Of a stretch of DNA of 64,000 nucleotides, positions 1-64,000 are shown piece by piece. Under the pieces are notes generated by a model. That model did no database searches. It had not been told where the DNA came from and was given only the letters and a program-made list of their open reading frames with translations. Positions within the stretch are counted from its first letter, which is position 1. Each line of letters opens with the position of its first letter. The stretch spans positions 62,001-126,000 of the forward strand of contig JALTVI010000066.1 in NCBI GenBank assembly GCA_027049035.1. The letters are read 5' to 3'. This DNA comes from Sulfurovum sp. (lineage in GTDB: Bacteria > Campylobacterota > Campylobacteria > Campylobacterales > Sulfurovaceae). Position numbers and translations under genes: made by a program.

Positions 1-31
1 TCTCAAATCCGTTGGGCATTCTGGTACTCAT
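1..31 (-). CDS. 5' end of an unidentified gene (partial)
   Basis: An ATG at 31-29 opens a frame reading MSTRMPNGFE to the window edge. It has a good Shine-Dalgarno (AGAGGATACT) just upstream. It follows the oad genes on the same strand about 120 bp downstream of oadB. In Campylobacter the oadA-like pycB gene is adjacent to pckA, so PEP carboxykinase is a possible identity, but ten residues cannot show this. Confidence 0.5.
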   Translation of the reverse strand, partial: MSTRMPNGFE

Positions 32-68
32 AGTATCCTCTTTTTAAATATGTAGTTTCACTATGCCA

Positions 69-144
69 AAGCATACTTCAGAAAAACACTGTTTCTCTGA
101 AGTATACTTTTGCCGAATGATAGAGCAAGCAAGCTTACTCTATC
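69..144. terminator. Two stacked hairpins between oadB and the next gene
   Basis: Arms at 69-84 and 92-109 pair with two mismatches. Arms at 119-130 and 133-144 pair with one mismatch around a 2-nt centre. Neither has a long U-run on the minus strand, so Rho-independent termination of the oad operon is only a guess. They could equally be mRNA-stabilising or processing structures. Confidence 0.4.
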
Positions 145-151
145 TTGAATT

Positions 152-1501
152 TTACTTGAAAATCGACAGCAAAACACCGGCTGCGACTGCAGAACCGATC
201 ACTCCGGCCACGTTTGGTCCCATCGCATGCATCAGCAGGATGTTGCCAGGCTTCGCTTCCGAACCGACACGGCTTGAAACACGTGCTGCCATAGGTACGG
301 CAGAGACACCCGCTGAACCGATAAGCGGATTGATAGGCTCTTTGGAGAACTTGTTCATGATCTTGGCCATAAGCACACCTGCCGCAGTACCTGCAGCAAA
401 TGCCAGCAGACCGATCACCATAATTCCCAGCGTTTCGGCGACAAGAAACTTGTCCGCCTGCAGTGTCATACCGACACCGAATCCAAGGAAGATCGTAACG
501 ACATTGATCAGCGAGTTTTGCATCTCGTTGCTCAGTCTGTCTACTACGCCAGACTCTTTTGCAAAGTTACCAAACGCGAACGCTCCCATCAGCGGTGCCG
601 CATCAGGCAGTACCAGTGCAATCATCATAATGACAACGATCGGAAAGACAAGCTTCTCGAGTCTGTGTACCTTTCTGCTTGTCTTCATCACGATCTTACG
701 CTCCTCTTCCGTTGTCAGTGCCTTCATGATCGGAGGCTGAATGACCGGAACAAGCGCCATATAGGAGTATGCCGCAACCGCAATCGCACCCAGCATTTCA
801 GGTGCGAGTGCCGAAGCGATAAAGATCGATGTCGGGCCGTCGGCACCACCGATGATAGAGATGGCCGCAGACTGCTTCATCGTAAAGTCCACCATACCGG
901 TGTACTGTGAGAGTGCCGCCGCACCGACCAGTGAACCGAAGATGCCAAACTGTGCCGCACCGCCAAGCAGTGCCGTCTTCGGGTTGGCAAGCAGCGGTCC
1001 GAAGTCGGTCATCGCCCCTACCCCCATGAAGATCAGCAGCGGGAAGAATTCATTGGCAATACCCATATTGTAGATAATCCCCAGCATCCCGTGCGGTCCT
1101 GTCATATTGGCGATCGGGATGTTCGCAAGCAGTCCCCCAAACGCAATCGGCAGCAGCAGCAGCGGCTCGAAGCCCTTGGCAATGGCAAGGTAGAAGAGAA
1201 TGAAGACGATGATAAACATAATTACACGTCCCCAGCTCTGCGCAAAGAGACTTACCTCCTGGCCCTGGCCGTTCTTAACCCCTTCTTTCGGGTTGATGAT
1301 AGCATTGAGACCTGTCGTGTGGAAGAAGCTGACGATCAGTTCTCCGACACTCTTCTCTTTGTAGGTCGCCTTCTCTTCAGCGATCAGCTCCTGCTGCGTC
1401 TTGAATTGTTTCGCCGTTGTCTCATGCTCGCTCGCTGTCGCCGCACTGCTTAAGAAGGCGAAAGCGAAGAAAACAGAGAGTAGCAGATGTTTGATCTTCA
1501 T
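152..1501 (-). CDS. oadB: Sodium-pumping oxaloacetate decarboxylase, beta subunit
   Basis: Integral membrane subunit that couples decarboxylation of the carboxybiotin made by OadA to Na+ export. The 449-aa protein has many hydrophobic segments, the motif GGADGPTS at about 218-225 (its Asp is implicated in Na+/H+ handling in the Klebsiella subunit) and [14 protein letters not shown] at 161-174. The N-terminus resembles a cleavable signal (residues 1-24, ending SSAATAS) and is followed by an extra hydrophilic stretch to about residue 90, so it is slightly longer than the roughly 433-aa Klebsiella protein. It starts 2 bp after the oadA stop and is last of the OadG-OadA-OadB block. Family assignment is firm; the direction of the reaction in this organism is not visible. 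Confidence 0.95.
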
Positions 1502-1503
1502 GA

Positions 1504-3300
1504 TTACTCCATTGTTGCGAGAAGTTGTCCGTCGGCTACTGAATCATTGACGTTGACATTGATGGTTTTGATGGTTCCTGCCTGAGGTGCGGCAATGTCG
1601 ATTTCCATCTTCATCGCTTCAAGGATCATGATCACTTCACCCTCTTCTATCTTGTCGCCCGGATTTTTCAGGATCTTCCAGACGTTACCCGGAGTCTGTG
1701 AGTGAATCTCGATGCTGCCTGCACCGCCGGCTGCAGGTGCAGGTGCAGCGGCAGCCTCTGCCGCCGGTGCCGCGTTCGCTGCCGGAGTGATCTGAACGTC
1801 ACCGCTTCCTTCGACTACCTGAACACTGTACTGCTTGCCATCTACCACTACTGTATAATTTCCTGCCATATTCTCTTCTCCACAATCTTTTTCTTTTCCT
1901 TTTCTTACCATCAACGGTGATTCACCCTTGAGGAACGCAATACCCTTCTTGTCACAAGATGCCGCAATGAAGATGTTCTCTTCGCTTGTCTCAAGCCCCT
2001 CTTCTTCCAGAACCTTTTTCCAATGCGCGATCGACTTTGTCTCATCTCTATCGGCGATATCGAGCGGATTCTCGGTTGTCGGCTCGAGCTTGAGCTTTTC
2101 GCTTGCAAGCTTGACGATCTCAGGATCGGGCTCTACCGGCGTCTTCCCGAAGTAGCCAAGTACCATTCTGCCGTATCCCGGAGCGATCTGCTTCCAAGGT
2201 CCAAACATCACGTTGGCATACGCCTGCTGCCAGTAGAACTGGCTGACCGGTGTGACGGAAGTGCCGTAACCGCCGCGCTCAACCACCTCTTTCATCGCTT
2301 TGATGACATCGTCGAACTTGTCGAGGTCACCGTTGTCACGCATCATCTGCGTGTTGGCAGTCAGTGCGCCGCCAGGCATCGGCGAGAACGGAATGAGCGG
2401 TGATACCTGAGTCGCTTCAGGCGGAATCATATAGTCTGCCAGACACTCTTTGAGACGCTCTTCGTACTTGAGGATCTTGTCTAGCTGCAGATCGCCAAGG
2501 TTGTAGTTGGTTCCCTTGGTTGCATGCAGCATTGTCAGGATGTCAGGCTGTGACGTACCGCCGCTGACGGGGCTTGCCGCCATATCGATACCGTTTGCAC
2601 CCGCTTCGAGCGCTGCCAGATAGGAAGCGACGGAGACACCTGCTGTTTCATGTGTATGGAGTCGGAGATGTACGCTCTCGCCCAGCAGTTTACGTGCCAT
2701 CGCGATGGTTTCGTAAACTTTGTGCGGGTTGGCGGTACCCGATGCATCCTTGAAACAGACAGAATCGAACTCGATACCGCTGTCAAGAATGTTTCTGAGT
2801 GTCTTTTCGTAGAATGCCACATCGTGCGCACCCTTACATCCCGGAGGGAGGTCCATAATGGTAACGACCACTTCGTGGTTCATCCCGTGCTTCTTGATCA
2901 TCTCGCCTGAGTACATCAGGTTGTTGACATCGTTGAGCGCATCAAAGTTACGCACCGTTGTCGTACCGTGCTTTGCGAAGAGTTTTGCGAAGAGTTCGAT
3001 CATTTCGCGGCTTCCGGTATCGAGCATCACGGTGTTGATACCCCGTGAGAGTACCTGCAGGTTCGCATCCGGTCCGACAATTTCGCGGAATCCGTCCATC
3101 ATCTCGAAAGCGTTCTCCTGCAGATAGAAGAAAAGCGACTGGAAGCGCGCACCGCCGCCAAACTCGAAATGGGTGATACCCGCCTCTTTGGCCGCCTCGA
3201 CTGCCGGGAAGAAGTCATCCATCAGCACACGACCGCCAAAGACCGACTGGAAGCCGTCTCTGAAGGTTGTATCCATTACGTCAATATATTTTTTAGCCAT
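1504..3300 (-). CDS. oadA: Oxaloacetate decarboxylase / pyruvate carboxylase alpha (carboxyltransferase-biotin) subunit
   Basis: Transfers carboxyl between oxaloacetate and enzyme-bound biotin. The carboxyltransferase TIM barrel starts with [10 protein letters not shown] (10-19). It carries the carbamylated-lysine site CFKDASG (Lys184) and the metal-binding HTH (His215, His217). A conserved PYC/OADA domain follows, then an Ala/Pro-rich linker (about 500-525) and a C-terminal biotinyl domain with EAMKM (biotinyl Lys564). The 598-aa length fits OadA. It lies 14 bp after oadG and abuts oadB. The presence of OadG and OadB favours a membrane decarboxylase pump, but Campylobacterota homologues have also been named pyruvate carboxylase B (pycB), so the role may be anaplerotic. 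Confidence 0.95.
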
Positions 3301-3314
3301 GTATCAAACCTTGT

Positions 3315-3557
3315 TTATGATTTATTTTTACGAAATTCCGCGATAGCTGCGACGATAGCGGCAACATGGTGCGCATCATCGGTCGTACCGGTCTGGGGGG
3401 AGGAAGCTGGCGCTTCGGGCTCTTTTTCAGGAAAGTATTTGTTAATGATGATCGCCTGCCATTTCATTACCTGCACAAGCACGATAAGAAAGACAAAAAC
3501 GATAAGCATTCCCAAAACCATGAATTTGAGGGCTTCGCCTACTAAATTAATTTCCAT
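3315..3557 (-). CDS. oadG: Oxaloacetate decarboxylase gamma subunit
   Basis: An 80-aa protein with one transmembrane helix (about 10-32), a Pro/Ala-rich linker and a short C-terminal tail containing a His pair (DDAHH). This is the usual layout of OadG, which assembles the alpha and beta subunits at the membrane; in homologues the tail binds zinc. It is the first gene of the block, 14 bp before oadA. OadG proteins are poorly conserved, so size, topology and neighbours carry the call. Confidence 0.85.
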   Translation of the reverse strand: MEINLVGEALKFMVLGMLIVFVFLIVLVQVMKWQAIIINKYFPEKEPEAPASSPQTGTTDDAHHVAAIVAAIAEFRKNKS

Positions 3558-3626
3558 TTGGACACCTTATCATTTGGTTTACAAATTTTAAAACAGTTTT
3601 GCTTGAGTGAAGTTAAAAAGCACTTA

Positions 3627-5009
3627 TTATCGACGCTTTTTTCGCCGATTGTTATTTCGGGTAGCTTTTTGTTCATTTTCGTAACTCTCAAGCATCTCAT
3701 CGACTTTCTGCTGATCGAAGCCTATCTGGCTGCCGACAGCATGTGATTCACACGCAATAAAGGCAGAAACCAGCTTTTCAAGCAGCAGTTCGCGGTCCAT
3801 CTCAGAAAGTGTCTCGAGCAGATCCTGCGCCTGCGTATGTACAGGCACAGCTCTAAGTTGGTCAGCAAGGTAATCCAACGCATCGACATCAAGCTCTGAC
3901 CCGCCTTCGATAGTAGCCAGACGCATCTCGGCACCTACCTCTTTCTGGATACGCTGCAGTTCACGGAACTCTTCGGTTGTCACCAGCGTGATCGCCTGTC
4001 CGCTCTTGCCCGCACGCCCGGTACGCCCGATACGGTGTACATAGCTCTGAGGATCGAAGGGAATGTGGTAGTTGAAGACATGGGTGACATCCTTGACATC
4101 CAGCCCGCGCGCCGCCACATCAGTAGCAACCATGATCTTGCTCTCGCCTCTGCGGTAGGACTTGATGATCACTTCGCGGTCCTGCTGTTCCAGATCGCCG
4201 TGCAGCCCCGCGGCATTGAAGCCGAGTGCCTGCAGATGCTCAGTCAACCTATCTACTTCGCGTTTCATGCGGCAGAAGATGATACACTTATTGATCTCTT
4301 CGGTCTCGAGCAGTTTGACGATCGCTTCATCCCGCTGCGACTCGTTAATAACATAGTAGCGCTGCTCGATGACATTGTTGGTCGTCTCCTCTTCACCAAT
4401 GACAGAGATAAACTCGGGGTTGTAGAGAATATGCTCGGCAAGCTCCTTGATGGGCCTTGGCATCGTAGCGGAGAAGAGCAGTGTCTGGCGTGTTTGTGGA
4501 ATGTACTCGAAGATCTCCTTGATCTCGTCAAGGAAGCCCATATCGAGCATCTCGTCAGCCTCATCGAGCACGACAATCTCCGGGTTGAAACTGTCGATCT
4601 TCCCTTTTTTGTAGAGATCTTTAAGACGCCCCGGTGTTGCCACAACAATCTGCACTCCTTTATGGATGAGCGCGATTTGGCGTCCATATCCCACACCGCC
4701 GTACACGGTCAGCGTACGGATACCCGCAAAGCGTCCAAGATGGTAGAGTTCATCGCTCACCTGCGTTGCCAGTTCACGTGTGGGAGTGATGACCAGCGCA
4801 CGCTCGATCTCCCCTTTCGCAATCTTATCCATCATCGGCAGGCCGAATGCCGCTGTCTTGCCCGTCCCCGTATGTGCCTGAGCGACCAGGTCTCTTCCCT
4901 CCATTACCAGGGGAATCGCCATCTCCTGAATGGGACTTGGCTCTCTGAAGCCTGCGATCTTCACCCCTTTGGCAAGATCACGGTGAAAATTGAATTCACT
5001 GAATTTCAT
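3627..5009 (-). CDS. DEAD-box ATP-dependent RNA helicase
   Basis: Unwinds RNA duplexes in ribosome assembly or mRNA decay. The Q motif (FREPSPIQEMAIP, about 21-33), Walker A AHTGTGKT (45-52), DEAD (150-153), SAT (181-183) and HRIGRTGR (326-333) are all intact. A C-terminal extension of about 80 residues ends in a basic tail (NNNRRKKRR), as in RNA-tethering helicases. The 460-aa length is usual for RhlE/CshA-type proteins; which E. coli paralogue it matches cannot be decided by eye. It stands alone, 69 bp before oadG on the same strand. Confidence 0.93.
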   Translation of the reverse strand: MKFSEFNFHRDLAKGVKIAGFREPSPIQEMAIPLVMEGRDLVAQAHTGTGKTAAFGLPMMDKIAKGEIERALVITPTRELATQVSDELYHLGRFAGIRTLTVYGGVGYGRQIALIHKGVQIVVATPGRLKDLYKKGKIDSFNPEIVVLDEADEMLDMGFLDEIKEIFEYIPQTRQTLLFSATMPRPIKELAEHILYNPEFISVIGEEETTNNVIEQRYYVINESQRDEAIVKLLETEEINKCIIFCRMKREVDRLTEHLQALGFNAAGLHGDLEQQDREVIIKSYRRGESKIMVATDVAARGLDVKDVTHVFNYHIPFDPQSYVHRIGRTGRAGKSGQAITLVTTEEFRELQRIQKEVGAEMRLATIEGGSELDVDALDYLADQLRAVPVHTQAQDLLETLSEMDRELLLEKLVSAFIACESHAVGSQIGFDQQKVDEMLESYENEQKATRNNNRRKKRR

Positions 5010-5050
5010 TGTCTTCCTTTAGGCAGTACTACCTGCCCTGCAAAATTTCG

Positions 5051-5097
5051 TTCAAAACCTGTTTTGAACTTATCCAAACCTCCCGCGGGAGATTTGG
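5051..5097. terminator. Two perfect stacked hairpins after uppP
   Basis: TTCAAAAC/GTTTTGAA (5051-5068, 2-nt centre) and a 24-bp dyad at 5074-5097 built around the palindrome CTCCCGCGGGAG. They fill the 99 bp between the uppP stop and the helicase start. They lack a clear U-run, so terminator function is plausible but not shown. The stacked layout resembles that after oadB. Confidence 0.45.
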
Positions 5098-5108
5098 TAA
5101 ATCCACAC

Positions 5109-5873
5109 TTACAAAATGGCCAGCAGCAAAATCCCAAACACGATACGGTAGATACCGAACGCCACAAAGGTAAAGCGCTGCAGGAAAGCCAAAAAGAGCT
5201 TGATCGTAGCATACGCCACGACAAAAGCGACTAGGAAACCGATGAGAAACGCACCCCAGTTGGCATGCGCAAACTCATGGTAGTGCTTGAGCAGGTCATA
5301 ACCGCTGACAGCTGCCATGACCGGAATGGCAAGCAGGAAACTGAACTCCGCCGATGCCTTTCTGTCCAGCCCTACCAACAATCCACCGATGATCGTCGCA
5401 CCCGCCCTGCTGGTACCCGGTACCAGAGAAAAGATCTGTGCAATACCGATCCAGAGTGCCTGCGACCAGCTTATCTTCTCGACATCGCTTACATGGGTCG
5501 GTTTTTCTCGGTAAAAATACTCCACCACTAAAAAAATGATACCGCCGATGATGAACATCCAGGCGACCACTTCGACATTGAAGAGTGATTTGACAGTGTC
5601 TTTGAAAATGTAGCCGACAACGGCAAGAGGAAGAAAGGCAGCCAGCAGTTTCATCCACAGGTCGATCTTTTTGAAAGTGATCTTCTCGCGGTAGATCAGA
5701 ATGACGGCCAATATAGCGGCAAACTGTATGATGACTTCATACGCTTTTGTCAGATCGTTCTCCGCCACCCCCAGAAATTTTGACGCAACGATCATGTGCC
5801 CGGTCGAAGAGATGGGCAGAAACTCCGTAAACCCTTCGATGACCCCGATAATCACCGCCTGAAATATATCCAT
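5109..5873 (-). CDS. uppP: Undecaprenyl-diphosphatase
   Basis: Recycles the undecaprenyl carrier lipid for peptidoglycan and O-antigen synthesis at the inner membrane. It shows both BacA/UppP signatures: [14 protein letters not shown] (13-26), with the catalytic Glu and Ser/Thr cluster, and PGTSRAGAT (152-160), with the catalytic Arg. At 254 aa it has about eight hydrophobic segments and normal family length. It starts 42 bp after the ABC transporter stop on the same strand, so the two may be co-transcribed. Confidence 0.95.
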
Positions 5874-5915
5874 AAACCAATTCCTTTAACGTCAAAGCCT
5901 GCGGCCTTGACTCTC

Positions 5916-7721
5916 TCACAGCATCGCGCTGAAGTAACTCTCATCCTTTGCAAGCAGCTGCGCCGGCGTACCGCTGTCAACAACTCTGCCCTCTTCGAGT
6001 ACATAGATCTGCTCCGCACTCTTGATGGTACTAAGCCGGTGGGCGATGGTGATGACTGTACGCTCTTTTAAAAAGTCATGCAGCGCTTCAAAGAGCTTCG
6101 CCTCCGTATGCACATCGAGAGCAGAGGTAGATTCGTCGAAAATGACCGCTTTGGGGTCTGCAAGCACCATACGCGCAATGGCCACCCGCTGACGCTGACC
6201 GCCGCTGAGCTTGATGCCGTCCTTTCCGACAAGCGTATCAAGCCCGTTCTCCAATCTGCCGATAACATCGCCAAGCTGCGCGATGCGTATTGCATTGTCG
6301 ATCGCTTCGTCGCTATAGGCGTTGCCAAGGGTAAGATTAAAACGCATTGTATCATTAAAGAGTTTAGGATGTTGCAAGATAAGATAGATATTTTCCCGTA
6401 TCGTCGCAAGTGCGACCTCTCGGTTTGAGACGCCGTTGTAGCGTATCTCGCCCTCTTCGAAGGGGTAGAACCCGACCAGAATGTTCGACAGCGTCGTCTT
6501 CCCGCTGCCGCTGGCACCGACAATGGCAACCTTGCTTCCGGGTTTGATATGCATATTGATATTTTCTAATATGTATTCGCGTTCGCCTTCCTCTTTCTCT
6601 CTTTCACCCTCACTGCTTTTTACATACCTGAAGTAAAGACCGCGCACATCGATCTGCACTGCACGATGCCCTTTGAACGGATCTTTACGCACCTTCGGCA
6701 GCGGCTCCTGCTCCATTTCAAAGATAGCATTGATACGATTGCACGCAGCCCTGGCTGTCGCCAGCACATACTGGAAGTTGATAACATCCTGCGTTGGTGT
6801 CACCATCACCCAGAGGTAGGAGAAGATCGCAAGCATCAGCCCTACCGAAAGGTCCGAATAGGCAACAGCAAGGATGCTCACTGCACGGAAGACTTCGTAG
6901 CCTGATAGGAATATCAGATAGGAGAGCTTCATTGCCGCATCGCTCTTGTAGCCGTAGTTGACCGAATGCTCTTTTAGCTCTTTGGCCTTTTTCTCACTCT
7001 CTTTGAAGAAATACGCCTCTTTGTTCGCTGCCTTTATCTGGTGAAAAAGCTCAAGGGTTTCGGAGAGGCTTGACTGAAAGAGCTCCACAGCCCTGTTCTC
7101 CTCCCGTTTGAGTTTACCGATGTTGCGGGAGAGTTTAACGGTAAAAAGCACCACAACGGGGTTGGTCAGCAAAATGAAGAGTGCCAGCTGCCAGTGTATC
7201 CAGAGCAGCACCACCGAAGAGAAGAGCAGAATCAAAGAGGAGACGATGAGTTTGGAGATAGTCGTGGAGACAAATCCGTCGATGGTCTCTACGTCGGTAA
7301 CAAGCTTGGAGGTGACCGCCCCCACCCGCATCGTCTCATACTCTTTGAGTGAAACTTTCTTGAGGTGATCCAGCAGAGCAACACGAAGCCTGTAGGTAAT
7401 ATTTTTTGATATGGAAACAAATATCTTTGTCTGCAATATCGACAGCAGCGTGCTGAGCAGCCGAAGCAGCAGAATGAATACCAATATGCCGATGACATAC
7501 CCTTTGGTGTCACTCTTCCAAAGATGTTCGGAGATCCAGCCAATAAAGTGATGGTCTTTACCAAGCAGGAGTTCATCGACGATAAGGGGAATAAAAAGCG
7601 GAATAATCACAACCAAAAGTGTTGCAAGAATCGCCACTATATTTCCTAATATCAATTCATTTCGATACTGCAGCAGATCACTGACGATGTGTCTGATACT
7701 GCATTGCTTTCCGCTTCGCAC
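5916..7721 (-). CDS. ABC exporter, fused permease and ATPase
   Basis: Half-transporter of the MsbA/MDR type, expected to act as a homodimer in the inner membrane. The six-helix domain covers about residues 20-320. The nucleotide-binding domain has Walker A GASGSGKTT (402-410), signature LSGGQ (505-509), Walker B VIFDE (526-530) and the switch His561. A short charged insertion rich in Glu and Lys (about 371-382) sits near the start of the NBD. The start is GTG, chosen because GAAGGA lies 5 nt upstream. The neighbour uppP hints at an envelope substrate, but none can be named. Confidence 0.9.
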   Translation of the reverse strand: MRSGKQCSIRHIVSDLLQYRNELILGNIVAILATLLVVIIPLFIPLIVDELLLGKDHHFIGWISEHLWKSDTKGYVIGILVFILLLRLLSTLLSILQTKIFVSISKNITYRLRVALLDHLKKVSLKEYETMRVGAVTSKLVTDVETIDGFVSTTISKLIVSSLILLFSSVVLLWIHWQLALFILLTNPVVVLFTVKLSRNIGKLKREENRAVELFQSSLSETLELFHQIKAANKEAYFFKESEKKAKELKEHSVNYGYKSDAAMKLSYLIFLSGYEVFRAVSILAVAYSDLSVGLMLAIFSYLWVMVTPTQDVINFQYVLATARAACNRINAIFEMEQEPLPKVRKDPFKGHRAVQIDVRGLYFRYVKSSEGEREKEEGEREYILENINMHIKPGSKVAIVGASGSGKTTLSNILVGFYPFEEGEIRYNGVSNREVALATIRENIYLILQHPKLFNDTMRFNLTLGNAYSDEAIDNAIRIAQLGDVIGRLENGLDTLVGKDGIKLSGGQRQRVAIARMVLADPKAVIFDESTSALDVHTEAKLFEALHDFLKERTVITIAHRLSTIKSAEQIYVLEEGRVVDSGTPAQLLAKDESYFSAML

Positions 7722-7851
7722 CGCAATCCTTCAAACTGTTTGGCGCATTATACCATTTTATCATTCATCCCCTCTCCACACTGTTACACACACGCCTGCA
7801 TAAAACGTGCTACAATAAGTCATGAGAACGAATGAGAGAAGAGAGGAACCG

Positions 7852-9030
7852 ATGTCACCACTGGGAAGTGCCCCATTCAAGCATGTTCCCATCAACCTTA
7901 TTACACTGAGGTTCCACAGGAATGCACTCAACCATGGATTTGCCGAATGGATCCGTGAAGCCCGCATCCTTCAGATACGTCTGGCCTTTCTGCTCGTTTC
8001 CATCCTTTATGTACTCTACGGCATCGCCGAACCCTACTTTGCGCCTGGCGAAACACTCTCAGTCGCACAACTGCTGCATATCTGTCTGATCGCACCCATC
8101 ACGTTCGTGATTGCGCTCTACCCCTCTTCCCGCTTTCTCAAAAAGAACTTTCAGCCCCTTGCCATACTTGCAACCTTTATCGCGTATATATGCTATCTTT
8201 ACCTTGTCAACCAAACAGGATTGGGCGGCCCCTATACTCCCGAACTCTACTTTATGATCCTCTGGATCTTCACTGTAGCGGGATTCCGTCTCTACCTTGC
8301 AACAGCATTTTCATTACTGCTGATTGCACTTGCACTCTTCAATGCACTGCAGCTTGATGCCACAGAAGCACTCTTCTATACGTACTGTTTCTGGCTCTTT
8401 ATCGCCTTTTGTCTGGCATTTCTCGGTGGACATCTGCTGGAGTACTGGTCGAGAGTACACTACTTCAACACCCTGACCCTGCATAATGAAATTACTGACC
8501 GGAAAGCGGTACAGGATCAGCTGAAATATCTCTCCGAACATGATCCGCTGACGGGTCTCTCCAACCGTATCAAACTCAGTAAACAGCTTGATGAGGCAAT
8601 AGAAACTGCTCGAAAGAGGGGGGAGAAACTTGCATGGATATTTATCGATATAGACAGATTCAAACATTTTAACGATACGGAAGGTCACGTTATGGGGGAT
8701 GCTCTGCTCAAGGCTATTGCCAGACGTCTGGTATCGTCTGTCAGGGAAAACGACATTATCGGGCGCATAGGCGGAGATGAGTTCATTGTCCTCCTTACCC
8801 ATATCAAAGAGACCGAAGATGCCCTCTCTATCGCCGAACATATCCGTGCTTCTCTTGCAGAGCCCTACAGGCTTGACACTGAAAAGAAGACGTATAAAAG
8901 CAGTGCAAGCCTCGGCGTTGCCCTCTTTCCCGAACACGGTAACAGCGAGATGGCACTCTCCAAATGTGCAGATGCGGCAATGTATCAATCAAAACAGAAG
9001 GGCCGCAACCAGGTATCACTCTGGTGTTAA
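7852..9030 (+). CDS. Membrane diguanylate cyclase (GGDEF)
   Basis: Makes cyclic di-GMP. The N-terminal half has about six transmembrane helices with no recognised ligand domain. The C-terminal GGDEF domain begins at DPLTGLSNR, with a metal-binding DID near 266 and an intact GGDEF (307-311). An RxxD inhibitory site (REND, 298-301) lies five residues upstream, so product inhibition is expected. ATG 7852 is preferred over 7822 because AGAGGAA is placed correctly before it and a possible -10 (TACAAT, 7811-7816) would put the transcript start near 7822. The gene converges on serB and their stop codons overlap within TTAA (9027-9030). 392 aa. Confidence 0.92.
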   Translation: MSPLGSAPFKHVPINLITLRFHRNALNHGFAEWIREARILQIRLAFLLVSILYVLYGIAEPYFAPGETLSVAQLLHICLIAPITFVIALYPSSRFLKKNFQPLAILATFIAYICYLYLVNQTGLGGPYTPELYFMILWIFTVAGFRLYLATAFSLLLIALALFNALQLDATEALFYTYCFWLFIAFCLAFLGGHLLEYWSRVHYFNTLTLHNEITDRKAVQDQLKYLSEHDPLTGLSNRIKLSKQLDEAIETARKRGEKLAWIFIDIDRFKHFNDTEGHVMGDALLKAIARRLVSSVRENDIIGRIGGDEFIVLLTHIKETEDALSIAEHIRASLAEPYRLDTEKKTYKSSASLGVALFPEHGNSEMALSKCADAAMYQSKQKGRNQVSLWC

Positions 9031-9650
9031 ACGATCTTTAAAATTTCAGTCAGGTCTTTGACATCCACACAGTGCGTCGCTGCCTCTTTTAAAACAGGCT
9101 TGGCACAGAATGCCACACGGGTATCGGCATGGGTGAACATGCTCAAATCGTTGGCACCGTCACCGACAACAAGGGTATCTCCCCTGCCCACTCCCAGGAG
9201 TTTCTGCATACGCACGATCATATCACCTTTGGCATCGGAGTACATCATCTCACCCCCTACCCGTCCGGTAAGGATCCCCTCTTCATCGTGCAGGAAGTTG
9301 GAGAAGTCTGCATCGATACCTAGTCTCTCACACGCAGGCTTTGTGGCGTTTCTGAAGCCTCCGGAGAAACAGACCACGGTGAAGCCTCTCTCTTTGAGTC
9401 CTGCTACCGTCTCTGCCGCACCAGGCATCATGGGAAGATCGGCACAGATTGTATCGACCTTGGCCTTCTCAAGCCCCTCAAGCAATGCCACACGCGCCAC
9501 AAGCGACTTGAAGAAGTCAAGCTCTCCCGCCATCGCACGCTCCGTAATGGCAGCCACCTGCGCCTCAAGCCCCAACGGCTTTGCCAGAAAATCGATGGTC
9601 TCCCCGTCCATCAGTGTCGAATCGAAATCAAATACGGCCAGCTTCGCCAT
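9027..9650 (-). CDS. serB: Phosphoserine phosphatase
   Basis: HAD-superfamily enzyme for the last step of serine synthesis. The catalytic motif VFDFDSTL carries nucleophile Asp8 and acid Asp10. Motif II is CFSGGF, and the metal-binding motif VGDGANDLSM is intact. At 207 aa it is a normal SerB without an N-terminal ACT domain. The frame is open further upstream, but ATG 9650 has a good Shine-Dalgarno (AGAGGTATCCCG) and begins the conserved HAD strand. It is divergent from metF with 67 bp between. Confidence 0.93.
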   Translation of the reverse strand: MAKLAVFDFDSTLMDGETIDFLAKPLGLEAQVAAITERAMAGELDFFKSLVARVALLEGLEKAKVDTICADLPMMPGAAETVAGLKERGFTVVCFSGGFRNATKPACERLGIDADFSNFLHDEEGILTGRVGGEMMYSDAKGDMIVRMQKLLGVGRGDTLVVGDGANDLSMFTHADTRVAFCAKPVLKEAATHCVDVKDLTEILKIV

Positions 9651-9717
9651 CGGGATACCTCTTTGTATAGTTAATTTTGGTAGAATTATAACCAATTTAA
9701 GACAAAGAGTACGATTT

Positions 9718-10638
9718 ATGTTTGAAACATTCTGTGATTTTCTCTGCAACCAAACCAAACAGTTTATCACCGTAGAGGTCAACCCTCCGCACGGCGCATC
9801 GCTTGACGGCATCCTTACAGACATCAAAAAGCACAAGCTTCACGAAAAGGTCAGCGGCTTCTCCTGTACCGACAACCCGCTTGCCAAGCTTAAGATGAGC
9901 GGCGTACTCTCCGCCATCAAACTGCAGCAGACTTTCGGCAAGCCTGTCATCGCCACAATGAGTATGCGCGACAAGAACAAACTCTCGCTGCAGTCTACTC
10001 TGCTCGGCGCCAACGACTTCGACCTCCGCTGCATTCTGGCCCTTACCGGCGACCCGGCGAAATACTCCGACCAGCCGGAGGTCAAAGGGGTGCTCGAGCG
10101 TGACTCCACACTGCTTTTGAGCATCATCTACCATCTTAATAACGGTGTGGACTACTCCAACAAGCCGCTCCACCCCGCTCCCAAGCCTATCTACCCGTTT
10201 GCGGTAAGCAACTCCTATGCCAAAGATATGAAAAAGCTGCAAAAGCGGATGCTCAAAAAGCTCAACTACGGCGCGCGCGCCATCATCACCCAGCCTGTCT
10301 ACGATACAGCAAACGCCAAAGAACTGCTGGCACTCTTTGAGGAAGCAAAAGAGATGAGCATCAGAGAGACAGCCAAAGAGGCGCAGCTGGTCCTTGGCCA
10401 GTTTCCCATCGTGCGTGCCCGCACCGCCAACTTCATCGACGACAAGGTGCCGGGCATCTCCGTACCCAAGGATATCATCGACGAGATGAACCTTGCGGCA
10501 ATGGACGGAGAAGCAAAAGAGCAGGAGGTCGGCTTCGCCCTCTCAAAAGCGATCTTTGATGATATGATGAAACTGCACGGCAAAGTGCACCTGATGACGC
10601 ATAACCGGTTTGATCTGTGTTCGGAGCTTATAGGGTAA
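9718..10638 (+). CDS. metF: Methylenetetrahydrofolate reductase family protein
   Basis: Expected to reduce 5,10-methylene-THF to 5-methyl-THF for methionine synthesis. The 306-aa TIM-barrel protein begins FITVEVNPPHGAS, where the usual family start is EFFPP. It has ILALTGDPAKYSD (cofactor-binding region) and GARAIITQPVYD (folate-binding strand), both typical. It lacks a C-terminal regulatory extension, as is normal in bacteria. The frame is open far upstream, but ATG 9718 starts the domain and the longer version would run through serB. The N-terminal motif differs from E. coli MetF, so it may belong to a divergent branch. Confidence 0.82.
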   Translation: MFETFCDFLCNQTKQFITVEVNPPHGASLDGILTDIKKHKLHEKVSGFSCTDNPLAKLKMSGVLSAIKLQQTFGKPVIATMSMRDKNKLSLQSTLLGANDFDLRCILALTGDPAKYSDQPEVKGVLERDSTLLLSIIYHLNNGVDYSNKPLHPAPKPIYPFAVSNSYAKDMKKLQKRMLKKLNYGARAIITQPVYDTANAKELLALFEEAKEMSIRETAKEAQLVLGQFPIVRARTANFIDDKVPGISVPKDIIDEMNLAAMDGEAKEQEVGFALSKAIFDDMMKLHGKVHLMTHNRFDLCSELIG

Positions 10639-10644
10639 AGAGCG

Positions 10645-11139
10645 ATGAAAACACCCATTAGACTGCTTGGAACCTGTTTTGTTCTTGTGACACCGCTTTT
10701 AGCTTTCAACCTGTGCGGCGAAGATATTGCACTTGGTGAAAAAGCGCCATCGTGGATTGCTTCTGCGAAACAGGCGCATGGTATCTATCGTTATGAAAAC
10801 TGTGGCGTAGCACTGAAAGACAAGAAGATTGTCTGGTACAGCAAGTCCATCGAAGTGAACGGTGCACTAAAGGTCTACCCTACCTTTGACGGTGCTCACT
10901 TTTCGCATGCTACACTTCTCTTTGACAATATGGACCCAGGTATAGGCGAAGAGTCGGAGAACTTTACAGATACGGAACAACTCAACGGGGCCATTATCTC
11001 TATTCGTACCAGTATGCACAATCTCAAGCGAGTTGAAGCCTTTTACAAAGACGGGAACCTGACAAAAATGCGCTACCGCTACCCTTATAAAGAGAAGAGC
11101 CGTTTCATCCTTGAAGTTGAATACGGACACGCACCGTAA
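10645..11139 (+). CDS. Small secreted protein of unknown function
   Basis: 164 aa. Residues 1-20 form a Sec signal peptide (hydrophobic core FVLVTPLLAF). The mature part is predicted mixed alpha/beta with two Cys and many aromatic residues, and I recognise no family. It begins 6 bp after the metF stop and is probably translated from the same transcript. Periplasmic location is inferred from the signal only. Confidence 0.72.
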   Translation: MKTPIRLLGTCFVLVTPLLAFNLCGEDIALGEKAPSWIASAKQAHGIYRYENCGVALKDKKIVWYSKSIEVNGALKVYPTFDGAHFSHATLLFDNMDPGIGEESENFTDTEQLNGAIISIRTSMHNLKRVEAFYKDGNLTKMRYRYPYKEKSRFILEVEYGHAP

Positions 11140-11159
11140 AACGTTTGCCTATTTGTCCT

Positions 11160-11540
11160 CTACTTTCCTGAAACAGTCTCACAATATATCTTTTCGAGTG
11201 TCTGCTTCAAAACAGCTACACGCTTTGCACAGACACCAAAGACAGTCTCCGCATTCAGGTCAAAGTAGTGATGGGAGAGGATGTCCCGTATTCCCGCCAC
11301 CCTTTTCCATTCCACTTCAGGGTAACGACACAACAGATCTCCATTCGTAAGTTTATCGATCTGCTTTACCCCTTCTCCTACTGCAATCAGAAGCATACAG
11401 ATACTGTCAAGCAAAATCTGCCCCTCTTCATCTTCGAGAAAGTCATCGGAAGTTTTCACTCTGCCGCATCTCTCTTCAATCTTGCCAACAGCAGCAATCA
11501 TATCTTCAAGAATGTCAGTCAACAGTGTAGGATCAGACAT
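11160..11540 (-). CDS. hepT: HepT-like ribonuclease toxin (DUF86 / HEPN)
   Basis: HEPN-fold RNase toxin of an MNT/HepT pair. The 126-aa all-helical protein keeps the signature RX4HXY as RDILSHHY near the middle. In characterised systems the Tyr of this motif is AMPylated by the MNT partner and the Arg/His are catalytic. ATG 11540 gives an 8-bp overlap with the upstream antitoxin gene; an in-frame start at 11558 is possible but overlaps more. The residues for activity and for neutralisation are all present. Confidence 0.85.
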   Translation of the reverse strand: MSDPTLLTDILEDMIAAVGKIEERCGRVKTSDDFLEDEEGQILLDSICMLLIAVGEGVKQIDKLTNGDLLCRYPEVEWKRVAGIRDILSHHYFDLNAETVFGVCAKRVAVLKQTLEKIYCETVSGK

Positions 11541-11826
11541 AAATAACATCTTTTTCAATGCGTGAACGCAGTTTTGGGTTCATCTGCTTCCAAAGGGCAA
11601 TCACATCGACATCTTTCCCGAATGCCTCTTCGAGATCCTGCATAATACCGATTTGGTTAAAAAGATCGGATTCATTAAAGTCCACCACAATATCGATATC
11701 ACTCTTCTCTTTTTCATCACCACGGGCATAGGAGCCAAAAAGCCCCAGCCTTTTAATACTATAGGTATCTTTCTTTTTCTCTTTATAGGTTTTGAGATAG
11801 TTCAGTATCTTCTGCTGTGACAACAT
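11533..11826 (-). CDS. mntA: MntA-like nucleotidyltransferase antitoxin
   Basis: Minimal nucleotidyltransferase of 97 aa. It has the family motif GSX10DXD exactly (GSYARGDEKEKSDID) and a further acidic residue at VDVIAL. In studied pairs this enzyme AMPylates HepT and so neutralises it. ATG 11826 is chosen because GAAGGA lies about 7 nt upstream; an upstream in-frame TTG (11850) has no such site. It is the first gene of the pair and overlaps hepT. Confidence 0.87.
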   Translation of the reverse strand: MLSQQKILNYLKTYKEKKKDTYSIKRLGLFGSYARGDEKEKSDIDIVVDFNESDLFNQIGIMQDLEEAFGKDVDVIALWKQMNPKLRSRIEKDVIYV

Positions 11827-11852
11827 CGCATATCCTTCACTTTTCTTCAATA

Positions 11853-11881
11853 ATTATATCATAGATTCAAAGTGCTGAAAA
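11853..11881 (-). promoter_or_regulatory. Promoter of the mntA-hepT pair
   Basis: A perfect -10 TATAAT (11858-11853) follows a -35-like TTTTCA (11881-11876, 4 of 6 matches) with a 17-bp spacer. It lies 26 bp upstream of the mntA start codon and reads towards it. Confidence 0.6.
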
Positions 11882-11918
11882 TGTACCTTACACACAGTTT
11901 AAAGAATCAAAATGACAA

Positions 11919-12341
11919 CTAAACACTTCCGGCAATATACCCTCCCAACAATACTGCATAGCGCACCCCTTTCGCAAACGCCACAATAAGCAGAAACTTT
12001 GTAAAACCGTACCGCAGCACACCGGCAATGAATGTCAGCGGGTCGCCGATGACAGGTGCCCAGCTTAGCAGCAGTACCCAGCCGCCCCACTTCTCGAAGC
12101 GTCGGTGCGCCTTTTGCATCTTGTCTGAGGAGAGGTGTCCTTTTTTCTCAAGCCACGCCTCCCCTTTCATCCCCAGCCAGTAGTTCACCGCTGCACCAAG
12201 CGTATTGCCCAGTGTAGCGACAGACCAGAGCAGCCAGAGAGAGTACCCCGGAGAAAGATCATAGAGCAGCAGCGCTTCGCTGCCAAGGGGCAGCAGTGTC
12301 GCGGAGAGGAAAGAGACAAGAAAGAGTGTAAGGTAGATCAT
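11919..12341 (-). CDS. YqaA-family inner-membrane protein (SNARE-associated / DedA-like)
   Basis: 140 aa with about four hydrophobic helices. The segment WAPVIGDPLTFIAGVLR is the characteristic conserved stretch of the YqaA branch of DedA-like membrane proteins. Relatives are linked to membrane lipid or proton-dependent transport, but the substrate here is unknown. Its start overlaps the stop of the upstream hydrolase by 4 bp (12338-12341), so the two are coupled. A short basic region (about 65-85) lies between helices 2 and 3. Confidence 0.8.
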   Translation of the reverse strand: MIYLTLFLVSFLSATLLPLGSEALLLYDLSPGYSLWLLWSVATLGNTLGAAVNYWLGMKGEAWLEKKGHLSSDKMQKAHRRFEKWGGWVLLLSWAPVIGDPLTFIAGVLRYGFTKFLLIVAFAKGVRYAVLLGGYIAGSV

Positions 12342-13048
12342 TCGAAATGCTGAAAAAGGACCTCGCCATTTTGCACGACACCTATCTGCTGCTGGCAGGC
12401 AAGTGACGGAAGCGAGACATATTTACCGACTTTTCGCGCCTGATGAAAGTGCCCCTCGATAACAAGGTCCGCTTCCTTGTAGTGTGCCAATATCGCCTCC
12501 ACACGCTTTTCAAACCCTTCGAACCTGTGGCAGATATGCTTCCGGGAGAGTTTTTTCATACGATGGTCTATGATGGCCTTTTCAAAGGGTCTCAGCAGTG
12601 TCAGTGTCGTTTTGTTACGCAAGGCTTTGCAGTAGAGGTCATACCCAAAACCGGTTGTGTAACGGTCTCCGTGGGAGATGCCCACCCGTCTGCCCTCCAA
12701 CTCAAAAAAAGCCGGCTGTTCTTCACGGCTGTAAATGTGTATATCTGGAAATATCGGCTTGAGACAAAAGTCATGGTTGCCTTCGAAGTAATGTATCTCT
12801 ATACCCACAGAGAGTTTCTGCAGCAGTACAACGGCTTCTTTGGAAAAGGTTTGGATGTACTCGTTATACCCAAAGAGGAGGTCGAAGTTGTCACCCATCA
12901 AAAAGAGCTGCGGGGTTTGCAGCGTACCCTTTTCAAGCCTTTTCAAAAGTCTCAGAAAGGCATCGCCATGATGGGGGTAATGGGAGTCGGCAACGAATAA
13001 TGCCTCCTCTTTAATCATAGGAAGGCTGTTGGATTTACATATACTCAT
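12338..13048 (-). CDS. Metallophosphoesterase, LpxH-like UDP-2,3-diacylglucosamine hydrolase
   Basis: Calcineurin-type phosphoesterase of 236 aa. Metal-binding motifs are in order: ADSHYP (about 20-25), GDNFDL, GNHDF, SHGDRY and GHFHQA. The arrangement and length fit LpxH-type enzymes, which release lipid X from UDP-diacylglucosamine in lipid A synthesis. I read it as the Campylobacterota form of that enzyme, though the local motifs differ from E. coli LpxH. The chosen ATG has a weak Shine-Dalgarno; ATG 13018 is an alternative. It is translationally coupled to the YqaA gene. Confidence 0.75.
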   Translation of the reverse strand: MSICKSNSLPMIKEEALFVADSHYPHHGDAFLRLLKRLEKGTLQTPQLFLMGDNFDLLFGYNEYIQTFSKEAVVLLQKLSVGIEIHYFEGNHDFCLKPIFPDIHIYSREEQPAFFELEGRRVGISHGDRYTTGFGYDLYCKALRNKTTLTLLRPFEKAIIDHRMKKLSRKHICHRFEGFEKRVEAILAHYKEADLVIEGHFHQARKVGKYVSLPSLACQQQIGVVQNGEVLFQHFE

Positions 13049-13205
13049 TTTCTATTTTTATCCTATAAGACTTATATTTTTTTGATTAATACATATTTCA
13101 TCTATCAAAAAGGCTCCCCGTAAATTCTGCCTTGAATATAGTGCATATCCAAGCACCCTATTCCTTTTACTTTTTGTATAGAACTATTTTACCGTGTTTC
13201 CCTTG

Positions 13206-13502
13206 TTATTTTTCACGACACTCATCAAATATCTTCTGCGCTACTTGCTCCGCATAAGCCCAGCTTGAAAAAAGCAGCGAACCTTTAATGTAGTAGTCTG
13301 TGCCACCATATTTGTACCCACGCAACAGCTCTTCTGCACTTGCAACATTTTTTGCCAGCCCGCACAACTGTTCATCGAGTTTGTCACACATATATGCTAC
13401 TGCTTCCTCAGTACTTGAAAACGCTGCTACCTTACAGGGACAACTCTCCCCTTTCATAAAGTCGTAGTTGTCTTCACACCATACTTCTATTGTCTGATTC
13501 AT
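13206..13502 (-). CDS. Hypothetical protein
   Basis: 98 aa, unrecognised. Acidic and soluble, with four Cys, including the pair CPC near residue 22. Its start overlaps the stop of the upstream phosphoesterase by 4 bp (13499-13502), which supports real translation. It is the last gene of a run of uncharacterised genes extending from 17.1 kb. Confidence 0.65.
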   Translation of the reverse strand: MNQTIEVWCEDNYDFMKGESCPCKVAAFSSTEEAVAYMCDKLDEQLCGLAKNVASAEELLRGYKYGGTDYYIKGSLLFSSWAYAEQVAQKIFDECREK

Positions 13503-14254
13503 AACTGCCTCCTTTCTACTCTTTTTTCACTCACCACTTCCCCCGTCTCGACACAGTAGGCACTGAGCATTCCGTATCCGCTGCGTGCCATATAGCAACC
13601 GGTGTCAACATTGACAAAGTGTCGTTCTATCTTCACTCCATAAGGCGTAACGGTATGTCCGAAAATGTTAAAAATAAGCGCATCCTCATCAGGCTCCCGT
13701 CTGTTCCAAAGCGCCATCTCGGCAAAGGTTTTGTACATCATATCGCTATAGCGCATTCCCCAAACGGTAGCAATAGGTGCATGTGAGACGACAACGGGTT
13801 TGCCTGAAGGATGTTCAATATCAAGCTCAATATACAGCGGCAACGAACGCATCCATCGAATATCTTCTTTAAATACCTCCAGCCTCTTTTTGGCATCTGA
13901 TGTAACGATGGGCTTACCCTCTTGCAGTGTAATGAGTCCATACGATTTGAGTGTGGCAATGCCGCCGTTGCTATACCAGCTGTTATGCATTTTTATTGGC
14001 TCGTTTTGCTCAACAAATACAGCAAAACTACTGCCGTACCCTGTCATCATCTCCTCATGGTTGCCCATCACACACCCATGTCCGCCCTCCCGCACAAACT
14101 TCACCACTTCAACACTTCTGCTGCCACGATCGATAAGATCACCTACAAATATAAGTTTTGCATCACTGGGGAGTTTTTCGACAAGCCTCATGAGCGTGTC
14201 GTATTCACCGTGAACATCACCGATGATGTAGGTTTTTGTATCGTTCATTTGCAA
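13499..14254 (-). CDS. Serine/threonine-phosphatase-like metallophosphoesterase
   Basis: 251 aa of the PPP family (PrpA/PrpE/ApaH-like). Motifs are GDVHGEYDTL (about 14), GDLIDRGSRS (about 38) and GNHEEMM (about 63). C-terminal metal ligands are seen in SHAPIATVWG and IFGHTVTP. It could dephosphorylate phosphoproteins or cleave dinucleoside polyphosphates; the substrate cannot be read from sequence. It overlaps the downstream 98-aa gene by 4 bp. Confidence 0.85.
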   Translation of the reverse strand: MQMNDTKTYIIGDVHGEYDTLMRLVEKLPSDAKLIFVGDLIDRGSRSVEVVKFVREGGHGCVMGNHEEMMTGYGSSFAVFVEQNEPIKMHNSWYSNGGIATLKSYGLITLQEGKPIVTSDAKKRLEVFKEDIRWMRSLPLYIELDIEHPSGKPVVVSHAPIATVWGMRYSDMMYKTFAEMALWNRREPDEDALIFNIFGHTVTPYGVKIERHFVNVDTGCYMARSGYGMLSAYCVETGEVVSEKRVERRQL

Positions 14255-14302
14255 AACCTCATAGTGATTCCCTTATATATTTCCAATGGGATGATTCGAT
14301 GG

Positions 14303-15097
14303 TTATTTAGTTTGATCATGTTTAGCCTTTTTGTACGAAAGTCCCGCTTTGTGGCAATACTCCCGCACAAACGCATCTTTATCCTCTATCTCATCCACAA
14401 CATTCTCTTCAACGGCAGCACAATAGGCTTTGAGGTAGTCGATGTAGTTCTCCTCTTTGTTTGGCACATGGCTGAAATACAACTTCAAATACTCCTCATA
14501 CTCAGGAAGTGATGCCAGCTTGTCTGCATCACGGACCATAAAGTGATAGGCATACATCGCAACCAAAGATGATACCTCTTCATACAATATCTCGAGACGC
14601 TTCTCTTTTGGGGTGAAAGGATCAAGATAGGCTATCTCATTTTCTTCTCTTTTGTTGGCAAATCTTTTTTTGCTATATTGAATATTTCGAACCTCTTCGC
14701 ATACATCATCAATAGGGACAAGTTCTATCTCCCGCTTATTTCCGAGAAAATGCTCTTTTTTATAAACCCTATCTACAATGTGCTCTCGTCCATCAAGCAG
14801 TGCATCCCCTTCACCTGTCATAATCTCCCTGCTTCGCTCCACACGAAAACCATCATCGTATGTTTTGATCTCTGTAGGCAGATCTTTTATCTCCTCTTTC
14901 CGCTGCTCCCATGGAATGTGGTTTCGATCTTTGTCAAAAAGGTAGTTAAGGTACCGCTCCTTTGTCTCGATCACCATCCGCACATAAGGAGTATCCAGAT
15001 GCATCTTTGCTTCAATGCTTTTGACCTTCAAACAAGAAGGATAGGCAACAAAACCATAAGGTGCCGTTATATCTTTTTGAAATATAAAATGCATCAT
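14303..15097 (-). CDS. Hypothetical protein of the 13-17 kb accessory cluster
   Basis: 264 aa, no family recognised. Soluble, rich in Lys/Glu and aromatic residues, no signal peptide. Its last eight codons (ending KHDQTK) lie inside a 28-bp sequence repeated at the junction of the two genes upstream (see the repeat at 14304 and 15405). The present C-terminus may therefore have been made by recombination. The start shares one base with the stop of the neighbouring 107-aa gene, suggesting an operon. Confidence 0.65.
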   Translation of the reverse strand: MMHFIFQKDITAPYGFVAYPSCLKVKSIEAKMHLDTPYVRMVIETKERYLNYLFDKDRNHIPWEQRKEEIKDLPTEIKTYDDGFRVERSREIMTGEGDALLDGREHIVDRVYKKEHFLGNKREIELVPIDDVCEEVRNIQYSKKRFANKREENEIAYLDPFTPKEKRLEILYEEVSSLVAMYAYHFMVRDADKLASLPEYEEYLKLYFSHVPNKEENYIDYLKAYCAAVEENVVDEIEDKDAFVREYCHKAGLSYKKAKHDQTK

Positions 15098-15432
15098 TAC
15101 TCCCTAATCTTTCTCCAGCAAGATCTCTTGACACTATCGGTCGTAGAGATATACAAATACCCATGTGTCATCACAATCGCATCAAAATCCAAACTGCATG
15201 CTTTCTCTACATCCTCTTTTGTAATACCGATATACCATACCTCATACTCATCTTCCTGCAAAAGTATATTATTTTTCCACGCTTCTTCGAGTTTTCTATA
15301 AAGCCAAAACTTTTGGCATCTATTGCACTGATGCAGTATAAACTCATCAGAGTTTGAATGGTAGATCTCTTTGACTTTGGTAAGCGTATCTGTGTTGCAG
15401 CATCTATTTAGTTTGATCATCTTTGGCCTTTT
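14304..15432. repeat. 28-bp direct repeat at gene boundaries (14304-14331 and 15405-15432)
   Basis: The two copies match at 26 of 28 positions. At 15405-15432 the sequence is the stop of the WG-repeat gene and the start of the 107-aa gene. At 14304-14331 it forms the end of the 264-aa gene and leads into non-coding DNA. This looks like a duplicated gene junction whose second gene has been lost. Confidence 0.7.
15097..15420 (-). CDS. Hypothetical protein with Cys pairs
   Basis: 107 aa, unrecognised. It has a CC pair near the start and CNRCQKFW around residue 32, which could bind a metal, and ends in a basic tail. Its ATG overlaps the stop of the WG-repeat gene by 4 bp, so translation is probably coupled. 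The start codon lies within the 28-bp repeat. Confidence 0.62.
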   Translation of the reverse strand: MIKLNRCCNTDTLTKVKEIYHSNSDEFILHQCNRCQKFWLYRKLEEAWKNNILLQEDEYEVWYIGITKEDVEKACSLDFDAIVMTHGYLYISTTDSVKRSCWRKIRE

Positions 15433-17093
15433 AGCTCCAAATCCTCAAGCCCTATCCCAAGCGTTAGCTCCGTGCCATCCTTTTTGCCAAATATCACCGG
15501 AAGTTCAACAGACATATCAAACATCGAAGCACCTGAGGGGTAAGACCAGCCTATGATGTAGGTCTCTTGCTTTTCGATAATATCTTTGTATTGTGGCGGT
15601 ATCTTGTGTACCTTTACGGGATGATACCACAACCCTGCCTCTTCAAGATCTTTTTGGGATTTGAAGGTATCAAAGAGGGCAATATAGTCTTGAAGCGGGA
15701 TGCTATAGCGCTTGGTATGCAGTGCTCTTTTTTGCTCTCGCTTGAGATTTTTAAGGACAAAAGCCACTTTCTCCTCTTCATCCATTGCCAATGTCTCTTC
15801 TACCGCATGGGCTATCTCATCCTTCCCAGTCATCCATCGTGGCAGATATTTACGGACAAATGCCTCATCGAGCACGGCTTCGACATCGAGAAAATCACTT
15901 TGGGCTTCTGCTTTTTTAAAGAGCGCCCAGCCTGTGTCGCTCTTGACAAAAAAGTAGTCATCTTCATCATGCACTATTTTCCAGTATTGGGGCTTGATGA
16001 TCACCTCTCCCTGCTCATCGATCACCATATCTTTTCCCTCTTTGCTCACCACGGCATAGCCGAAATTAAAAGGGGCGTAGTCATCGTATTGGCAAGCGAT
16101 GGTCTCTTTGCCCTCTTTGTCCGTATAGCCCCATAGTTTTGTAGCGGCATCCTGTACGACATTGTGGCCGTAGCCTCTGGTGACAATAGTAGCGTAGGGT
16201 TTGCTTTTGATGATCTCGTTCGTTTCTTGATCGACATAGACATAACACAACAACCCGTCAGCCTCTACGGTCAAAAAACGCTGCTCATAATCCAACGATC
16301 CACACAGCGCATTGGCGGCTATAACCCTGTCGGTATGCAGCTCTATGATCTCACAAAGATAGTCTCTATAGTCATCGCTCTGCGGCAGAGCCTCTCTTTG
16401 CACCTCTGCCAGCTTCTCTTCAACATGTATGTAGTAATACTCACACGCCCAATGGCAGACAACGTCGGGGTCATCCAAAAACTTCTTGCGTCTGTCCCGT
16501 ATGAGTCCGTACTGCCCCGCATCGTTTATGACGGCTACAAAATCACTGCTGATAAAGAGTGAAGAGAGGTTGAGTTTAGTCTGTTGTGGCACAAAAACTT
16601 TAATGCCGTCAGTCAAGAGAAACTGTGCTTCATGGTGATGTTCAAAATACCATAACATCTCCAAGGAAGCATTATCGGCAACCCCTTCTATCTCCTCCAT
16701 TTCAAACGGTATTAGCCACGCCATCCTCTCTACCAGAAGGTGCAGAAGTGTTTTCTCTTCAAGTATCGTATCGAGTGTCACCATTTCGATATCGACACGA
16801 TTCTGAGGCTTAAGCTCGTGTGTGTACCATTTTTTAGGATACCGCTGGCGCAGTGTTGCAGCCCTTGCCAATGCCTCGCCTTTGCTAAAGCAGAGATAAC
16901 CGTACCACTCCTTGCTGCCGTTACTTGTTTTGAGAGCGTAAAAAAGATGGGTTTTCTCTATCTGTGCATTGTTGGTAAGTTGCTGCTTGCAGGCATTTTC
17001 AATCTTCTCCTGATCATAACCGTACTCACGCTGTACAGCCTGATAAGTACGGTAGAAAATATTATAGGTTTCAAAAAGGGGTTTTAGCTGCAT
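15417..17093 (-). CDS. WG-repeat-containing protein
   Basis: 558 aa, soluble, no signal peptide. The middle (about 285-370) contains WG/KWG-type repeats such as LWGYTDKEGKETIACQYDDY, GEVIIKPQYWKIV and GWALF. These usually build a beta-rich scaffold for protein contacts. The flanking regions are unrecognised. It is the first gene of the four- to five-gene minus-strand run down to 13.2 kb, joined to the next gene by a 4-bp overlap. Such proteins often occur in accessory loci of unknown role. Confidence 0.72.
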   Translation of the reverse strand: MQLKPLFETYNIFYRTYQAVQREYGYDQEKIENACKQQLTNNAQIEKTHLFYALKTSNGSKEWYGYLCFSKGEALARAATLRQRYPKKWYTHELKPQNRVDIEMVTLDTILEEKTLLHLLVERMAWLIPFEMEEIEGVADNASLEMLWYFEHHHEAQFLLTDGIKVFVPQQTKLNLSSLFISSDFVAVINDAGQYGLIRDRRKKFLDDPDVVCHWACEYYYIHVEEKLAEVQREALPQSDDYRDYLCEIIELHTDRVIAANALCGSLDYEQRFLTVEADGLLCYVYVDQETNEIIKSKPYATIVTRGYGHNVVQDAATKLWGYTDKEGKETIACQYDDYAPFNFGYAVVSKEGKDMVIDEQGEVIIKPQYWKIVHDEDDYFFVKSDTGWALFKKAEAQSDFLDVEAVLDEAFVRKYLPRWMTGKDEIAHAVEETLAMDEEEKVAFVLKNLKREQKRALHTKRYSIPLQDYIALFDTFKSQKDLEEAGLWYHPVKVHKIPPQYKDIIEKQETYIIGWSYPSGASMFDMSVELPVIFGKKDGTELTLGIGLEDLELKGQR

Positions 17094-17157
17094 TGGATTT
17101 GACTCTCTTTATTCTATTTTTACCAACACGACTATTTAACCAAACGCATAAAATAAC

Positions 17158-17805
17158 CTATCGCATCCGCTGCACCATTTGGGAAATCGTTTGTGCTATA
17201 CCGTTGGCAAATCCGCTTGAACCATTGACATTATATGACCAGCTTCCATTTACTCCACCGCAAGTATTGGCAACCGCTATTGAACCGCTGTGGTAAATAT
17301 TTAAATCAAAGCAGTTACTACTGCTCATTCCGCCCCCTCTGCTCAGCTTCACAGTCGCATAAAAAAACCCTCCACTATTTATGGTGCACTGGCTGTACGA
17401 TACAGGACTTGGCGTAGCAGGCACACAGATAGAGACGCTTCCACCTCTACTGTAGCTGCCGCCATAGCTGCGCTGGGCTACCAACCTTGCCCGTCTTGCT
17501 CTCTCTTCTCTCTCACGCTTGAGTCTTGCCAGCCTCTCATCACGCTCCTTTCTCTTCTGTGCCACATACTTTGCAGTCTCTTGTGTGTCGTCTGTACCAA
17601 CGCCGTACATCTTTGCTTTTTTAAGCAGTGCATCCGCTTTGGAAAAAGACTCGCTCTTGGCTGCTTTTTTTGCTTGCTCCAGCAAATCTGCCACATCCTC
17701 TGCATCTTCCTCGTCATCGTCCAGGCTGATGGCATACGCAGGAGTAGGCACAACCGTTAAAGAGACACTAAAAACCAAAAATCCCAATAAAACTACTTTA
17801 AACAT
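17158..17805 (-). CDS. Secreted protein with acidic helix and charged coiled coil
   Basis: 215 aa from ATG 17805, 17 bp after the stop of the PEGA gene; a longer frame from 17853 would overlap that gene. A Sec signal ends near TPAYA. The mature part has an Asp/Glu-rich segment, then a TPR-like helix pair (about 40-80). A strongly charged Arg/Glu coiled coil follows (about 85-120), and then a Gly/Ser/Asn-rich C-terminal beta domain with four Cys. I do not recognise the family. It is probably exported together with the PEGA protein. Confidence 0.68.
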   Translation of the reverse strand: MFKVVLLGFLVFSVSLTVVPTPAYAISLDDDEEDAEDVADLLEQAKKAAKSESFSKADALLKKAKMYGVGTDDTQETAKYVAQKRKERDERLARLKREREERARRARLVAQRSYGGSYSRGGSVSICVPATPSPVSYSQCTINSGGFFYATVKLSRGGGMSSSNCFDLNIYHSGSIAVANTCGGVNGSWSYNVNGSSGFANGIAQTISQMVQRMR

Positions 17806-17822
17806 ATTACTGCTTCTAATTA

Positions 17823-19208
17823 TTACTTTGTATCTTTTATCTTGATTAACCAAGCATCTTTTTCCCCGGCACCTTTTGACTCGGTGTATCCAGCCACTAC
17901 AAAACCGCCATCTTGGGCGTGTATGATTGTGTTTGCTTCATCCCATTTTTTCCCACCAAAGGTTTTATCCCATATTTTATTGCCGTCTTTATCTATTTTA
18001 ACTATCCAAGCATCATATGACCCAGCACCTTTTGACAGTGTAAATCCAACCACTATAAAACCACCATCTTGGCTTTGGATGATTGTATTAGCTTTATCAT
18101 AATCTTTTCCACCAAAGGTTTTATCCCATATTTTATTGCCATCTTTATCTATTTTAACTATCCAAATATCTTTTCCTCCAGCACCTTTTGACTCGGTGTA
18201 TCCAGCCACTACAAAACCACCATCTTGGCTTTGGGTGATTGCGTTTGCTTTATCCCATTTTTCCCCACCAAGGGTTTTGTCCCATACTTTATTGCCATCT
18301 TTATCTATTTTAACTATCCAAGCACCTTTTGAACCAGTATATCCAGCCACTACAAAACCGCCATCTTGGCTTTGGATGATTGAGATCGCTTCATCGATAC
18401 TTTTCCCACCAAAGGTTTTATCCCATATCTTATTACCATCTTTATCTATTTTCACTATCCAGGCATCTCTTTTTCCAACACCTTTTGACTCGGTGTATCC
18501 AGCTACTACAAAACCACCATCTTGGCTTTGGATGATTGCGTTTGCTTTATCCCATTTTTCCCCACCAAAGGTTTTATCCCATATTTTATTGCCATCTTTA
18601 TCTATCTTCACTATCCAAATATCACTTTTTCCAGCACCTTTTGACAGTGTAAATCCAACCACTACAAAACCGCCATCTTGGCTTTGGATGATTGTATTTG
18701 CTTCATCGATACTTTTCCCACCAAAGGTTTTATCCCATATTTTATTGCCATCTTTATCTATATTCACTATCCAAATATCACTTTTTCCAGCACCTTTTGA
18801 GCTAGTATATCCAGCCACTACAAAACCTCCATCTTGGCTTTGTGCGATTGAGTTTGCTACATCATATTTTTTGCCGCCAAAAGTTTTATCCCATATTTTT
18901 TCTACTACTATTGCATCTAACTGCAATTTCAAACTCATTTTTGTAGAGGTATCCTCTCCTACAAAAACTCTCTTTTGGGCAATATACCCCATATACTTAT
19001 CTTTTGGTTTGACAACTTTGATGGTATACTCCCCCTCTTCAAGCAAGATAGAGGTAAACCCCTCCCCAGTCATCGCCTTCTTCTTCCCATCGACATAGAT
19101 GTAAGCTCCCTCTTGGTCAGCTGCGACGCGTATCTTGCCCTTGCCTGCATAGAGTGACCCCGTAGCCAAAAGCAAAGCTGCTAAAACCATCTGCCACTGT
19201 TTTTTCAT
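17823..19208 (-). CDS. PEGA-domain protein with seven propeller-like repeats
   Basis: 461 aa with signal peptide 1-21. Residues about 24-95 form a PEGA-type beta domain (GAYIYVDGKKK, LEEGEYTIKV). Residues 104-461 are seven tandem copies of a repeat of about 52 residues, each with KIWDKTFGG, QSQDGGFVVAGYT and WIVKIDKDGN. Seven blades would close a beta-propeller. Repeat 4 is about five residues short, lacking the loop between SKGA and WIVKI. The near-identity of the repeats suggests recent duplication or gene conversion. A periplasmic or surface adaptor role is inferred; no catalytic residues are visible. Confidence 0.82.
   Translation of the reverse strand: MKKQWQMVLAALLLATGSLYAGKGKIRVAADQEGAYIYVDGKKKAMTGEGFTSILLEEGEYTIKVVKPKDKYMGYIAQKRVFVGEDTSTKMSLKLQLDAIVVEKIWDKTFGGKKYDVANSIAQSQDGGFVVAGYTSSKGAGKSDIWIVNIDKDGNKIWDKTFGGKSIDEANTIIQSQDGGFVVVGFTLSKGAGKSDIWIVKIDKDGNKIWDKTFGGEKWDKANAIIQSQDGGFVVAGYTESKGVGKRDAWIVKIDKDGNKIWDKTFGGKSIDEAISIIQSQDGGFVVAGYTGSKGAWIVKIDKDGNKVWDKTLGGEKWDKANAITQSQDGGFVVAGYTESKGAGGKDIWIVKIDKDGNKIWDKTFGGKDYDKANTIIQSQDGGFIVVGFTLSKGAGSYDAWIVKIDKDGNKIWDKTFGGKKWDEANTIIHAQDGGFVVAGYTESKGAGEKDAWLIKIKDTK
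17826..18899 (-). repeat. Tandem repeat of about 156 bp, seven units
   Basis: This DNA encodes the seven protein repeats of the PEGA protein. Units are about 156 bp; the fourth is about 15 bp shorter. The units are highly alike at nucleotide level, notably in the segment encoding QSQDGGFVVAGY. Copy number changes by recombination are therefore likely between strains. Confidence 0.85.
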
Positions 19209-19254
19209 ATACTCTTCTCCATTTTCCTACTTTAGTTTACACCAGTATTCTACC

Positions 19255-20262
19255 TTACGGCACATACGCAATCGTTGGCAGTCCCATTCCCTCATCATAT
19301 CCACACATCAGGTTGGCTGCTGCGACTGCCTGCGAAGAGGCACCACGCAAAAGATTGTCTATGGCAGAACTGACAAAGAGCGATCGGCCGTTGCTTGCAG
19401 CGTAAATGTCGCAAAAGTGCGTCCCTGCAGTGCTTTTGATATCCACAGGCTTCTCCCTGATACGGATGAACGGGTCGTTGGCGTAGTGTTCTTTGAGGAT
19501 CATCAGCGGATCGACATCGACCTTGAGCGTGCCGTAGACCGAGACCAGCTCACCGCGTGTGGCGGGAATGAGGTGCGGCACGAAATTAACCTGCATCTCG
19601 ACTCCGTGTATCTTCTCTATCTTTTCGGCAATTTCGGGCGCATGGCGGTGTTTGAGGGGATTGTACGCAAAGATGTTGTCGTTGACCGTCACAAAGTGTG
19701 TCGTTTCACTCAGCTTCTTGCCCGCACCGCTGACACCCGACTTTGCATCGACAAAGAGGGGCGAGCCCTCTTCGAGGTAGGGAATGAAAGGCAGAATGCC
19801 AAGCAGCGTAGCGGTGGGGTAGCACCCCGGTCCTGCTGCAAGGTCGGTGTTTTTCAACTCTTCACGGTAGTACTCGATGAGCGCATAGACCGCCTCGTCA
19901 AGATGATCTTTGTCTTCATGTTCGCAGTAGTGCGCTTCGTAGGTGTCAAGCTCCAGACGGTAATCGGCGGAGAGGTCGACCACCTTGAGGCCATTTTCAA
20001 TAAGCCCCTTGGCAAAGCCCATCGAAGCCTTGTGAGGCAGTGCCAGAAAAACAAGGTCGCAGGCGTTGGCAACCCCTGCCACATCGGCTTTCTCAACAGG
20101 CAAAGTGATGACCTTTTCAAGCGACGGATGCAGCGCTTCGATCGTCGTATCGCCCTGTGTCGTCGCCAGATAGGTCAGTTCGAACCCAGGATGTGCCACA
20201 AGCATCTTCACCAGTTCCAGCCCCGTATAGCCGCTGGCCCCTACAACCCCTACTTTTACCAT
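19255..20262 (-). CDS. argC: N-acetyl-gamma-glutamyl-phosphate reductase
   Basis: Third step of arginine synthesis, NADPH-dependent. The N-terminal nucleotide-binding motif is GASGYTGLELV (9-19). The catalytic Cys lies in GPGCYPTATLLG (about residue 149), and KSGVSGAGK and HRHAPEI are conserved substrate-binding segments. The 335-aa length is standard. No other arg gene is nearby. Confidence 0.95.
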   Translation of the reverse strand: MVKVGVVGASGYTGLELVKMLVAHPGFELTYLATTQGDTTIEALHPSLEKVITLPVEKADVAGVANACDLVFLALPHKASMGFAKGLIENGLKVVDLSADYRLELDTYEAHYCEHEDKDHLDEAVYALIEYYREELKNTDLAAGPGCYPTATLLGILPFIPYLEEGSPLFVDAKSGVSGAGKKLSETTHFVTVNDNIFAYNPLKHRHAPEIAEKIEKIHGVEMQVNFVPHLIPATRGELVSVYGTLKVDVDPLMILKEHYANDPFIRIREKPVDIKSTAGTHFCDIYAASNGRSLFVSSAIDNLLRGASSQAVAAANLMCGYDEGMGLPTIAYVP

Positions 20263-20318
20263 TATTTCCTCACTTTATTTGGATAAGCACACCGTTTTAA
20301 TTTGGTATGATTTTGGGA

Positions 20319-20460
20319 ACCGAAAGCTTCAGCTTCGCCTTGACGTTAAATGTCAAAAATGTGATGCGGGCTATCCCGCAAGGGGATACACTCCGATAAA
20401 GCCTCCGACTCCAATCCCACGGTCACCGTAGGAACGATCTCAATTTTTAATTTTTAATTT
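20319..20460. repeat. Hairpin-rich intergenic region between greA and argC
   Basis: It contains several short inverted repeats: a Cys-Glu-like dyad around CGAAAGCTTCAGCTTCG (20320s), TTGAC/GTCAA (20340-20356), TGCGGG/CCCGCA (20365-20380) and ACGGT/ACCGT. It ends in an A/T run of the form TTTTTAATTTTTAATTTC. The ordering of hairpins and the phrase CCGACTCCAATCCCAC resemble the repeats at 52.1-52.5 kb. No gene is seen. Confidence 0.45.
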
Positions 20461-20949
20461 CTAATTTAATTTGATTTCCTCATACAACACCTCTTCGATG
20501 TCGTACGCCTTCTTTCCGCTTGGCAGACTCAGCTCCACCTCATCACCCTCTTCCTTGCCGATCAGTGCTCTGGCCATCGGCGACTGGAAAGAGATGAGCC
20601 CCTTCTCGGGCTGCGCTTCCATACTTCCGACGATGGTGTATTTTAACTCTTCGCCGCTCTCCTGACAGGTTAGGCAGACCGTCGATCCGAAACTGACACG
20701 CTCGTGCGCCAGCGTGGAGGGATCGACCACCTGCGCGCGGCCGATGATGTCGGTCAGTTCGGCAATACGTGCTTCCATCAGCCCCTGCTTCTCTTTGGCG
20801 GCGTGGTATTCGGCATTCTCTTTAAGGTCGCCCAGCTCTCTGGCTTCGTCGATGATCTTCGCGATCTTTCCTCTTTCGTTGGTCTTCAGGTTCTCAAGCT
20901 CTTCGGAGAGCTTGACATAGGTTTCACGCAGCATCGGCTCTTTTTGCAC
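20461..20949 (-). CDS. greA: Transcription elongation factor GreA
   Basis: Rescues backtracked RNA polymerase by stimulating transcript cleavage. The N-terminal coiled coil carries the acidic tip and NAEYHAAKEKQG, a GreA hallmark; the C-terminal FKBP-like domain includes SFQSPMARALIGKEEGDEV. GTG 20949 is chosen because AAAGGA lies 7 nt upstream and the product (162 aa, starting with QKEPM after the initiator) has normal GreA length. The frame continues upstream without a ribosome site. Confidence 0.93.
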   Translation of the reverse strand: MQKEPMLRETYVKLSEELENLKTNERGKIAKIIDEARELGDLKENAEYHAAKEKQGLMEARIAELTDIIGRAQVVDPSTLAHERVSFGSTVCLTCQESGEELKYTIVGSMEAQPEKGLISFQSPMARALIGKEEGDEVELSLPSGKKAYDIEEVLYEEIKLN

Positions 20950-20972
20950 GATATATCCTTTGTTCGAATTGG

Positions 20973-21009
20973 TTGGAGGTATTATAGCAAAAAGGTTATA
21001 ATGCAAGCC
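20973..21009. promoter_or_regulatory. Overlapping divergent promoters of greA and surE
   Basis: On plus, TATAAT at 20997-21002 with TTGGAG at 20973-20978 (18-bp spacer) reads towards surE. On minus, TATAAT at 20986-20981 reads towards greA with weaker -35 candidates. The two cores overlap, so polymerase binding at one should exclude the other. Confidence 0.5.
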
Positions 21010-21035
21010 AACTAAACAGCAAGGCAGGTCAGGCT

Positions 21036-21824
21036 ATGAAAAAGATACTCATCACCAACGACGACGGTTTCGAATCGGAGGGACTCAAAGCGCTCATCGA
21101 AGCGATGCGCCCCCTTGGCGAAGTCTCTGTCGTCGCCCCAAGCAGCGAAAAGTCCGCCTGCGGACACTCCCTGACACTCACCCGCCCGCTCCACTTCATA
21201 GAGCTTGAACCGGGCTTCTACAAACTCGATGACGGCACACCTTCTGACTGTGTCTTTCTGGCACTCAACAAACTCTTCAAAGAGCACAAGCCCGACATCG
21301 TCATCTCCGGTATCAACATCGGCTCCAACATGGGTGAGGACATCACCTACTCCGGTACCGCCTCCGCAGCAATGGAAGCGGTACTGCAGGGCATCCCCGG
21401 CATCGCCGTCTCACAGGTCTACGCCGAACACGGCAAAAGCATTGACGAGTTTGGCTACGCACTTGCACAGGAGAGCATCGCCACGCTGGTAGAGAAGATC
21501 TTTGCCGGCAGCTTCCCCCTGCCCCCGCGCAAGTTCCTCAATGTTAACATTCCGCCCATACCCAAAGAGGCGTGCAAAGGCTTCAAGGTCACCCGCGCAG
21601 GCAACCGCCTCTACGCCCACAACGCTGAAGTGCACTACAACCCCAGAGGCAAGGAGTACTACTGGATCGGCCTGCCTGAACTCGGCTGGATGGACACCCC
21701 CGGCCACACCACCGACTTTGAAGCCATCAACGACGGCTACGTCTCCATCACTCCCATTCAGCTCGATATGACGGCGCATGACGAGATAGCATCGCTGCAG
21801 GCGTGGGTGGAGGAGGATTTTTAA
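21036..21824 (+). CDS. surE: 5'/3'-nucleotidase SurE
   Basis: Metal-dependent nucleoside monophosphatase (262 aa). The metal site NDDG is at 7-10 (ILITNDDGFESEGL), with SGINIGSNMGEDITYSGTAS and the Asn/Ser ligands in the usual order, then AMEAVLQGIPGIAVS. The ATG has AGGTCAGG upstream. It is divergent from greA. Confidence 0.95.
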   Translation: MKKILITNDDGFESEGLKALIEAMRPLGEVSVVAPSSEKSACGHSLTLTRPLHFIELEPGFYKLDDGTPSDCVFLALNKLFKEHKPDIVISGINIGSNMGEDITYSGTASAAMEAVLQGIPGIAVSQVYAEHGKSIDEFGYALAQESIATLVEKIFAGSFPLPPRKFLNVNIPPIPKEACKGFKVTRAGNRLYAHNAEVHYNPRGKEYYWIGLPELGWMDTPGHTTDFEAINDGYVSITPIQLDMTAHDEIASLQAWVEEDF

Positions 21825-21837
21825 AATAACAGTTTAT

Positions 21838-21876
21838 CTGCGGAGAAGAATCACTGTTTTGTATAATCCTCCGCAG
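21838..21876. terminator. Inverted repeat after surE
   Basis: Perfect 8-bp arms CTGCGGAG (21838-21845) and CTCCGCAG (21869-21876) enclose 23 nt. It lies between the surE stop and the end of the Phd remnant. No U-run follows, so terminator function is weakly supported. Confidence 0.3.
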
Positions 21877-21906
21877 CATTGATGATACTCAAAAGAGGAG
21901 TGGTAT

Positions 21907-22211
21907 TTAATTTTTCAGACCTTCAAATATCTCTTCGTGACTTTTGTTACTTATACCGGACTCCATAGCTTTTTGTATCTTCCCGGTGTATTGGCTCAAG
22001 TCATCAGGCATAGTGCTGTTAAGTGTATGAATCTCCTCTATCATCTTTAAATGCTCATACTCTTCTGTAGTGATTACAACTGCTTCAAGCTTGTTGTTTT
22101 TAGCACCCCGATTTTGTCGACATTTTTCTCTTTTATCTGTGTCATAACCTGACCAAACGTCTTTGCAAGTTCTGTCGCTGAAATGAGTTCATTTTTTTGG
22201 TAAGCAACCAT
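21907..22211 (-). pseudogene. Phd/YefM-type antitoxin gene broken by a one-base deletion
   Basis: From ATG 22211 (AAGGGG upstream) the frame reads MVAYQKNELISATELAKTFG and stops after 45 residues at 22074. Adding one A to the A5 run at 22097-22101 restores KNNKLEAVVITTEEYEHL, the typical Phd/YefM core. The frame then stays open to a TAA at 21907, giving 101 residues. No RelE/ParE or Doc toxin follows in the 82 bp before surE. This is therefore either a decayed orphan antitoxin, a sequencing error in a homopolymer, or slippage-dependent expression. Confidence 0.8.
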
Positions 22212-22361
22212 AATCATCCCCTTTAATTTTATAGATAATTGCATATATTTTAACATAGAAGTTTGACCATCTTATACACCTCTACTTTTCATCTTAGCTT
22301 TCAAACACCGTGACATACCAGTACCTGCACCACTCTTTTAAAGACTGGCATGGCAGAACAC

Positions 22362-23684
22362 TTAGAACAACGACTCCTTACACATATCTTCCAATGAATA
22401 CCCCTTATACATTACCGTATAGCCTGGATGCTTTTGAATCAGCTTTTGCGCTTTCTTCTTCAACAATGCCAAATCGATCTTGTCAGGGTTGCGTTTCACT
22501 TCCGCAACAAGCATCATTTTTTCATCGTCATTAACCGCAACGATGTCTATTTCGTTTTGGTTTCCTTTTTCCCAATAGGTGCCTATGGCGGAGAATGCTC
22601 CAGAGGCTTTCAGCCTTTCTATAAAGTACTTTTCCAAAAACCTGCCACTGTAGGTTGCGAAGTCTCTTTGGACAATAGATCTGACATAAGCGTAGTTCTC
22701 TATCTCAATGGCAGAACGGTGTTTGTAGATAAAGCAAAACCAGAAGTGAAAAAAGTTGTCTATGATCTCGTATTTGAGTGTACGGCTGCCCTCTTTGGCG
22801 AAGATGGGCTTGACCTTTTTGATGATTGTATATTCGTTCTCCAGCCTATCCAGATAGCCGCCGATATTTTTTCCCAATATGCTTTCCATCTCCGAACGTG
22901 ATGTTTTGGAGGAGGCAATGAGCGAAAGAATAGAGAAGTAGGTAGTATACTCTTTACCAAACTCCTCGATGAGCAGGTTTTTCCCCTCGTCGATAAAGAG
23001 CGAGTTTTCATCAAATATCAAATCGAGTTGCGTCTCAAGTGTGAAGGCTCGGCTATCTACGAACAGTTCCACATATTTGGCGACACCGCCGGTCAAGATG
23101 TAAAAAGAGAGCAGATCTTCGTTGCTGTAACCGGGATGGTTGTCTTGCAGGATCTCTTCGAGTGTCTTTACACTAAAAGGCTTGAGGTGTATCTTGTGAT
23201 TGGCGCGACCAAAAAGAGGCTCTTTTCTATCTTCAAATATCTTTTTCATCAAAGAGTAGATCGAGCCGCTTAGCACCAGATTCATCTTGCCTGCATCTTT
23301 GTAACTGTCCCAGATATTTTGCATATAGGAATAGACGGTATCGTTGATGTGCAAAAACTCCTGAAACTCATCGATGACAAGGGTGAAAGGTATGGTTTTG
23401 GAAAGTTCCATGAGATAGGCAAAGAGCTCATGGAACCTGCTAAAGGTACCGAAAATATTGACATTCAGTTCATGCTGCACAATGGTGACAAACTCTTCAC
23501 AAAGCAACGCTTCATTTTTTCTTGATACAAAGAGATAGACCCTTTTTGCATAGGCTTCTTTGATAAGTTTCGTTTTTCCAATCCGTCTTCGACCTACAAT
23601 GACCGTCATACGTGAAGCGTGCCTGGCATCTTCACCGATCTTTCTCAAATAGGCTAACTCTTTGTCCCTGTTGTAAAACTTCAT
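22362..23684 (-). CDS. AAA ATPase with C-terminal DUF234 nuclease-like domain
   Basis: 440 aa. Walker A is GRRRIGKT (31-38) and Walker B VIDEF (103-107); sensor region VLSGSIYSLM. A winged-helix-like middle follows, and the C-terminus has EIDIVAVNDD and VAEVKR (about 372-395), the D-ExK layout of PD-(D/E)XK nucleases. It belongs to the archaeal-type ATPase/DUF234 family whose function is unknown. It is a lone gene with an AT-rich palindromic region directly upstream, which suggests self-regulation. Confidence 0.85.
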   Translation of the reverse strand: MKFYNRDKELAYLRKIGEDARHASRMTVIVGRRRIGKTKLIKEAYAKRVYLFVSRKNEALLCEEFVTIVQHELNVNIFGTFSRFHELFAYLMELSKTIPFTLVIDEFQEFLHINDTVYSYMQNIWDSYKDAGKMNLVLSGSIYSLMKKIFEDRKEPLFGRANHKIHLKPFSVKTLEEILQDNHPGYSNEDLLSFYILTGGVAKYVELFVDSRAFTLETQLDLIFDENSLFIDEGKNLLIEEFGKEYTTYFSILSLIASSKTSRSEMESILGKNIGGYLDRLENEYTIIKKVKPIFAKEGSRTLKYEIIDNFFHFWFCFIYKHRSAIEIENYAYVRSIVQRDFATYSGRFLEKYFIERLKASGAFSAIGTYWEKGNQNEIDIVAVNDDEKMMLVAEVKRNPDKIDLALLKKKAQKLIQKHPGYTVMYKGYSLEDMCKESLF

Positions 23685-23696
23685 GGAAAAACCTTA

Positions 23697-23733
23697 TATA
23701 GTAATTTAAGTTACTGTAATTTATATTACTATA
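23697..23733. promoter_or_regulatory. Nested palindromes upstream of the DUF234 ATPase
   Basis: AGTAATTTAAGTTACT (23700-23715) is a near-perfect palindrome. A second, weaker one covers 23715-23730. The outer arms TATAGTAAT (23697-23705) and ATTACTATA (23725-23733) form a perfect 9-bp inverted repeat around both. The block begins 13 bp before the ATPase start codon, where an operator would overlap the promoter. Confidence 0.55.
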
Positions 23734-23847
23734 ATTGACTTAAAGGGGACTTATGCTAAAAAAGATGCTAACATATTTTTCACCTATAATTCCATTTTGA
23801 GCCAAACACGATAAGATAACATAGAGAAAAACAGTAAAAGGAAAACC

Positions 23848-24489
23848 ATGCGTTTTCAGCGTTGCAAACTCCTCTTTGGCGAAGAGAACTTCGAAAAACT
23901 TCAACAAGCCAAGATTCTGATATTGGGCGTAGGTGGTGTGGGCTCTTATGCACTTGACTGTCTTTACCGCTCTGGGGTGAAGGATATTACCATCCTTGAC
24001 TTTGATGTGTATGATGAGACGAACCAGAACAGGCAGATAGGCTCCGAGGCGGTAGGAGAGGTCAAGGTTGAACGGCTTTCAACACTCTACCCCGGCATCA
24101 AGACGATCCATCAGCGTATGGATGTGGCGTGGGTACAGACATTCGACTTCGACCCCTACGACATTGTCATCGATGCGGCTGATACGACCAAGGTAAAGAT
24201 AGAAGTAGCAAAGAAGTGTTATAAAAAACTCATTATGGCGCTGGGTGCGGCGAAACGCTACGATACGAGCAAAATAGAGGTCGCTTCTATCTGGAAGACG
24301 CACGGGGATGCGCTGGCGCGAAAGATACGCAACGAACTGAAAAAGGCGAGGTTCGACCGCAACTTCACAGTTGTCTTCTCTTCAGAGCAGGCGAAATGCG
24401 TCGAGAAGGGGTCATGCGTCGCCGTTACGGGTGCGGTGGGGCTTACGGTGTGTTCCGAAGCGATCAAACGCATTCTTGAGGGCAAATAG
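23848..24489 (+). CDS. tcdA: ThiF-family dehydratase, TcdA-like (ct6A formation)
   Basis: E1-like ATP-using enzyme, 213 aa. The nucleotide motif GVGGVGS is at 27-33, and DFDVYDETNQNRQ (51-63) has the conserved Asp and Asn/Arg of the adenylation site. The family's role is cyclising tRNA t6A37 to ct6A. It is shorter than E. coli TcdA (about 268 aa), as is usual for Campylobacterota homologues. AAAAGGAAAACC precedes the ATG. Another ThiF-type substrate cannot be excluded. Confidence 0.82.
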   Translation: MRFQRCKLLFGEENFEKLQQAKILILGVGGVGSYALDCLYRSGVKDITILDFDVYDETNQNRQIGSEAVGEVKVERLSTLYPGIKTIHQRMDVAWVQTFDFDPYDIVIDAADTTKVKIEVAKKCYKKLIMALGAAKRYDTSKIEVASIWKTHGDALARKIRNELKKARFDRNFTVVFSSEQAKCVEKGSCVAVTGAVGLTVCSEAIKRILEGK

Positions 24490-24491
24490 GC

Positions 24492-25709
24492 CTACTTCAG
24501 GCGCTTGGTCAGCTCCTGGTACTTCTGCTGAATCTGCAGGTTCTGAAACGGTACGATTTCGGGTACCTGTATCTTGCTCACTTCAGCGAACATCTGCTGA
24601 CTTTCGGAAATAAGATCATACAGGTCGGCACTCAAAGAGACCGTCTCATAGGTGTTTTTGGAAACCATCAGATTGGCTCTGGCAACTTTCTGCGCTTCTA
24701 CCATTCTGTCGCGTGATCGTACAAGATCTTTCTCATACTGCTGTGCCACTTTCAGTGTCAACGCCTGTGCTTCGAGGTTATGCGCATAGACCGCCGAGCG
24801 TTTAGAGTCCTCTTCGTTGGCTCTGAGGCGCTGGGTGAGGAGCATCATATTTTTGGAGTCATCGATGATCTTGTCAATTTTTGGCAGATAGATGTTGTTG
24901 ACCTTGTCGATGTACTTCTGCTGAATGTAGACCACTAGCTCCAGCAGTACCTGGTGCATACCGTAGTAGCGCTTGGCCTGTGTCAGCTCCTCTTTGCTCT
25001 CCTGCATCAGGTGCAGAATCTGCTGTGTGATGTACTTGAGTGTATCCATCATCAGGGAGATCTGGATAATATCATCACCGTCCACACGGGTCAGCAGCAC
25101 GTCAAGCTGCGCATCGCTCAGCTGTACGCCGATGTCTGCAAAGTTCTGCCGCAGCTGTTTTTTGATGATGCGCATCTCGTTTTGCAGCACTTTGTTCTCT
25201 GCCTTGGCCTCTGCTATCTTCTTGTCATACTCGGATTTTGTGGTGTAGAGCGTGCTTGATTCAGGTGCGCCGATACGCTTCTCGCGGTAGCTTAGAATCG
25301 CTTCGTTGTTCTCTGCGATTTTGGCTTTGAGGTCGGCCATCTGCTCTTTGTAGGCCATCAGATCGCCGCCGACAAGCCCTTTGACGATCTGGTCGAAGAG
25401 CGCGTTGAGGTCCTCTCTGATATCCTCTTTGTCTTTGCCTATCCATGCGGAGTCGGGAGCCTGCTTGAGTTCGTCGATATACTCCGTTCCCTCTTTGAGC
25501 TGGTCAACCACACCGTCCCATGCATTGTTGAGGCGCTGCTTGCGCATCTCTTCGTGGTTAAGCGGTTTGCTTTGGAGGGTATCTTTGTAGATCTGAAGTG
25601 TCTTTTCACGTGTTTCATCATAAAGGGCACTCCCCTTTTTAAGCAGAGAATCGCTCCAGTCCGCATGCAGCGTACCCAACATCAGTACCGTCAGAGAGAG
25701 ACGCTTCAT
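24492..25709 (-). CDS. Secreted long coiled-coil protein of unknown function
   Basis: 405 aa. A short signal peptide (about 1-16, ending LHA) is followed by an almost entirely helical protein. Long heptad stretches lie at about 115-210 (KAKIAENNEAI, EAKAENKVLQNEM) and 300-370. No Cys and no enzyme motif. It converges on tcdA with 2 bp between stops. Probably a periplasmic structural or scaffold protein; family not recognised. Confidence 0.7.
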   Translation of the reverse strand: MKRLSLTVLMLGTLHADWSDSLLKKGSALYDETREKTLQIYKDTLQSKPLNHEEMRKQRLNNAWDGVVDQLKEGTEYIDELKQAPDSAWIGKDKEDIREDLNALFDQIVKGLVGGDLMAYKEQMADLKAKIAENNEAILSYREKRIGAPESSTLYTTKSEYDKKIAEAKAENKVLQNEMRIIKKQLRQNFADIGVQLSDAQLDVLLTRVDGDDIIQISLMMDTLKYITQQILHLMQESKEELTQAKRYYGMHQVLLELVVYIQQKYIDKVNNIYLPKIDKIIDDSKNMMLLTQRLRANEEDSKRSAVYAHNLEAQALTLKVAQQYEKDLVRSRDRMVEAQKVARANLMVSKNTYETVSLSADLYDLISESQQMFAEVSKIQVPEIVPFQNLQIQQKYQELTKRLK

Positions 25710-25782
25710 ACCGCTCCTTTAGCGTAAAAGTTCATTGAGGGCATTATACATCAGAAAGTCAAACCGAGGTTAACCGGAGGTT

Positions 25783-25804
25783 AGTGATAGTGATAGTGAT
25801 AGTG
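25783..25804. repeat. Short tandem repeat, AGTGAT units
   Basis: Three and a half copies of AGTGAT, with a further AGTGATAG 6 bp on. It lies between the ccsBA stop and the coiled-coil gene. Copy number could vary by slippage, but it is too far from a start codon (about 75 bp) to decide translation. Confidence 0.6.
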
Positions 25805-25823
25805 GGAAGTGATAGTTGACGGG

Positions 25824-25845
25824 AAAGGCTGCAGAAGCAGCCTTT
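25824..25845. terminator. Hairpin after ccsBA
   Basis: Perfect 9-bp stem AAAGGCTGC/GCAGCCTTT with a 4-nt loop, starting 3 bp after the ccsBA stop. On the minus strand the stem ends in UUU, a short tract for an intrinsic terminator. It separates ccsBA from the downstream coiled-coil gene. Confidence 0.6.
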
Positions 25846-25847
25846 GG

Positions 25848-28800
25848 TTACGCGGTTTTCTTTTTGAGGTGGCGGTTGCGCGCTGCCAGCACGGTCAGGA
25901 TGAAGAGACCGGCAATGGCGTAGTAGACCCACATCGGGATGGGCACAGGATCGCCCGCGGCATAGGAGTGGAGTCCTGAGAGGTAGTAGTTAACCCCGAA
26001 GTAGGTCATCAGTACCGTCGAGTAGGCCCAGGTTGCGGCAACGTTGTAGATGAACGTATCGTTGAGCTTTGGAATGAAGCGCATATGCAGTACCGCAGCA
26101 TAGATAAGGATAGTCACTGCCGCCCAGGTCTCTTTGGAGTCCCAGCCCCAGTAGCGCCCCCAGCTCTCGTTCGCCCAGACACCGCCAAGGAAGTTCCCCA
26201 CCGTCAGCAGCATCAGACCGATGATGAGTCCCATCTCCGAGAGGTTCGTCAGCTCTTTGATGGAGCGGTCGATGTTTGGGTTGCCCTCTTTGCCTCTGAT
26301 AATGAAGAGAATGAGTACCAGCAGCGAAAGAATGGAGCCGAGTCCAAGGAAGCCGTCACCGGAGATGATGGTCGCCACGTGGATCATCAGCCAGTAGGAC
26401 TTGAGTACCGGCACGAGGTTGGTGATCTCGGGGTTGATGAAGTTCATATGCGCAACGCCCATTGTCACACCTGCCAAAATTGCCGTACCTGCCAGTGCGA
26501 ACGGTGATTTTCTTGCCAGGATGATACCCGCAAGCACAGTCGCAGCGGCAATAAAGACGATCGACTCGTAGGCGTTCGACCATGGTGCGTGGCCGGCGAT
26601 GTACCAGCGGATACCCATACCGATGACATGCAGCGTAAAGCCGAATATCAGCACGCCCCACGCAATGCGCATCACCCACTTCATCGAGAAGCTCGGCTTA
26701 AGCACGTTGATGAAAGCAAAGACCAGCAGCGTCAGCCCCAGCAGTAGATAGAGCGGTACCAGTTTGCCAAAGAGTCCCAGCTTGTTGTACCAAATCTCCA
26801 TTTCAATGTGTCTGGCGCTTGGCATGACTGCCGCGCCATAGGTTTTCTGATACTTCTTGATAGCCGAGACGGCAAGGTCAGCCTTGTCCCACGCTCCGGT
26901 TTTGAGCGCATTGGCAACCAGCGCGAAGTAGCCGGAGATGGTCATCTGCACCTCTTTTTTCTGCTTTTCGGGGAAGGTTTTCATCGCCTCCATCGGCGCA
27001 ACCCATTTGTTATTCTTGTCGTTTGGTACCGGATAGATGCGCAGCAACGTACCCTGGTAGGTCATATAGGTGACATTGAGACGCTCGTCTATCTTGATGA
27101 GCTCCTTGTCGTACTGTGATTTCTCAAGAGGCTTTTTTCGGCTTGCCTTGGTGACGGCATCGTAAAGTTTGTAGGCATTGGTCTTTTTGTCGAAAAAGTC
27201 GGTGAACTTCGCATACTTTGCATTTTCGGGCAGACCAAGGTCAAGGGCGATCTTCTTATGCCCGATTTTGATCATCGGTACATCCTGATAGAGCTCAGGC
27301 TGCATCAGCATTCCCAGGAACATCTGATCGGGCTCCAGGCCAAAGAGCGACGTGTGGCCAGTGATTTTGGCAATGACATCGTGCGCGACGGTGTCCATCG
27401 GCTTCATACGCCCCTTGGTGTCCTGGACTGCCAGGGTACCGAAATTGAGCGCATGCTCAAGATTGTACGCCTTCATTGCCTTGAGTGTCTCGGGTGCCAC
27501 CTGCGAGTCTGCCGCTTTCATCTGCTGCGGCGCAAAGAAGAGGAATGCAGCCAGCAGTGCGGCCGCAGTCCCCTCCTGAAGTTTGCGTGTCTTCTTCAGG
27601 AGTGTCTGGAAGCGCCCGTTTGGCAGGAAGAGGCTCCAGAGCATCCCTACTGCCAGAAGGATGTATCCGATGTAAGTCGGGAGTGTACCCGGGTCGTGGT
27701 TGACCGAAAGTACGGTACCCTTTTCGTCCGGGTCATAGGAAGACTGGAAGAAGCGGTAGTTTCTATGGTCGAGAATGTGGTTCATATAGATGTGGTACGG
27801 CATCGTCAGGTTCTCCTCCTTGTCGATGAGCACGACCCTGCTTGAGTAGGAGGCAGGTGTCATGGAACCGGGATAGCGCTGCAGTTCGAAATCTTTCAGT
27901 TCAATGGCAAAAGGCAGCTTGATGATCTTCGCACCGATACGCATATCGATATCGACACCATTGAGTGTAATATGCTTGAGTGTGCCTGTCTGTCCCTTGT
28001 ATGGCGTAAATACCACCTCTTTGCTCTTATCACCGACACTTACCTTCATTTTGATGTACTCAGGTTTGCCGGACTTCGTTTTGAGTGAATGGGAGACCGT
28101 CTTGAGCTTCGCTTTGGTGTGGATGTCTTTAAGTACCACGGCATTGTTCCCAAAACGGTAGAGTTTTCTTCGTGTCAGATTGTTCTCTCCGGGTGCCATC
28201 TCTCCTGGGGTACGGGTATTCATGTCAAGTGTTTTAATAATGAACGGGAAATCAACTTTAAGCGATCCGGGCTCTCCGCTGACCTTGAAGGTAGGTTTGT
28301 CTGTCGGTATATTGTCGACGCCATACGAAATATAGAACGGTCCGAAATCTTTGATGCTGCCTTTTTTGATATAGTGTATCTGACCGCGTCCGCCGGCAGA
28401 GACCTTCATCTCAAGCAGTGTCGTACCGTTGGGATCGGATATAACCTCTTTGTCCGCGGTAGGCAGGTACTTTTCCAGTTCAATCTTCACCTCTTTGGAG
28501 CCCGCTTTCAGACTTTCGGAGAGGTGATTTTTAGTCATGGTTGAAAAGAAAAGCGGTTTTTCAAGCGATGCGTTGCCATCTTTGCTCTTGGCAAAGACTT
28601 CGAGCATCTTGACATCGGAGACCATCGTATTGGAGGTCTCTCCCTCACGGATATGCATGATCCCCTCATAGCCTACATAACGTGTAATGAGTGCTCCAAG
28701 GGCAATAAGAATGAAAGCGAAGTGGAAGAGGAATACCGGAAACTTCGTTTTATAGGTTTTGTACTTGATGATCTGATAAGTCAAAATGGCAATGAAGTAG

Positions 28801-28961
28801 GCAAGGAAAAATTCGAACCATTTTGCTTTGTAGATCAGTGCGCGCGCCGTCTGTGTCCCGTAGTCATTTTCAATAAATGTGGCAACCCCGATGCTTACTC
28901 CGAAGAGAAACATCATCAGTACAGCCATTTTCATTGATAGCAGTCTTTTTAACATCGTCAT
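25848..28961 (-). CDS. ccsBA: Cytochrome c synthetase, fused ResB-CcsA (system II)
   Basis: Exports haem and ligates it to apocytochrome c in the periplasm. The 1037-aa protein joins an N-terminal ResB/CcsB domain to a C-terminal CcsA domain. ResB has transmembrane helices within about 1-100 and one near 450, with a large periplasmic part between. CcsA has multiple helices and the haem-handling motif WGRYWGWD at about 934-941. The fusion is typical of Campylobacterota and is a main reason for the taxonomic call. Conserved His residues flank the CcsA helices. ATG 28961 and ATG 28955 are both possible starts. Confidence 0.95.
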   Translation of the reverse strand: MTMLKRLLSMKMAVLMMFLFGVSIGVATFIENDYGTQTARALIYKAKWFEFFLAYFIAILTYQIIKYKTYKTKFPVFLFHFAFILIALGALITRYVGYEGIMHIREGETSNTMVSDVKMLEVFAKSKDGNASLEKPLFFSTMTKNHLSESLKAGSKEVKIELEKYLPTADKEVISDPNGTTLLEMKVSAGGRGQIHYIKKGSIKDFGPFYISYGVDNIPTDKPTFKVSGEPGSLKVDFPFIIKTLDMNTRTPGEMAPGENNLTRRKLYRFGNNAVVLKDIHTKAKLKTVSHSLKTKSGKPEYIKMKVSVGDKSKEVVFTPYKGQTGTLKHITLNGVDIDMRIGAKIIKLPFAIELKDFELQRYPGSMTPASYSSRVVLIDKEENLTMPYHIYMNHILDHRNYRFFQSSYDPDEKGTVLSVNHDPGTLPTYIGYILLAVGMLWSLFLPNGRFQTLLKKTRKLQEGTAAALLAAFLFFAPQQMKAADSQVAPETLKAMKAYNLEHALNFGTLAVQDTKGRMKPMDTVAHDVIAKITGHTSLFGLEPDQMFLGMLMQPELYQDVPMIKIGHKKIALDLGLPENAKYAKFTDFFDKKTNAYKLYDAVTKASRKKPLEKSQYDKELIKIDERLNVTYMTYQGTLLRIYPVPNDKNNKWVAPMEAMKTFPEKQKKEVQMTISGYFALVANALKTGAWDKADLAVSAIKKYQKTYGAAVMPSARHIEMEIWYNKLGLFGKLVPLYLLLGLTLLVFAFINVLKPSFSMKWVMRIAWGVLIFGFTLHVIGMGIRWYIAGHAPWSNAYESIVFIAAATVLAGIILARKSPFALAGTAILAGVTMGVAHMNFINPEITNLVPVLKSYWLMIHVATIISGDGFLGLGSILSLLVLILFIIRGKEGNPNIDRSIKELTNLSEMGLIIGLMLLTVGNFLGGVWANESWGRYWGWDSKETWAAVTILIYAAVLHMRFIPKLNDTFIYNVAATWAYSTVLMTYFGVNYYLSGLHSYAAGDPVPIPMWVYYAIAGLFILTVLAARNRHLKKKTA

Positions 28962-29065
28962 AGTCCCTTTGTAGCCGCTGCTGCGGCCGTGTTAGGAGGC
29001 AATTATAACCGACGTTTATTAATAATCTATTAACTTGGAGAAAAATTATCCTAAAAGATTTACTA

Positions 29066-31777
29066 TTACTTCAATTCACCCCAGCTGTCGCCGACACTGA
29101 TCGAGCAGACCAGCGGTACCCTAAGGTCGTAAACGCGCTCCATTACACCTACAAAACGCTTCGAAACCGCTTCTACCTGTGCCTCTTCAACTTCAAAGAT
29201 GAGTTCGTCGTGAATCTGCAGCAGCATATCCGCACCTGTAAGCTCCTCTTTGATCATCGTATCGATCTGCAGCATTGAGAGCTTGATGAGATCGGCGGCA
29301 CTTCCCTGAAAGACGGTGTTGACCGATTCACGCATATAGGCAGCTTTTTGCATACCGTTGGCATTTTCGTAGTCGAAGAAGCGGCGTCTGCCAAGGAGTG
29401 TTTCGACGTAGCCGTCTATCTTTACCTGCTCCTGAATCTCTTCGAGATACTGCTTGACTGTCGGGAAAGAGGCGAAGTAGTTGGCGATGATCTCCTTGGC
29501 TTCGGCTTGCGTGATGCCAAGCTCGTCTGAGAGCTTTTTGGGGCCCATGCCGTAGAGCAGACCGAAGTTGACCGATTTGGCGAAGTTACGCTTGGCTTTG
29601 GCCTCTTCTTCGCCAAAGAGTCTGACCGCCGTTGCCATATGGATATCCACACCCTCTTTGAAGGCTTCAAGCAGCGCTGCATCCTGCGAAAAGTGCGCCA
29701 GCAGCCGCAGCTCTATCTGGGAGTAGTCGATGCTGACCAGTTTGCACCCCTCTTTAGCTACGAAGATGGAGCGTACTTCTCTTCCAAGTTCGGAGCGTAC
29801 GGGGATGTTCTGCAGGTTGGGGTCTTTGGAACTGAGCCGTCCCGTTGCCGTACCTGTCTGCAAAAAGGAGGTGTGAATACGGCTGTCTTCATCCTGCTTT
29901 GCCAGCTTCAGCAGCGGTAGTACGTAGGTTGAGAGCATCTTCTGATGTTCACGGTAGGTAAGGATCTTTTCGATGATAGGATGTTCATCCTTAAGCGACA
30001 TGAGCACAGCTTCGTTGGTACTGTAGCCGGTCTTTGTCTTCTTGCCCCCCTTGAGTCCAAGCTGCTGAAAGAGTACGACACCAAGCTGCTGTGTGGAGCG
30101 GATGTTGAACTCTGTCCCTGCCAGTGCGTAAATCTCTTCGGTCAGTGACGAAAGTGTTTCACTCAAAGCGTGCTCCAGTTCCGAGAGCTTGGTCTGGTCG
30201 GCCCTGATACCAAGCTGCTCCATACGAATGAGTACATTGATAAAGGGATACTCCACTGTTTTAGCCTCTTTGAGCAGGTGCGAAAGGGAGCCAAGCTCCA
30301 TCTTCTTCTTGATGGCACCATAGAGCAGGTAGGTCATCCAGGCATCTTCGGCGGCATAGAAGGTTGCTTCATCGATGCTCACTGCGGAGAAATCCTCCCC
30401 TTTCTTGACCATTTCCTTGAAGGGCTTCATCTCGTATTTGAAGAACTTCTTCGCCAGTACATCGAGCCCCACCTTGCTTCCGGGATCGCTCAGCCATGCC
30501 ATGATCATCGTATCGGCAAAGGGGATAACCTCATCAAGTCCGTAACGGCTGTAGAGCATGCCAAGGTCGAACTTGAGATTCTGCCCCACTACCCTGCACT
30601 GCATAATCTTCTTTATCGCCGCAAGTGCATCGGCTTCGCTTACCTGTCTTTCGACACCCAGATAACTGTGCCCCACCGGAACGTAGTACGCCTTTTCCGG
30701 CGTAAAACAGAAGGAGAAGCCGACCATCTTCGCCGTGCGCGTATCAAGCCCCGTCGTTTCGGTATCGAACGCGATCAGCGTATCTTTGCTGACCTTTTCC
30801 AGTACGGCATCGAGCTTCTCTTTACTGTCGAGTGTCACCGCTTCAAAGGTGAGAGAGGGCTTCTTTTGTGCTTCTGCCGTTTTGGTAGTCACTGCACTGC
30901 CGCACTGCTCGGGAGGCGTGCCTCCTGCCTGCGCCTTCTTGATAGCCTGCTTCATTTCGTACTTTTCGAACTCTTCAAGCAGGCAGGCGAGGTAATTCTT
31001 GTCTTCGAAAACGAACCGGCTCAGATCGAGCGTATCGAAGACATCGTCACGCATGCGCACCAGCTCTCTGGAAAGGAAAGCGCTCTCTTTGCCCTCGAGC
31101 AGCAGCTTCTGAATGCGCGGCGTTCCTGCCTTGTCGATGTTGGCATAGATATTCTCAAGCGTATGAAATTCGTTGATGAGCTTCGACGCACCCTTGACAC
31201 CGATCCCCTTGACGCCGGGAACATTGTCCGAGCTGTCGCCCACAATGGCCTGAAAGTCTACAAAGTCCTCCGGACGGACACCGAACTTCTCCACACACGC
31301 CTCTTCGTCGATCTCTCTGCGCTTAACCGAATCGTACATGACCACCTGTGAATCGTCGATAAGCTGATAGAGGTCCTTGTCGTGCGAGACGATGCGCACC
31401 TTCATCTCCTGCTCTCTGGCAAATCGTGTGACAGTCGTGATGATGTCGTCTGCTTCGAACCCCTCTTTGGAGAGGTTGGCAAACCCCATCTGCTCTATCC
31501 ACTGAATCGCGACTGGCAGCTGTTTGGTCAGTTCCTCCGGCGGGGTAGGACGATTAGCTTTGTATTCGGGATAGATTTCGTTACGGAAAGTCGGCCCTTT
31601 GCTGTCGAGCGCAAACACCAGATAGTCGGTAGCATGGTCGCGTCTGAGCGAGTCTACGAGGTTGATGAATCCTGTAAGCAGTCCGGTGGGAAACCCCTCT
31701 GAATTGCGCAGCGGCGGCAGGGCGAAATAGGCTCTGAAAAAGAAGCCGAAAGTGTCGATAATGGTGATTGTTTTCAA
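29066..31777 (-). CDS. polA: DNA polymerase I
   Basis: 903 aa with three domains. The N-terminal 5'-nuclease (1-290) includes ADDIITT and GDSSDNVPGVKGIG. The 3'-5' exonuclease keeps DTE (338-340) and the Exo III pair YAAED (474-478), so proofreading is probably active. The polymerase domain has motif A DYSQIELR (684-691), motif B around RNFAKSVNFGLLYG (about 730) and motif C HDE. The start codon is TTG. It is the upstream neighbour of ccsBA on the same strand, 104 bp apart. Confidence 0.96.
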   Translation of the reverse strand: MKTITIIDTFGFFFRAYFALPPLRNSEGFPTGLLTGFINLVDSLRRDHATDYLVFALDSKGPTFRNEIYPEYKANRPTPPEELTKQLPVAIQWIEQMGFANLSKEGFEADDIITTVTRFAREQEMKVRIVSHDKDLYQLIDDSQVVMYDSVKRREIDEEACVEKFGVRPEDFVDFQAIVGDSSDNVPGVKGIGVKGASKLINEFHTLENIYANIDKAGTPRIQKLLLEGKESAFLSRELVRMRDDVFDTLDLSRFVFEDKNYLACLLEEFEKYEMKQAIKKAQAGGTPPEQCGSAVTTKTAEAQKKPSLTFEAVTLDSKEKLDAVLEKVSKDTLIAFDTETTGLDTRTAKMVGFSFCFTPEKAYYVPVGHSYLGVERQVSEADALAAIKKIMQCRVVGQNLKFDLGMLYSRYGLDEVIPFADTMIMAWLSDPGSKVGLDVLAKKFFKYEMKPFKEMVKKGEDFSAVSIDEATFYAAEDAWMTYLLYGAIKKKMELGSLSHLLKEAKTVEYPFINVLIRMEQLGIRADQTKLSELEHALSETLSSLTEEIYALAGTEFNIRSTQQLGVVLFQQLGLKGGKKTKTGYSTNEAVLMSLKDEHPIIEKILTYREHQKMLSTYVLPLLKLAKQDEDSRIHTSFLQTGTATGRLSSKDPNLQNIPVRSELGREVRSIFVAKEGCKLVSIDYSQIELRLLAHFSQDAALLEAFKEGVDIHMATAVRLFGEEEAKAKRNFAKSVNFGLLYGMGPKKLSDELGITQAEAKEIIANYFASFPTVKQYLEEIQEQVKIDGYVETLLGRRRFFDYENANGMQKAAYMRESVNTVFQGSAADLIKLSMLQIDTMIKEELTGADMLLQIHDELIFEVEEAQVEAVSKRFVGVMERVYDLRVPLVCSISVGDSWGELK

Positions 31778-31921
31778 GGCAGGCTCTTTTCGTTTTTGTT
31801 GTATTCTATCCTATCTCCCGTTAGAGTTGCCCAAAAAGGAGGCAGCCTGCTCTTTTAAATTTACTCAATATTAAGTAGGAATAGACTATCATTAATTTTA
31901 ATTAATATCGAAGGGGAAGAT

Positions 31922-32338
31922 ATGGATCCGATAGAAGAGGTAGGCAAAAAGATAGACTATGGCACTCCTCTCAAAAAGAAGAAGATTAGAAGCAGTAACC
32001 CGCCAGGCTATATGCAGCAGCCTGTTGATCTTCAAAAGACACCTTTTCTTTTCTTTCCTCCCGGTAAGGAGATGCTCTTTCTGGGTATCTACTTTGTGAC
32101 CCTGCCCTATATTGCAGGACTGCTATTTATCTTTTTCTATATCTCAGATGCCAATGCAAAAACGTTTGGAAATATCAGCGTTGACTCCAACTTTTTCCTT
32201 GTCTGGGCACTAGGGTATGAGATCCTTGCTTCCATTATCATACTATGGATTATTAAAAATGCCATTATGTTCAGTGTCAGAAACCATCAGGCACAGGTAT
32301 CACGCCAAAACCAGCGGCGTAAAAAACGCCGCTACTAA
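31922..32338 (+). CDS. Small membrane protein of unknown function
   Basis: 138 aa. A basic, proline-containing cytoplasmic N-terminus (about 45 residues) is followed by two transmembrane helices (about 55-75 and 95-115) and a strongly basic tail (QRRKKRRY). The Shine-Dalgarno GAAGGGGAAG is strong. It converges on uvrA with overlapping stop codons at 32335-32338. Confidence 0.72.
   Translation: MDPIEEVGKKIDYGTPLKKKKIRSSNPPGYMQQPVDLQKTPFLFFPPGKEMLFLGIYFVTLPYIAGLLFIFFYISDANAKTFGNISVDSNFFLVWALGYEILASIIILWIIKNAIMFSVRNHQAQVSRQNQRRKKRRY
32313..32333. terminator. Possible bidirectional terminator between two convergent genes
   Basis: AGCGGCG (32313-32319) and CGCCGCT (32327-32333) form a 7-bp GC stem with an A-rich loop. 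It lies inside the end of the 138-aa gene, next to the shared stop region. There is no U-run, so support is moderate. Confidence 0.35.
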
Positions 32339-35157
32339 GCCAGCTCTTTGGCAAGGTACTCTCCGGTGTAAGAGCCGGTCTTGTTATACTCCGCAGCCAG
32401 TTTCTCAGGACTTCCCTCAGCGATGATCTTACCGCCTTTGTTACCCCCTTCAGGCCCCATATCGATAATATAGTCGGCATTCTTGACCATATCGAGGTTG
32501 TGTTCGATGACAATCACCGAATTGCCCAGGTCGACCAGGTGGTGCAGTACACCTGTCAGTCTGTCCACATCGGCAAAGTGCAGTCCGGTTGTCGGCTCAT
32601 CGAGGATGTAGAGTGTACGCCCTGTGTCTTTGCGGCTAAGCTCCTTGCTCAATTTGATACGCTGCGCCTCACCGCCCGAGAGTGTCGTGGCGTTCTGTCC
32701 TAGTGTGATGTAGTCAAGTCCTACATCCTTGAGTGTTTTGAGTTTGGCAGCAATGGCGGGAATGGCTTTGAAGAACTCCAGTGCCTCCCCCACACTCATC
32801 GCCAGCACATCGGCGATCGACTTGCCTTTGTAAAGCACTTCAAGCGTCTGGGCATTGTAACGCGTGCCGTGACAGGCGTCACACTCAACCAGCACATCAG
32901 GCAGAAAGTGCATCTCGATCTTGATCTGCCCGTCTCCCTGACACTTCTCACAGCGTCCGCCTTTGACGTTGAATGAAAAACGCCCTACCTTGTAGCCGCG
33001 CAGTTCGGCTTCTTTGGTCTGGGCGAAGAGCTTGCGTATCTCATCCATAATACCGGTGTAGGTAGCGGGGTTGGAGCGTGGCGTACGGCCGATGGGACTC
33101 TGGTCGAGGTAAATCACCTTGTCGAGCTTCTCCAGCCCGTTGATCTCCACACCATCGACCTTGTTGACCTTTTTGGCGTGGTTGAGCAGTTCACGCGCCA
33201 CCGGCAGCAGTGTCTGAAGTATGAGTGAGCTCTTTCCACTTCCACTGACACCGGTAATACAGACAAAGTTGTGTAGCGGAATGCGTGCCGAGAGGTTATC
33301 GATGTTGTTGAGCGTGACATTCTTGATCTCAATCCACGCCTCCTGCGGCCTGTCGTGCGGATAGCTGATGTTTTTTTTGCCGTTGAGATACTGCGCCGTA
33401 AGCGTTTTTGCTTTGAGGAGCTTCTTCTGATCACCTGCAAAGACCACTTCGCCACCGAACGCTCCCGCACCCGGACCGATATCCACGATGTAGTCCGCTG
33501 CCATAATGGTCTCTTTGTCGTGCTCTACGACAATGACGGAGTTGCCCTTCTCCTTGAGCGAGTTGAGCGTACGGATCAGCTTCATCGTATCGCGCTCATG
33601 CAGTCCGATGCTCGGTTCATCGAGCACGTACATCACGCCCGTCAGTCCAGAACCGATCTGCGAAGCGATACGGATACGCTGCGCCTCTCCGCCGGAGATG
33701 GTACGCGCGTCACGGCCGAGGGTGATGTAGCCCAGTCCCACATCGTAAAGAAAAAAGAGACGCTCTTTGATCTCTTTTAGGATCGACTCGGCAATCATCT
33801 TCTGCTGTTCGGTAAGATGTGAAAAGTTGTCATCATCGGCAAAGTAGGCGTAACTCTCCTCGATGGGCATATCGATAATATCGGCGATGTTATGCCCCTC
33901 GATCTTGACAGCAAGCGAACGCGGACGCAGGCGGTGCCCCTGACACTTGTCACACACCTTTTCGGTCATATATTCGCTCATATCCTTTTCATCTTTGAAC
34001 ATATCCTGCGCGAACTTCACGACACCGGGCCACTCGCGTTTGAGCTTGTGGCGCTTCCAGGTAAAGTCGACCATGGAGCCGTTGCCGTAAAGAATGGCTT
34101 TCTGCTCATGCGTCTCCAGCTCGCCGTAGGGTTTGTGAATATCTATACCGTTCTGCTCACAAAAGGCGTTGAGGAACTTCGTGTAGTAGCTCTTGTTGAA
34201 GCCGTACATGATCTTCACCGCACCCTTGTCGATGCTCAAATCGGGGTCTATCACCTTTTTGAGGTCGATCGTGTAGCGGATCCCCAGCCCGTCACAGGCG
34301 GGGCATGCCCCTTTGGGGGAGTTGAACGAAAAGCTTACGGGCTCCAAAGGCTCAAAGCTGATCTTACAGTCAAAACAGGCAAGGTGCTCGGAGTAGTGGT
34401 AATCTTTGCGCTCCAGACCCAGCTCCTCCCAATTGAGCACCTCGATCTCCATCTCGCCGTAACTCTCCTTGAGTGCTTTTTCGACATCCTGGCCTATTCT
34501 GTCACGGCTCTCCTCTTTGACCACCACACGGTCGATGACCACTTTGATGGTGTGCTTTTTGGTCTTACTCAACTCTATCTCGTCATCCAGACGCACCATC
34601 ACCCCGTCGATCATCGCACGCACATACCCCTTGTGGCGCAGCGATTCGAGCATATCGGCAAAGGTTCCCTTCTTCTCCTTGACCAGCGGCGCCATGATGA
34701 CAAGCTTGGCACCTTCAGGAAGCTTGAGCACCTCTTCGATGATATCTGCCGCGCTCATGGAGGAGATGGGCTTGCCGCACTGGTGACAGTACTGTCTTCC
34801 CACACGGGCAAAGAGCAGACGCAGGTAGTCATATATTTCGGTAATGGTCCCAACTGTAGAACGCGGGTTTTTGGAAGTGGTCTTCTGGTCGATAGCAATG
34901 GCGGGGGTAAGCCCCTCTATCTTGTCGACATCGGGCTTGCCCACACGTCCGAGGAACTGGCGCGCATAGCTTGAGAGCGACTCGATGTAGCGCCGCTGCC
35001 CCTCGGCATAGAGCGTAGAGAACGCCAGCGTCGACTTCCCCGAACCCGAAATACCGGTAATGACCACCAGCTCGTTCTTGGGTATCTCGATGTCGATGCT
35101 TTTGAGGTTGTTCTCACGCGCGCCGAAAACCTGAATGGTATCTTTTTTCTGTTTCAA
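32335..35157 (-). CDS. uvrA: Excinuclease ABC subunit A
   Basis: DNA damage recognition ATPase of nucleotide excision repair, 940 aa. It has two ABC ATPase modules: Walker [10 protein letters not shown] (35-43) and GVSGSGKSS (about 645), both with LSGGEAQRI signatures. Zinc modules include CPACDGLG and [18 protein letters not shown]. The start codon is TTG 35157, with GAGGAAGACGA immediately upstream and no nearby ATG. Lone gene on minus. Confidence 0.96.
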
Positions 35158-35302
35158 TCGTCTTCCTCTGTGGGGTGTAAAAAATCAAGCAGTGATTATA
35201 GCATATTTTGGAGATACAATCTGCTCTTTCTGCAGACATCCGCCGGTGTGTTATCATGGAGAGTGAAATAATAATAAAGTTACGTTGTTATTTTTTAATT
35301 TT

Positions 35303-35386
35303 TTTGACTTAAATATCAAAATAGTATACTATAAATTTGACATATATATCAAAAATTTGTATAATATTTCTGATTTTAATGTCAAA
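35303..35386 (+). promoter_or_regulatory. Consensus promoter embedded in three 18-bp palindromes at 33-bp pitch
   Basis: Palindromes TTTGACTTAAATATCAAA (35303-35320), TTTGACATATATATCAAA (35336-35353) and TCTGATTTTAATGTCAAA (35369-35386) have centres exactly 33 bp apart. TTGACA (35337-35342), 17 bp, TATAAT (35360-35365) is a perfect sigma-70 promoter with its -35 inside palindrome 2. A second set, TTGACT (35304-35309), 17 bp, TACTAT (35327-35332), starts in palindrome 1. Palindrome 3 covers the expected transcript start. This looks like a strong promoter under tight repression. Confidence 0.8.
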
Positions 35387-35397
35387 AAGGAACCGTT

Positions 35398-36579
35398 TTG
35401 TTTGAAGATATTAGAGAGTTGCAGCAACTTATCTTAAAAAAACAGAAAAATATTTATAAACGATATTTTTTCGATGACTTAGCGTTTGACAGGCTGAGCG
35501 GCGTATTGGGGGCACGCGGCGTCGGTAAAACCACCTTTTTACTCTATCTGCTCAAAAAAAGCCCTTTATCTGCAGCTGAAAAACTCTACGTGAGTGCCGA
35601 TTCCATCAAAATAGACTCTCTTTTTGAACTTGCAAAAACGTTTCAGAGAGATGGAGGCAAACTGCTCATTATCGATGAAATTCACAAATACTTCGGTTTT
35701 GAACGAGAGTTAAAAAAGATATACGACTTTCTGGAACTGCAAGTCATTTTCAGCGGCAGCAGTGCCTTGCAGATCGACAATTCAAAAGCCGATCTCAGCA
35801 GAAGAGCAGTACTACATGAGATTGAAGGACTGAGTTTCAGGGAGTTTTTGGAGATGAAACATCATCAGAAACTGCCGCATTTTTCCCTTGAAGAGATTGT
35901 AAAAAACCATATCGATATAGCGTTTGAGTATAGCAACAGTTTCAAACCAAGCGATTTTACGGAATATTTGGAGTTTGGCTACTATCCTTTCTACTTTGAT
36001 CGATCAAGCAACTATAAAATAAAGTTGAACGAAACGATAAATACAGTACTTGAAGTTGATATCCCCTCAATCTTCAATATTGAATACAGCAGCATAAAAA
36101 ACCTGAAAAAGCTCCTTCTTGTTTTATGCCAAAGTGTCCCCTATACTCCCAATATTACACAACTGCTTAACAAAATGGAGATGGGAAGCGACTACAGAAC
36201 ACTCTATCGCTATTTTGACTATCTGCACAGAGCAAAAATAGTCACTCTCATTCGCCCTGCAGGTAAACAGGACAACATCTTTTCCAAACCTGAAAAGATA
36301 TATTTCAACAATGCAAACCTCTATTTTGCCTATTGTGACAATCCAAATAGCGGAACGATCAGGGAGGTCTTTTTTAAATCCATGCTTTTTAAGCATACAC
36401 TGGAAATTCCCAAGAAAGGAGACTTCTTGGTAGATAAGAAGTATCTGTTCGAAGTCGGAGGCAGAAATAAAAGCTTTAACCAGATAAAAGGTCTGGAAAA
36501 CTCCTTTATCGCAGCCGACAATATTGAAATAGGAAGCGGCAATAAAATACCGCTTTGGCTGTTTGGCTTTTTATATTGA
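35398..36579 (+). CDS. AAA_14 / DUF4143 ATPase
   Basis: 393 aa. Walker A is GARGVGKTT (38-46), Walker B LLIIDEIH (89-96) and the sensor segment FSGSSALQ (118-125). LSRRAVLHEIEGLSFREFLE is diagnostic of this family. A winged-helix region and the DUF4143 C-terminal domain follow. The family is widespread and its function is unknown. The start is TTG 35398 with AAAAAGGAA upstream and no ATG in reach. It is solitary and controlled by the triple-palindrome promoter, so it may bind its own operator. Confidence 0.87.
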   Translation: MFEDIRELQQLILKKQKNIYKRYFFDDLAFDRLSGVLGARGVGKTTFLLYLLKKSPLSAAEKLYVSADSIKIDSLFELAKTFQRDGGKLLIIDEIHKYFGFERELKKIYDFLELQVIFSGSSALQIDNSKADLSRRAVLHEIEGLSFREFLEMKHHQKLPHFSLEEIVKNHIDIAFEYSNSFKPSDFTEYLEFGYYPFYFDRSSNYKIKLNETINTVLEVDIPSIFNIEYSSIKNLKKLLLVLCQSVPYTPNITQLLNKMEMGSDYRTLYRYFDYLHRAKIVTLIRPAGKQDNIFSKPEKIYFNNANLYFAYCDNPNSGTIREVFFKSMLFKHTLEIPKKGDFLVDKKYLFEVGGRNKSFNQIKGLENSFIAADNIEIGSGNKIPLWLFGFLY

Positions 36580-36596
36580 GATGATTTTACTTCTTT

Positions 36597-37870
<1,274 letters not shown>

Positions 37871-37885
37871 TTTTCCCTCTCTGTC

Positions 37886-39340
37886 TTACTTGACCTCTTC
37901 AACATCGGGCATAACCCACGTTCTGTCGATCACCTCTTTTTTGGCACCGTAGAAACGGATTGTCGGTGCGACACGCTTCCCTGCCGTAGGTATCCAGTTG
38001 TTCTCCAGCCCTTTTGGCGGTCTGGGACCGAAATAGAGCGTCACCCCGCCGTCGGGATCTTTCCTGAGTTTCTCCATCTGGTAGGAAGAGATACCGTGTT
38101 TGTTCTCCTTGTTGTAGATGAACGCCCAGGTGTCCGCATCGTAAAGGATGAGCGACCAGAACTGCTTGACCGGCATATCTTTGGGGATCTTCAGCTTGTA
38201 CATCTTCTTGCCGTCAATGGGCTTGCCCTCCCTGTCCAGCAATGTGTAGATGTAGATGTTTGCCGGAGGGTTGTAGTAGGACCTCGGATAGTAGGTGGCA
38301 AAGAAGTAACGGTTGGCACGCATCTGTACATCGAGCCTCTCCTTGAGGTCGTATGAGAAGTTTCTGTTCTCATCGGGGGTGAGTACATCCTGCCACTGGC
38401 GGTTGGGCCAGTACTTCATCTTTTCGCTCGGATGTGTCATCATATACTGCATATAGTAGTAGAAGTCCGCTGCCGCCTGCCGCATCGCTTTTTGGGTCGT
38501 TACGTCTGGCTTGAACGGCTTGCCCTTTTCGATACCAAGGTAGGAGAGGTACCCCATCATGATCTTGTCCTGAGGTTTTACATCTTCATAGGTGAAGATC
38601 TCGTAAATGTCTTTGAAGAACTCCTCATCGTACCTCGGCAGTGAAGGGAAACGCATATCGGAGGGGTCGATGAACCTTGTCGGTTTGGGATCGTCAAGGT
38701 AGTACATTTTGATCTTTTTGCTGTAGGCATAGGCATCTGCCATCGTCGCTTTGGGTGTCTTGATGGAACGGAACGCAAAATAGACACGGTAGCTTGGTGA
38801 CTTCAGTACGAAGTAGCCTTTGGGAATCTCCCCTTTATAATTTGGCGGCAGCAGAAGGTACTTGCCGCCCTTGCCTTTGTCGACCCCAATAGGCCCAACA
38901 TCGGCAATTGCCCACTGCCAGTGGTCGACGATCTGTCCGTAAAGCTGTGCTTTGTCCGACTTTGCCGGTACTTCAAGCACTACCGGTCCCTTTTTAAGGT
39001 CGGTCATTGCAAGGATATAGGGCGTATTGTCATTGGCAGTCAGCAGCTCCGCTTTGGCATCGGCAGGTTTGGACCAGGCAAGAATGGTATTGTCTTCTCC
39101 CCCAACCGCATCGGTCGCCTTTCTGAAGCCGTAAATACCCACTGCAGGCATCGCCCATATTGCTGCTTCAAAGGCATACATATATTTAGTCCGGTAATTG
39201 TAGTCCTTGATTGAGGGGTTCATTCCAGCGGGTGGTTTGCCTCCAATCGGTTCAGTAATGGTCTGTGTCCCTGCAGATGCCACACTGCACATCAAAAGTA
39301 CCGCCACGGTACTGCTGAAGAGTTGCTTTCCTATATTCAT
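37886..39340 (-). CDS. Exported DUF1254/DUF1214 protein (484 aa)
   Basis: Signal peptide 1-24 (CSVASAG), then a DUF1254 (PF06863) N-terminal domain with NTPYILAMTDLKKGPVVLEV, and a DUF1214 (PF06742) C-terminal domain with PVKQFWSLILYDADTWAF and LYFGPRPPKGLENNWI. ATG 39340 is preferred (GAGGAGAAG upstream); the open frame continues to 39412 and would overlap the lipoprotein gene. No enzyme motif is evident, and the domain pair has no settled function. It is one of four paralogues in the window and shares the order Sec signal, DUF1254, DUF1214 with them. Confidence 0.85.
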   Translation of the reverse strand: MNIGKQLFSSTVAVLLMCSVASAGTQTITEPIGGKPPAGMNPSIKDYNYRTKYMYAFEAAIWAMPAVGIYGFRKATDAVGGEDNTILAWSKPADAKAELLTANDNTPYILAMTDLKKGPVVLEVPAKSDKAQLYGQIVDHWQWAIADVGPIGVDKGKGGKYLLLPPNYKGEIPKGYFVLKSPSYRVYFAFRSIKTPKATMADAYAYSKKIKMYYLDDPKPTRFIDPSDMRFPSLPRYDEEFFKDIYEIFTYEDVKPQDKIMMGYLSYLGIEKGKPFKPDVTTQKAMRQAAADFYYYMQYMMTHPSEKMKYWPNRQWQDVLTPDENRNFSYDLKERLDVQMRANRYFFATYYPRSYYNPPANIYIYTLLDREGKPIDGKKMYKLKIPKDMPVKQFWSLILYDADTWAFIYNKENKHGISSYQMEKLRKDPDGGVTLYFGPRPPKGLENNWIPTAGKRVAPTIRFYGAKKEVIDRTWVMPDVEEVK

Positions 39341-39371
39341 ATTCTTCTCCTCTAAGACAATTTTGTCCTGT

Positions 39372-39737
39372 TTATTCGCATTTGTCCAGTGCCTCTTCGA
39401 TATCTTTTGCATTCAAGATACAGTCGGTCGCCGCCAGATTCTCATCGATGATACCAAGCACCCTTGCCCGCTCCGCTTCATTCCACCGGATGAAGTCGTC
39501 TATGTCTATCTGCGGGTCCATCTGTCGTACTTTGGCATTGCACAGGTTCGCTTCCTGCACAGTTTTTGCACTGCCAAGACACTCTCTTCCAAACTCCAGT
39601 GTCTTTTTATCCTGCATCGCATCTTTCTGTACGGCAGGCAGATACTCTGTATTGAGATGGTTGATGACCAGTCCCCCGCTCGATCCGCATCCGGTCAGAG
39701 AAAAGAGCACTGCTGCTAGCGCTGCATTTCTTTTCAT
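39372..39737 (-). CDS. Small lipoprotein
   Basis: 121 aa. Lipobox LTGC with Cys17, followed by GSSGG, which favours outer-membrane sorting. The mature part is acidic with about five further Cys (RECLG, NLCNA, DCILN, DKCE), likely disulfide-bonded pairs. It sits between two DUF1254 genes, 10 bp after one and 31 bp before the next, so it belongs to the operon. No family recognised. Confidence 0.75.
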   Translation of the reverse strand: MKRNAALAAVLFSLTGCGSSGGLVINHLNTEYLPAVQKDAMQDKKTLEFGRECLGSAKTVQEANLCNAKVRQMDPQIDIDDFIRWNEAERARVLGIIDENLAATDCILNAKDIEEALDKCE

Positions 39738-39747
39738 GTACGTTCCC

Positions 39748-41325
39748 TTACTTCACCAGCTCTATATCACCCGGCTTCCAAGTCTGGTCGAACCACGGCT
39801 GCAGCGGACCGTAGAGGCGCAGTACCGTGAACCACGACTTGCCGGGAACCGTCTCGACCCAGTTGGCCTCTTTACCCTTGGGCGGTTTCGGGCCGAAATA
39901 GAGATCGATGGAGCCGTCTTTGTTGTAGACCAGCTTCTCCTTGTCACGGTTGGAGTTGATGCTTGGGAAAGGCTGTGAAGTCTGGAGCTGGGAACGGGTC
40001 ATCGTATCGTACAGTACCACCGACCAGAACTGCTTGGCAGGCACATTGGCGGGAAGATGCAGCGTGTAGGTCTTCTCACCGTAGAGAATGTCACCGTTCT
40101 TGTCGGTGAATGCCATACCGTAGTTGGAACCTACCCCTGGAATTTCAATGGCCATCGCCGGTGTGTTGACCGTACCAATGTAGAAAAAGGCCGTACGCAC
40201 ATCGAGATCCCGCCCTCTTCTGCCGTCACCGCCAAGCCAGCGGTTGTCTTTGCCGACAAAAGCGAGGTACCACTCTCTGTCGGGGAATATCTTCGCTCTT
40301 GGGTCAGTCGGACGGAATGCCAGCGTACGCGAAGCGGCATTACCGATGGCAAGTGCCTGCTTGAGAAGATCCCTGTGATGTGCATCGGGTTTAAATGTAT
40401 CACCTTTGGCGATACCGATGGCTGCCGCCTGTCCGCGAAGTTCGGGGTCGATGAATCCCAACGGCTCCTTTTGGATCACAGCATCAAGATAGGTGTAGAA
40501 ACGCATGTCTGTAGGCAAAATAGTGTTGAAAAACCTGTTCGACCCGTTGATATATGCCATCTTTGGCGGATTGGTGGCTTTGGCCAGCGGATAGATCTTC
40601 AGTCCCGTACGCCACATTTTCGATGCCGCGTCAGGCTTTCCGTCGACCAGAAAACCGCGCAGAATCAGCCAGTTGGTGTAGCTTGGCGACTGTGCGATCC
40701 ATACTTTCCGCATAGAGTTGCCCACTTTTACCTCTGCAGGTACAGGATTCTTGCCGCCATTTACCGTCGGCTTGAGTTCACCTTTGTAGTCTGGAGGCAG
40801 GATGATGTAGGTACCCCCTTTGCCTCTGTCCGGCCCCGGTGCCCCCATATCGACAACGAAGCGCTGAAACGCATCGTCAAGTGTACCCGGTCCAGCTCCT
40901 TTGGGAATCTCGATGACGGTCGGACCGTCCTTTTCAAGATCGAGCATCGCCAGAGCGTAGACCGTATCGGTATTGCCGGTCAAAAAGAGCGGACGCGAAT
41001 CCATTAGGTCGTCGAAAACAATGACCTTGTTAGCGCTATCTGCCCCGATGCTTGCCTGGCCTCGCTTGAGCGCCTCGATGGAGACAGCCGACTGGAAGTT
41101 GAGGAACACATCGGTCGCACGCAGCAGGTAGAGGTGGTCGTACGCCTTTTTTGCCGTCTCTTTTGTCGGCATACCATCGTAGAAGGTGTAGGTACCGAGC
41201 GGCCCTTTAAGTTCGTTGGGAATCACAATGCTTTCGGGTGTCGGCTCGTAGACCCTTTTTTCGTTCGCTCCTGCAGTAACAACAAGTGTCGCCGCTGCAA
41301 GCGAGAGTGTCAAAAGTTTCTTCAT
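39748..41325 (-). CDS. Exported DUF1254/DUF1214 protein (525 aa)
   Basis: Signal peptide 1-20 (TLVVTAGA). DUF1254 has SRPLFLTGNTDTVYALAMLD and KDGPTVIEIPKG; DUF1214 has ANVPAKQFWSVVLYDTMTRS and DLYFGPKPPKGKEANWVET. ATG 41325 is chosen because AAGGAG lies 7 nt upstream; an earlier in-frame start would overlap the preceding gene. A longer insert (about 190-330) between the domains separates it from the 353-aa paralogue. Second gene of the five-gene operon. Confidence 0.85.
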   Translation of the reverse strand: MKKLLTLSLAAATLVVTAGANEKRVYEPTPESIVIPNELKGPLGTYTFYDGMPTKETAKKAYDHLYLLRATDVFLNFQSAVSIEALKRGQASIGADSANKVIVFDDLMDSRPLFLTGNTDTVYALAMLDLEKDGPTVIEIPKGAGPGTLDDAFQRFVVDMGAPGPDRGKGGTYIILPPDYKGELKPTVNGGKNPVPAEVKVGNSMRKVWIAQSPSYTNWLILRGFLVDGKPDAASKMWRTGLKIYPLAKATNPPKMAYINGSNRFFNTILPTDMRFYTYLDAVIQKEPLGFIDPELRGQAAAIGIAKGDTFKPDAHHRDLLKQALAIGNAASRTLAFRPTDPRAKIFPDREWYLAFVGKDNRWLGGDGRRGRDLDVRTAFFYIGTVNTPAMAIEIPGVGSNYGMAFTDKNGDILYGEKTYTLHLPANVPAKQFWSVVLYDTMTRSQLQTSQPFPSINSNRDKEKLVYNKDGSIDLYFGPKPPKGKEANWVETVPGKSWFTVLRLYGPLQPWFDQTWKPGDIELVK

Positions 41326-41336
41326 AATCATGCTCC

Positions 41337-42398
41337 TTATTTCGCTTCCACAGCAGTCGGGAACTTCCATTTGCCTTCGAGTATCTCCTTGTGCGGTCTG
41401 TAGAGTCTTACGATATACTGCCATCCCGGCACGATGGGGATGTAGTTCTCGGCTTTCGGATCGCCGCCGAAGCGGATGGTGGTCGTACCGTCTGCATTTT
41501 TCTTCGCCGTGACACTGTTTAGCGAATAGCGGTTGAGGTCATTTTTGACCATGAAGCGGTCCTTGTTATAGACAGTGACTGACCAGAAACCGTCTACAGG
41601 CACATCTTTGGGTACGGTCAGGACATAGGGCGTTTTGCCGTCGTTCTTTTTCGGCGTGACCGGCACATAGGTCGCATCGACTGCCTGCAGGCCACCCCAG
41701 CCCACAGCGACCCCCATCGCATTCTCAAGGTAGGAGCGGTCACACTTGACACCGAAGTATTTGGAGGAGTCTGTAGTCGTACTTCCTATGGTGTTGTATG
41801 CCTTTCGCAGCGTCAGCATCTCCTCTTTGTTCCATTCGGGCAAACCGCTCAAGTCACCTTTCTCTTTTTGGATGACCTTCACGGCATCCTGCAGGGCATG
41901 GGCCTTTTTCATATCCTCTTCGTCATTGGGGTCTGCGAAAGTTCGGATAGCGAACATCACATAGCGTGTACCGATCTCTTTTTCAGTGAAGGTCCACTTG
42001 CCGGGTGCATAGTATGCAGGGTAGATATCGTGATCTTCACTCACCAGCATCAGTGACATATAGCGCCCGTTTGTCTCAGGCATCTCGATAGTCAACGGTG
42101 ACTTGGAGAGGTCAAATATGCCAAAAGAGTAGATCGTATCCCGGTTACCGCTGTGTGTGACCTGCTTGTCGATATTGTAGGGCTTTCGGCTGTGGGTAAA
42201 CTTGCCGAAAGCATCGTATACCTTTGCATAATCCTTGAACTGTACATCCGTCTCTGCACGTACATAGTTGAAGGCATCGACAGTCGGTGCCTGGTGGTCC
42301 CACGCCGGAGCGTAGTACGCCTTTGGGCACGACTGGGCTGCCATTGCCCCTGTAGTTAAAAGTATCGCTGCTGTGAGCGCTGCTGTATATCTTTTCAT
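41337..42398 (-). CDS. Exported DUF1254/DUF1214 protein (353 aa)
   Basis: Shortest paralogue. Signal peptide 1-20 (LTTGAMAA). It keeps SGNRDTIYSFGIFDL, SPLTIEMPETNGRYMSLML and DVPVDGFWSVTVYNKDRF, plus the C-terminal RFGGDPKAENYIPI, so both domains are present in compact form. Three Cys. It is first in the operon and lies 63 bp downstream of a 16-bp motif shared with two other promoters, so it is probably the regulated entry gene. Confidence 0.85.
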   Translation of the reverse strand: MKRYTAALTAAILLTTGAMAAQSCPKAYYAPAWDHQAPTVDAFNYVRAETDVQFKDYAKVYDAFGKFTHSRKPYNIDKQVTHSGNRDTIYSFGIFDLSKSPLTIEMPETNGRYMSLMLVSEDHDIYPAYYAPGKWTFTEKEIGTRYVMFAIRTFADPNDEEDMKKAHALQDAVKVIQKEKGDLSGLPEWNKEEMLTLRKAYNTIGSTTTDSSKYFGVKCDRSYLENAMGVAVGWGGLQAVDATYVPVTPKKNDGKTPYVLTVPKDVPVDGFWSVTVYNKDRFMVKNDLNRYSLNSVTAKKNADGTTTIRFGGDPKAENYIPIVPGWQYIVRLYRPHKEILEGKWKFPTAVEAK

Positions 42399-42434
42399 TT
42401 CATACTCCTTGCGTCTGTAAAATCTATATGTTAC

Positions 42435-42477
42435 ATAGTATCATAACAACCGGGCAATCCTTATCGGAAAAACGCAA
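42435..42477 (-). promoter_or_regulatory. Regulatory motif and promoter of the five-gene DUF1254 operon
   Basis: Motif TTGCGTTTTTCCGATA on minus (42477-42462), then 21 bp, then TACTAT (42440-42435) as the -10. TATGAT at 42445-42440 is an alternative -10. No good -35 is seen, as expected for an activator-dependent promoter in which the protein contacts the -35 region. The same 16-mer is upstream of the OMP gene at 48.6 kb. Confidence 0.65.
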
Positions 42478-42500
42478 AATCATAAAAAAGAGGGCTGGAT

Positions 42501-42543
42501 TTGCGCTTTTCCGCTAACACAATCTCTTTTGGTATGGTATAAT
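42501..42543 (+). promoter_or_regulatory. Regulatory motif and promoter of the lipid-kinase operon
   Basis: Motif TTGCGCTTTTCCGCTA (42501-42516), 14 of 16 identical to the DUF1254 operon motif but on the plus strand, then 21 bp, then a perfect TATAAT (42538-42543). The start codon of the first gene is 28 bp further on. The geometry is the same as at the two minus-strand promoters. Confidence 0.65.
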
Positions 42544-42571
42544 GATTTCAAATAGACTTCAGGAGAACACT

Positions 42572-42880
42572 ATGGATACCAACAAACTCGACACAATGCT
42601 AAACGACCTCAAGCAGCTCAAAGACGAACTGACCCTCAAGGCCAACCTCGGTGTTGCCGAAGCACAGGATGAGCTTAAAAAACTCGAACCGCTCTACGAA
42701 GAGCTCAAGGCAAAGACCGAAAAGGTCGTAGATGTCGCAGGCGATACCGCCTCAGAACTCAAAGCCGCAGCCGAGCTTGGCATCGATGCGGAGTCGAGTG
42801 AAGATGTCGAAACGGCGCTCGAACTTGCCGGAGAGCAGCTCAAGAACGCTTACGGAAAGATCAAGAGCATACTCTCCTAA
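42572..42880 (+). CDS. Small helical protein
   Basis: 102 aa, very acidic and nearly all helix (DLKQLKDELTLKANLG, LKKLEPLYEELKAKTEKV), with no signal and no Cys. ATG 42572 follows CAGGAG with 6 nt spacing; an in-frame ATG at 42542 would lie inside the promoter. First gene of a five-gene plus-strand operon, 6 bp before the AI-2E-type permease. Family not recognised. Confidence 0.75.
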   Translation: MDTNKLDTMLNDLKQLKDELTLKANLGVAEAQDELKKLEPLYEELKAKTEKVVDVAGDTASELKAAAELGIDAESSEDVETALELAGEQLKNAYGKIKSILS

Positions 42881-42886
42881 CCGGCA

Positions 42887-43954
42887 ATGCAAAAACCGAC
42901 AGAAAAAGAGGCTATCTGGCCCGTAACGCAGCTCTTTGTGCTCAGTGCCAGCATCCTCATCACCGTTTTTCTGCTCAAAGCGGCCTCGGACTTCATTGTC
43001 CCCTTTCTCATCGCCGTGGCCATTGCCGTCATTCTGGCACCTCTGTTTACCTGGCTTGAGTCAAAACGCATTCCCAAGGGGGTGTCGCTGCTTGCCGTCA
43101 TTGTCATCAGCCTCATTCCCGTCGTACTTGTAGGAGGCTATGTTGCCGAAGAGGCCGCTGCCTTTTCGGCGAATTACCAGAACATCAAAGCCTCTTTTAC
43201 CCAGAGCCTACAGCACTTCTTTGCAGGGCTTTCACACTATGGTATCACTGTCGATGAGGCGAAAGTCGATATGATGCTGCAAAAAAGCAACCTCTCGGGC
43301 GTTTTGAAAAAGCTTGTCACACAGGCCAACGAACAGTTCTCCAACCTCTTTCTCATCTTCTTTATGGTTGCATTTATGCTGATGGAATCGACCTTTTTTT
43401 ACAATAAAATTGAGAAAATTACACAAACCTACCGTATTGACGGAGCGGTGCTTCAGGAGCTGCTTGAGAAGGTCAAGTCCTACTTCAGCATCAAGGTCAA
43501 GACCAGTCTACTTACGGGCGTGTGGGTTTTTGCCATCCTCTGGTTCTACGACATTCCTTACTACTACCTCTGGGCGGTACTGGCTTTTGCGCTTAATTTC
43601 ATCCCCGTTATCGGCTCCATCCTCGCCGCCATTCCCGCCGTGGCATTCGCCCTCATCTCGCACGGCATCGGCACCGCACTCTGGGTGGGTCTGTGGTATA
43701 TCGTCGTCAATATGGTCGTAGGCAACATCCTCGAACCCAAGATCATGGGCAGGGGGCTTGGGCTCTCGGCACTGGTGATTTTTCTGTCGATGACCTTCTG
43801 GGGCTGGGTCTTTGGGCCAGCGGGGATGATCCTCTCCGTACCGCTGACAATGATGATGCAGTACCTTTTCGACCATTATGAACAGACACGCTGGATCGCC
43901 CTGCTGCTGAGCGACTATAAAACCAACACCACACAAGGAGGCGCAGATGCCTAG
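42887..43954 (+). CDS. AI-2E family transporter (PerM/TqsA type)
   Basis: 355 aa with about eight transmembrane helices. The C-terminal signature FIPVIGSILAAIPAVAFAL followed by NILEPKIMGRGLGLSALVIFLSM is characteristic of the family. Members have been linked to AI-2 efflux or to Na+/H+ antiport, so the substrate is not assignable. Second gene of the operon; its end overlaps the next gene by 8 bp. Confidence 0.9.
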   Translation: MQKPTEKEAIWPVTQLFVLSASILITVFLLKAASDFIVPFLIAVAIAVILAPLFTWLESKRIPKGVSLLAVIVISLIPVVLVGGYVAEEAAAFSANYQNIKASFTQSLQHFFAGLSHYGITVDEAKVDMMLQKSNLSGVLKKLVTQANEQFSNLFLIFFMVAFMLMESTFFYNKIEKITQTYRIDGAVLQELLEKVKSYFSIKVKTSLLTGVWVFAILWFYDIPYYYLWAVLAFALNFIPVIGSILAAIPAVAFALISHGIGTALWVGLWYIVVNMVVGNILEPKIMGRGLGLSALVIFLSMTFWGWVFGPAGMILSVPLTMMMQYLFDHYEQTRWIALLLSDYKTNTTQGGADA

Positions 43955-44270
43955 AACGACGATGAAACAGGAACTCGAAGAACTCAAAAAGGAACTCGAA
44001 GCGCTTAAAAAAGAGGAGGCCGAACGCAAGCACAGAGAGGAAGAGGCCGCGCGTAAAGCGCAGGAGGCAAAAGAAGCCGAAGCCAAAGAGGCTGAAGCGA
44101 AGGCAAAAGAGATCATGGAGAGCATCGAATCAGGCAAGAGTGATGCCAAAGAGGTGCTCAACGAACTGCTTGAAACCCTTAAAAAAGACTACGACAACCT
44201 CTCGCCCACCTCTGCCATTGTCCTCTTCGCACTCGGCGCCGCTTTCGGCCACGCACTCTCATCGAAATAA
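43947..44270 (+). CDS. Coiled-coil protein with C-terminal membrane anchor
   Basis: 107 aa. An extreme Lys/Glu/Ala coiled coil (about 5-60) is followed by a helix (DAKEVLNELLETLKKDY) and a C-terminal transmembrane segment (SAIVLFALGAAFGHAL). Tail-anchored layout. It overlaps the permease gene by 8 bp and is 10 bp before the next gene. No family recognised. Confidence 0.75.
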   Translation: MPRTTMKQELEELKKELEALKKEEAERKHREEEAARKAQEAKEAEAKEAEAKAKEIMESIESGKSDAKEVLNELLETLKKDYDNLSPTSAIVLFALGAAFGHALSSK

Positions 44271-44280
44271 AGGAGAATCT

Positions 44281-44763
44281 ATGAGCAAGGATCTCAACAC
44301 CAAACTCAAACTGCTCGTCAAGAGCGAAAAGGCGCTGCTGGGACTGCAGATGCGCACCAAAAGCCGCCAGACATTCTGGGTAGCCCTTGCACTGCTGGCT
44401 GTACTTGTCACGCTTATTTTACTCAACGTCACGGTCTATCTCTACCTTGTACAGACCCGTACGCCTCTTGCCGCTGTAAGTATTCTGACAGGCATCAACC
44501 TTGCCGTCGCCGCACTCTTTTTCTTCATCTCGACCCGACAGGAGAATATTGCCGAAGCCAAGGCCATCGAAGAGATACGCGACTTTGCCTGGGAGCAGGT
44601 CTCCTCAGACATCGACGAAATGAAACAGGGTGTCGGCGACTTCAAAGAGAGTGTCGTCAAGGTCAAAAAGAGTGTCGATTCTCTGACTTCAGGCACCGTT
44701 TTTGGACTGAACAAGGTGATGCCGGTCATCACGACACTGGTAGAACTGAACAAGAAGCGGTAA
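44281..44763 (+). CDS. Two-helix membrane protein of unknown function
   Basis: 160 aa from ATG 44281 (AAAGGAGAATCT upstream); the frame stays open upstream but that part overlaps the previous gene in another frame. Two adjacent transmembrane helices (about 32-57 and 65-83) are followed by an acidic amphipathic helix (ISSDIDEM-like) and a basic end. Fourth gene of the lipid-kinase operon, 2 bp before the kinase. Confidence 0.75.
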   Translation: MSKDLNTKLKLLVKSEKALLGLQMRTKSRQTFWVALALLAVLVTLILLNVTVYLYLVQTRTPLAAVSILTGINLAVAALFFFISTRQENIAEAKAIEEIRDFAWEQVSSDIDEMKQGVGDFKESVVKVKKSVDSLTSGTVFGLNKVMPVITTLVELNKKR

Positions 44764-44765
44764 AG

Positions 44766-45671
44766 ATGCTCTATCTCGTCCTTAACGGCAAAAAAGCGAC
44801 ACTCCCGGGAGTCCGTGATGCCATCTTGGCATTCCGAAAAAGCAGTAATGAGCGTCTGGAGGTACGTGTCACATTCGAATATGGCGATGTGGCACGCTTT
44901 TTAGGTGAGGCGGTCAGTCTTGAAGCACGACGCTTCATCATCGGCGGCGGTGACGGCTCGGTCAACGAATCGGTCGATGCACTCGCTGCGATGCCGGCAC
45001 AGTTGCGGCCCGAACTGGCAATCATGCCCCTTGGTACCGCCAACGACTTCGCAACCGCCTGCACCATCCCAAATGAGCCGCTTGAAGCACTCCGTTTTGC
45101 CGCATCGGGCGAGGTACACCCCATCGACATTGCCAAAGCCAACGAACGCCACTTCATCAATACCGCAACCGCAGGATTTGGCGCGAAGGTTACCGCCGAG
45201 ACACCGGTAGAGCTCAAAAACTTTCTTGGCGGCGGCGCCTACACGCTAACGGGGGTGCTCAAAGCCCTCGATTTTGTTCCCTACCAAAGCAAAATCACCA
45301 CACCCGAGCACGCACTGCACCTTGAAAAGGTGCTTGCCGGCGCCATCTGCAACGGTAAGCAGGCAGGCGGCGGACAGATGCTCGCACCTCTTGCCAAAAT
45401 AGACGACGGGCTGCTTGATGTTGTCGCCATCAGAGAGTTTACGCTGATGGATATCCCGCAGATTCTAAGGGAGATCCAAAACCCTACGCTGGAAGGCACC
45501 TTCGTCAAGTACCTGCAGGTACCCTGGATAGAGACCGCTTCCGCCGAAGAGATCCCCGTCAACCTCGACGGAGAACCCTACCATGCCAAAACGATCCGTT
45601 ACGAAATCATCCCCAATGCCATTCGTCTGGTCATTCCTTCCAATGCACCGGTATTGTCGCGTCACACTTAG
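44766..45671 (+). CDS. Diacylglycerol-kinase-like lipid kinase (YegS/DgkB family)
   Basis: 301 aa. The nucleotide-binding motif GGGDGSVNE (about 59-67) and PLGTANDFATA (about 94-104) define the DAGK catalytic domain. GGGQMLAPLAKIDDGLLDV is a conserved C-terminal segment. It phosphorylates a lipid such as diacylglycerol or phosphatidylglycerol at the inner membrane; which one is not visible. It ends the operon that shares its regulatory motif with the DUF1254 genes, which hints at a membrane-lipid theme. Confidence 0.9.
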   Translation: MLYLVLNGKKATLPGVRDAILAFRKSSNERLEVRVTFEYGDVARFLGEAVSLEARRFIIGGGDGSVNESVDALAAMPAQLRPELAIMPLGTANDFATACTIPNEPLEALRFAASGEVHPIDIAKANERHFINTATAGFGAKVTAETPVELKNFLGGGAYTLTGVLKALDFVPYQSKITTPEHALHLEKVLAGAICNGKQAGGGQMLAPLAKIDDGLLDVVAIREFTLMDIPQILREIQNPTLEGTFVKYLQVPWIETASAEEIPVNLDGEPYHAKTIRYEIIPNAIRLVIPSNAPVLSRHT

Positions 45672-45681
45672 GGGGCTCAAA

Positions 45682-45716
45682 AATTAGAAATTAGAAATTA
45701 GAAATTAGAAATTGGA
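45682..45716. repeat. Heptamer tandem repeat (AATTAGA)
   Basis: Four copies of AATTAGA and one altered copy, followed by GGTTA. A related ATTGGAGGTTAGAAATTAG occurs at 46311-46329, so similar sequences bracket the nested-hairpin repeats and the nuclease remnant. A reversed relative lies at 20440-20465. Confidence 0.65.
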
Positions 45717-45801
45717 GGTTACACCAATATATAGTGTTCCGTTCTTTTTGTTACTAAGGATATAAACTGCAGGTTGCATTTTTTCTCCTATAATTCCATC
45801 T

Positions 45802-46084
45802 CGTCATCCCGCACTCGATGCGGGATCTTGACGTTTGGATGGAATGCGTCGCCTTTGCTTGAGGTCAAGATTCCTGCTTTTGCAGGAATGACGGTAACCC
45901 CCCTCGTCATCCCGCACTCGATGCGGGATCTTGACGTTTGGATAGAACGCGTCGCCTTTGCTTGAGGTCAAGATTCCTGCTTTCGCAGGAATGACGGTAA
46001 CCCCCTCGTCATCCCGCACTCGATGCGGGATCTTGACGCTAATTTGCTGATTGACGCAAAGATTCCTGCTATCACGGGAGTGGC
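45802..46084. repeat. Three tandem nested-hairpin repeats, period about 103 bp
   Basis: Each full unit (45802-45893 and 45905-45996, both 92 bp) starts CGTCAT and ends ATGACG, which are complementary. Inside are hairpin ATCCCGCA/TGCGGGAT, then TCTTGAC, a linker, the complementary GTCAAGA, and hairpin ATTCCTGC/GCAGGAAT. The full unit can fold as a cruciform with two arms. The third unit (46007-46084) keeps the first hairpin but is degenerate after it. This is a REP/MITE-like intergenic element; the short frames across it are not genes. Confidence 0.85.
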
Positions 46085-46094
46085 ATAAACACTG

Positions 46095-46310
46095 CTACAA
46101 AATACTTTCATACAAATCAATCCACTCCGGATTTTTCTCTTCAATCAATGCAACTTTCCACTCCCTTTTCCATTTTTTCAACCGTTTTTCACGCTTAATG
46201 GCTTCTTCCATTGTGTGATGAAGTTCGAAGTATACAAGTTTCTTCAAGTGATACTTTGAAGTAAAACTCTCTACAAAACTGTTTTTGTGTTCATAGATAC
46301 GTTTTGGAAG
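46095..46310 (-). pseudogene. C-terminal remnant of a GIY-YIG endonuclease
   Basis: In one frame the minus strand reads RIYEHKNSFVESFTSKYHLK, then LVYFELHHTMEEAIKREKRLK and KWKREWKVALIEEKNPEWIDLYE, ending at TAG 46095. This is the second half of the small UPF0213/GIY-YIG nuclease family. The catalytic N-terminus with GIY-YIG is missing; the match stops at about 46310, where an AATTAGA-type repeat begins. There is no start codon in place, so it is a fragment. Confidence 0.8.
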
Positions 46311-46382
46311 ATTGGAGGTTAGAAATTAGGGGTTGAGGGGTTGGGAGGCTGCCGGAGGGCCGGCAGTGTGGCCGAAGAGGAT

Positions 46383-47792
46383 CTACTTGACCTCTTCGAG
46401 GTATGGCGGCTGCCATTTGCCGTCGATGGCCACCTGTTTCGGGCCGTACATACGGATGACGAGGCTGATGACCCCTTTCGTGCTGCTTGGCAGCCAGTTG
46501 GACTCTTTCTCTTTGCCAGGCGAAGTGCTTTGGATATAGATATCCACTGAACCGTCGGCGTTGAACTTTAAATTGTCACGGTCGCCTATTGCGTAACGAT
46601 TCATCGGGTTGTCTATGGGGAAACCGTTTTTATCGTAGATCGTAACGGACCAGAAAGCATCCACCGGCGGCTCTTTGTCGAAGTGGATGACATACTTTTT
46701 GTCTCCTGTCGGAACCTTGCCGTTTTTGTCGGTAACATTGAGCGGATAGAATGCCCAATAGTAGGGGTTCGCACCGAGTCCGTAGAATGCGGTCGTCGCC
46801 CTTTGGAGATAGTCGATACCGTAGACACCCACACTTTTGGTCAATATCTGCCATCCATTGACGATGCTGCCCAGTCTCGATGCATATTCGCGCATGACGT
46901 CGTGACTTTTTGCAGTGGCTCTCTCAAGTGCCGCTTTGACCTCTTTGGGAAGTTTGTCGTAATCGAACCCATCAGGCGTCAAGCCGATGCGCTTCATACG
47001 GTCGAGTCTGACCTGGTCTGTCGCGTGCGGCGGATTTGTTTTCATAAGCTTCATCGCCATCGTAAAGAAGGTTTTGGCATCCATCTTTTCTACCTGTTTC
47101 ACCGGCGGCGTGACATCGTCCACGCTTTTGTCTTTTTTGAAGACAGGTTTGAAGGGCTTGCCTGCTGTAAAATAGCTCAAAGGCGTGAGTTTGTAACCGT
47201 CCTGGATTTTGTGGATATAGTCGTAGTCTTTCGGGCCGTTTGTCTGCGTACGGCCGATGATCCAGAACATCGGTGTCGTCGCATCGATACGCTCAACCCC
47301 TTTGGGAAGCTTGCCTTTCCAGTCTGGCATACAGAGCGCGTAGTTGCCTGCTTTGGTGCCGTTGGCGTAGGTACCCACCACTGCGAAGGTGTCTGTCCAC
47401 ATATCGTACATCGGCAGCATAAAGAAACGGTCTTTGACCTCCGGAACGCTGAGGATGACAGGCTCTTTGCTCACATCGACCCATGCCAGCGAATAGAGTG
47501 TGTCGAAGTTGGGACGTACCACTTCCCTGAATTTCGCATTGGGGAAGGTGCGGATATGTGTAAACTGCATCATCGGACCGCGGTTGGGGTTCTCTCCCAA
47601 CGGCATATTGGTCATCTGCTTGCGTGTGATCTCCATCAGTACCAGCGGATAGGTGTAGATGTAGCTCTGCATCGCTATGCGGTCGAGCTCCTCGTTTTTG
47701 GGTGTCGCTGCCGTGACGGCAGAGGTGCCGACAAAAGCGGTAACAAGCGTTGCCGCGATCAGTCGTGTCATTTTTTTCAATATCATTTTCAT
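46383..47792 (-). CDS. Exported DUF1254/DUF1214 protein (469 aa)
   Basis: Signal peptide about 1-28 (AFVGTSAVTA). This copy is closest to the canonical domain pair: YIYTYPLVLMEITRKQMTN, VVRPNFDTLYSLAWVDVS and DRFFMLPMYDMWTDTFAVVG in DUF1254, and PPVDAFWSVTIYDKNGFPIDN and MNRYAIGDRDNLKFNADGS in DUF1214. It is 21 bp downstream of the outer-membrane gene at 47.8 kb and forms a two-gene operon with it. Function unknown; periplasmic location inferred. Confidence 0.88.
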   Translation of the reverse strand: MKMILKKMTRLIAATLVTAFVGTSAVTAATPKNEELDRIAMQSYIYTYPLVLMEITRKQMTNMPLGENPNRGPMMQFTHIRTFPNAKFREVVRPNFDTLYSLAWVDVSKEPVILSVPEVKDRFFMLPMYDMWTDTFAVVGTYANGTKAGNYALCMPDWKGKLPKGVERIDATTPMFWIIGRTQTNGPKDYDYIHKIQDGYKLTPLSYFTAGKPFKPVFKKDKSVDDVTPPVKQVEKMDAKTFFTMAMKLMKTNPPHATDQVRLDRMKRIGLTPDGFDYDKLPKEVKAALERATAKSHDVMREYASRLGSIVNGWQILTKSVGVYGIDYLQRATTAFYGLGANPYYWAFYPLNVTDKNGKVPTGDKKYVIHFDKEPPVDAFWSVTIYDKNGFPIDNPMNRYAIGDRDNLKFNADGSVDIYIQSTSPGKEKESNWLPSSTKGVISLVIRMYGPKQVAIDGKWQPPYLEEVK

Positions 47793-47813
47793 ACTCCTTA
47801 TGTTGAAATGGGT

Positions 47814-48644
47814 TTATCTCGGGAAGAGAAACTGTACCTGAATACGCAGCTGCCAATCTTCACCGTAATCATCCGGTGTGACGGCGTTGTAGTAGGCGTG
47901 AATCTGCGCAGAACCCGGTATTTTGCCAAACTTCATCGCACGCCCTACCCCAAGACCAAGCGGTACGGTCCAGCGGTGGTCGCTGTCGGCCTCCCAGTTG
48001 GCGGTGATGATGGGGACAGAAGAGATGAACCATCCGTCATCGAGGTTGTAGTTGACAAAGGGCTGCAAGGTCATCAGGTTAACCTTTTGAATGCCCGCAT
48101 CCTGTCCGGCACCGGCAAAAGACCAGATGTTCATCAGCAGTGCGCCGTAGACCCACTTGCCATCCATCTTCAGTGCAACTGCGGCAGGCCCCGCACCCCA
48201 CTTTTTGGTTCCAAGCGAATCGTTGGTTGCCGTAGGCAGGTAGAAGACCGGTCCCACACCCCAGAGCCAATCACCCTCTTCGCTGTTTTTGGGCGTAAAG
48301 AAAGCAGTAAAGGTGGTATCGCCCAGACCAAACTCCGTACCGTCATCGATACCCAGCTGAGGATTGACCGTCATGCCTGAGGGCAGATAGGTAAGCGGCA
48401 TAATGGTACGTGTCACCAGTGTCCAGTCGTCACTCCAGTCGATGGGGATGACCGGCTGGAAATTGGTAACGTTTTTCGTCTGGCCAAGCGGACCTGCATT
48501 GAAATAGGTGTTGTTCTGAATGGGAATGCTGTACATCGCTGTCAGCGGGTTCTGTGTCGCTTTGGCAATCTCCTCCTGCGACATCTCCGCAGAAGCGATC
48601 ACGGGCAGCAGCAGAGCCGCGGCAGCTGTGAGTATCCGTTTCAC
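47814..48644 (-). CDS. Outer-membrane transporter-like protein (phenol-pathway MetA-like barrel)
   Basis: 276 aa from GTG 48644, which has AGGAGG 5 nt upstream. Signal peptide about 1-19 (PVIASA). The mature protein is beta-rich with repeated aromatic strands (WLWGVGPVFYLPTAT, GLGDTTFTAFFTP, RIQVQFLFPR). This pattern is typical of the barrel family often annotated as transporter or neuromedin U. It precedes a DUF1254 gene and follows the AraC regulator. It may take up or release a hydrophobic compound. Confidence 0.75.
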   Translation of the reverse strand: MKRILTAAAALLLPVIASAEMSQEEIAKATQNPLTAMYSIPIQNNTYFNAGPLGQTKNVTNFQPVIPIDWSDDWTLVTRTIMPLTYLPSGMTVNPQLGIDDGTEFGLGDTTFTAFFTPKNSEEGDWLWGVGPVFYLPTATNDSLGTKKWGAGPAAVALKMDGKWVYGALLMNIWSFAGAGQDAGIQKVNLMTLQPFVNYNLDDGWFISSVPIITANWEADSDHRWTVPLGLGVGRAMKFGKIPGSAQIHAYYNAVTPDDYGEDWQLRIQVQFLFPR

Positions 48645-48670
48645 TGTTTCCTCCTTACACAATCTGCTCT

Positions 48671-48713
48671 ATTGTAACACAAAGGAGGCGTATGCAATAT
48701 CGGAAAAACGCAA
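48671..48713 (-). promoter_or_regulatory. Regulatory motif and promoter of the OMP-DUF1254 operon
   Basis: Motif TTGCGTTTTTCCGATA on minus (48713-48698), 21 bp, then TACAAT (48676-48671) as the -10. The GTG start of the barrel gene is 26 bp downstream. The 16-mer is identical to that at 42462-42477, and the spacing to the -10 is the same. It lies just downstream of the AraC gene. Confidence 0.7.
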
Positions 48714-48724
48714 TCTGAAAAAAA

Positions 48725-49699
48725 TTACTGCCTGAGGGTCTCTACGGGAGATTCTCCAAAGAGTTTTTTGTACTCCGAAGCGAAGTGCCCCAGATGAAAG
48801 AAAGCATATTTAAGCGCGACATCGGAGACTTTTGTCGTGAAAGGGTTTGCCGCCTTGAGCTCTTCTCGCACCTTGTGCAGACGCAGCAGCTGCAGGTACA
48901 TCTTTGGCGTCATACCCAGATTGTGTTTGAAGGTGTACTGAAGCGTACGCTGGCTGACACCAAGCTCTCTTGCCGTATCGGTCAGTTTCAGATCATGGTC
49001 CAGACTGCCGTGGAGCATCTCCCTTGCGCGCCTGAGAACGGCATTCTCCTTTCGCAGCGAAGCGTCATCGACAATGATGAAAGAGAAGAGTGAATGGATG
49101 ATCTGCGTCTCTATTTTGGCATAATCTAGCGTAAGCTTTTTGGTCGCTTCGTACTCGACGAAATAGTGAAGCCAGCTCTGGATGAAACGAAGAAAGGCCA
49201 GCTCCTCTTTTGGATTGAGCAGCAGTGTTTTACGCCTGGATGCTTCGCCAAACGCCACGCCGTAGTAGGCAAAGAAGGACTCCTGAAAATAATCTTCGTC
49301 TATCGCGATGGTAAAGGTGGTGTTGCTGTGACTGATGACAAGGTCCATCTCCTCATCTCGCGTCATCACCAGCAGTTCGCCCGGTTGAAGTTTGTGGTTG
49401 CGGTAGTTTACCACGCCCTCGGTACGGTTGTAGGTGATGACCACGCTTTTTTTGGGACAGACGCCCTGAACGAGAAAAGGGGCGTTGTAGCTTGTGGAGC
49501 CAAACTGAATGTGGGGTGTATGAAACCCTGCAATTTCGATGAGCAGGCGCTCATGCTTGGAGAGTGTCTTAACCTGCGCATCCCAGCCCACAGAATAGGC
49601 AACGGCACGCTCGCCGTCGAGTCTGGGTGACTTCACCACCAGTCCTGGGTGAAAGGTCGGCATATCCGGTAAAGCGTGGTGCTGTTTCAAGTTTGACAT
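48725..49699 (-). CDS. AraC-family transcription regulator
   Basis: 324 aa from ATG 49699. The N-terminal half is a cupin-like sensing domain (GVVNYRNHKLQPGELLVMTR). The C-terminus has two helix-turn-helix units (LKLTDTARELGVSQRTLQYTF and VSDVALKYAFFHLGHFASEYKKLFG). It lies 80 bp upstream of the barrel-DUF1254 operon and is the only regulator near the shared 16-bp motif, so it is the best candidate to bind it. A perfect TATAAT (49711-49706) lies only 6 bp before the ATG, so the mRNA may be leaderless. An upstream in-frame GTG (49717) would overlap that hexamer. Confidence 0.88.
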   Translation of the reverse strand: MSNLKQHHALPDMPTFHPGLVVKSPRLDGERAVAYSVGWDAQVKTLSKHERLLIEIAGFHTPHIQFGSTSYNAPFLVQGVCPKKSVVITYNRTEGVVNYRNHKLQPGELLVMTRDEEMDLVISHSNTTFTIAIDEDYFQESFFAYYGVAFGEASRRKTLLLNPKEELAFLRFIQSWLHYFVEYEATKKLTLDYAKIETQIIHSLFSFIIVDDASLRKENAVLRRAREMLHGSLDHDLKLTDTARELGVSQRTLQYTFKHNLGMTPKMYLQLLRLHKVREELKAANPFTTKVSDVALKYAFFHLGHFASEYKKLFGESPVETLRQ

Positions 49700-49765
49700 G
49701 CATTCATTATAGCACACGCATACTTTGTTAAAAGGTGCAAAAAGATGCCCATTTTTTAATCATTC

Positions 49766-50431
49766 CTATTTGCTGTAAAAGGTGATCTTCTTTACAAAGG
49801 CTTTCGCGCCGCCCTGCGTTCCTTTGGTATTCATCTGAAATCCAAATGCCACGACAGGCGGTGTCTTCTTGCCAAACTCTTTTTGAAACCGCTTGTCGAT
49901 CTCGAATCGTGTCTTGACAAGCCCTTTTTGGTTGGAGACACAATAGTATCGGCCCGATTTTTTGTAGAGCCTGCCCAGATAGCGCTTGCCCGCCTTCTCT
50001 TTCTCTCCGATGAAAGGGCCGAAAAAGTAGGGAGCCGACGGTGCGAACGGCACACCGCTTGAAAACTTCTGCTTCCCAAGCGCGATGATGGCACCAAGCG
50101 CCAGACGGTTCTTGCCCTGCTCCCAGTTCGCACCCTTTGGAAACCGCTCCACACCCCACTCGATGACTACGGAGCCCACATTGCGCAGCGGCTGTTTCAG
50201 GCGCAGTCCCCACAGGCCCGCCAGCTGTTTGTGCGTAGACATCTCCACCCCTTTAGCAGTAATGGTAGGGTTGAGCTTCTTGGAATCAAGCAGAAACTCG
50301 TAGCCTTTGGGTGCAAGCACAGAAACCGCATTGCCTTTTGGCTGTTTTGTAAAATCGATGCTGTAGAGTACCTTGCCTCCGGCAAGCAGTGTCGCTGTCA
50401 AGAGCAGAAGCCCCCATACGCTTTTCTTCAT
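49766..50431 (-). CDS. Secreted protein, possibly DUF3047-like
   Basis: 221 aa with signal peptide 1-18 (LLLTATLLAGG). The mature part is beta-rich; IEWGVERFPKGANWEQGKN followed by LALGAIIALG resembles the conserved core of DUF3047 proteins, but I cannot confirm this. Basic C-terminus. Divergent from the phospholipase gene by about 96 bp, and co-directional with the AraC gene. Confidence 0.65.
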   Translation of the reverse strand: MKKSVWGLLLLTATLLAGGKVLYSIDFTKQPKGNAVSVLAPKGYEFLLDSKKLNPTITAKGVEMSTHKQLAGLWGLRLKQPLRNVGSVVIEWGVERFPKGANWEQGKNRLALGAIIALGKQKFSSGVPFAPSAPYFFGPFIGEKEKAGKRYLGRLYKKSGRYYCVSNQKGLVKTRFEIDKRFQKEFGKKTPPVVAFGFQMNTKGTQGGAKAFVKKITFYSK

Positions 50432-50527
50432 CGTGCATCCTTTTTTGGTTTATTGGTATAGTATAACCAAAGTTGTATTCCAACCTTTTTAGACTATAAT
50501 ACTTCATATTCAAAAAGGGGACGGCGT

Positions 50528-52123
50528 ATGCAAAGTGAAATTGGTATATTGAAAACGATACTTCTCACTGTTGCCGCCGCACTCATTGCAGGCTGCACCC
50601 CTGCCCCGCAGCCAAAACAGACCAAGGCCTGCAGCCTGCCTGTCATCAAAAAAACGAAATATCCGCTCAAACACTATCTTCACCGAACAGACAGACCGCT
50701 TGCGGCAGGCAAATCGGCGTTCTACCCCCTGCCGCTGCCCAAAGATGCCCTTGCAGCACGGCTTTTTCTGATAGACCACGCACAAAAGAGCCTCGATGTA
50801 CAGTACTACATCTACGAAACCGACACTATCGGACACCTCATCGCCTACCACCTCTATATGGCCGCCCAGCGCGGTGTCAAAGTACGCATACTGCTTGACG
50901 ATATCTCGACTACAGGCAAAGACAAGGCCATCGCCACGCTGGCACAGCATCCCAACATCGAACTCAGACTCTTCAACCCCAACCGCCTGCGCAAAAGCTT
51001 CCGCAACCTTGCACTGCTGCTTGATGTCAACCGCCTTGGCAAGCGGATGCACAACAAGGCGCTCATCGCCGACCACACCGCAGCCATCATCGGCGGGCGC
51101 AACATCGGTGACGTCTACTACGCAAGCAGCGACGAAACGCTCTTTCTTGACTACGATGTCATCGCCATCGGAAAACTCGTACCGGAACTGGAAAAAGCCT
51201 TTGCACTCTACTGGAATTCCGAAGTCTCTGTCAATGCCAACAAAGTTGTCGATATCAATGACAAAAACGGCTTTAACGACGCTTCGTGTATACTGGCGGG
51301 CAGTATCGAACAGTTCAACCGAAGCATTATCGCTCACGAGGTCTACCACAACTCCATACTGCAGAAACTGCAGCAGGGCAGCCTGACCTTTACCGTAGCC
51401 AGACAAACCGACCTCTTCTACGACCACCCGCAAAAGGTGCTCACAGACGAAAACGACAATACCTACCACATCTCCGCACAGGTGGATGAAGCGCTTATCA
51501 AAGTCGAAAAAGAGCTCATCATAATCTCCCCCTACTTCATCCCCAGCGACAAGATGCTTGCACGCTTCAAACACCTCAGGCAAAAGGGTGTGGAGATTAC
51601 CGTCATCACCAACTCACTGGCATCCACCGATGTTTTCCCTGTCTACGGCGGCTATGTCGAATCGATCAAACCGCTTGTGGCAATGGGCGTACACCTCTAC
51701 GAACTCAAACCCTCGCTGCTCATACGACTGAAGAAGCAAAGGGGGCTCAAGCATGTCCCATCCCTCTCTTTGCACACCAAGCTCATTTTTGCCGACGACA
51801 GCCGCATGGTCATCGGCTCGGCCAACATCGACCCGCGCTCGGACAAGCTCAATACCGAACTGGTCGTCTTCATCACTTCCAAAAAACTGACACTTGAAGA
51901 GAAGGCACTGGTGAAGCAGATCTTAAAGCCGGAGAATTTTTACGAACTCTCCTACGGTCCCTACCCCAAAAGCGTCTACAGCAATACCCAGTTCTACGGT
52001 CCTATCTGGAAAACGAAGGAACACGGCGAAACGAAAATATATTACGGGCCGCCCCATTCGGGCTTCTGGAAACGCATCGGCGCCGACCTGACACGGCTGC
52101 TGCCGGTGAAGGGGTATCTGTAG
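50528..52123 (+). CDS. Phospholipase D family lipoprotein, ClsC-like cardiolipin synthase
   Basis: 531 aa. The N-terminus has a lipobox-like LIAGC (Cys near 23). Two HKD active sites are intact: HNKALIAD followed by GGRNIGD (about 175) and HTKLIFADD followed by GSANID (about 414). Length and motif spacing fit ClsC/YmdC-type cardiolipin synthases, which use phosphatidyl donors. The lipidated or anchored N-terminus suggests the periplasmic face. Another phosphatidyl transfer reaction is possible. Confidence 0.87.
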   Translation: MQSEIGILKTILLTVAAALIAGCTPAPQPKQTKACSLPVIKKTKYPLKHYLHRTDRPLAAGKSAFYPLPLPKDALAARLFLIDHAQKSLDVQYYIYETDTIGHLIAYHLYMAAQRGVKVRILLDDISTTGKDKAIATLAQHPNIELRLFNPNRLRKSFRNLALLLDVNRLGKRMHNKALIADHTAAIIGGRNIGDVYYASSDETLFLDYDVIAIGKLVPELEKAFALYWNSEVSVNANKVVDINDKNGFNDASCILAGSIEQFNRSIIAHEVYHNSILQKLQQGSLTFTVARQTDLFYDHPQKVLTDENDNTYHISAQVDEALIKVEKELIIISPYFIPSDKMLARFKHLRQKGVEITVITNSLASTDVFPVYGGYVESIKPLVAMGVHLYELKPSLLIRLKKQRGLKHVPSLSLHTKLIFADDSRMVIGSANIDPRSDKLNTELVVFITSKKLTLEEKALVKQILKPENFYELSYGPYPKSVYSNTQFYGPIWKTKEHGETKIYYGPPHSGFWKRIGADLTRLLPVKGYL

Positions 52124-52492
52124 GGTAGTTATTGGTTACTGGTGTATTGGTTATTGGGTGTGTCGGAACCGGGAATGTGTCCCCAGGCTTTTTGGCGAAG
52201 ATGAATCTTCGCTTCCAATTTTCTTGGAGTCGGAGACTTTAGTCCCGCATTGCGTTTTTTGCCGTTCAACACATTGGCGAAGATGAATCTTCGCCTCAAA
52301 GCCCCCTCGGAATCGAAGACTTTCAGTCCCACTTAACGTTATTCAACTATTTAGCATGAGGGCGAAGCTATACCCAAGGGCATACATTTCAATAAAGCTT
52401 TCGCTTCCTACAGCACCTTCCGGAACCGAGAATTCATTCTCGGCAAAGGCGGGGAAATCCTCGCTTCCCCAAAATGCTACCTGCTACCTGCT
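52124..52492. repeat. Intergenic region with degenerate hairpin repeats
   Basis: No gene is visible in these 369 bp. A 21-bp sequence containing the palindrome GCGAAGATGAATCTTCGC occurs at 52192-52212 and 52274-52294, 82 bp apart. Each copy is followed by a related phrase ending in GACTTTAGTCCC or GACTTTCAGTCCC. Further dyads are CCGAGAATTCATTCTCGG (about 52426) and GGGGAAATC/GCTTCCCC. The layout recalls the greA-argC spacer. Confidence 0.6.
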
Positions 52493-53239
52493 TCACCCCG
52501 CAAAGAACATCTTCTTGACAAGTATCACCAGTGAAATGAGGTAGAGCAGTATGAGCGCCGCTTTGTGGTGTCTGTCGTGTACGTGGTCTTTGAGCCAGAT
52601 ACCGAGAAATACGCCTACGAGTGAAGCAATCGCAACGATGAGACCGTCGGCAAAGTCGATAGTACCTATCATCAAACGGCTGATGAGACCGGCGATGGAG
52701 GAGAATACAACAAAGAAGAGCCCTGCACTGATAGCCTTTTTGAGCGGATAGTGCAGCAGCCCTACCAGTATGGGAGTGAGAATGATGGAGCCGCCGATTC
52801 CCAGCGTGATGGAGAAGATACCGATAATGAGACCTATGGCAAACAGCACACCTTTGTTGAGTTTTCTGGTCTGTGAATCGTCGGTATGGTTCTTCGAAAA
52901 GAAGAGACGAAAGAGCGCAAAGAGCAAAATGCCGAAAAAGAGAAACTGCAGCACTGCATCGGAGACATAGTGGGTGACATAGCCGCCAAGATATCCACCG
53001 ACAAAACCGCCGATACCGACAAAGATCCCCTCACCGATAATGAGTGAGCCCTTTTTCCAGTTAAGGTAGGAGCCAAATACGGAAGAGAATACCATCTGCA
53101 CAATGGAGATACCGATGGCATCTTTGATACCAAAGCCGATTGCAAGCAGAATCGGCACGAGGATCATCCCTCCACCGATACCGAAAAAGCCCGACATGGC
53201 ACCGATGAAGATGCCGACAAGTGCAAGTTCTATAAACAT
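52493..53239 (-). CDS. Sulfite exporter TauE/SafE family permease
   Basis: 248 aa with about eight hydrophobic helices and the duplicated glycine-rich motifs of the family: GFFGIGGGMILVP at about 19-31 and ITLGIGGSIILTPIL near 143. Members move sulfur- or carbon-containing anions such as sulfite, sulfoacetate or taurine-derived products; the substrate here is not readable. The lone gene follows a small membrane protein gene 29 bp upstream on the same strand. Confidence 0.88.
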   Translation of the reverse strand: MFIELALVGIFIGAMSGFFGIGGGMILVPILLAIGFGIKDAIGISIVQMVFSSVFGSYLNWKKGSLIIGEGIFVGIGGFVGGYLGGYVTHYVSDAVLQFLFFGILLFALFRLFFSKNHTDDSQTRKLNKGVLFAIGLIIGIFSITLGIGGSIILTPILVGLLHYPLKKAISAGLFFVVFSSIAGLISRLMIGTIDFADGLIVAIASLVGVFLGIWLKDHVHDRHHKAALILLYLISLVILVKKMFFAG

Positions 53240-53267
53240 GGCCTACCTCTTCCTAATATGAGGGTGA

Positions 53268-53696
53268 TTATAACACAACCGGCAGGTACATAAACTGTGA
53301 GAGAAAGATAATGGTCAGTACAAACGCAAACGGTAGCTGGTGTCCCTTGAAAACCAGCGGCTGGATCTTGAAGTAGACCTGCAGTCCGCCGCGCAGTCCC
53401 AGCCAGATACCGAGAAAGGCTTTGAGTCCAAGCAGCATCTGAAACCAGGTAAGCCCGTTTGGTCCGATAGGGCCGTAGACCTGGCTAATGAGATAGAGTC
53501 CCGTGAAGACAGCTACCAACAGGCTTGGCGGCACCACCTTTCGGACATACTTCATGAACGATTCACGAATCTTCTGATGCTCTTCGGCAGAAAAAGAGCG
53601 CTGTATCTTGTTGAGAAAAAGGTTGTCGGTAATGAGAAAGCCGCCGTAGATGAATGCCGCGAACAGATGGATCGTCTTAATCAGCACAAAGGTCAT
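53268..53696 (-). CDS. Four-helix membrane protein, CopD/DUF2269-like
   Basis: 142 aa with four transmembrane helices. The N-terminal IKTIHLFAAFIYGGFLITDN has the His-in-helix pattern of CopD- and DUF2269-type membrane proteins, some of which bind haem or copper. A basic loop (about 30-55) joins helices 1 and 2. It is 29 bp upstream of the TauE gene and may be co-transcribed. Family call is tentative. Confidence 0.65.
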   Translation of the reverse strand: MTFVLIKTIHLFAAFIYGGFLITDNLFLNKIQRSFSAEEHQKIRESFMKYVRKVVPPSLLVAVFTGLYLISQVYGPIGPNGLTWFQMLLGLKAFLGIWLGLRGGLQVYFKIQPLVFKGHQLPFAFVLTIIFLSQFMYLPVVL

Positions 53697-53757
53697 TGCA
53701 AATCCTCTTTTTGGATGGGATTATAGTCTCTTCAAGCCTATAAACGCTTTAGCTCTG

Positions 53758-54714
53758 TCAAGCTTCATGCCTGAATTTCTGTGAAAAGAACGCCTCGATC
53801 ACTTCACGTATCTCCGAAGGCTCCTCCATACGGTTTATCGTATCCCGAAAAGCCGAAGCTCCCTGGAAGCCCGCCTTGGAGTAGGCGTGCAGATTTTTTC
53901 GGAACATGATAGCGCCGTAGCGGTCATAGTAGCGCACCATCTGGTCGAAATGCTCGAGTACGACCTCTTTGATAAGTGCCGAGCTTGGCTCCACCATCCC
54001 CTCTTTGATCTGGGCGAAAATCCACGGTGCCTTGACTGCGGCACGGCCAATCATAATGCCGTCAGCCCCGGTATATTCGAGCACCCACTTGGCCTTTTGC
54101 GGCGAATCGATATCTCCGTTGGCAATAACCGGAATGGAGACAGCCGCTTTGATCTCGGCAATGGCATCGTAATCGACGGCAGCCTTGTAGCGCCCGGCCC
54201 TTGTACGCCCGTGAACGGCAATGTAGTCTGCACCGCTCGCTTCAGCAATGCGGGCAATCTCGACATGGTTCTTTTCGTTGAAGCCCAGGCGCATCTTCAC
54301 AGAGGTGTAGGGCTTGTTGGAGTGTTTTTTGATCGTCTCTATCACCCTGCCCATCTGCGGCAGGTCTGTCAACAGCGAAGAGCCCTGAAGGTTGTTGACA
54401 ACCTTGGGTGCGGGGCAGCCGCAGTTGAGGTCGATGGCACTGACCCCCTCCTCTTCGTTAATCACGCCGACCGCCTTGCGTATCACTTCAAGGTCCGAAC
54501 CTGCTATCTGCACGGCATAGGGGTCCTCGCTTGGTGCCTTTTCAAGCATACGGTATGTCTTTTTGCTGTTATGAATGAGTGCGTTGGAGCTGATCATCTC
54601 CGAAACGGTCAGATCGACACCAAACTTCTTGACAACGGAGCGGAAAGGAAGGTCGGTGTAGCCCGCAAGCGGGGCCAGTGCGTACACGGGTTTGGAAAAG
54701 TCTATTTTCGCCAT
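53758..54714 (-). CDS. dusB: tRNA-dihydrouridine synthase, DusB type
   Basis: FMN enzyme that reduces uridine in tRNA D-loops. 318 aa: APLAGYTDLPFR (14-25), the catalytic Cys in NCGCPAPKV (about 106), HGRTRAGRYK, and IPVIANGDI plus GADGIMIGRAA for FMN phosphate binding. Normal length. It lies 5 bp after the stop of the 345-aa membrane protein gene, so the two form an operon. Confidence 0.93.
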   Translation of the reverse strand: MAKIDFSKPVYALAPLAGYTDLPFRSVVKKFGVDLTVSEMISSNALIHNSKKTYRMLEKAPSEDPYAVQIAGSDLEVIRKAVGVINEEEGVSAIDLNCGCPAPKVVNNLQGSSLLTDLPQMGRVIETIKKHSNKPYTSVKMRLGFNEKNHVEIARIAEASGADYIAVHGRTRAGRYKAAVDYDAIAEIKAAVSIPVIANGDIDSPQKAKWVLEYTGADGIMIGRAAVKAPWIFAQIKEGMVEPSSALIKEVVLEHFDQMVRYYDRYGAIMFRKNLHAYSKAGFQGASAFRDTINRMEEPSEIREVIEAFFSQKFRHEA

Positions 54715-54719
54715 AGAGC

Positions 54720-55757
54720 CTAAACGTTCTTGCAGATCGACTCTGCATCGATCAACTCTTCAAGTTTGAAACGCTTGTCCTGTTTTTTCAGCTCATAGAG
54801 TGCACGGTATTTCACGAACTCACCCTCTTCAAACTCGTCGAAATAGGCTTCAATCTGATCGAGAAGTTCATATTCAAAGAGCAGATAGAGGTAGGCATTC
54901 TGCGCTTTTGGGTTCTCTTTCTGGTACTTTTTAAAGAGTGCCAGATTTTGCTCGGGAGAGAAGATCTTCTTGGTAAGACGTGCAATGCGCACGAAGTCGG
55001 CACACTTGAGCTTGAGTGCTTCAATGAAGTCCTGAAGAATTTCCGGAGTCAGACCGACCTCTTCATCCTCCACGGCACGCTCGAGCATTACCATGAAGTT
55101 CTCTACATCGAAAACTTTCGCATATTTGCGTGCTTTGAAGAATGTCTCACGGCTCGCAAAGATGCGCAGCGCCTCTTTGCGTACCAGTTCGGAAAACTTG
55201 TCCGAAGACTTCATCACCTCTTCGACAAAGTCAGGGTCGCTGGCAAGTCGGTTGAGACGGTTCTGGATGAGATGTGGATTGCCCTCGTTGAAGACTTTGG
55301 AGAGTTTGTTCTCTTTGAGGTCGACATATTCACCGTTTTTGATCTTGTTGAGAATGTTGACGATCTTGCTGAGTCTCTCACTGAGTCCTTCCACACCGTC
55401 TATGAGAGTCAGGTTTGACTTGCCAAGCAGGACGGCAGAGCGCTTGATATTGTCGACCATATACTTCTGCTCTTTGGGCTCGTTAAGCAGTGACCAGTAG
55501 AGTGCATCTTCGAGTGTTTCGGCGTCACTCTCCCACTTCTTGGTCTTGAAGTAACTCTTGACACCGTAATAGAACATGTGGATAACCGTAAAGACCAGCA
55601 GCAGCAGCATCGGCAAAATCACCCATACGGCTACCGGAAAGTTCAAATTCACGCCCATCACTTCAATCATGAAGTTGTTCGGGTTTACCACATGCACGAG
55701 TGCACCAACAATGCCCATCAGCGTCAATGCTGCAAAAATATACAGACCGAGTCTCAT
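54720..55757 (-). CDS. Membrane-anchored protein of unknown function
   Basis: 345 aa. Two N-terminal transmembrane helices (about 5-23 and 42-68) are followed by a cytoplasmic helical domain rich in Lys, Glu and Leu, without enzyme motifs. The C-terminal half has TPR-like helical pairs (NLALFKKYQKENPKAQNAYL). It sits in an operon with dusB downstream and dksA 30 bp upstream. Family not recognised; the genomic company suggests a conserved housekeeping role. Confidence 0.72.
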   Translation of the reverse strand: MRLGLYIFAALTLMGIVGALVHVVNPNNFMIEVMGVNLNFPVAVWVILPMLLLLVFTVIHMFYYGVKSYFKTKKWESDAETLEDALYWSLLNEPKEQKYMVDNIKRSAVLLGKSNLTLIDGVEGLSERLSKIVNILNKIKNGEYVDLKENKLSKVFNEGNPHLIQNRLNRLASDPDFVEEVMKSSDKFSELVRKEALRIFASRETFFKARKYAKVFDVENFMVMLERAVEDEEVGLTPEILQDFIEALKLKCADFVRIARLTKKIFSPEQNLALFKKYQKENPKAQNAYLYLLFEYELLDQIEAYFDEFEEGEFVKYRALYELKKQDKRFKLEELIDAESICKNV

Positions 55758-55787
55758 TATACTCCCCTTTTTGCAGCAGACAGGGGC

Positions 55788-56147
55788 TTACTGCTGCTGC
55801 TCTTTTTCGTTGATCTCCCTGCAGGTAATACAGAAACGGGCGAAGTTCTTGACCTCAAGGCGCGCCTTCCCGATAGGCTCTTCGCACATTTCACAAATCC
55901 CGTAGGTTCCGTTTTTTATTTTATCCAAAGCGAGGTCAATTTCCGCTAATTCCTTGCGCTGTTGCTCCAAAATTGCACTGTCGACAACCGATTCTGCGGA
56001 AGCGGCGGCATAATCTCCCTCGTCGTTGAGCTCGAGCGAACGCATTTCGTTCAGCTCCAGTGTAGTACCGGTCAGGTTCTTCTCTATCTGTACCCGTCTA
56101 TCGAGCAGCTTGTTTTTGAACATTTCAATCTCTTCTGGTGTCAGCAT
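55788..56147 (-). CDS. dksA: RNA polymerase-binding transcription factor DksA
   Basis: Binds the RNA polymerase secondary channel and works with ppGpp. 119 aa: coiled coil with tip DEGDYA (42-47), matching the DXXDXA signature. A four-Cys zinc finger follows (Cys85, Cys88, Cys106, Cys109) in CEMCEEPIG and CITCRE. It is shorter than E. coli DksA (151 aa), mainly at the N-terminus, as in other Campylobacterota. Confidence 0.93.
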   Translation of the reverse strand: MLTPEEIEMFKNKLLDRRVQIEKNLTGTTLELNEMRSLELNDEGDYAAASAESVVDSAILEQQRKELAEIDLALDKIKNGTYGICEMCEEPIGKARLEVKNFARFCITCREINEKEQQQ

Positions 56148-56159
56148 ACGTTTCTTTTC

Positions 56160-56621
56160 CTATTTGTGATATGGGTGATTGTTGTTGATCGTCAGACCGC
56201 GGAAGATCTGTTCGAGCAGCACAACTTTCACCAGCTTGTGTGAAAGCGTAATTTTACCAAATGATACAGCTTTATTACATTTGCTTAGAAAATCCCTCTC
56301 AAGCCCGTAGGCACCGCCAATGTAGAAGTTTACCGTTGCGCTATCCTTAAGCAGATTTGCGAATTGGTGACTGTCAACCTCTTTTGAAGCGGGGTCCAAT
56401 GCGACATTAAATCCGGTTGCAAGATATCTCTCGAACGCTTTGCTGTAAGCTTTTTGCGCCGCCTCGGGTGAAATATCGTGCGCCTTGGCCGTCTCTTTGT
56501 CGAAAAGTTCGATCACCTCCACCTTCGCAAAGGGTTTGGCGATCTTCTTGTAGTGCTCCACCAGCGAAGCATAGAGCTGGTCTTTCCCTTTCTTGTCGAT
56601 AATGATAACGTTGATTTTCAT
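56160..56621 (-). CDS. rlmH: 23S rRNA pseudouridine-1915 N3-methyltransferase
   Basis: SPOUT methyltransferase, 153 aa. The C-terminal knot motif FYIGGAYGLERD and SFGKITLSHKLVKVVLLEQIFR, ending HPYHK, are diagnostic. ATG 56621 has TTGGAG upstream; the frame open beyond it has no ribosome site and would run into the divergent neighbour. It is 12 bp before dksA on minus, so co-transcription is likely. Confidence 0.94.
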   Translation of the reverse strand: MKINVIIIDKKGKDQLYASLVEHYKKIAKPFAKVEVIELFDKETAKAHDISPEAAQKAYSKAFERYLATGFNVALDPASKEVDSHQFANLLKDSATVNFYIGGAYGLERDFLSKCNKAVSFGKITLSHKLVKVVLLEQIFRGLTINNNHPYHK

Positions 56622-56694
56622 ACACAACTCCAAAAATTTCGTTATTGTACCGCTTTTTGCTACAATTTGCACAGCAAAATCTAAGGAGCGTACC

Positions 56695-57393
56695 ATGAGC
56701 GACATCCAGCTTGGCATCTACCCGCTGCACTACGAGCAGGTAACCGACATGGCGTTTCTTTGGCAGCAAGTCTACCCCAATATGCAGCGCAACTACTACT
56801 GGACCGACAACTACAGTCCGGAATATTATATCGCTCAGGCACAGGCGGGCTTCATCGCCGTCACCGATATCTACCAGGGTATAGAACTGCTGCTGCCCGA
56901 GATTCAGTTCTCCTACGCCCTGCTCCATTACGAAAACCTCCATACAAGCCGAAAAGTGGAAAAACTTCTTGACTGCGGCGTAGAGCTGACCGTTACATCG
57001 GAAATCGATACCGTCTGCGAAAAGATACGCAGCTATCACAAAAACTGCTGGCTTACCCCCGCCTACCAGGCAACACTCAATGCAACGAAACATGTCGAAG
57101 CGGACTTTCAGATAGTCGCGGCATACATTGAAGAGGAGGGAGAGATGATCGCAGGTGAAGTCGGCTACATCATCGGTGACAGCTACACCAGCCTCAGCGG
57201 CTTCTCCAGCCGCCAAAAGCGCTTTCGCAACTACGGTACCGCACAGCTTGTACTGCTGGCACACTTTCTGCATGAACACGGCATCGATTTCTGGAACCTG
57301 GGACAGAGCTATATGCCCTACAAGTTCGCGCTGGGTGCCGTGCAGTATGAGCGTGAAGCCTTTTTGAAACTGTGGTTCGAACATACACGCTGA
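56695..57393 (+). CDS. GNAT-fold aminoacyl transferase, leucyl/phenylalanyl-tRNA-protein transferase-like
   Basis: 232 aa from ATG 56695 (AAGGAGCGTACC upstream). The segments NYYWTDNYSPEYYIAQAQAGF, GEVGYIIGDSYTSLSGFSSR and YGTAQLVLLAHFLHEHGIDFWNLG follow the order of conserved blocks in Aat. Aat adds Leu/Phe to N-terminal Arg/Lys of proteins for ClpAPS degradation. The match is by pattern only and the sequence is divergent, so another acyltransfer role is possible. Confidence 0.68.
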   Translation: MSDIQLGIYPLHYEQVTDMAFLWQQVYPNMQRNYYWTDNYSPEYYIAQAQAGFIAVTDIYQGIELLLPEIQFSYALLHYENLHTSRKVEKLLDCGVELTVTSEIDTVCEKIRSYHKNCWLTPAYQATLNATKHVEADFQIVAAYIEEEGEMIAGEVGYIIGDSYTSLSGFSSRQKRFRNYGTAQLVLLAHFLHEHGIDFWNLGQSYMPYKFALGAVQYEREAFLKLWFEHTR

Positions 57394-57402
57394 GACACAG
57401 CG

Positions 57403-58002
57403 TCACACCATCGGTACCGACCACTTCCTGTAGTAGGCGACCATCCGCAGTGTTACCCCGAACAGAAAGAGCAGGGAGAGTGTCAGAAAGTTGATGGCAT
57501 CGGCACGTTGCAGTGCAAAGACACCCAACCCGATCAGTAGTGAGACCGTACCGTAAAAGCCTGTTTTGAAGACAAAAGGCACTTCGTTGATGATGACATC
57601 ACGCGTGATGCCTCCGCCTACAGCCGTAATGAATGCCAGTGCCAGCACACCGGTGAGATTGAGTCCCTCTTCCAGCGCGATCATCGCACCTGTAATACTG
57701 AAGGAGATGAGCCCGATAGAGTCACTGAGGATGAAAAAAGGACGGTTTTCTATGGAGTCTCGTTTATGAAAACGGAAGAGAATCAGCAGTGTCATGACCC
57801 CCAGTATCATTGCAGCAGGCACATTGCTGCTGAAAGCGTACGGAGTACGGTCGGCAATGACATCACGGATGATCCCCCCGCCAAAGGCGGTAAGAAATAC
57901 GGAGATGAGGACACCCAGAAAATCGAGCCTGCTGCGCACACCGACAAAAAAGCCGGATATGGCAAAGGCGACAATGCCGATATATTCAGCTACTTCGAAC
58001 AT
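57403..58002 (-). CDS. Trimeric intracellular cation (TRIC) channel family protein
   Basis: 199 aa, formerly UPF0126. About seven hydrophobic segments with two repeated halves, each carrying the Gly-rich motif: FGGGIIRDVIADRTP and VGGGITRDVIINEVP. The duplication supports the family, whose bacterial members form homotrimeric potassium-permeable channels. It converges on the Aat-like gene with 9 bp between. Confidence 0.9.
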   Translation of the reverse strand: MFEVAEYIGIVAFAISGFFVGVRSRLDFLGVLISVFLTAFGGGIIRDVIADRTPYAFSSNVPAAMILGVMTLLILFRFHKRDSIENRPFFILSDSIGLISFSITGAMIALEEGLNLTGVLALAFITAVGGGITRDVIINEVPFVFKTGFYGTVSLLIGLGVFALQRADAINFLTLSLLFLFGVTLRMVAYYRKWSVPMV

Positions 58003-58043
58003 CCGTTCTCCTTTTTAGGATAAATTATACTAAAATAGCCTTC

Positions 58044-58517
58044 ATGAAATTGCAAACAAAGCCCAAAAGCATCCTCTTCGTCTGTCTTGGAAACATCTGT
58101 CGCAGTCCGCTTGCAGAAGGCATCGCCAAAGTGCACCTTGAAAAGAAGGGACTTGCATGGAAAGCCGACTCGGCCGGTACCAGCGGATGGCATAAGGGGG
58201 AACCGCCCTGCGAAAATTCCGTTAAAGTCGCCAAGGCACACGGTGTAGAGATCGGCCACCAGCGTTCACGTCCGATATGCGAATCGGACAAAAGCGCTTA
58301 CGACCATATTGTTGCACTTGACAGGAAAAATCTTACAGACCTCAAAGTACAGGGCTTTTCCAACGTCCATCTGCTTGGAGACTTCGGCGGGTTTGGGGGA
58401 GAGGATGTGCCCGACCCCTACTACTTTCCCGGTTTCGAGGGGTTTGAAAAGGTATACAGCATGATCGAAATCTGCGTTCATGACTTCATTGAAAAGGTAG
58501 AGAATGGAAGCCTCTGA
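58044..58517 (+). CDS. Low-molecular-weight protein-tyrosine phosphatase
   Basis: 157 aa. The phosphate loop CLGNICRS has catalytic Cys14 and Arg20, and the general acid lies in DVPDPYYF (about residue 118). It dephosphorylates phosphotyrosine in substrates such as exopolysaccharide kinases, or acts on small molecules. Its end overlaps the cutA start by 14 bp, so the genes are translationally coupled. Confidence 0.92.
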   Translation: MKLQTKPKSILFVCLGNICRSPLAEGIAKVHLEKKGLAWKADSAGTSGWHKGEPPCENSVKVAKAHGVEIGHQRSRPICESDKSAYDHIVALDRKNLTDLKVQGFSNVHLLGDFGGFGGEDVPDPYYFPGFEGFEKVYSMIEICVHDFIEKVENGSL

Positions 58518-58866
58518 CTACTGCACTGTAACAACCACCACCGACAATGACGAGAATGTCGAACTGATTACCCAGACACTGCTGCAGGAGGAGCTTGCCG
58601 CCTGCATACAGAAGAGCCCCATCGAGAGCTCCTACCGGTGGAAAGGAAAGATCATCACTTCCCGCGAGATCAGGCTCGACATCAAGACCAAAACCTCACT
58701 CTATCCGCAGGTGAAAGAGACTATCGAGCGCCTGCACACCTACGATGTGCCGGAGATCATGATGAAGCAGTTCGATGACGCCAAGTTCGACTATCTGCGC
58801 TGGATAGATGATGTGACAAAAAAAGACCCTGTTATCGAGTGTGCCAGTGAAGAGGTGTGGCAGTAA
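58504..58866 (+). CDS. cutA: Divalent-cation tolerance protein CutA
   Basis: 120 aa. It keeps LAACIQKSPIESSYRWKGKI and, near the end, the PEIM segment with its substrate-facing loop, both conserved in this trimeric signal-protein-like family. E. coli mutants affect copper tolerance, but the molecular function is unclear. It overlaps the phosphatase gene by 14 bp. Confidence 0.87.
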   Translation: MEASDYCTVTTTTDNDENVELITQTLLQEELAACIQKSPIESSYRWKGKIITSREIRLDIKTKTSLYPQVKETIERLHTYDVPEIMMKQFDDAKFDYLRWIDDVTKKDPVIECASEEVWQ

Positions 58867-58869
58867 CCC

Positions 58870-60222
58870 TCATTCAGCCAGTATGTCGAGCAGATCGTAA
58901 AACTCTTCCGGTGACACATAGCCGTAAATCGTTTCATCCTTCAATCGTTCCCCATGGCTGTCGAAAAAGAGGATGGTCGGGGTTCCAAAGACTTTGAAAC
59001 GGCGTTTGATCGCCATACTCTTCTCATCGGAGTGATTGGTAATGTTTACACGCACCGCCACGAACTTCTCATTCAGAATCTTTTTGACACGCCAATCTTT
59101 CAGCGTTGTCGCTTTCATCTTTTTGCACACACTGCAGGTATCGCTGTAGAAGTAGACCACAAGCGGTTTGCCCGCTTTCTGTGCTTTTTGCTGTGCTGCC
59201 TCAAAGGCGTTCATGTCAGAGACAAGTTCAAACGGAAGGGTTTGGGGCACACCGCGTTCGCTTGCAACCACAACAGGCTCACTTTTCAACGGCTGCCACA
59301 TATCTTCTGCACCCTTTGCCGCTCCTGCAAGCAAAATAACACCCCATACCAGCAGCACGACACCCAGTGCTTTTTTCACGTAGGTGAAGCCTGATACAGG
59401 CTGCGGCAGTGGTTCGAGGGCATCGAGGTAGACACCAATGGCTATGGCAAAAAGCCCCCAAGTAAGCAGTTCGGAGACGAGGTTGAGTTCATTGAAGAGG
59501 TAAATCGCCACGGCAAGCAGCAGGACACCGAAAAAGTGCTTGACACTGTCCATCCATCCGCCTGCTTTGGGAATGAGGCTCCCCGCCCCTACACCCACGA
59601 CAATAAGTGGTACCCCCATACCGAGTGCCAGCGAGAACATTGTCAGTGCCCCAAGGCCGGCATCCTGTGTGGCGATGGCGACACTGAGAAACGAAATGAG
59701 CACCGGTGAAACACAGGCACCCAGAATGAGCGCGGAGACCGCCCCCAGGGCAAATACCATCACGAACGAACCGCCCTTGAGTTTACGTGACTGTGCATCG
59801 AGTCTGGACTGTAAAAAAGCCGGCAGTTGGATAGTATAGACACCGAACATTGCCAGTGCCATCAGGACAAAGACCAGACTCATCGCCCCGATGGCCCAGA
59901 CATTCTGAAAGTACGACTGCAGCTGTTCCCCTGTCGCCCCCGCAAGCGCACCCATTACGGTGTAGGTTGCCGCTGTACCAAGCACATAGGCAAGCGAGAG
60001 CCAGAAAGCCCTGAGTTTTGTCAGGTTTTCACCCTGCCCTGCAATGATACTTGAGACAATCGGCACCATCGGCAGCACACAGGGTGTAAAGGTCAGCAGC
60101 AGACCCGCACCGAACGCGCCTGCCATCACGCCAATGGTACTTTGTGTCAAAGGGGCTGTATCTGTACCAAAGAGTGCCGTAGTGAGAAATAGTATCCATA
60201 ACGTTATTGCAAAGTGTCGCAT
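58870..60222 (-). CDS. dsbD: Thiol:disulfide interchange protein DsbD without alpha domain
   Basis: 450 aa. Signal/first helix, then a CcdA-like beta domain with Cys pairs in FTPCVLPM and GACVSPVL, eight helices, and a C-terminal thioredoxin-like gamma domain with CSVC (Cys363, Cys366). It passes electrons from cytoplasmic thioredoxin to periplasmic thiols. E. coli DsbD (about 565 aa) starts with a soluble alpha domain; here it is missing, so a separate acceptor is needed, possibly for cytochrome c maturation. ATG 60222 has AGAGG upstream. Confidence 0.9.
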   Translation of the reverse strand: MRHFAITLWILFLTTALFGTDTAPLTQSTIGVMAGAFGAGLLLTFTPCVLPMVPIVSSIIAGQGENLTKLRAFWLSLAYVLGTAATYTVMGALAGATGEQLQSYFQNVWAIGAMSLVFVLMALAMFGVYTIQLPAFLQSRLDAQSRKLKGGSFVMVFALGAVSALILGACVSPVLISFLSVAIATQDAGLGALTMFSLALGMGVPLIVVGVGAGSLIPKAGGWMDSVKHFFGVLLLAVAIYLFNELNLVSELLTWGLFAIAIGVYLDALEPLPQPVSGFTYVKKALGVVLLVWGVILLAGAAKGAEDMWQPLKSEPVVVASERGVPQTLPFELVSDMNAFEAAQQKAQKAGKPLVVYFYSDTCSVCKKMKATTLKDWRVKKILNEKFVAVRVNITNHSDEKSMAIKRRFKVFGTPTILFFDSHGERLKDETIYGYVSPEEFYDLLDILAE

Positions 60223-60279
60223 AGAGAACCTCTTTTTTTGACAGTTTATGTAAAAAGTGTGCATTCAGTGTGCAACACT

Positions 60280-60954
60280 CTATAAAAGTCCTTTAAGTAC
60301 TTCAAGATAATTCTGAATATACTTCTCTTTCTCTTTGCGCCTGTACTGCATCACCCAACGCGGATGCGGCAGTACCTCTATGGTATCGAAAAAGTCGTAG
60401 CGTGCATTGAGTGCTTTCAGGTAGTCAAGGTTTTTGCCCTGCCCCACTGTAGCGATGCTTCGGCTGACATTGGGGTACGCCATCTGCTTTTTAATGCTTT
60501 CCACAATCAGCGGTTCAAAATAGGCAAGCGTTTCTCTGTCGTCATAGTAGTTATAGTTTTTACCGTTGCGCAGCAGCCCGAAAGGCAGTACAGTCGTAAA
60601 AAGAAAATCACCGTAAAAGCATTCAGGCCCGCCATAGGCATCGACCACTTCACAGATGAAGTTGGCACTGAGCTCACTGCGCTTCTCAAGCGTATTTTCA
60701 ATGCCGCACTTCTCCTCCATCAAAATCGGGTCGGTAAACCCCACACCTGTCAGTCCTGCACCGTGCCTGCCGGGGTTAATGCCAAAGATCAGCCTTCGAG
60801 GACCGGTATCATCATAGTACTTTCGGTAAAAAGTCTCCATTACCCTGCGGGTTTCGGGAGTGTCATAGGGGTAGATAATCTCCACACCGTTTGGCGGAGA
60901 GAAGGTTTTCGGGAGGGAGAAGTAGAAGTTCAGTATTGCATCTGCGAATGTCAT
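60280..60954 (-). CDS. Uracil-DNA glycosylase superfamily protein, SMUG2-like (DUF4918)
   Basis: 224 aa. FGINPGRHGAGLTGVGFTDP (about 57-76) is the active-site block of the family and LPHPRWVMQYR near the end supplies the conserved His. These match SMUG2-type base-excision enzymes. It overlaps the PIN gene by 4 bp (60951-60954), which is chance operon packing or shared control. Confidence 0.8.
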   Translation of the reverse strand: MTFADAILNFYFSLPKTFSPPNGVEIIYPYDTPETRRVMETFYRKYYDDTGPRRLIFGINPGRHGAGLTGVGFTDPILMEEKCGIENTLEKRSELSANFICEVVDAYGGPECFYGDFLFTTVLPFGLLRNGKNYNYYDDRETLAYFEPLIVESIKKQMAYPNVSRSIATVGQGKNLDYLKALNARYDFFDTIEVLPHPRWVMQYRRKEKEKYIQNYLEVLKGLL

Positions 60955-61382
60955 ACAAACCTCTTTACAAAGGTTTTGGAGTCCATTATCGCTATCTCCT
61001 TTGAAACAAAACGCTTGTCATTACTGACGATAACATCACAACCGATATTACGTGCCATAATATACTGAATCGTATCCTCAAGATCTTTGTAGTCCCCGTC
61101 TTCTCTCATAAGGGCAATCGTCTGTGCGAGTTCATCTTCTCCAAAAGGGATGATGCTGACACTCTGTTTAAGCAGTTCTATCGCATCCAATGCTTCATTT
61201 TTCGTTCTGTATTTTGCGGTAATGTAGTATACATTCGTTGCAATATCACAGCTTGTATATATCGTCATCCTTTTTGCCAATGCCCCTGTGTAAGCCAAAT
61301 AACTCTCTGTATGGGTCGACCTGTTCCTGTCAAAAATATCATTGAAGATATTGGCGTCAAAAAAGATCTTTTTAACTCTCAC
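60951..61382 (-). CDS. PIN-domain ribonuclease toxin (VapC-like)
   Basis: 143 aa. FFDANIFNDIFD carries the first catalytic Asp (residue 9); DLEDTIQYIMA and DVIVSNDKRF supply the remaining acidic residues. The order fits an active PIN nuclease. It overlaps the RHH gene upstream by 11 bp, the standard antitoxin-toxin order. Target RNA unknown. Confidence 0.83.
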   Translation of the reverse strand: MRVKKIFFDANIFNDIFDRNRSTHTESYLAYTGALAKRMTIYTSCDIATNVYYITAKYRTKNEALDAIELLKQSVSIIPFGEDELAQTIALMREDGDYKDLEDTIQYIMARNIGCDVIVSNDKRFVSKEIAIMDSKTFVKRFV

Positions 61383-61608
61383 TATTCGCCTTTATCCACT
61401 GAATATCGACATGTTCAGGAAACATACCCGTAAACATTCCGGAGAGCTTTTCTGCCGCTTCCAGTTTTTTCTCTATCTCGAACTCCGCAGCTTTTTCTTC
61501 AATAAGCTCCTGTATCACCTGACTCTGCTTCTTATCCATCTTTTTGGCAAGATACGCCAGATCTTCCGCCACTTTTTCAGGCATCGTAAAATTTTTACGC
61601 ACAGACAT
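61372..61608 (-). CDS. Ribbon-helix-helix antitoxin
   Basis: 78 aa from ATG 61608 (AGGAG upstream). The N-terminal beta strand (VRKNFTMPEKVAEDL) and helices (KKQSQVIQELIEEKA) form an RHH DNA-binding fold. The C-terminal tail (about 50-78) would wrap the toxin. It overlaps the PIN gene by 11 bp. Confidence 0.8.
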   Translation of the reverse strand: MSVRKNFTMPEKVAEDLAYLAKKMDKKQSQVIQELIEEKAAEFEIEKKLEAAEKLSGMFTGMFPEHVDIQWIKANSES

Positions 61609-61623
61609 GAATACTCCTATAAA

Positions 61624-61670
61624 AGTGTGTACTTGAATATACATATTATAGCATATTTTTTATACACACT
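61624..61670 (-). promoter_or_regulatory. Promoter and candidate operator of the RHH/PIN pair
   Basis: Perfect 8-bp inverted repeat AGTGTGTA (61624-61631) and TACACACT (61663-61670). The -10 TATAAT (61650-61645 on minus) lies between the arms. This is where an RHH antitoxin would bind for autoregulation. Confidence 0.55.
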
Positions 61671-61689
61671 ATGTCGCATTGTTATTTTA

Positions 61690-62196
61690 CTACACCTCTT
61701 CCATCTTGTTCTTCCAGTAGTTTATCCATGTTTGCCGCAAATCGTGCGGATCAACATTACGGTATTGCGGGGGAAGATTGCGTCGAAGCTTGATGTGAAA
61801 CTTTTTTGTCAGATTTTCATTTTTCATGATACAGACAAACCCGTTGGCACCCTGCTGATGACAGCCGTAGACGGTAAAGGCGTCTATATCGAGTCCCTGC
61901 TTTTTGAGCTGATCTATGTTGTCCTGAAGCAGTGCTTCGAAGATACGCTCCTGATTTTCGGGCGTGCGCCACTGCGAAACGGGAATATTGAGTTTTTTGG
62001 CGTAGAACCTTCCGGTCGAGGGAAGTATCTGGTACTTGCCGTAGGCACCCGTTTTTTTATTCACAGCCGTATAGCTGGCATTGCGGGTCTCTACCTTAAC
62101 AATCTTCTCTTTGATCTCGTCAAGCGAAGGATCACCACAACCGCTCAACCCTATCATGAAAAGTGCCCCCGCATATAACGTAAGATATTTTCTCAT
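61690..62196 (-). CDS. Lysozyme-like / transglycosylase lipoprotein
   Basis: 168 aa. Lipobox LSGC with Cys20. VETRNASYTAV and KTGAYGKYQILPSTGRFYAK (about 35-65), with a Glu before the GAYGKYQ motif, resemble the catalytic core of SLT-type lytic transglycosylases. Two Cys in the C-terminal half (GCHQ, FVCIM) may pair. Probably lipid-anchored in the envelope and acting on peptidoglycan. The family call is by motif. Confidence 0.7.
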   Translation of the reverse strand: MRKYLTLYAGALFMIGLSGCGDPSLDEIKEKIVKVETRNASYTAVNKKTGAYGKYQILPSTGRFYAKKLNIPVSQWRTPENQERIFEALLQDNIDQLKKQGLDIDAFTVYGCHQQGANGFVCIMKNENLTKKFHIKLRRNLPPQYRNVDPHDLRQTWINYWKNKMEEV

Positions 62197-62360
62197 CCAG
62201 TGCTACTCCCTTGTAGTGATAAACGGTTGCTAAAGAACAACTGCCCATTTTTGAATTATAGCACTTATCCAACCACTTGTGAATGGCATTTTAAAAATTG
62301 TTTTCATATGTAAATGCCTAGTTTTACGTATGGAAGTATCTTACTGGTCTATAAAAATCC

Positions 62361-62392
62361 CTTTCGTTCAAATTTTGTTACAATAACGAAAG
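62361..62392 (+). promoter_or_regulatory. Promoter with flanking inverted repeat
   Basis: Perfect arms CTTTCGTT (62361-62368) and AACGAAAG (62385-62392) enclose 16 nt ending in the -10-like TACAAT (62379-62384). It lies 20 bp upstream of the leader ORF start and reads towards it, so a repressor could block the core promoter. Confidence 0.5.
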
Positions 62393-62411
62393 TGACATAA
62401 GAGGTAAAAGA

Positions 62412-62447
62412 ATGAAACTATATACATTGGGACAGTGCCATGATTGA
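62412..62447 (+). CDS. 11-codon leader ORF
   Basis: MKLYTLGQCHD followed by TGA. The ATG has a good Shine-Dalgarno (AAGAGGT, 7 nt away). The stop overlaps the start of the next gene (ATG 62440) by 8 bp, and that start lacks its own strong site. It therefore probably acts in translational coupling rather than as a functional peptide. Confidence 0.5.
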   Translation: MKLYTLGQCHD

Positions 62448-63174
62448 AACACTACTTTATGTTGCCGGACTCGGTTTTATCGGCATATACACTCTTCTAC
62501 CACTCTTGGTCTACAGCCAAAACAGACAACCCGAACGCTTTAGACTCGATTCGGTTCCCAAAGAGACCGTTATGGAAGAGACAGAGGAGCGTTTTCATGC
62601 ATTGGCGGAGGAGATCGAAGCAAACGGGTTTGGCTATATCGCCGCTTCGGCTTTTTCAATGCAGCAGACCGCTACGCACTTTATGCTTTTTGGCAATGAA
62701 GAGAAAAAACTCTATATCATGTTAACACAGGTCAGCAATCCCAATGTCCCTACAGAGATATTTCCCGAGGTCTCTCAACTCTTTGACGACGATACCGTTA
62801 TCGATGTGCTAAACGCCTCTATGGATCCGGCGTATCCACCCTCACCGAGAAAAGTGATGTTCCGCTTTCCTGAAGCACAAAACGTTTCCGAACTTGTTGC
62901 CATAACCGAAAAGATCATCGCATCCTACCTTGCTTCCAAAACAGCCGTTACCTTTCCCAAAGGCAGAGAGCTTGAGACCATCGCAAGGCTGCTCAACGAG
63001 GAGCAGGATGAACTCATCGCCAAAGGGTATTTCAAAAAAGAGGGTCATAACGGTATGCGCGGAGTGACCCTTAAAGGCGCCTATCTTATGACCTGGAAAC
63101 TGCTTTGGCCGATAAAACAGATACGGCAATCACGCAACAGGGCATTTGCTCAAAAGGTTTTGGCAGAGGCATAA
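62440..63174 (+). CDS. Membrane-anchored protein of unknown function
   Basis: 244 aa. One N-terminal transmembrane helix (about 4-24) is followed by a soluble alpha/beta part (MLFGNEEKKLYIMLTQ) and a basic C-terminus. No family recognised. Start at ATG 62440, coupled to the leader ORF. First full gene of a plus-strand run of unknown genes to the window edge. Confidence 0.7.
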   Translation: MIETLLYVAGLGFIGIYTLLPLLVYSQNRQPERFRLDSVPKETVMEETEERFHALAEEIEANGFGYIAASAFSMQQTATHFMLFGNEEKKLYIMLTQVSNPNVPTEIFPEVSQLFDDDTVIDVLNASMDPAYPPSPRKVMFRFPEAQNVSELVAITEKIIASYLASKTAVTFPKGRELETIARLLNEEQDELIAKGYFKKEGHNGMRGVTLKGAYLMTWKLLWPIKQIRQSRNRAFAQKVLAEA

Positions 63175-63198
63175 GAAAGAAGAGAGATCAAAGCTAAC

Positions 63199-63600
63199 AT
63201 GAAAATCAGAAAAGAAGCAAATACACTATCGGCATCAAAAAAAATGAATATCGTTATGTTTTCTGCTGCTCTCTCTTTTATGCTCTGCTCACTTGCGGTT
63301 TATCTCTACAGCAGCAAAACCTTAGGTACCGTGATGCTTGTGATAACACTTTTGTTTTCACTCAAAGTAGCAGATCAAGCATTCACCAAGATCAAACTTC
63401 ACTCTGACAGGATAGAGATAAGCTCTCTGTTTGAAAACAGGGTATTTCAAAAAAGATCCATACTCAAAAGCAGTTGGGAGAGTGGTGGTGGAGTACAGCT
63501 CTTTTTGACAGATGAGCGCCGGATCACGATTCCTGATCTGGGCAACGCACAAAGTGTCAGCAATGCTATTGGTGCATGGCTGAAGAGAAGCCGACAATGA
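63199..63600 (+). CDS. Small two-helix membrane protein
   Basis: 133 aa. A basic N-terminus, two transmembrane helices (about 17-37 and 42-60) and a soluble beta-rich C-terminus (LHSDRIEISSLFENRVFQKR) that resembles a PH-like membrane-associated domain. It is 24 bp after the previous gene and overlaps the next start by 2 bp (ATG 63597, TGA 63598-63600). Confidence 0.7.
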   Translation: MKIRKEANTLSASKKMNIVMFSAALSFMLCSLAVYLYSSKTLGTVMLVITLLFSLKVADQAFTKIKLHSDRIEISSLFENRVFQKRSILKSSWESGGGVQLFLTDERRITIPDLGNAQSVSNAIGAWLKRSRQ

Positions 63601-64000
63601 AACGCAACAGACTCAACCATTTCGCAGATGCGATCATAGGCATATTGAACGGTTGGCGGCTCATTGCGGATGCTGAAGCGTTCAACAAACGCGGAGCCGG
63701 TGTGTACAGCATCGATCTTTTGTGTGAAACAGTAACATTCAACGGCAAATCCATCACCGTTCCTCCCGTATTTTCCTACCTCTTTGAGTGGTTTGAGAAC
63801 GAAACGAAAAACAACACCAACCCAGAAGCCGTGCTCACCACTACCAAAGTGATCTTTACCGTAGGAGAAAAGTCTAAAAGCGATCCTTACTATTTGGAGT
63901 ACGGAGTGTTTGGTATTACACTCTACAAAAAACGTATACAGACCTACAAGCGCGAAACTGCGATAGAGGTCATACTCAAAACGAAGCATCGGGATTATTC
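63597..64000 (+). CDS. Unidentified gene, cut by the window edge
   Basis: From ATG 63597 the frame reads MKRNRLNHFADAIIGILNGW and stays open to the end (134 complete codons). It is soluble, with mixed alpha/beta character and many aromatics (FSYLFEWFENETKNN). It overlaps the stop of the upstream gene, so it belongs to the same operon. No family recognised. Confidence 0.65.
   Translation, partial: MKRNRLNHFADAIIGILNGWRLIADAEAFNKRGAGVYSIDLLCETVTFNGKSITVPPVFSYLFEWFENETKNNTNPEAVLTTTKVIFTVGEKSKSDPYYLEYGVFGITLYKKRIQTYKRETAIEVILKTKHRDY

What the first reader, a model, noticed from the sequence alone, without database searches (positions are those of the whole stretch)
35303..35400. Three palindromes at exactly 33-bp pitch over a perfect sigma-70 promoter of an AAA_14/DUF4143 ATPase
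The 18-bp dyads have centres at 35311.5, 35344.5 and 35377.5, about three helical turns apart, so they lie on one face of the DNA. The middle one contains the -35 of TTGACA-17-TATAAT, and the third covers the start point. The first has its own TTGACT-17-TACTAT. A strong promoter so fully covered suggests tight cooperative repression. No regulator gene is adjacent, so the ATPase, which has a winged-helix region, may bind its own DNA. The weak TTG start adds further restraint.
Basis: partly seen in the sequence, partly recalled or inferred. Interest (0 to 1): 0.75.

Follow-up and report, generated by a model that had tools for sequence, protein, structure and literature searches.

The report
ATPase genes carrying private self-repression operators
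A very common but uncharacterised family of bacterial ATPases, proposed to defend against viruses, appears to switch off its own genes: each copy carries its own pair of palindromic docking sites, three DNA turns apart around its promoter, and the docking sequence changes in step with the protein's DNA-reading helix.

Summary
In detail: three dyads at exactly 33-bp pitch lie over a 12/12 sigma-70 promoter of an AAA_14 ATPase gene, and they are the best such array in the 64 kb. Following homologues shows that this is the rule for the family (PADLOC candidate defence family PDC-S01). Paired dyads flank the -10 (or the Bacteroidota -7), with the best pitch at 32-33 bp in 91 of 131 discovery homologues, 39 of 64 hold-out homologues and 36 of 415 control promoters. 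The dyad sequence differs between subfamilies while the pitch is kept. No neighbouring gene recurs. The other exact copies of this operator in the genome lie inside coding ORFs. Operator sequence covaries, beyond overall relatedness, with residues 261-272 of the ATPase. These form the start of the recognition helix of a winged-helix domain modelled at high confidence, and they top all 387 windows of the protein. The hold-out set gave the same peak. The best explanation is autorepression by the ATPase itself through private, co-evolving operators. Coupling to nucleotide state and to defence is inferred. No prior description was found in the open papers searched.

The parts
35303..35320 (+). Operator dyad 1 (TTTGACTTAAATATCAAA); its left arm holds the -35 TTGACT of an upstream, weaker promoter
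35336..35353 (+). Operator dyad 2 (TTTGACATATATATCAAA); contains the -35 TTGACA of the main promoter
35369..35386 (+). Operator dyad 3 (TCTGATTTTAATGTCAAA); begins 3 bp after the -10, over the expected transcription start
35337..35365 (+). Main promoter TTGACA-17-TATAAT (12/12); the -10 (35360-35365) lies between dyads 2 and 3
   Evidence: -10 between dyads in 62/73 Campylobacterota relatives with at least 5/6 match
35304..35332 (+). Upstream promoter-like TTGACT-17-TACTAT (9/12), a 33-bp-shifted repeat of the promoter-operator unit
35387..35392 (+). Shine-Dalgarno-like AAGGAA
35398..36579 (+). AAA_14 ATPase gene (393 aa, TTG start), PDC-S01-type; proposed autorepressor
35500..35850 (+). AAA_14 P-loop domain (residues 35-151; GARGVGKTT, DEIH)
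36085..36306 (+). Predicted winged-helix domain (residues 230-303)
   Evidence: AlphaFold2 model pLDDT 91; structural match to SSO1545 / PABY2304 and NB-ARC/CED-4 modules
36193..36231 (+). Predicted recognition helix (residues 266-278); residues 261-272 covary best with operator sequence
36313..36576 (+). C-terminal domain (residues 306-393) with invariant D342, E352, K358, Q362; nuclease-like (PD-(D/E)XK) signature, fold unproven
   Evidence: fold search inconclusive

Best explanation
The ATPase is its own transcriptional repressor. A dimer reads each 18-20 bp dyad through the winged-helix recognition helix (residues 266-278). Two dimers (three in this window), about three helical turns apart, bracket the -10 and cover the -35 and start region, which would exclude RNA polymerase. 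Each family member has a private operator sequence that co-evolves with its recognition helix, so the gene travels between genomes as a self-contained promoter-operator-repressor unit and paralogues in one cell need not cross-repress. Shown here: the dyads, their conserved pitch and position around the -10, their divergence in sequence, covariation with the recognition helix, and the absence of a linked regulator. Inferred: binding itself, dimers, repression rather than activation, cooperativity, control by ATP/ADP through the STAND-like ATPase-winged-helix module, and a final role (defence or a selfish element) executed through the C-terminal nuclease-like domain.
For: Array statistics. Homologue promoters: best pitch 32/33 in 91/131 versus 36/415 controls (Fisher p about 5e-42), and J>=29 in 38% versus 1.9% (3.8% of AT-rich controls). 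After clustering at 65% identity: 55/81 versus 17/131 AT-rich controls, p=3e-16. Hold-out genes, with predictions written down first: 39/64, or 17/24 clusters. TATAAT-like -10 between the dyads in 62/73 versus about 20% of far-upstream stretches. Covariation: top 7-residue windows 260-272, partial r=0.26 (mean 0.02, sd 0.07), above every one of 200 permutations, and the peak stays in the recognition helix when any one clade is dropped; hold-out alone peaks at 264-272, r=0.33-0.45. AlphaFold2 places the recognition helix at 266-278, pLDDT 91. No recurrent neighbour among 157 genes in 82 loci. The other five exact motif copies in the genome lie inside ORFs.
Against: No binding or expression data. 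A first covariation attempt with a cruder operator distance gave only a weak signal; the distance was then improved before the discovery result, though the hold-out was run afterwards with the improved method. Label permutations do not remove phylogeny; the window-versus-window comparison and the hold-out are the better controls. About 30% of homologues do not give 32/33 as the best pitch, and one clade uses 40-47 bp. Orthogonality between paralogues in one genome is consistent (52 pairs, none similar) but not significant.
Confidence: 0.82

Rival explanations
1. A separate, unlinked host regulator binds the dyads and controls the ATPase genes.
For: The binding protein has not been shown; a host regulator need not be adjacent.
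Against: Operator sequences differ between paralogues in one genome (e.g. seven different ones in G058) while pitch is kept; they track the ATPase recognition helix; the arrangement recurs in distant phyla; the operator occurs in no other promoter of this genome.
Confidence: 0.07
2. The ATPase binds the dyads but as an activator, or mainly for another purpose (iteron, partition or transposition site), with repression incidental.
For: Repeated dyads with a dedicated ATPase also occur at plasmid iterons and partition sites; the genes are patchy and multi-copy.
Against: The dyads sit on -35, -10 and start rather than upstream of -35, and bracket the -10 in 62/73; there is no recurrent partner gene; uvrA-flank comparison gave no element ends.
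Confidence: 0.08
3. AT-rich, promoter-derived low-complexity sequence creates apparent dyads; the pattern is not functional.
For: The region is 24% G+C, and AT-rich promoters raise palindrome scores.
Against: Dinucleotide shuffles, AT-rich control promoters, the sharp 32/33 pitch, GC-containing dyads such as TTGCGGAATGCAATCCGCA and GGATTGCAATCC, and covariation in a hold-out.
Confidence: 0.03

Closest known systems
PDC-S01 (PADLOC candidate single-gene defence family; ATPase fused to a PD-(D/E)XK-type domain)
   Same: The window protein and all 21 aligned relatives match PDC-S01 profiles; described as the fourth most common defence family across prokaryotes, with validation pending for most PDCs (PMC12988326)
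   Different: No regulation found described; self-operators and operator-helix co-evolution are new here. Defence activity not tested
ParA/RepA autorepressors of repABC and similar plasmid operons
   Same: An ATPase with its own DNA-binding part binds its own palindromic operator, each paralogue its own one, ADP favouring specific binding (PMC4492784)
   Different: Different ATPase family (AAA_14 with a C-terminal winged helix, not ParA); single gene, no ParB or replication partner; two or three dyads at 33 bp around the -10
Archaeal SSO1545 (2fna) and PABY2304 (2qen) ATPases and NB-ARC/CED-4 STAND modules
   Same: Same ATPase plus winged-helix arrangement in the model (VIA Z 15.3 and 15.2; NB-ARC/CED-4 about 14)
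   Different: In NB-ARC proteins the winged-helix domain is, from general knowledge, a nucleotide-switch element; here it is inferred to read DNA
RptR and other small repressors of defence islands
   Same: Repeated palindromes in the promoter of a defence locus, repressed by a locus-encoded protein (PMC12255303)
   Different: There the repressor is a separate small protein with one conserved site; here the putative effector itself is the repressor and the sites diversify
DnaA
   Same: AAA+ ATPase that binds its own promoter and represses itself (general knowledge)
   Different: Different DNA-binding domain and family; conserved universal boxes rather than private operators

Membership tests
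AAA_14 ATPases (Pfam PF13173) | Profile match above gathering score; Walker A/B | tested here: met
   77.4 bits versus cut-off 27; GARGVGKTT and DEIH invariant or nearly so
DUF4143 (Pfam PF13635) | Match above gathering score 28.1 | tested here: not met
   Not reported for the window protein at E<=1; 14 of 22 relatives match at E<=0.1
PDC-S01 candidate defence family | Match to PADLOC PDC-S01 profiles | tested here: met
   E=1e-23, residues 31-305; all 22 aligned members match
PDC-S01 candidate defence family | Anti-phage activity | not testable with these tools
   Needs a phage challenge assay
STAND-type NTPase module (ATPase plus winged-helix domain) | ATPase core followed by helical part and winged-helix domain with the same arrangement | tested here: met
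   2fna Z 15.3 over 260 residues, NB-ARC/CED-4 Z about 14; Pfam nSTAND models stay below cut-off
PD-(D/E)XK nucleases | Core fold | tested here: inconclusive
   C-terminal model pLDDT 88.6; no significant match, though weak top hits include PD-(D/E)XK nucleases
PD-(D/E)XK nucleases | Acidic pair and lysine | tested here: inconclusive
   D342-x9-E352-x5-K358 invariant in 59 sequences, but the lysine spacing is not the canonical E-x-K
ParA/RepA autorepressors | ParA-type ATPase domain | tested here: not met
   Pfam reports AAA_14, no ParA match
Autorepressor reading its own operator | Direct binding and repression | not testable with these tools
   Only sequence covariation available

The most novel reading that the evidence does not exclude
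A STAND-like switch whose winged-helix domain is both the nucleotide-gated switch element and a private DNA reader: bound to its own operators the ATPase is parked and silent; when released (by an invader's signal, or by titration on extra operator copies) the gene is derepressed and the C-terminal nuclease-like domain is freed. One protein would then be sensor, repressor and effector, and the fast-diverging operators would keep the many copies in a genome independent, like immunity types of temperate phages.
Probability: 0.15. Interest if true: 0.88.

Novelty: new variant of a known kind. Interest (0 to 1): 0.74.

Why it matters
PDC-S01 is reported as the fourth most common defence family across prokaryotes, with about 29,000 bacterial and 10,000 archaeal copies (PMC12988326), yet no regulation and no tested mechanism were found for it. 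A self-repression circuit with a fixed geometry and a diversifying sequence makes the protein's DNA target known for each subfamily examined here. That makes binding, structure and release signals directly testable, and it offers a set of paired repressors and operators that may be mutually orthogonal.

Tried and rejected
A crude operator distance gave weak covariation, although the top single columns were already R267 (recognition helix) and R286 (wing); a log-odds distance replaced it, and a hold-out set was fetched to guard against that choice. Residue-base mutual information was confounded by phylum (half-site position 8 marks the Bacteroidota TTG end); the recognition-helix signal at half-site positions 3-6 is only suggestive. 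Within-genome overdispersion of operators was not significant. Empty-site search: none of the 19 other uvrA loci shows the ATPase in the flank read (one of them is cut short at 140 bp), but their flanks differ, so no element ends could be defined. Rfam found nothing in 35150-35450. C-terminal fold search was inconclusive. The wider DUF4143 families in Campylobacterota have other repeat geometries, so the 33-bp rule is claimed for this family and only suggested for some Bacteroidota DUF4143 ATPases. Literature searches for DUF4143, PDC-S01, AAA_14/DUF234 and STAND autorepression found no prior report, but only open-licence papers were searchable.

Full report
CHECK. As a triple they score 62; nothing else in the 64 kb at any pitch from 20 to 60 exceeds 48. 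In the whole genome (92 contigs) the exact motif TTTGAY-N6-RTCAAA occurs seven times: two are these dyads (the third has one mismatch) and the other five lie inside ORFs. The gene is an AAA_14 ATPase. Its TTG start aligns with ATG or GTG in most homologues and has AAGGAA upstream.

HOMOLOGUES. Related ATPases occur in 27 of 60 relatives searched, patchily and in up to nine copies per genome, and in Bacteroidota, Aquificota (Hydrogenothermaceae), Chlorobi, Gammaproteobacteria and others. Reading their promoters changed the picture: nearly all the close ones carry paired dyads, but the dyad sequence differs between subfamilies. Examples: TTTGATATACATATCAAA in the closest relatives (L009, L010, L011), TTRGAC/GTCTAA in L012-type, TTTAGGTT/AACCTAAA in L071-type, TAAATGNNTA/TANNCATTTA in L023-type, TATTAAATG/CATTTAATA in L053-type, TTGCTTATTGTAATAAGCAA and TTGCGGAATGCAATCCGCA in Bacteroidota.

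STATISTICS. I scored the best pair of palindromic, mutually similar 20-mers in the 120 bp before each gene. In 131 promoters the best pitch was 32 or 33 bp in 91, against 36 of 415 promoters of other genes in the same loci. Scores of 29 or more occur in 38% against 1.9% (3.8% of AT-rich controls). After clustering at 65% identity: 55/81 against 17/131 AT-rich controls, p=3e-16. Several of the few high-scoring controls at 32/33 turned out to be other AAA_14/DUF4143 ATPases. I then wrote down predictions and tested 64 new Campylobacterota homologues: 39 have 32 or 33 and 44 have 32-34. One clade (recognition helix ISRVKLYDY) uses 40-47, most often 44, about one turn more. In Campylobacterota, 62 of 73 pairs have a -10-like hexamer (at least 5/6 of TATAAT, 30 perfect) between the two dyads, against about 20% of far-upstream stretches. 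In Bacteroidota the second dyad often begins at the TTTG of the TAnnTTTG element.

WHO READS THE DYADS? No adjacent gene recurs: 157 neighbours in 82 loci form no cluster above three, and that cluster is made of other ATPases. I asked which part of the ATPase predicts operator sequence once overall protein divergence is removed. Of 387 seven-residue windows, those at 260-272 come first (partial r 0.26; mean 0.02, sd 0.07), above the maximum of 200 permutations, and the peak remains in the recognition helix whichever clade is dropped. The hold-out genes alone give the same peak, at 264-272, r 0.33-0.45. The AlphaFold2 model (pLDDT 91), made without using this result, puts the recognition helix of a winged-helix domain at 266-278. 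That two disjoint gene sets both peak on the predicted recognition helix is the strongest evidence that the ATPase itself reads the dyads. Caveats: an earlier, cruder distance gave a weak signal, and permutations do not remove phylogeny, although all windows share the same phylogeny.

PROTEIN. The closest solved structures are the archaeal ATPases SSO1545 (2fna, Z 15.3) and PABY2304 (2qen, Z 15.2), followed by NB-ARC and CED-4 modules at about 14. The ATPase-winged-helix part is therefore a STAND-like switch module. The C-terminal domain has invariant D342, E352, K358 and Q362, and PDC-S01 proteins are described as ATPases fused to PD-(D/E)XK members (PMC12988326); the fold could not be confirmed here.

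MECHANISM. Sites on the -35, around the -10 and over the start, at about three helical turns, fit repression by exclusion of RNA polymerase, with neighbouring dimers on one face able to cooperate. The circuit is self-contained, which suits genes that move between genomes and accumulate in many copies: paralogues within one genome have clearly different operators (52 pairs, none similar, although this is not more than chance would allow). The closest functional parallel is RepA of repABC plasmids, an unrelated ATPase that autorepresses its own private palindromic operator in the ADP form (PMC4492784). By analogy I infer nucleotide control here too.

NOVELTY. Autorepressing ATPases are known. 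Private operators of fixed pitch that co-evolve with the winged helix of a STAND-like AAA_14 ATPase, across one of the most common candidate defence families, were not found described in the searchable open literature. I rate it a new variant of a known kind.

Noticed in passing
window 22362-23684 (-), dyads about 23699-23731: A second ATPase (ATPase_2 + DUF234) has two dyads, GTAATATAAATTAC and GTAACTTAAATTAC, about 17 bp apart just upstream of its ATG; relatives L166, L167 and L169 show the same layout. It may be a second autorepression geometry in the wider superfamily.
   Followed up: partly
window 36597-37028 (-): Only the C-terminal part of a glutamate dehydrogenase (143 aa, ELFV_dehydrog profile positions 115-241) remains next to the ATPase gene, probably a gene remnant.
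   Followed up: no
window 35323-35352 (-): Because the dyads are palindromic, a divergent promoter-like TTGATA-18-TATACT (10/12) points towards uvrA.
   Followed up: no
L104 2997(+), L105 3466(+), L122 8374-9741(-), L129 7770-9017(-), L137 865(+): Other AAA_14/DUF4143-type ATPases in Bacteroidota loci also have repeat pairs at 32-33 bp upstream, suggesting the rule extends beyond this family.
   Followed up: partly
L152-L154: Campylobacterota DUF4143 ATPases with repeats at 23-bp pitch upstream instead of 33.
   Followed up: no
G030:C2:42764-43989, G269:C1:794753-795485: Homologues broken into several fragments, some with stops: decaying copies.
   Followed up: no
L023, L024, L045, L047, L049, L050, L083, L231, L232, L238: One clade (recognition helix SRVKLYDY where read) has the same TAAATG-type dyads at 40-47 bp, mostly 43-44, about one helical turn more than 33.
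   Followed up: partly
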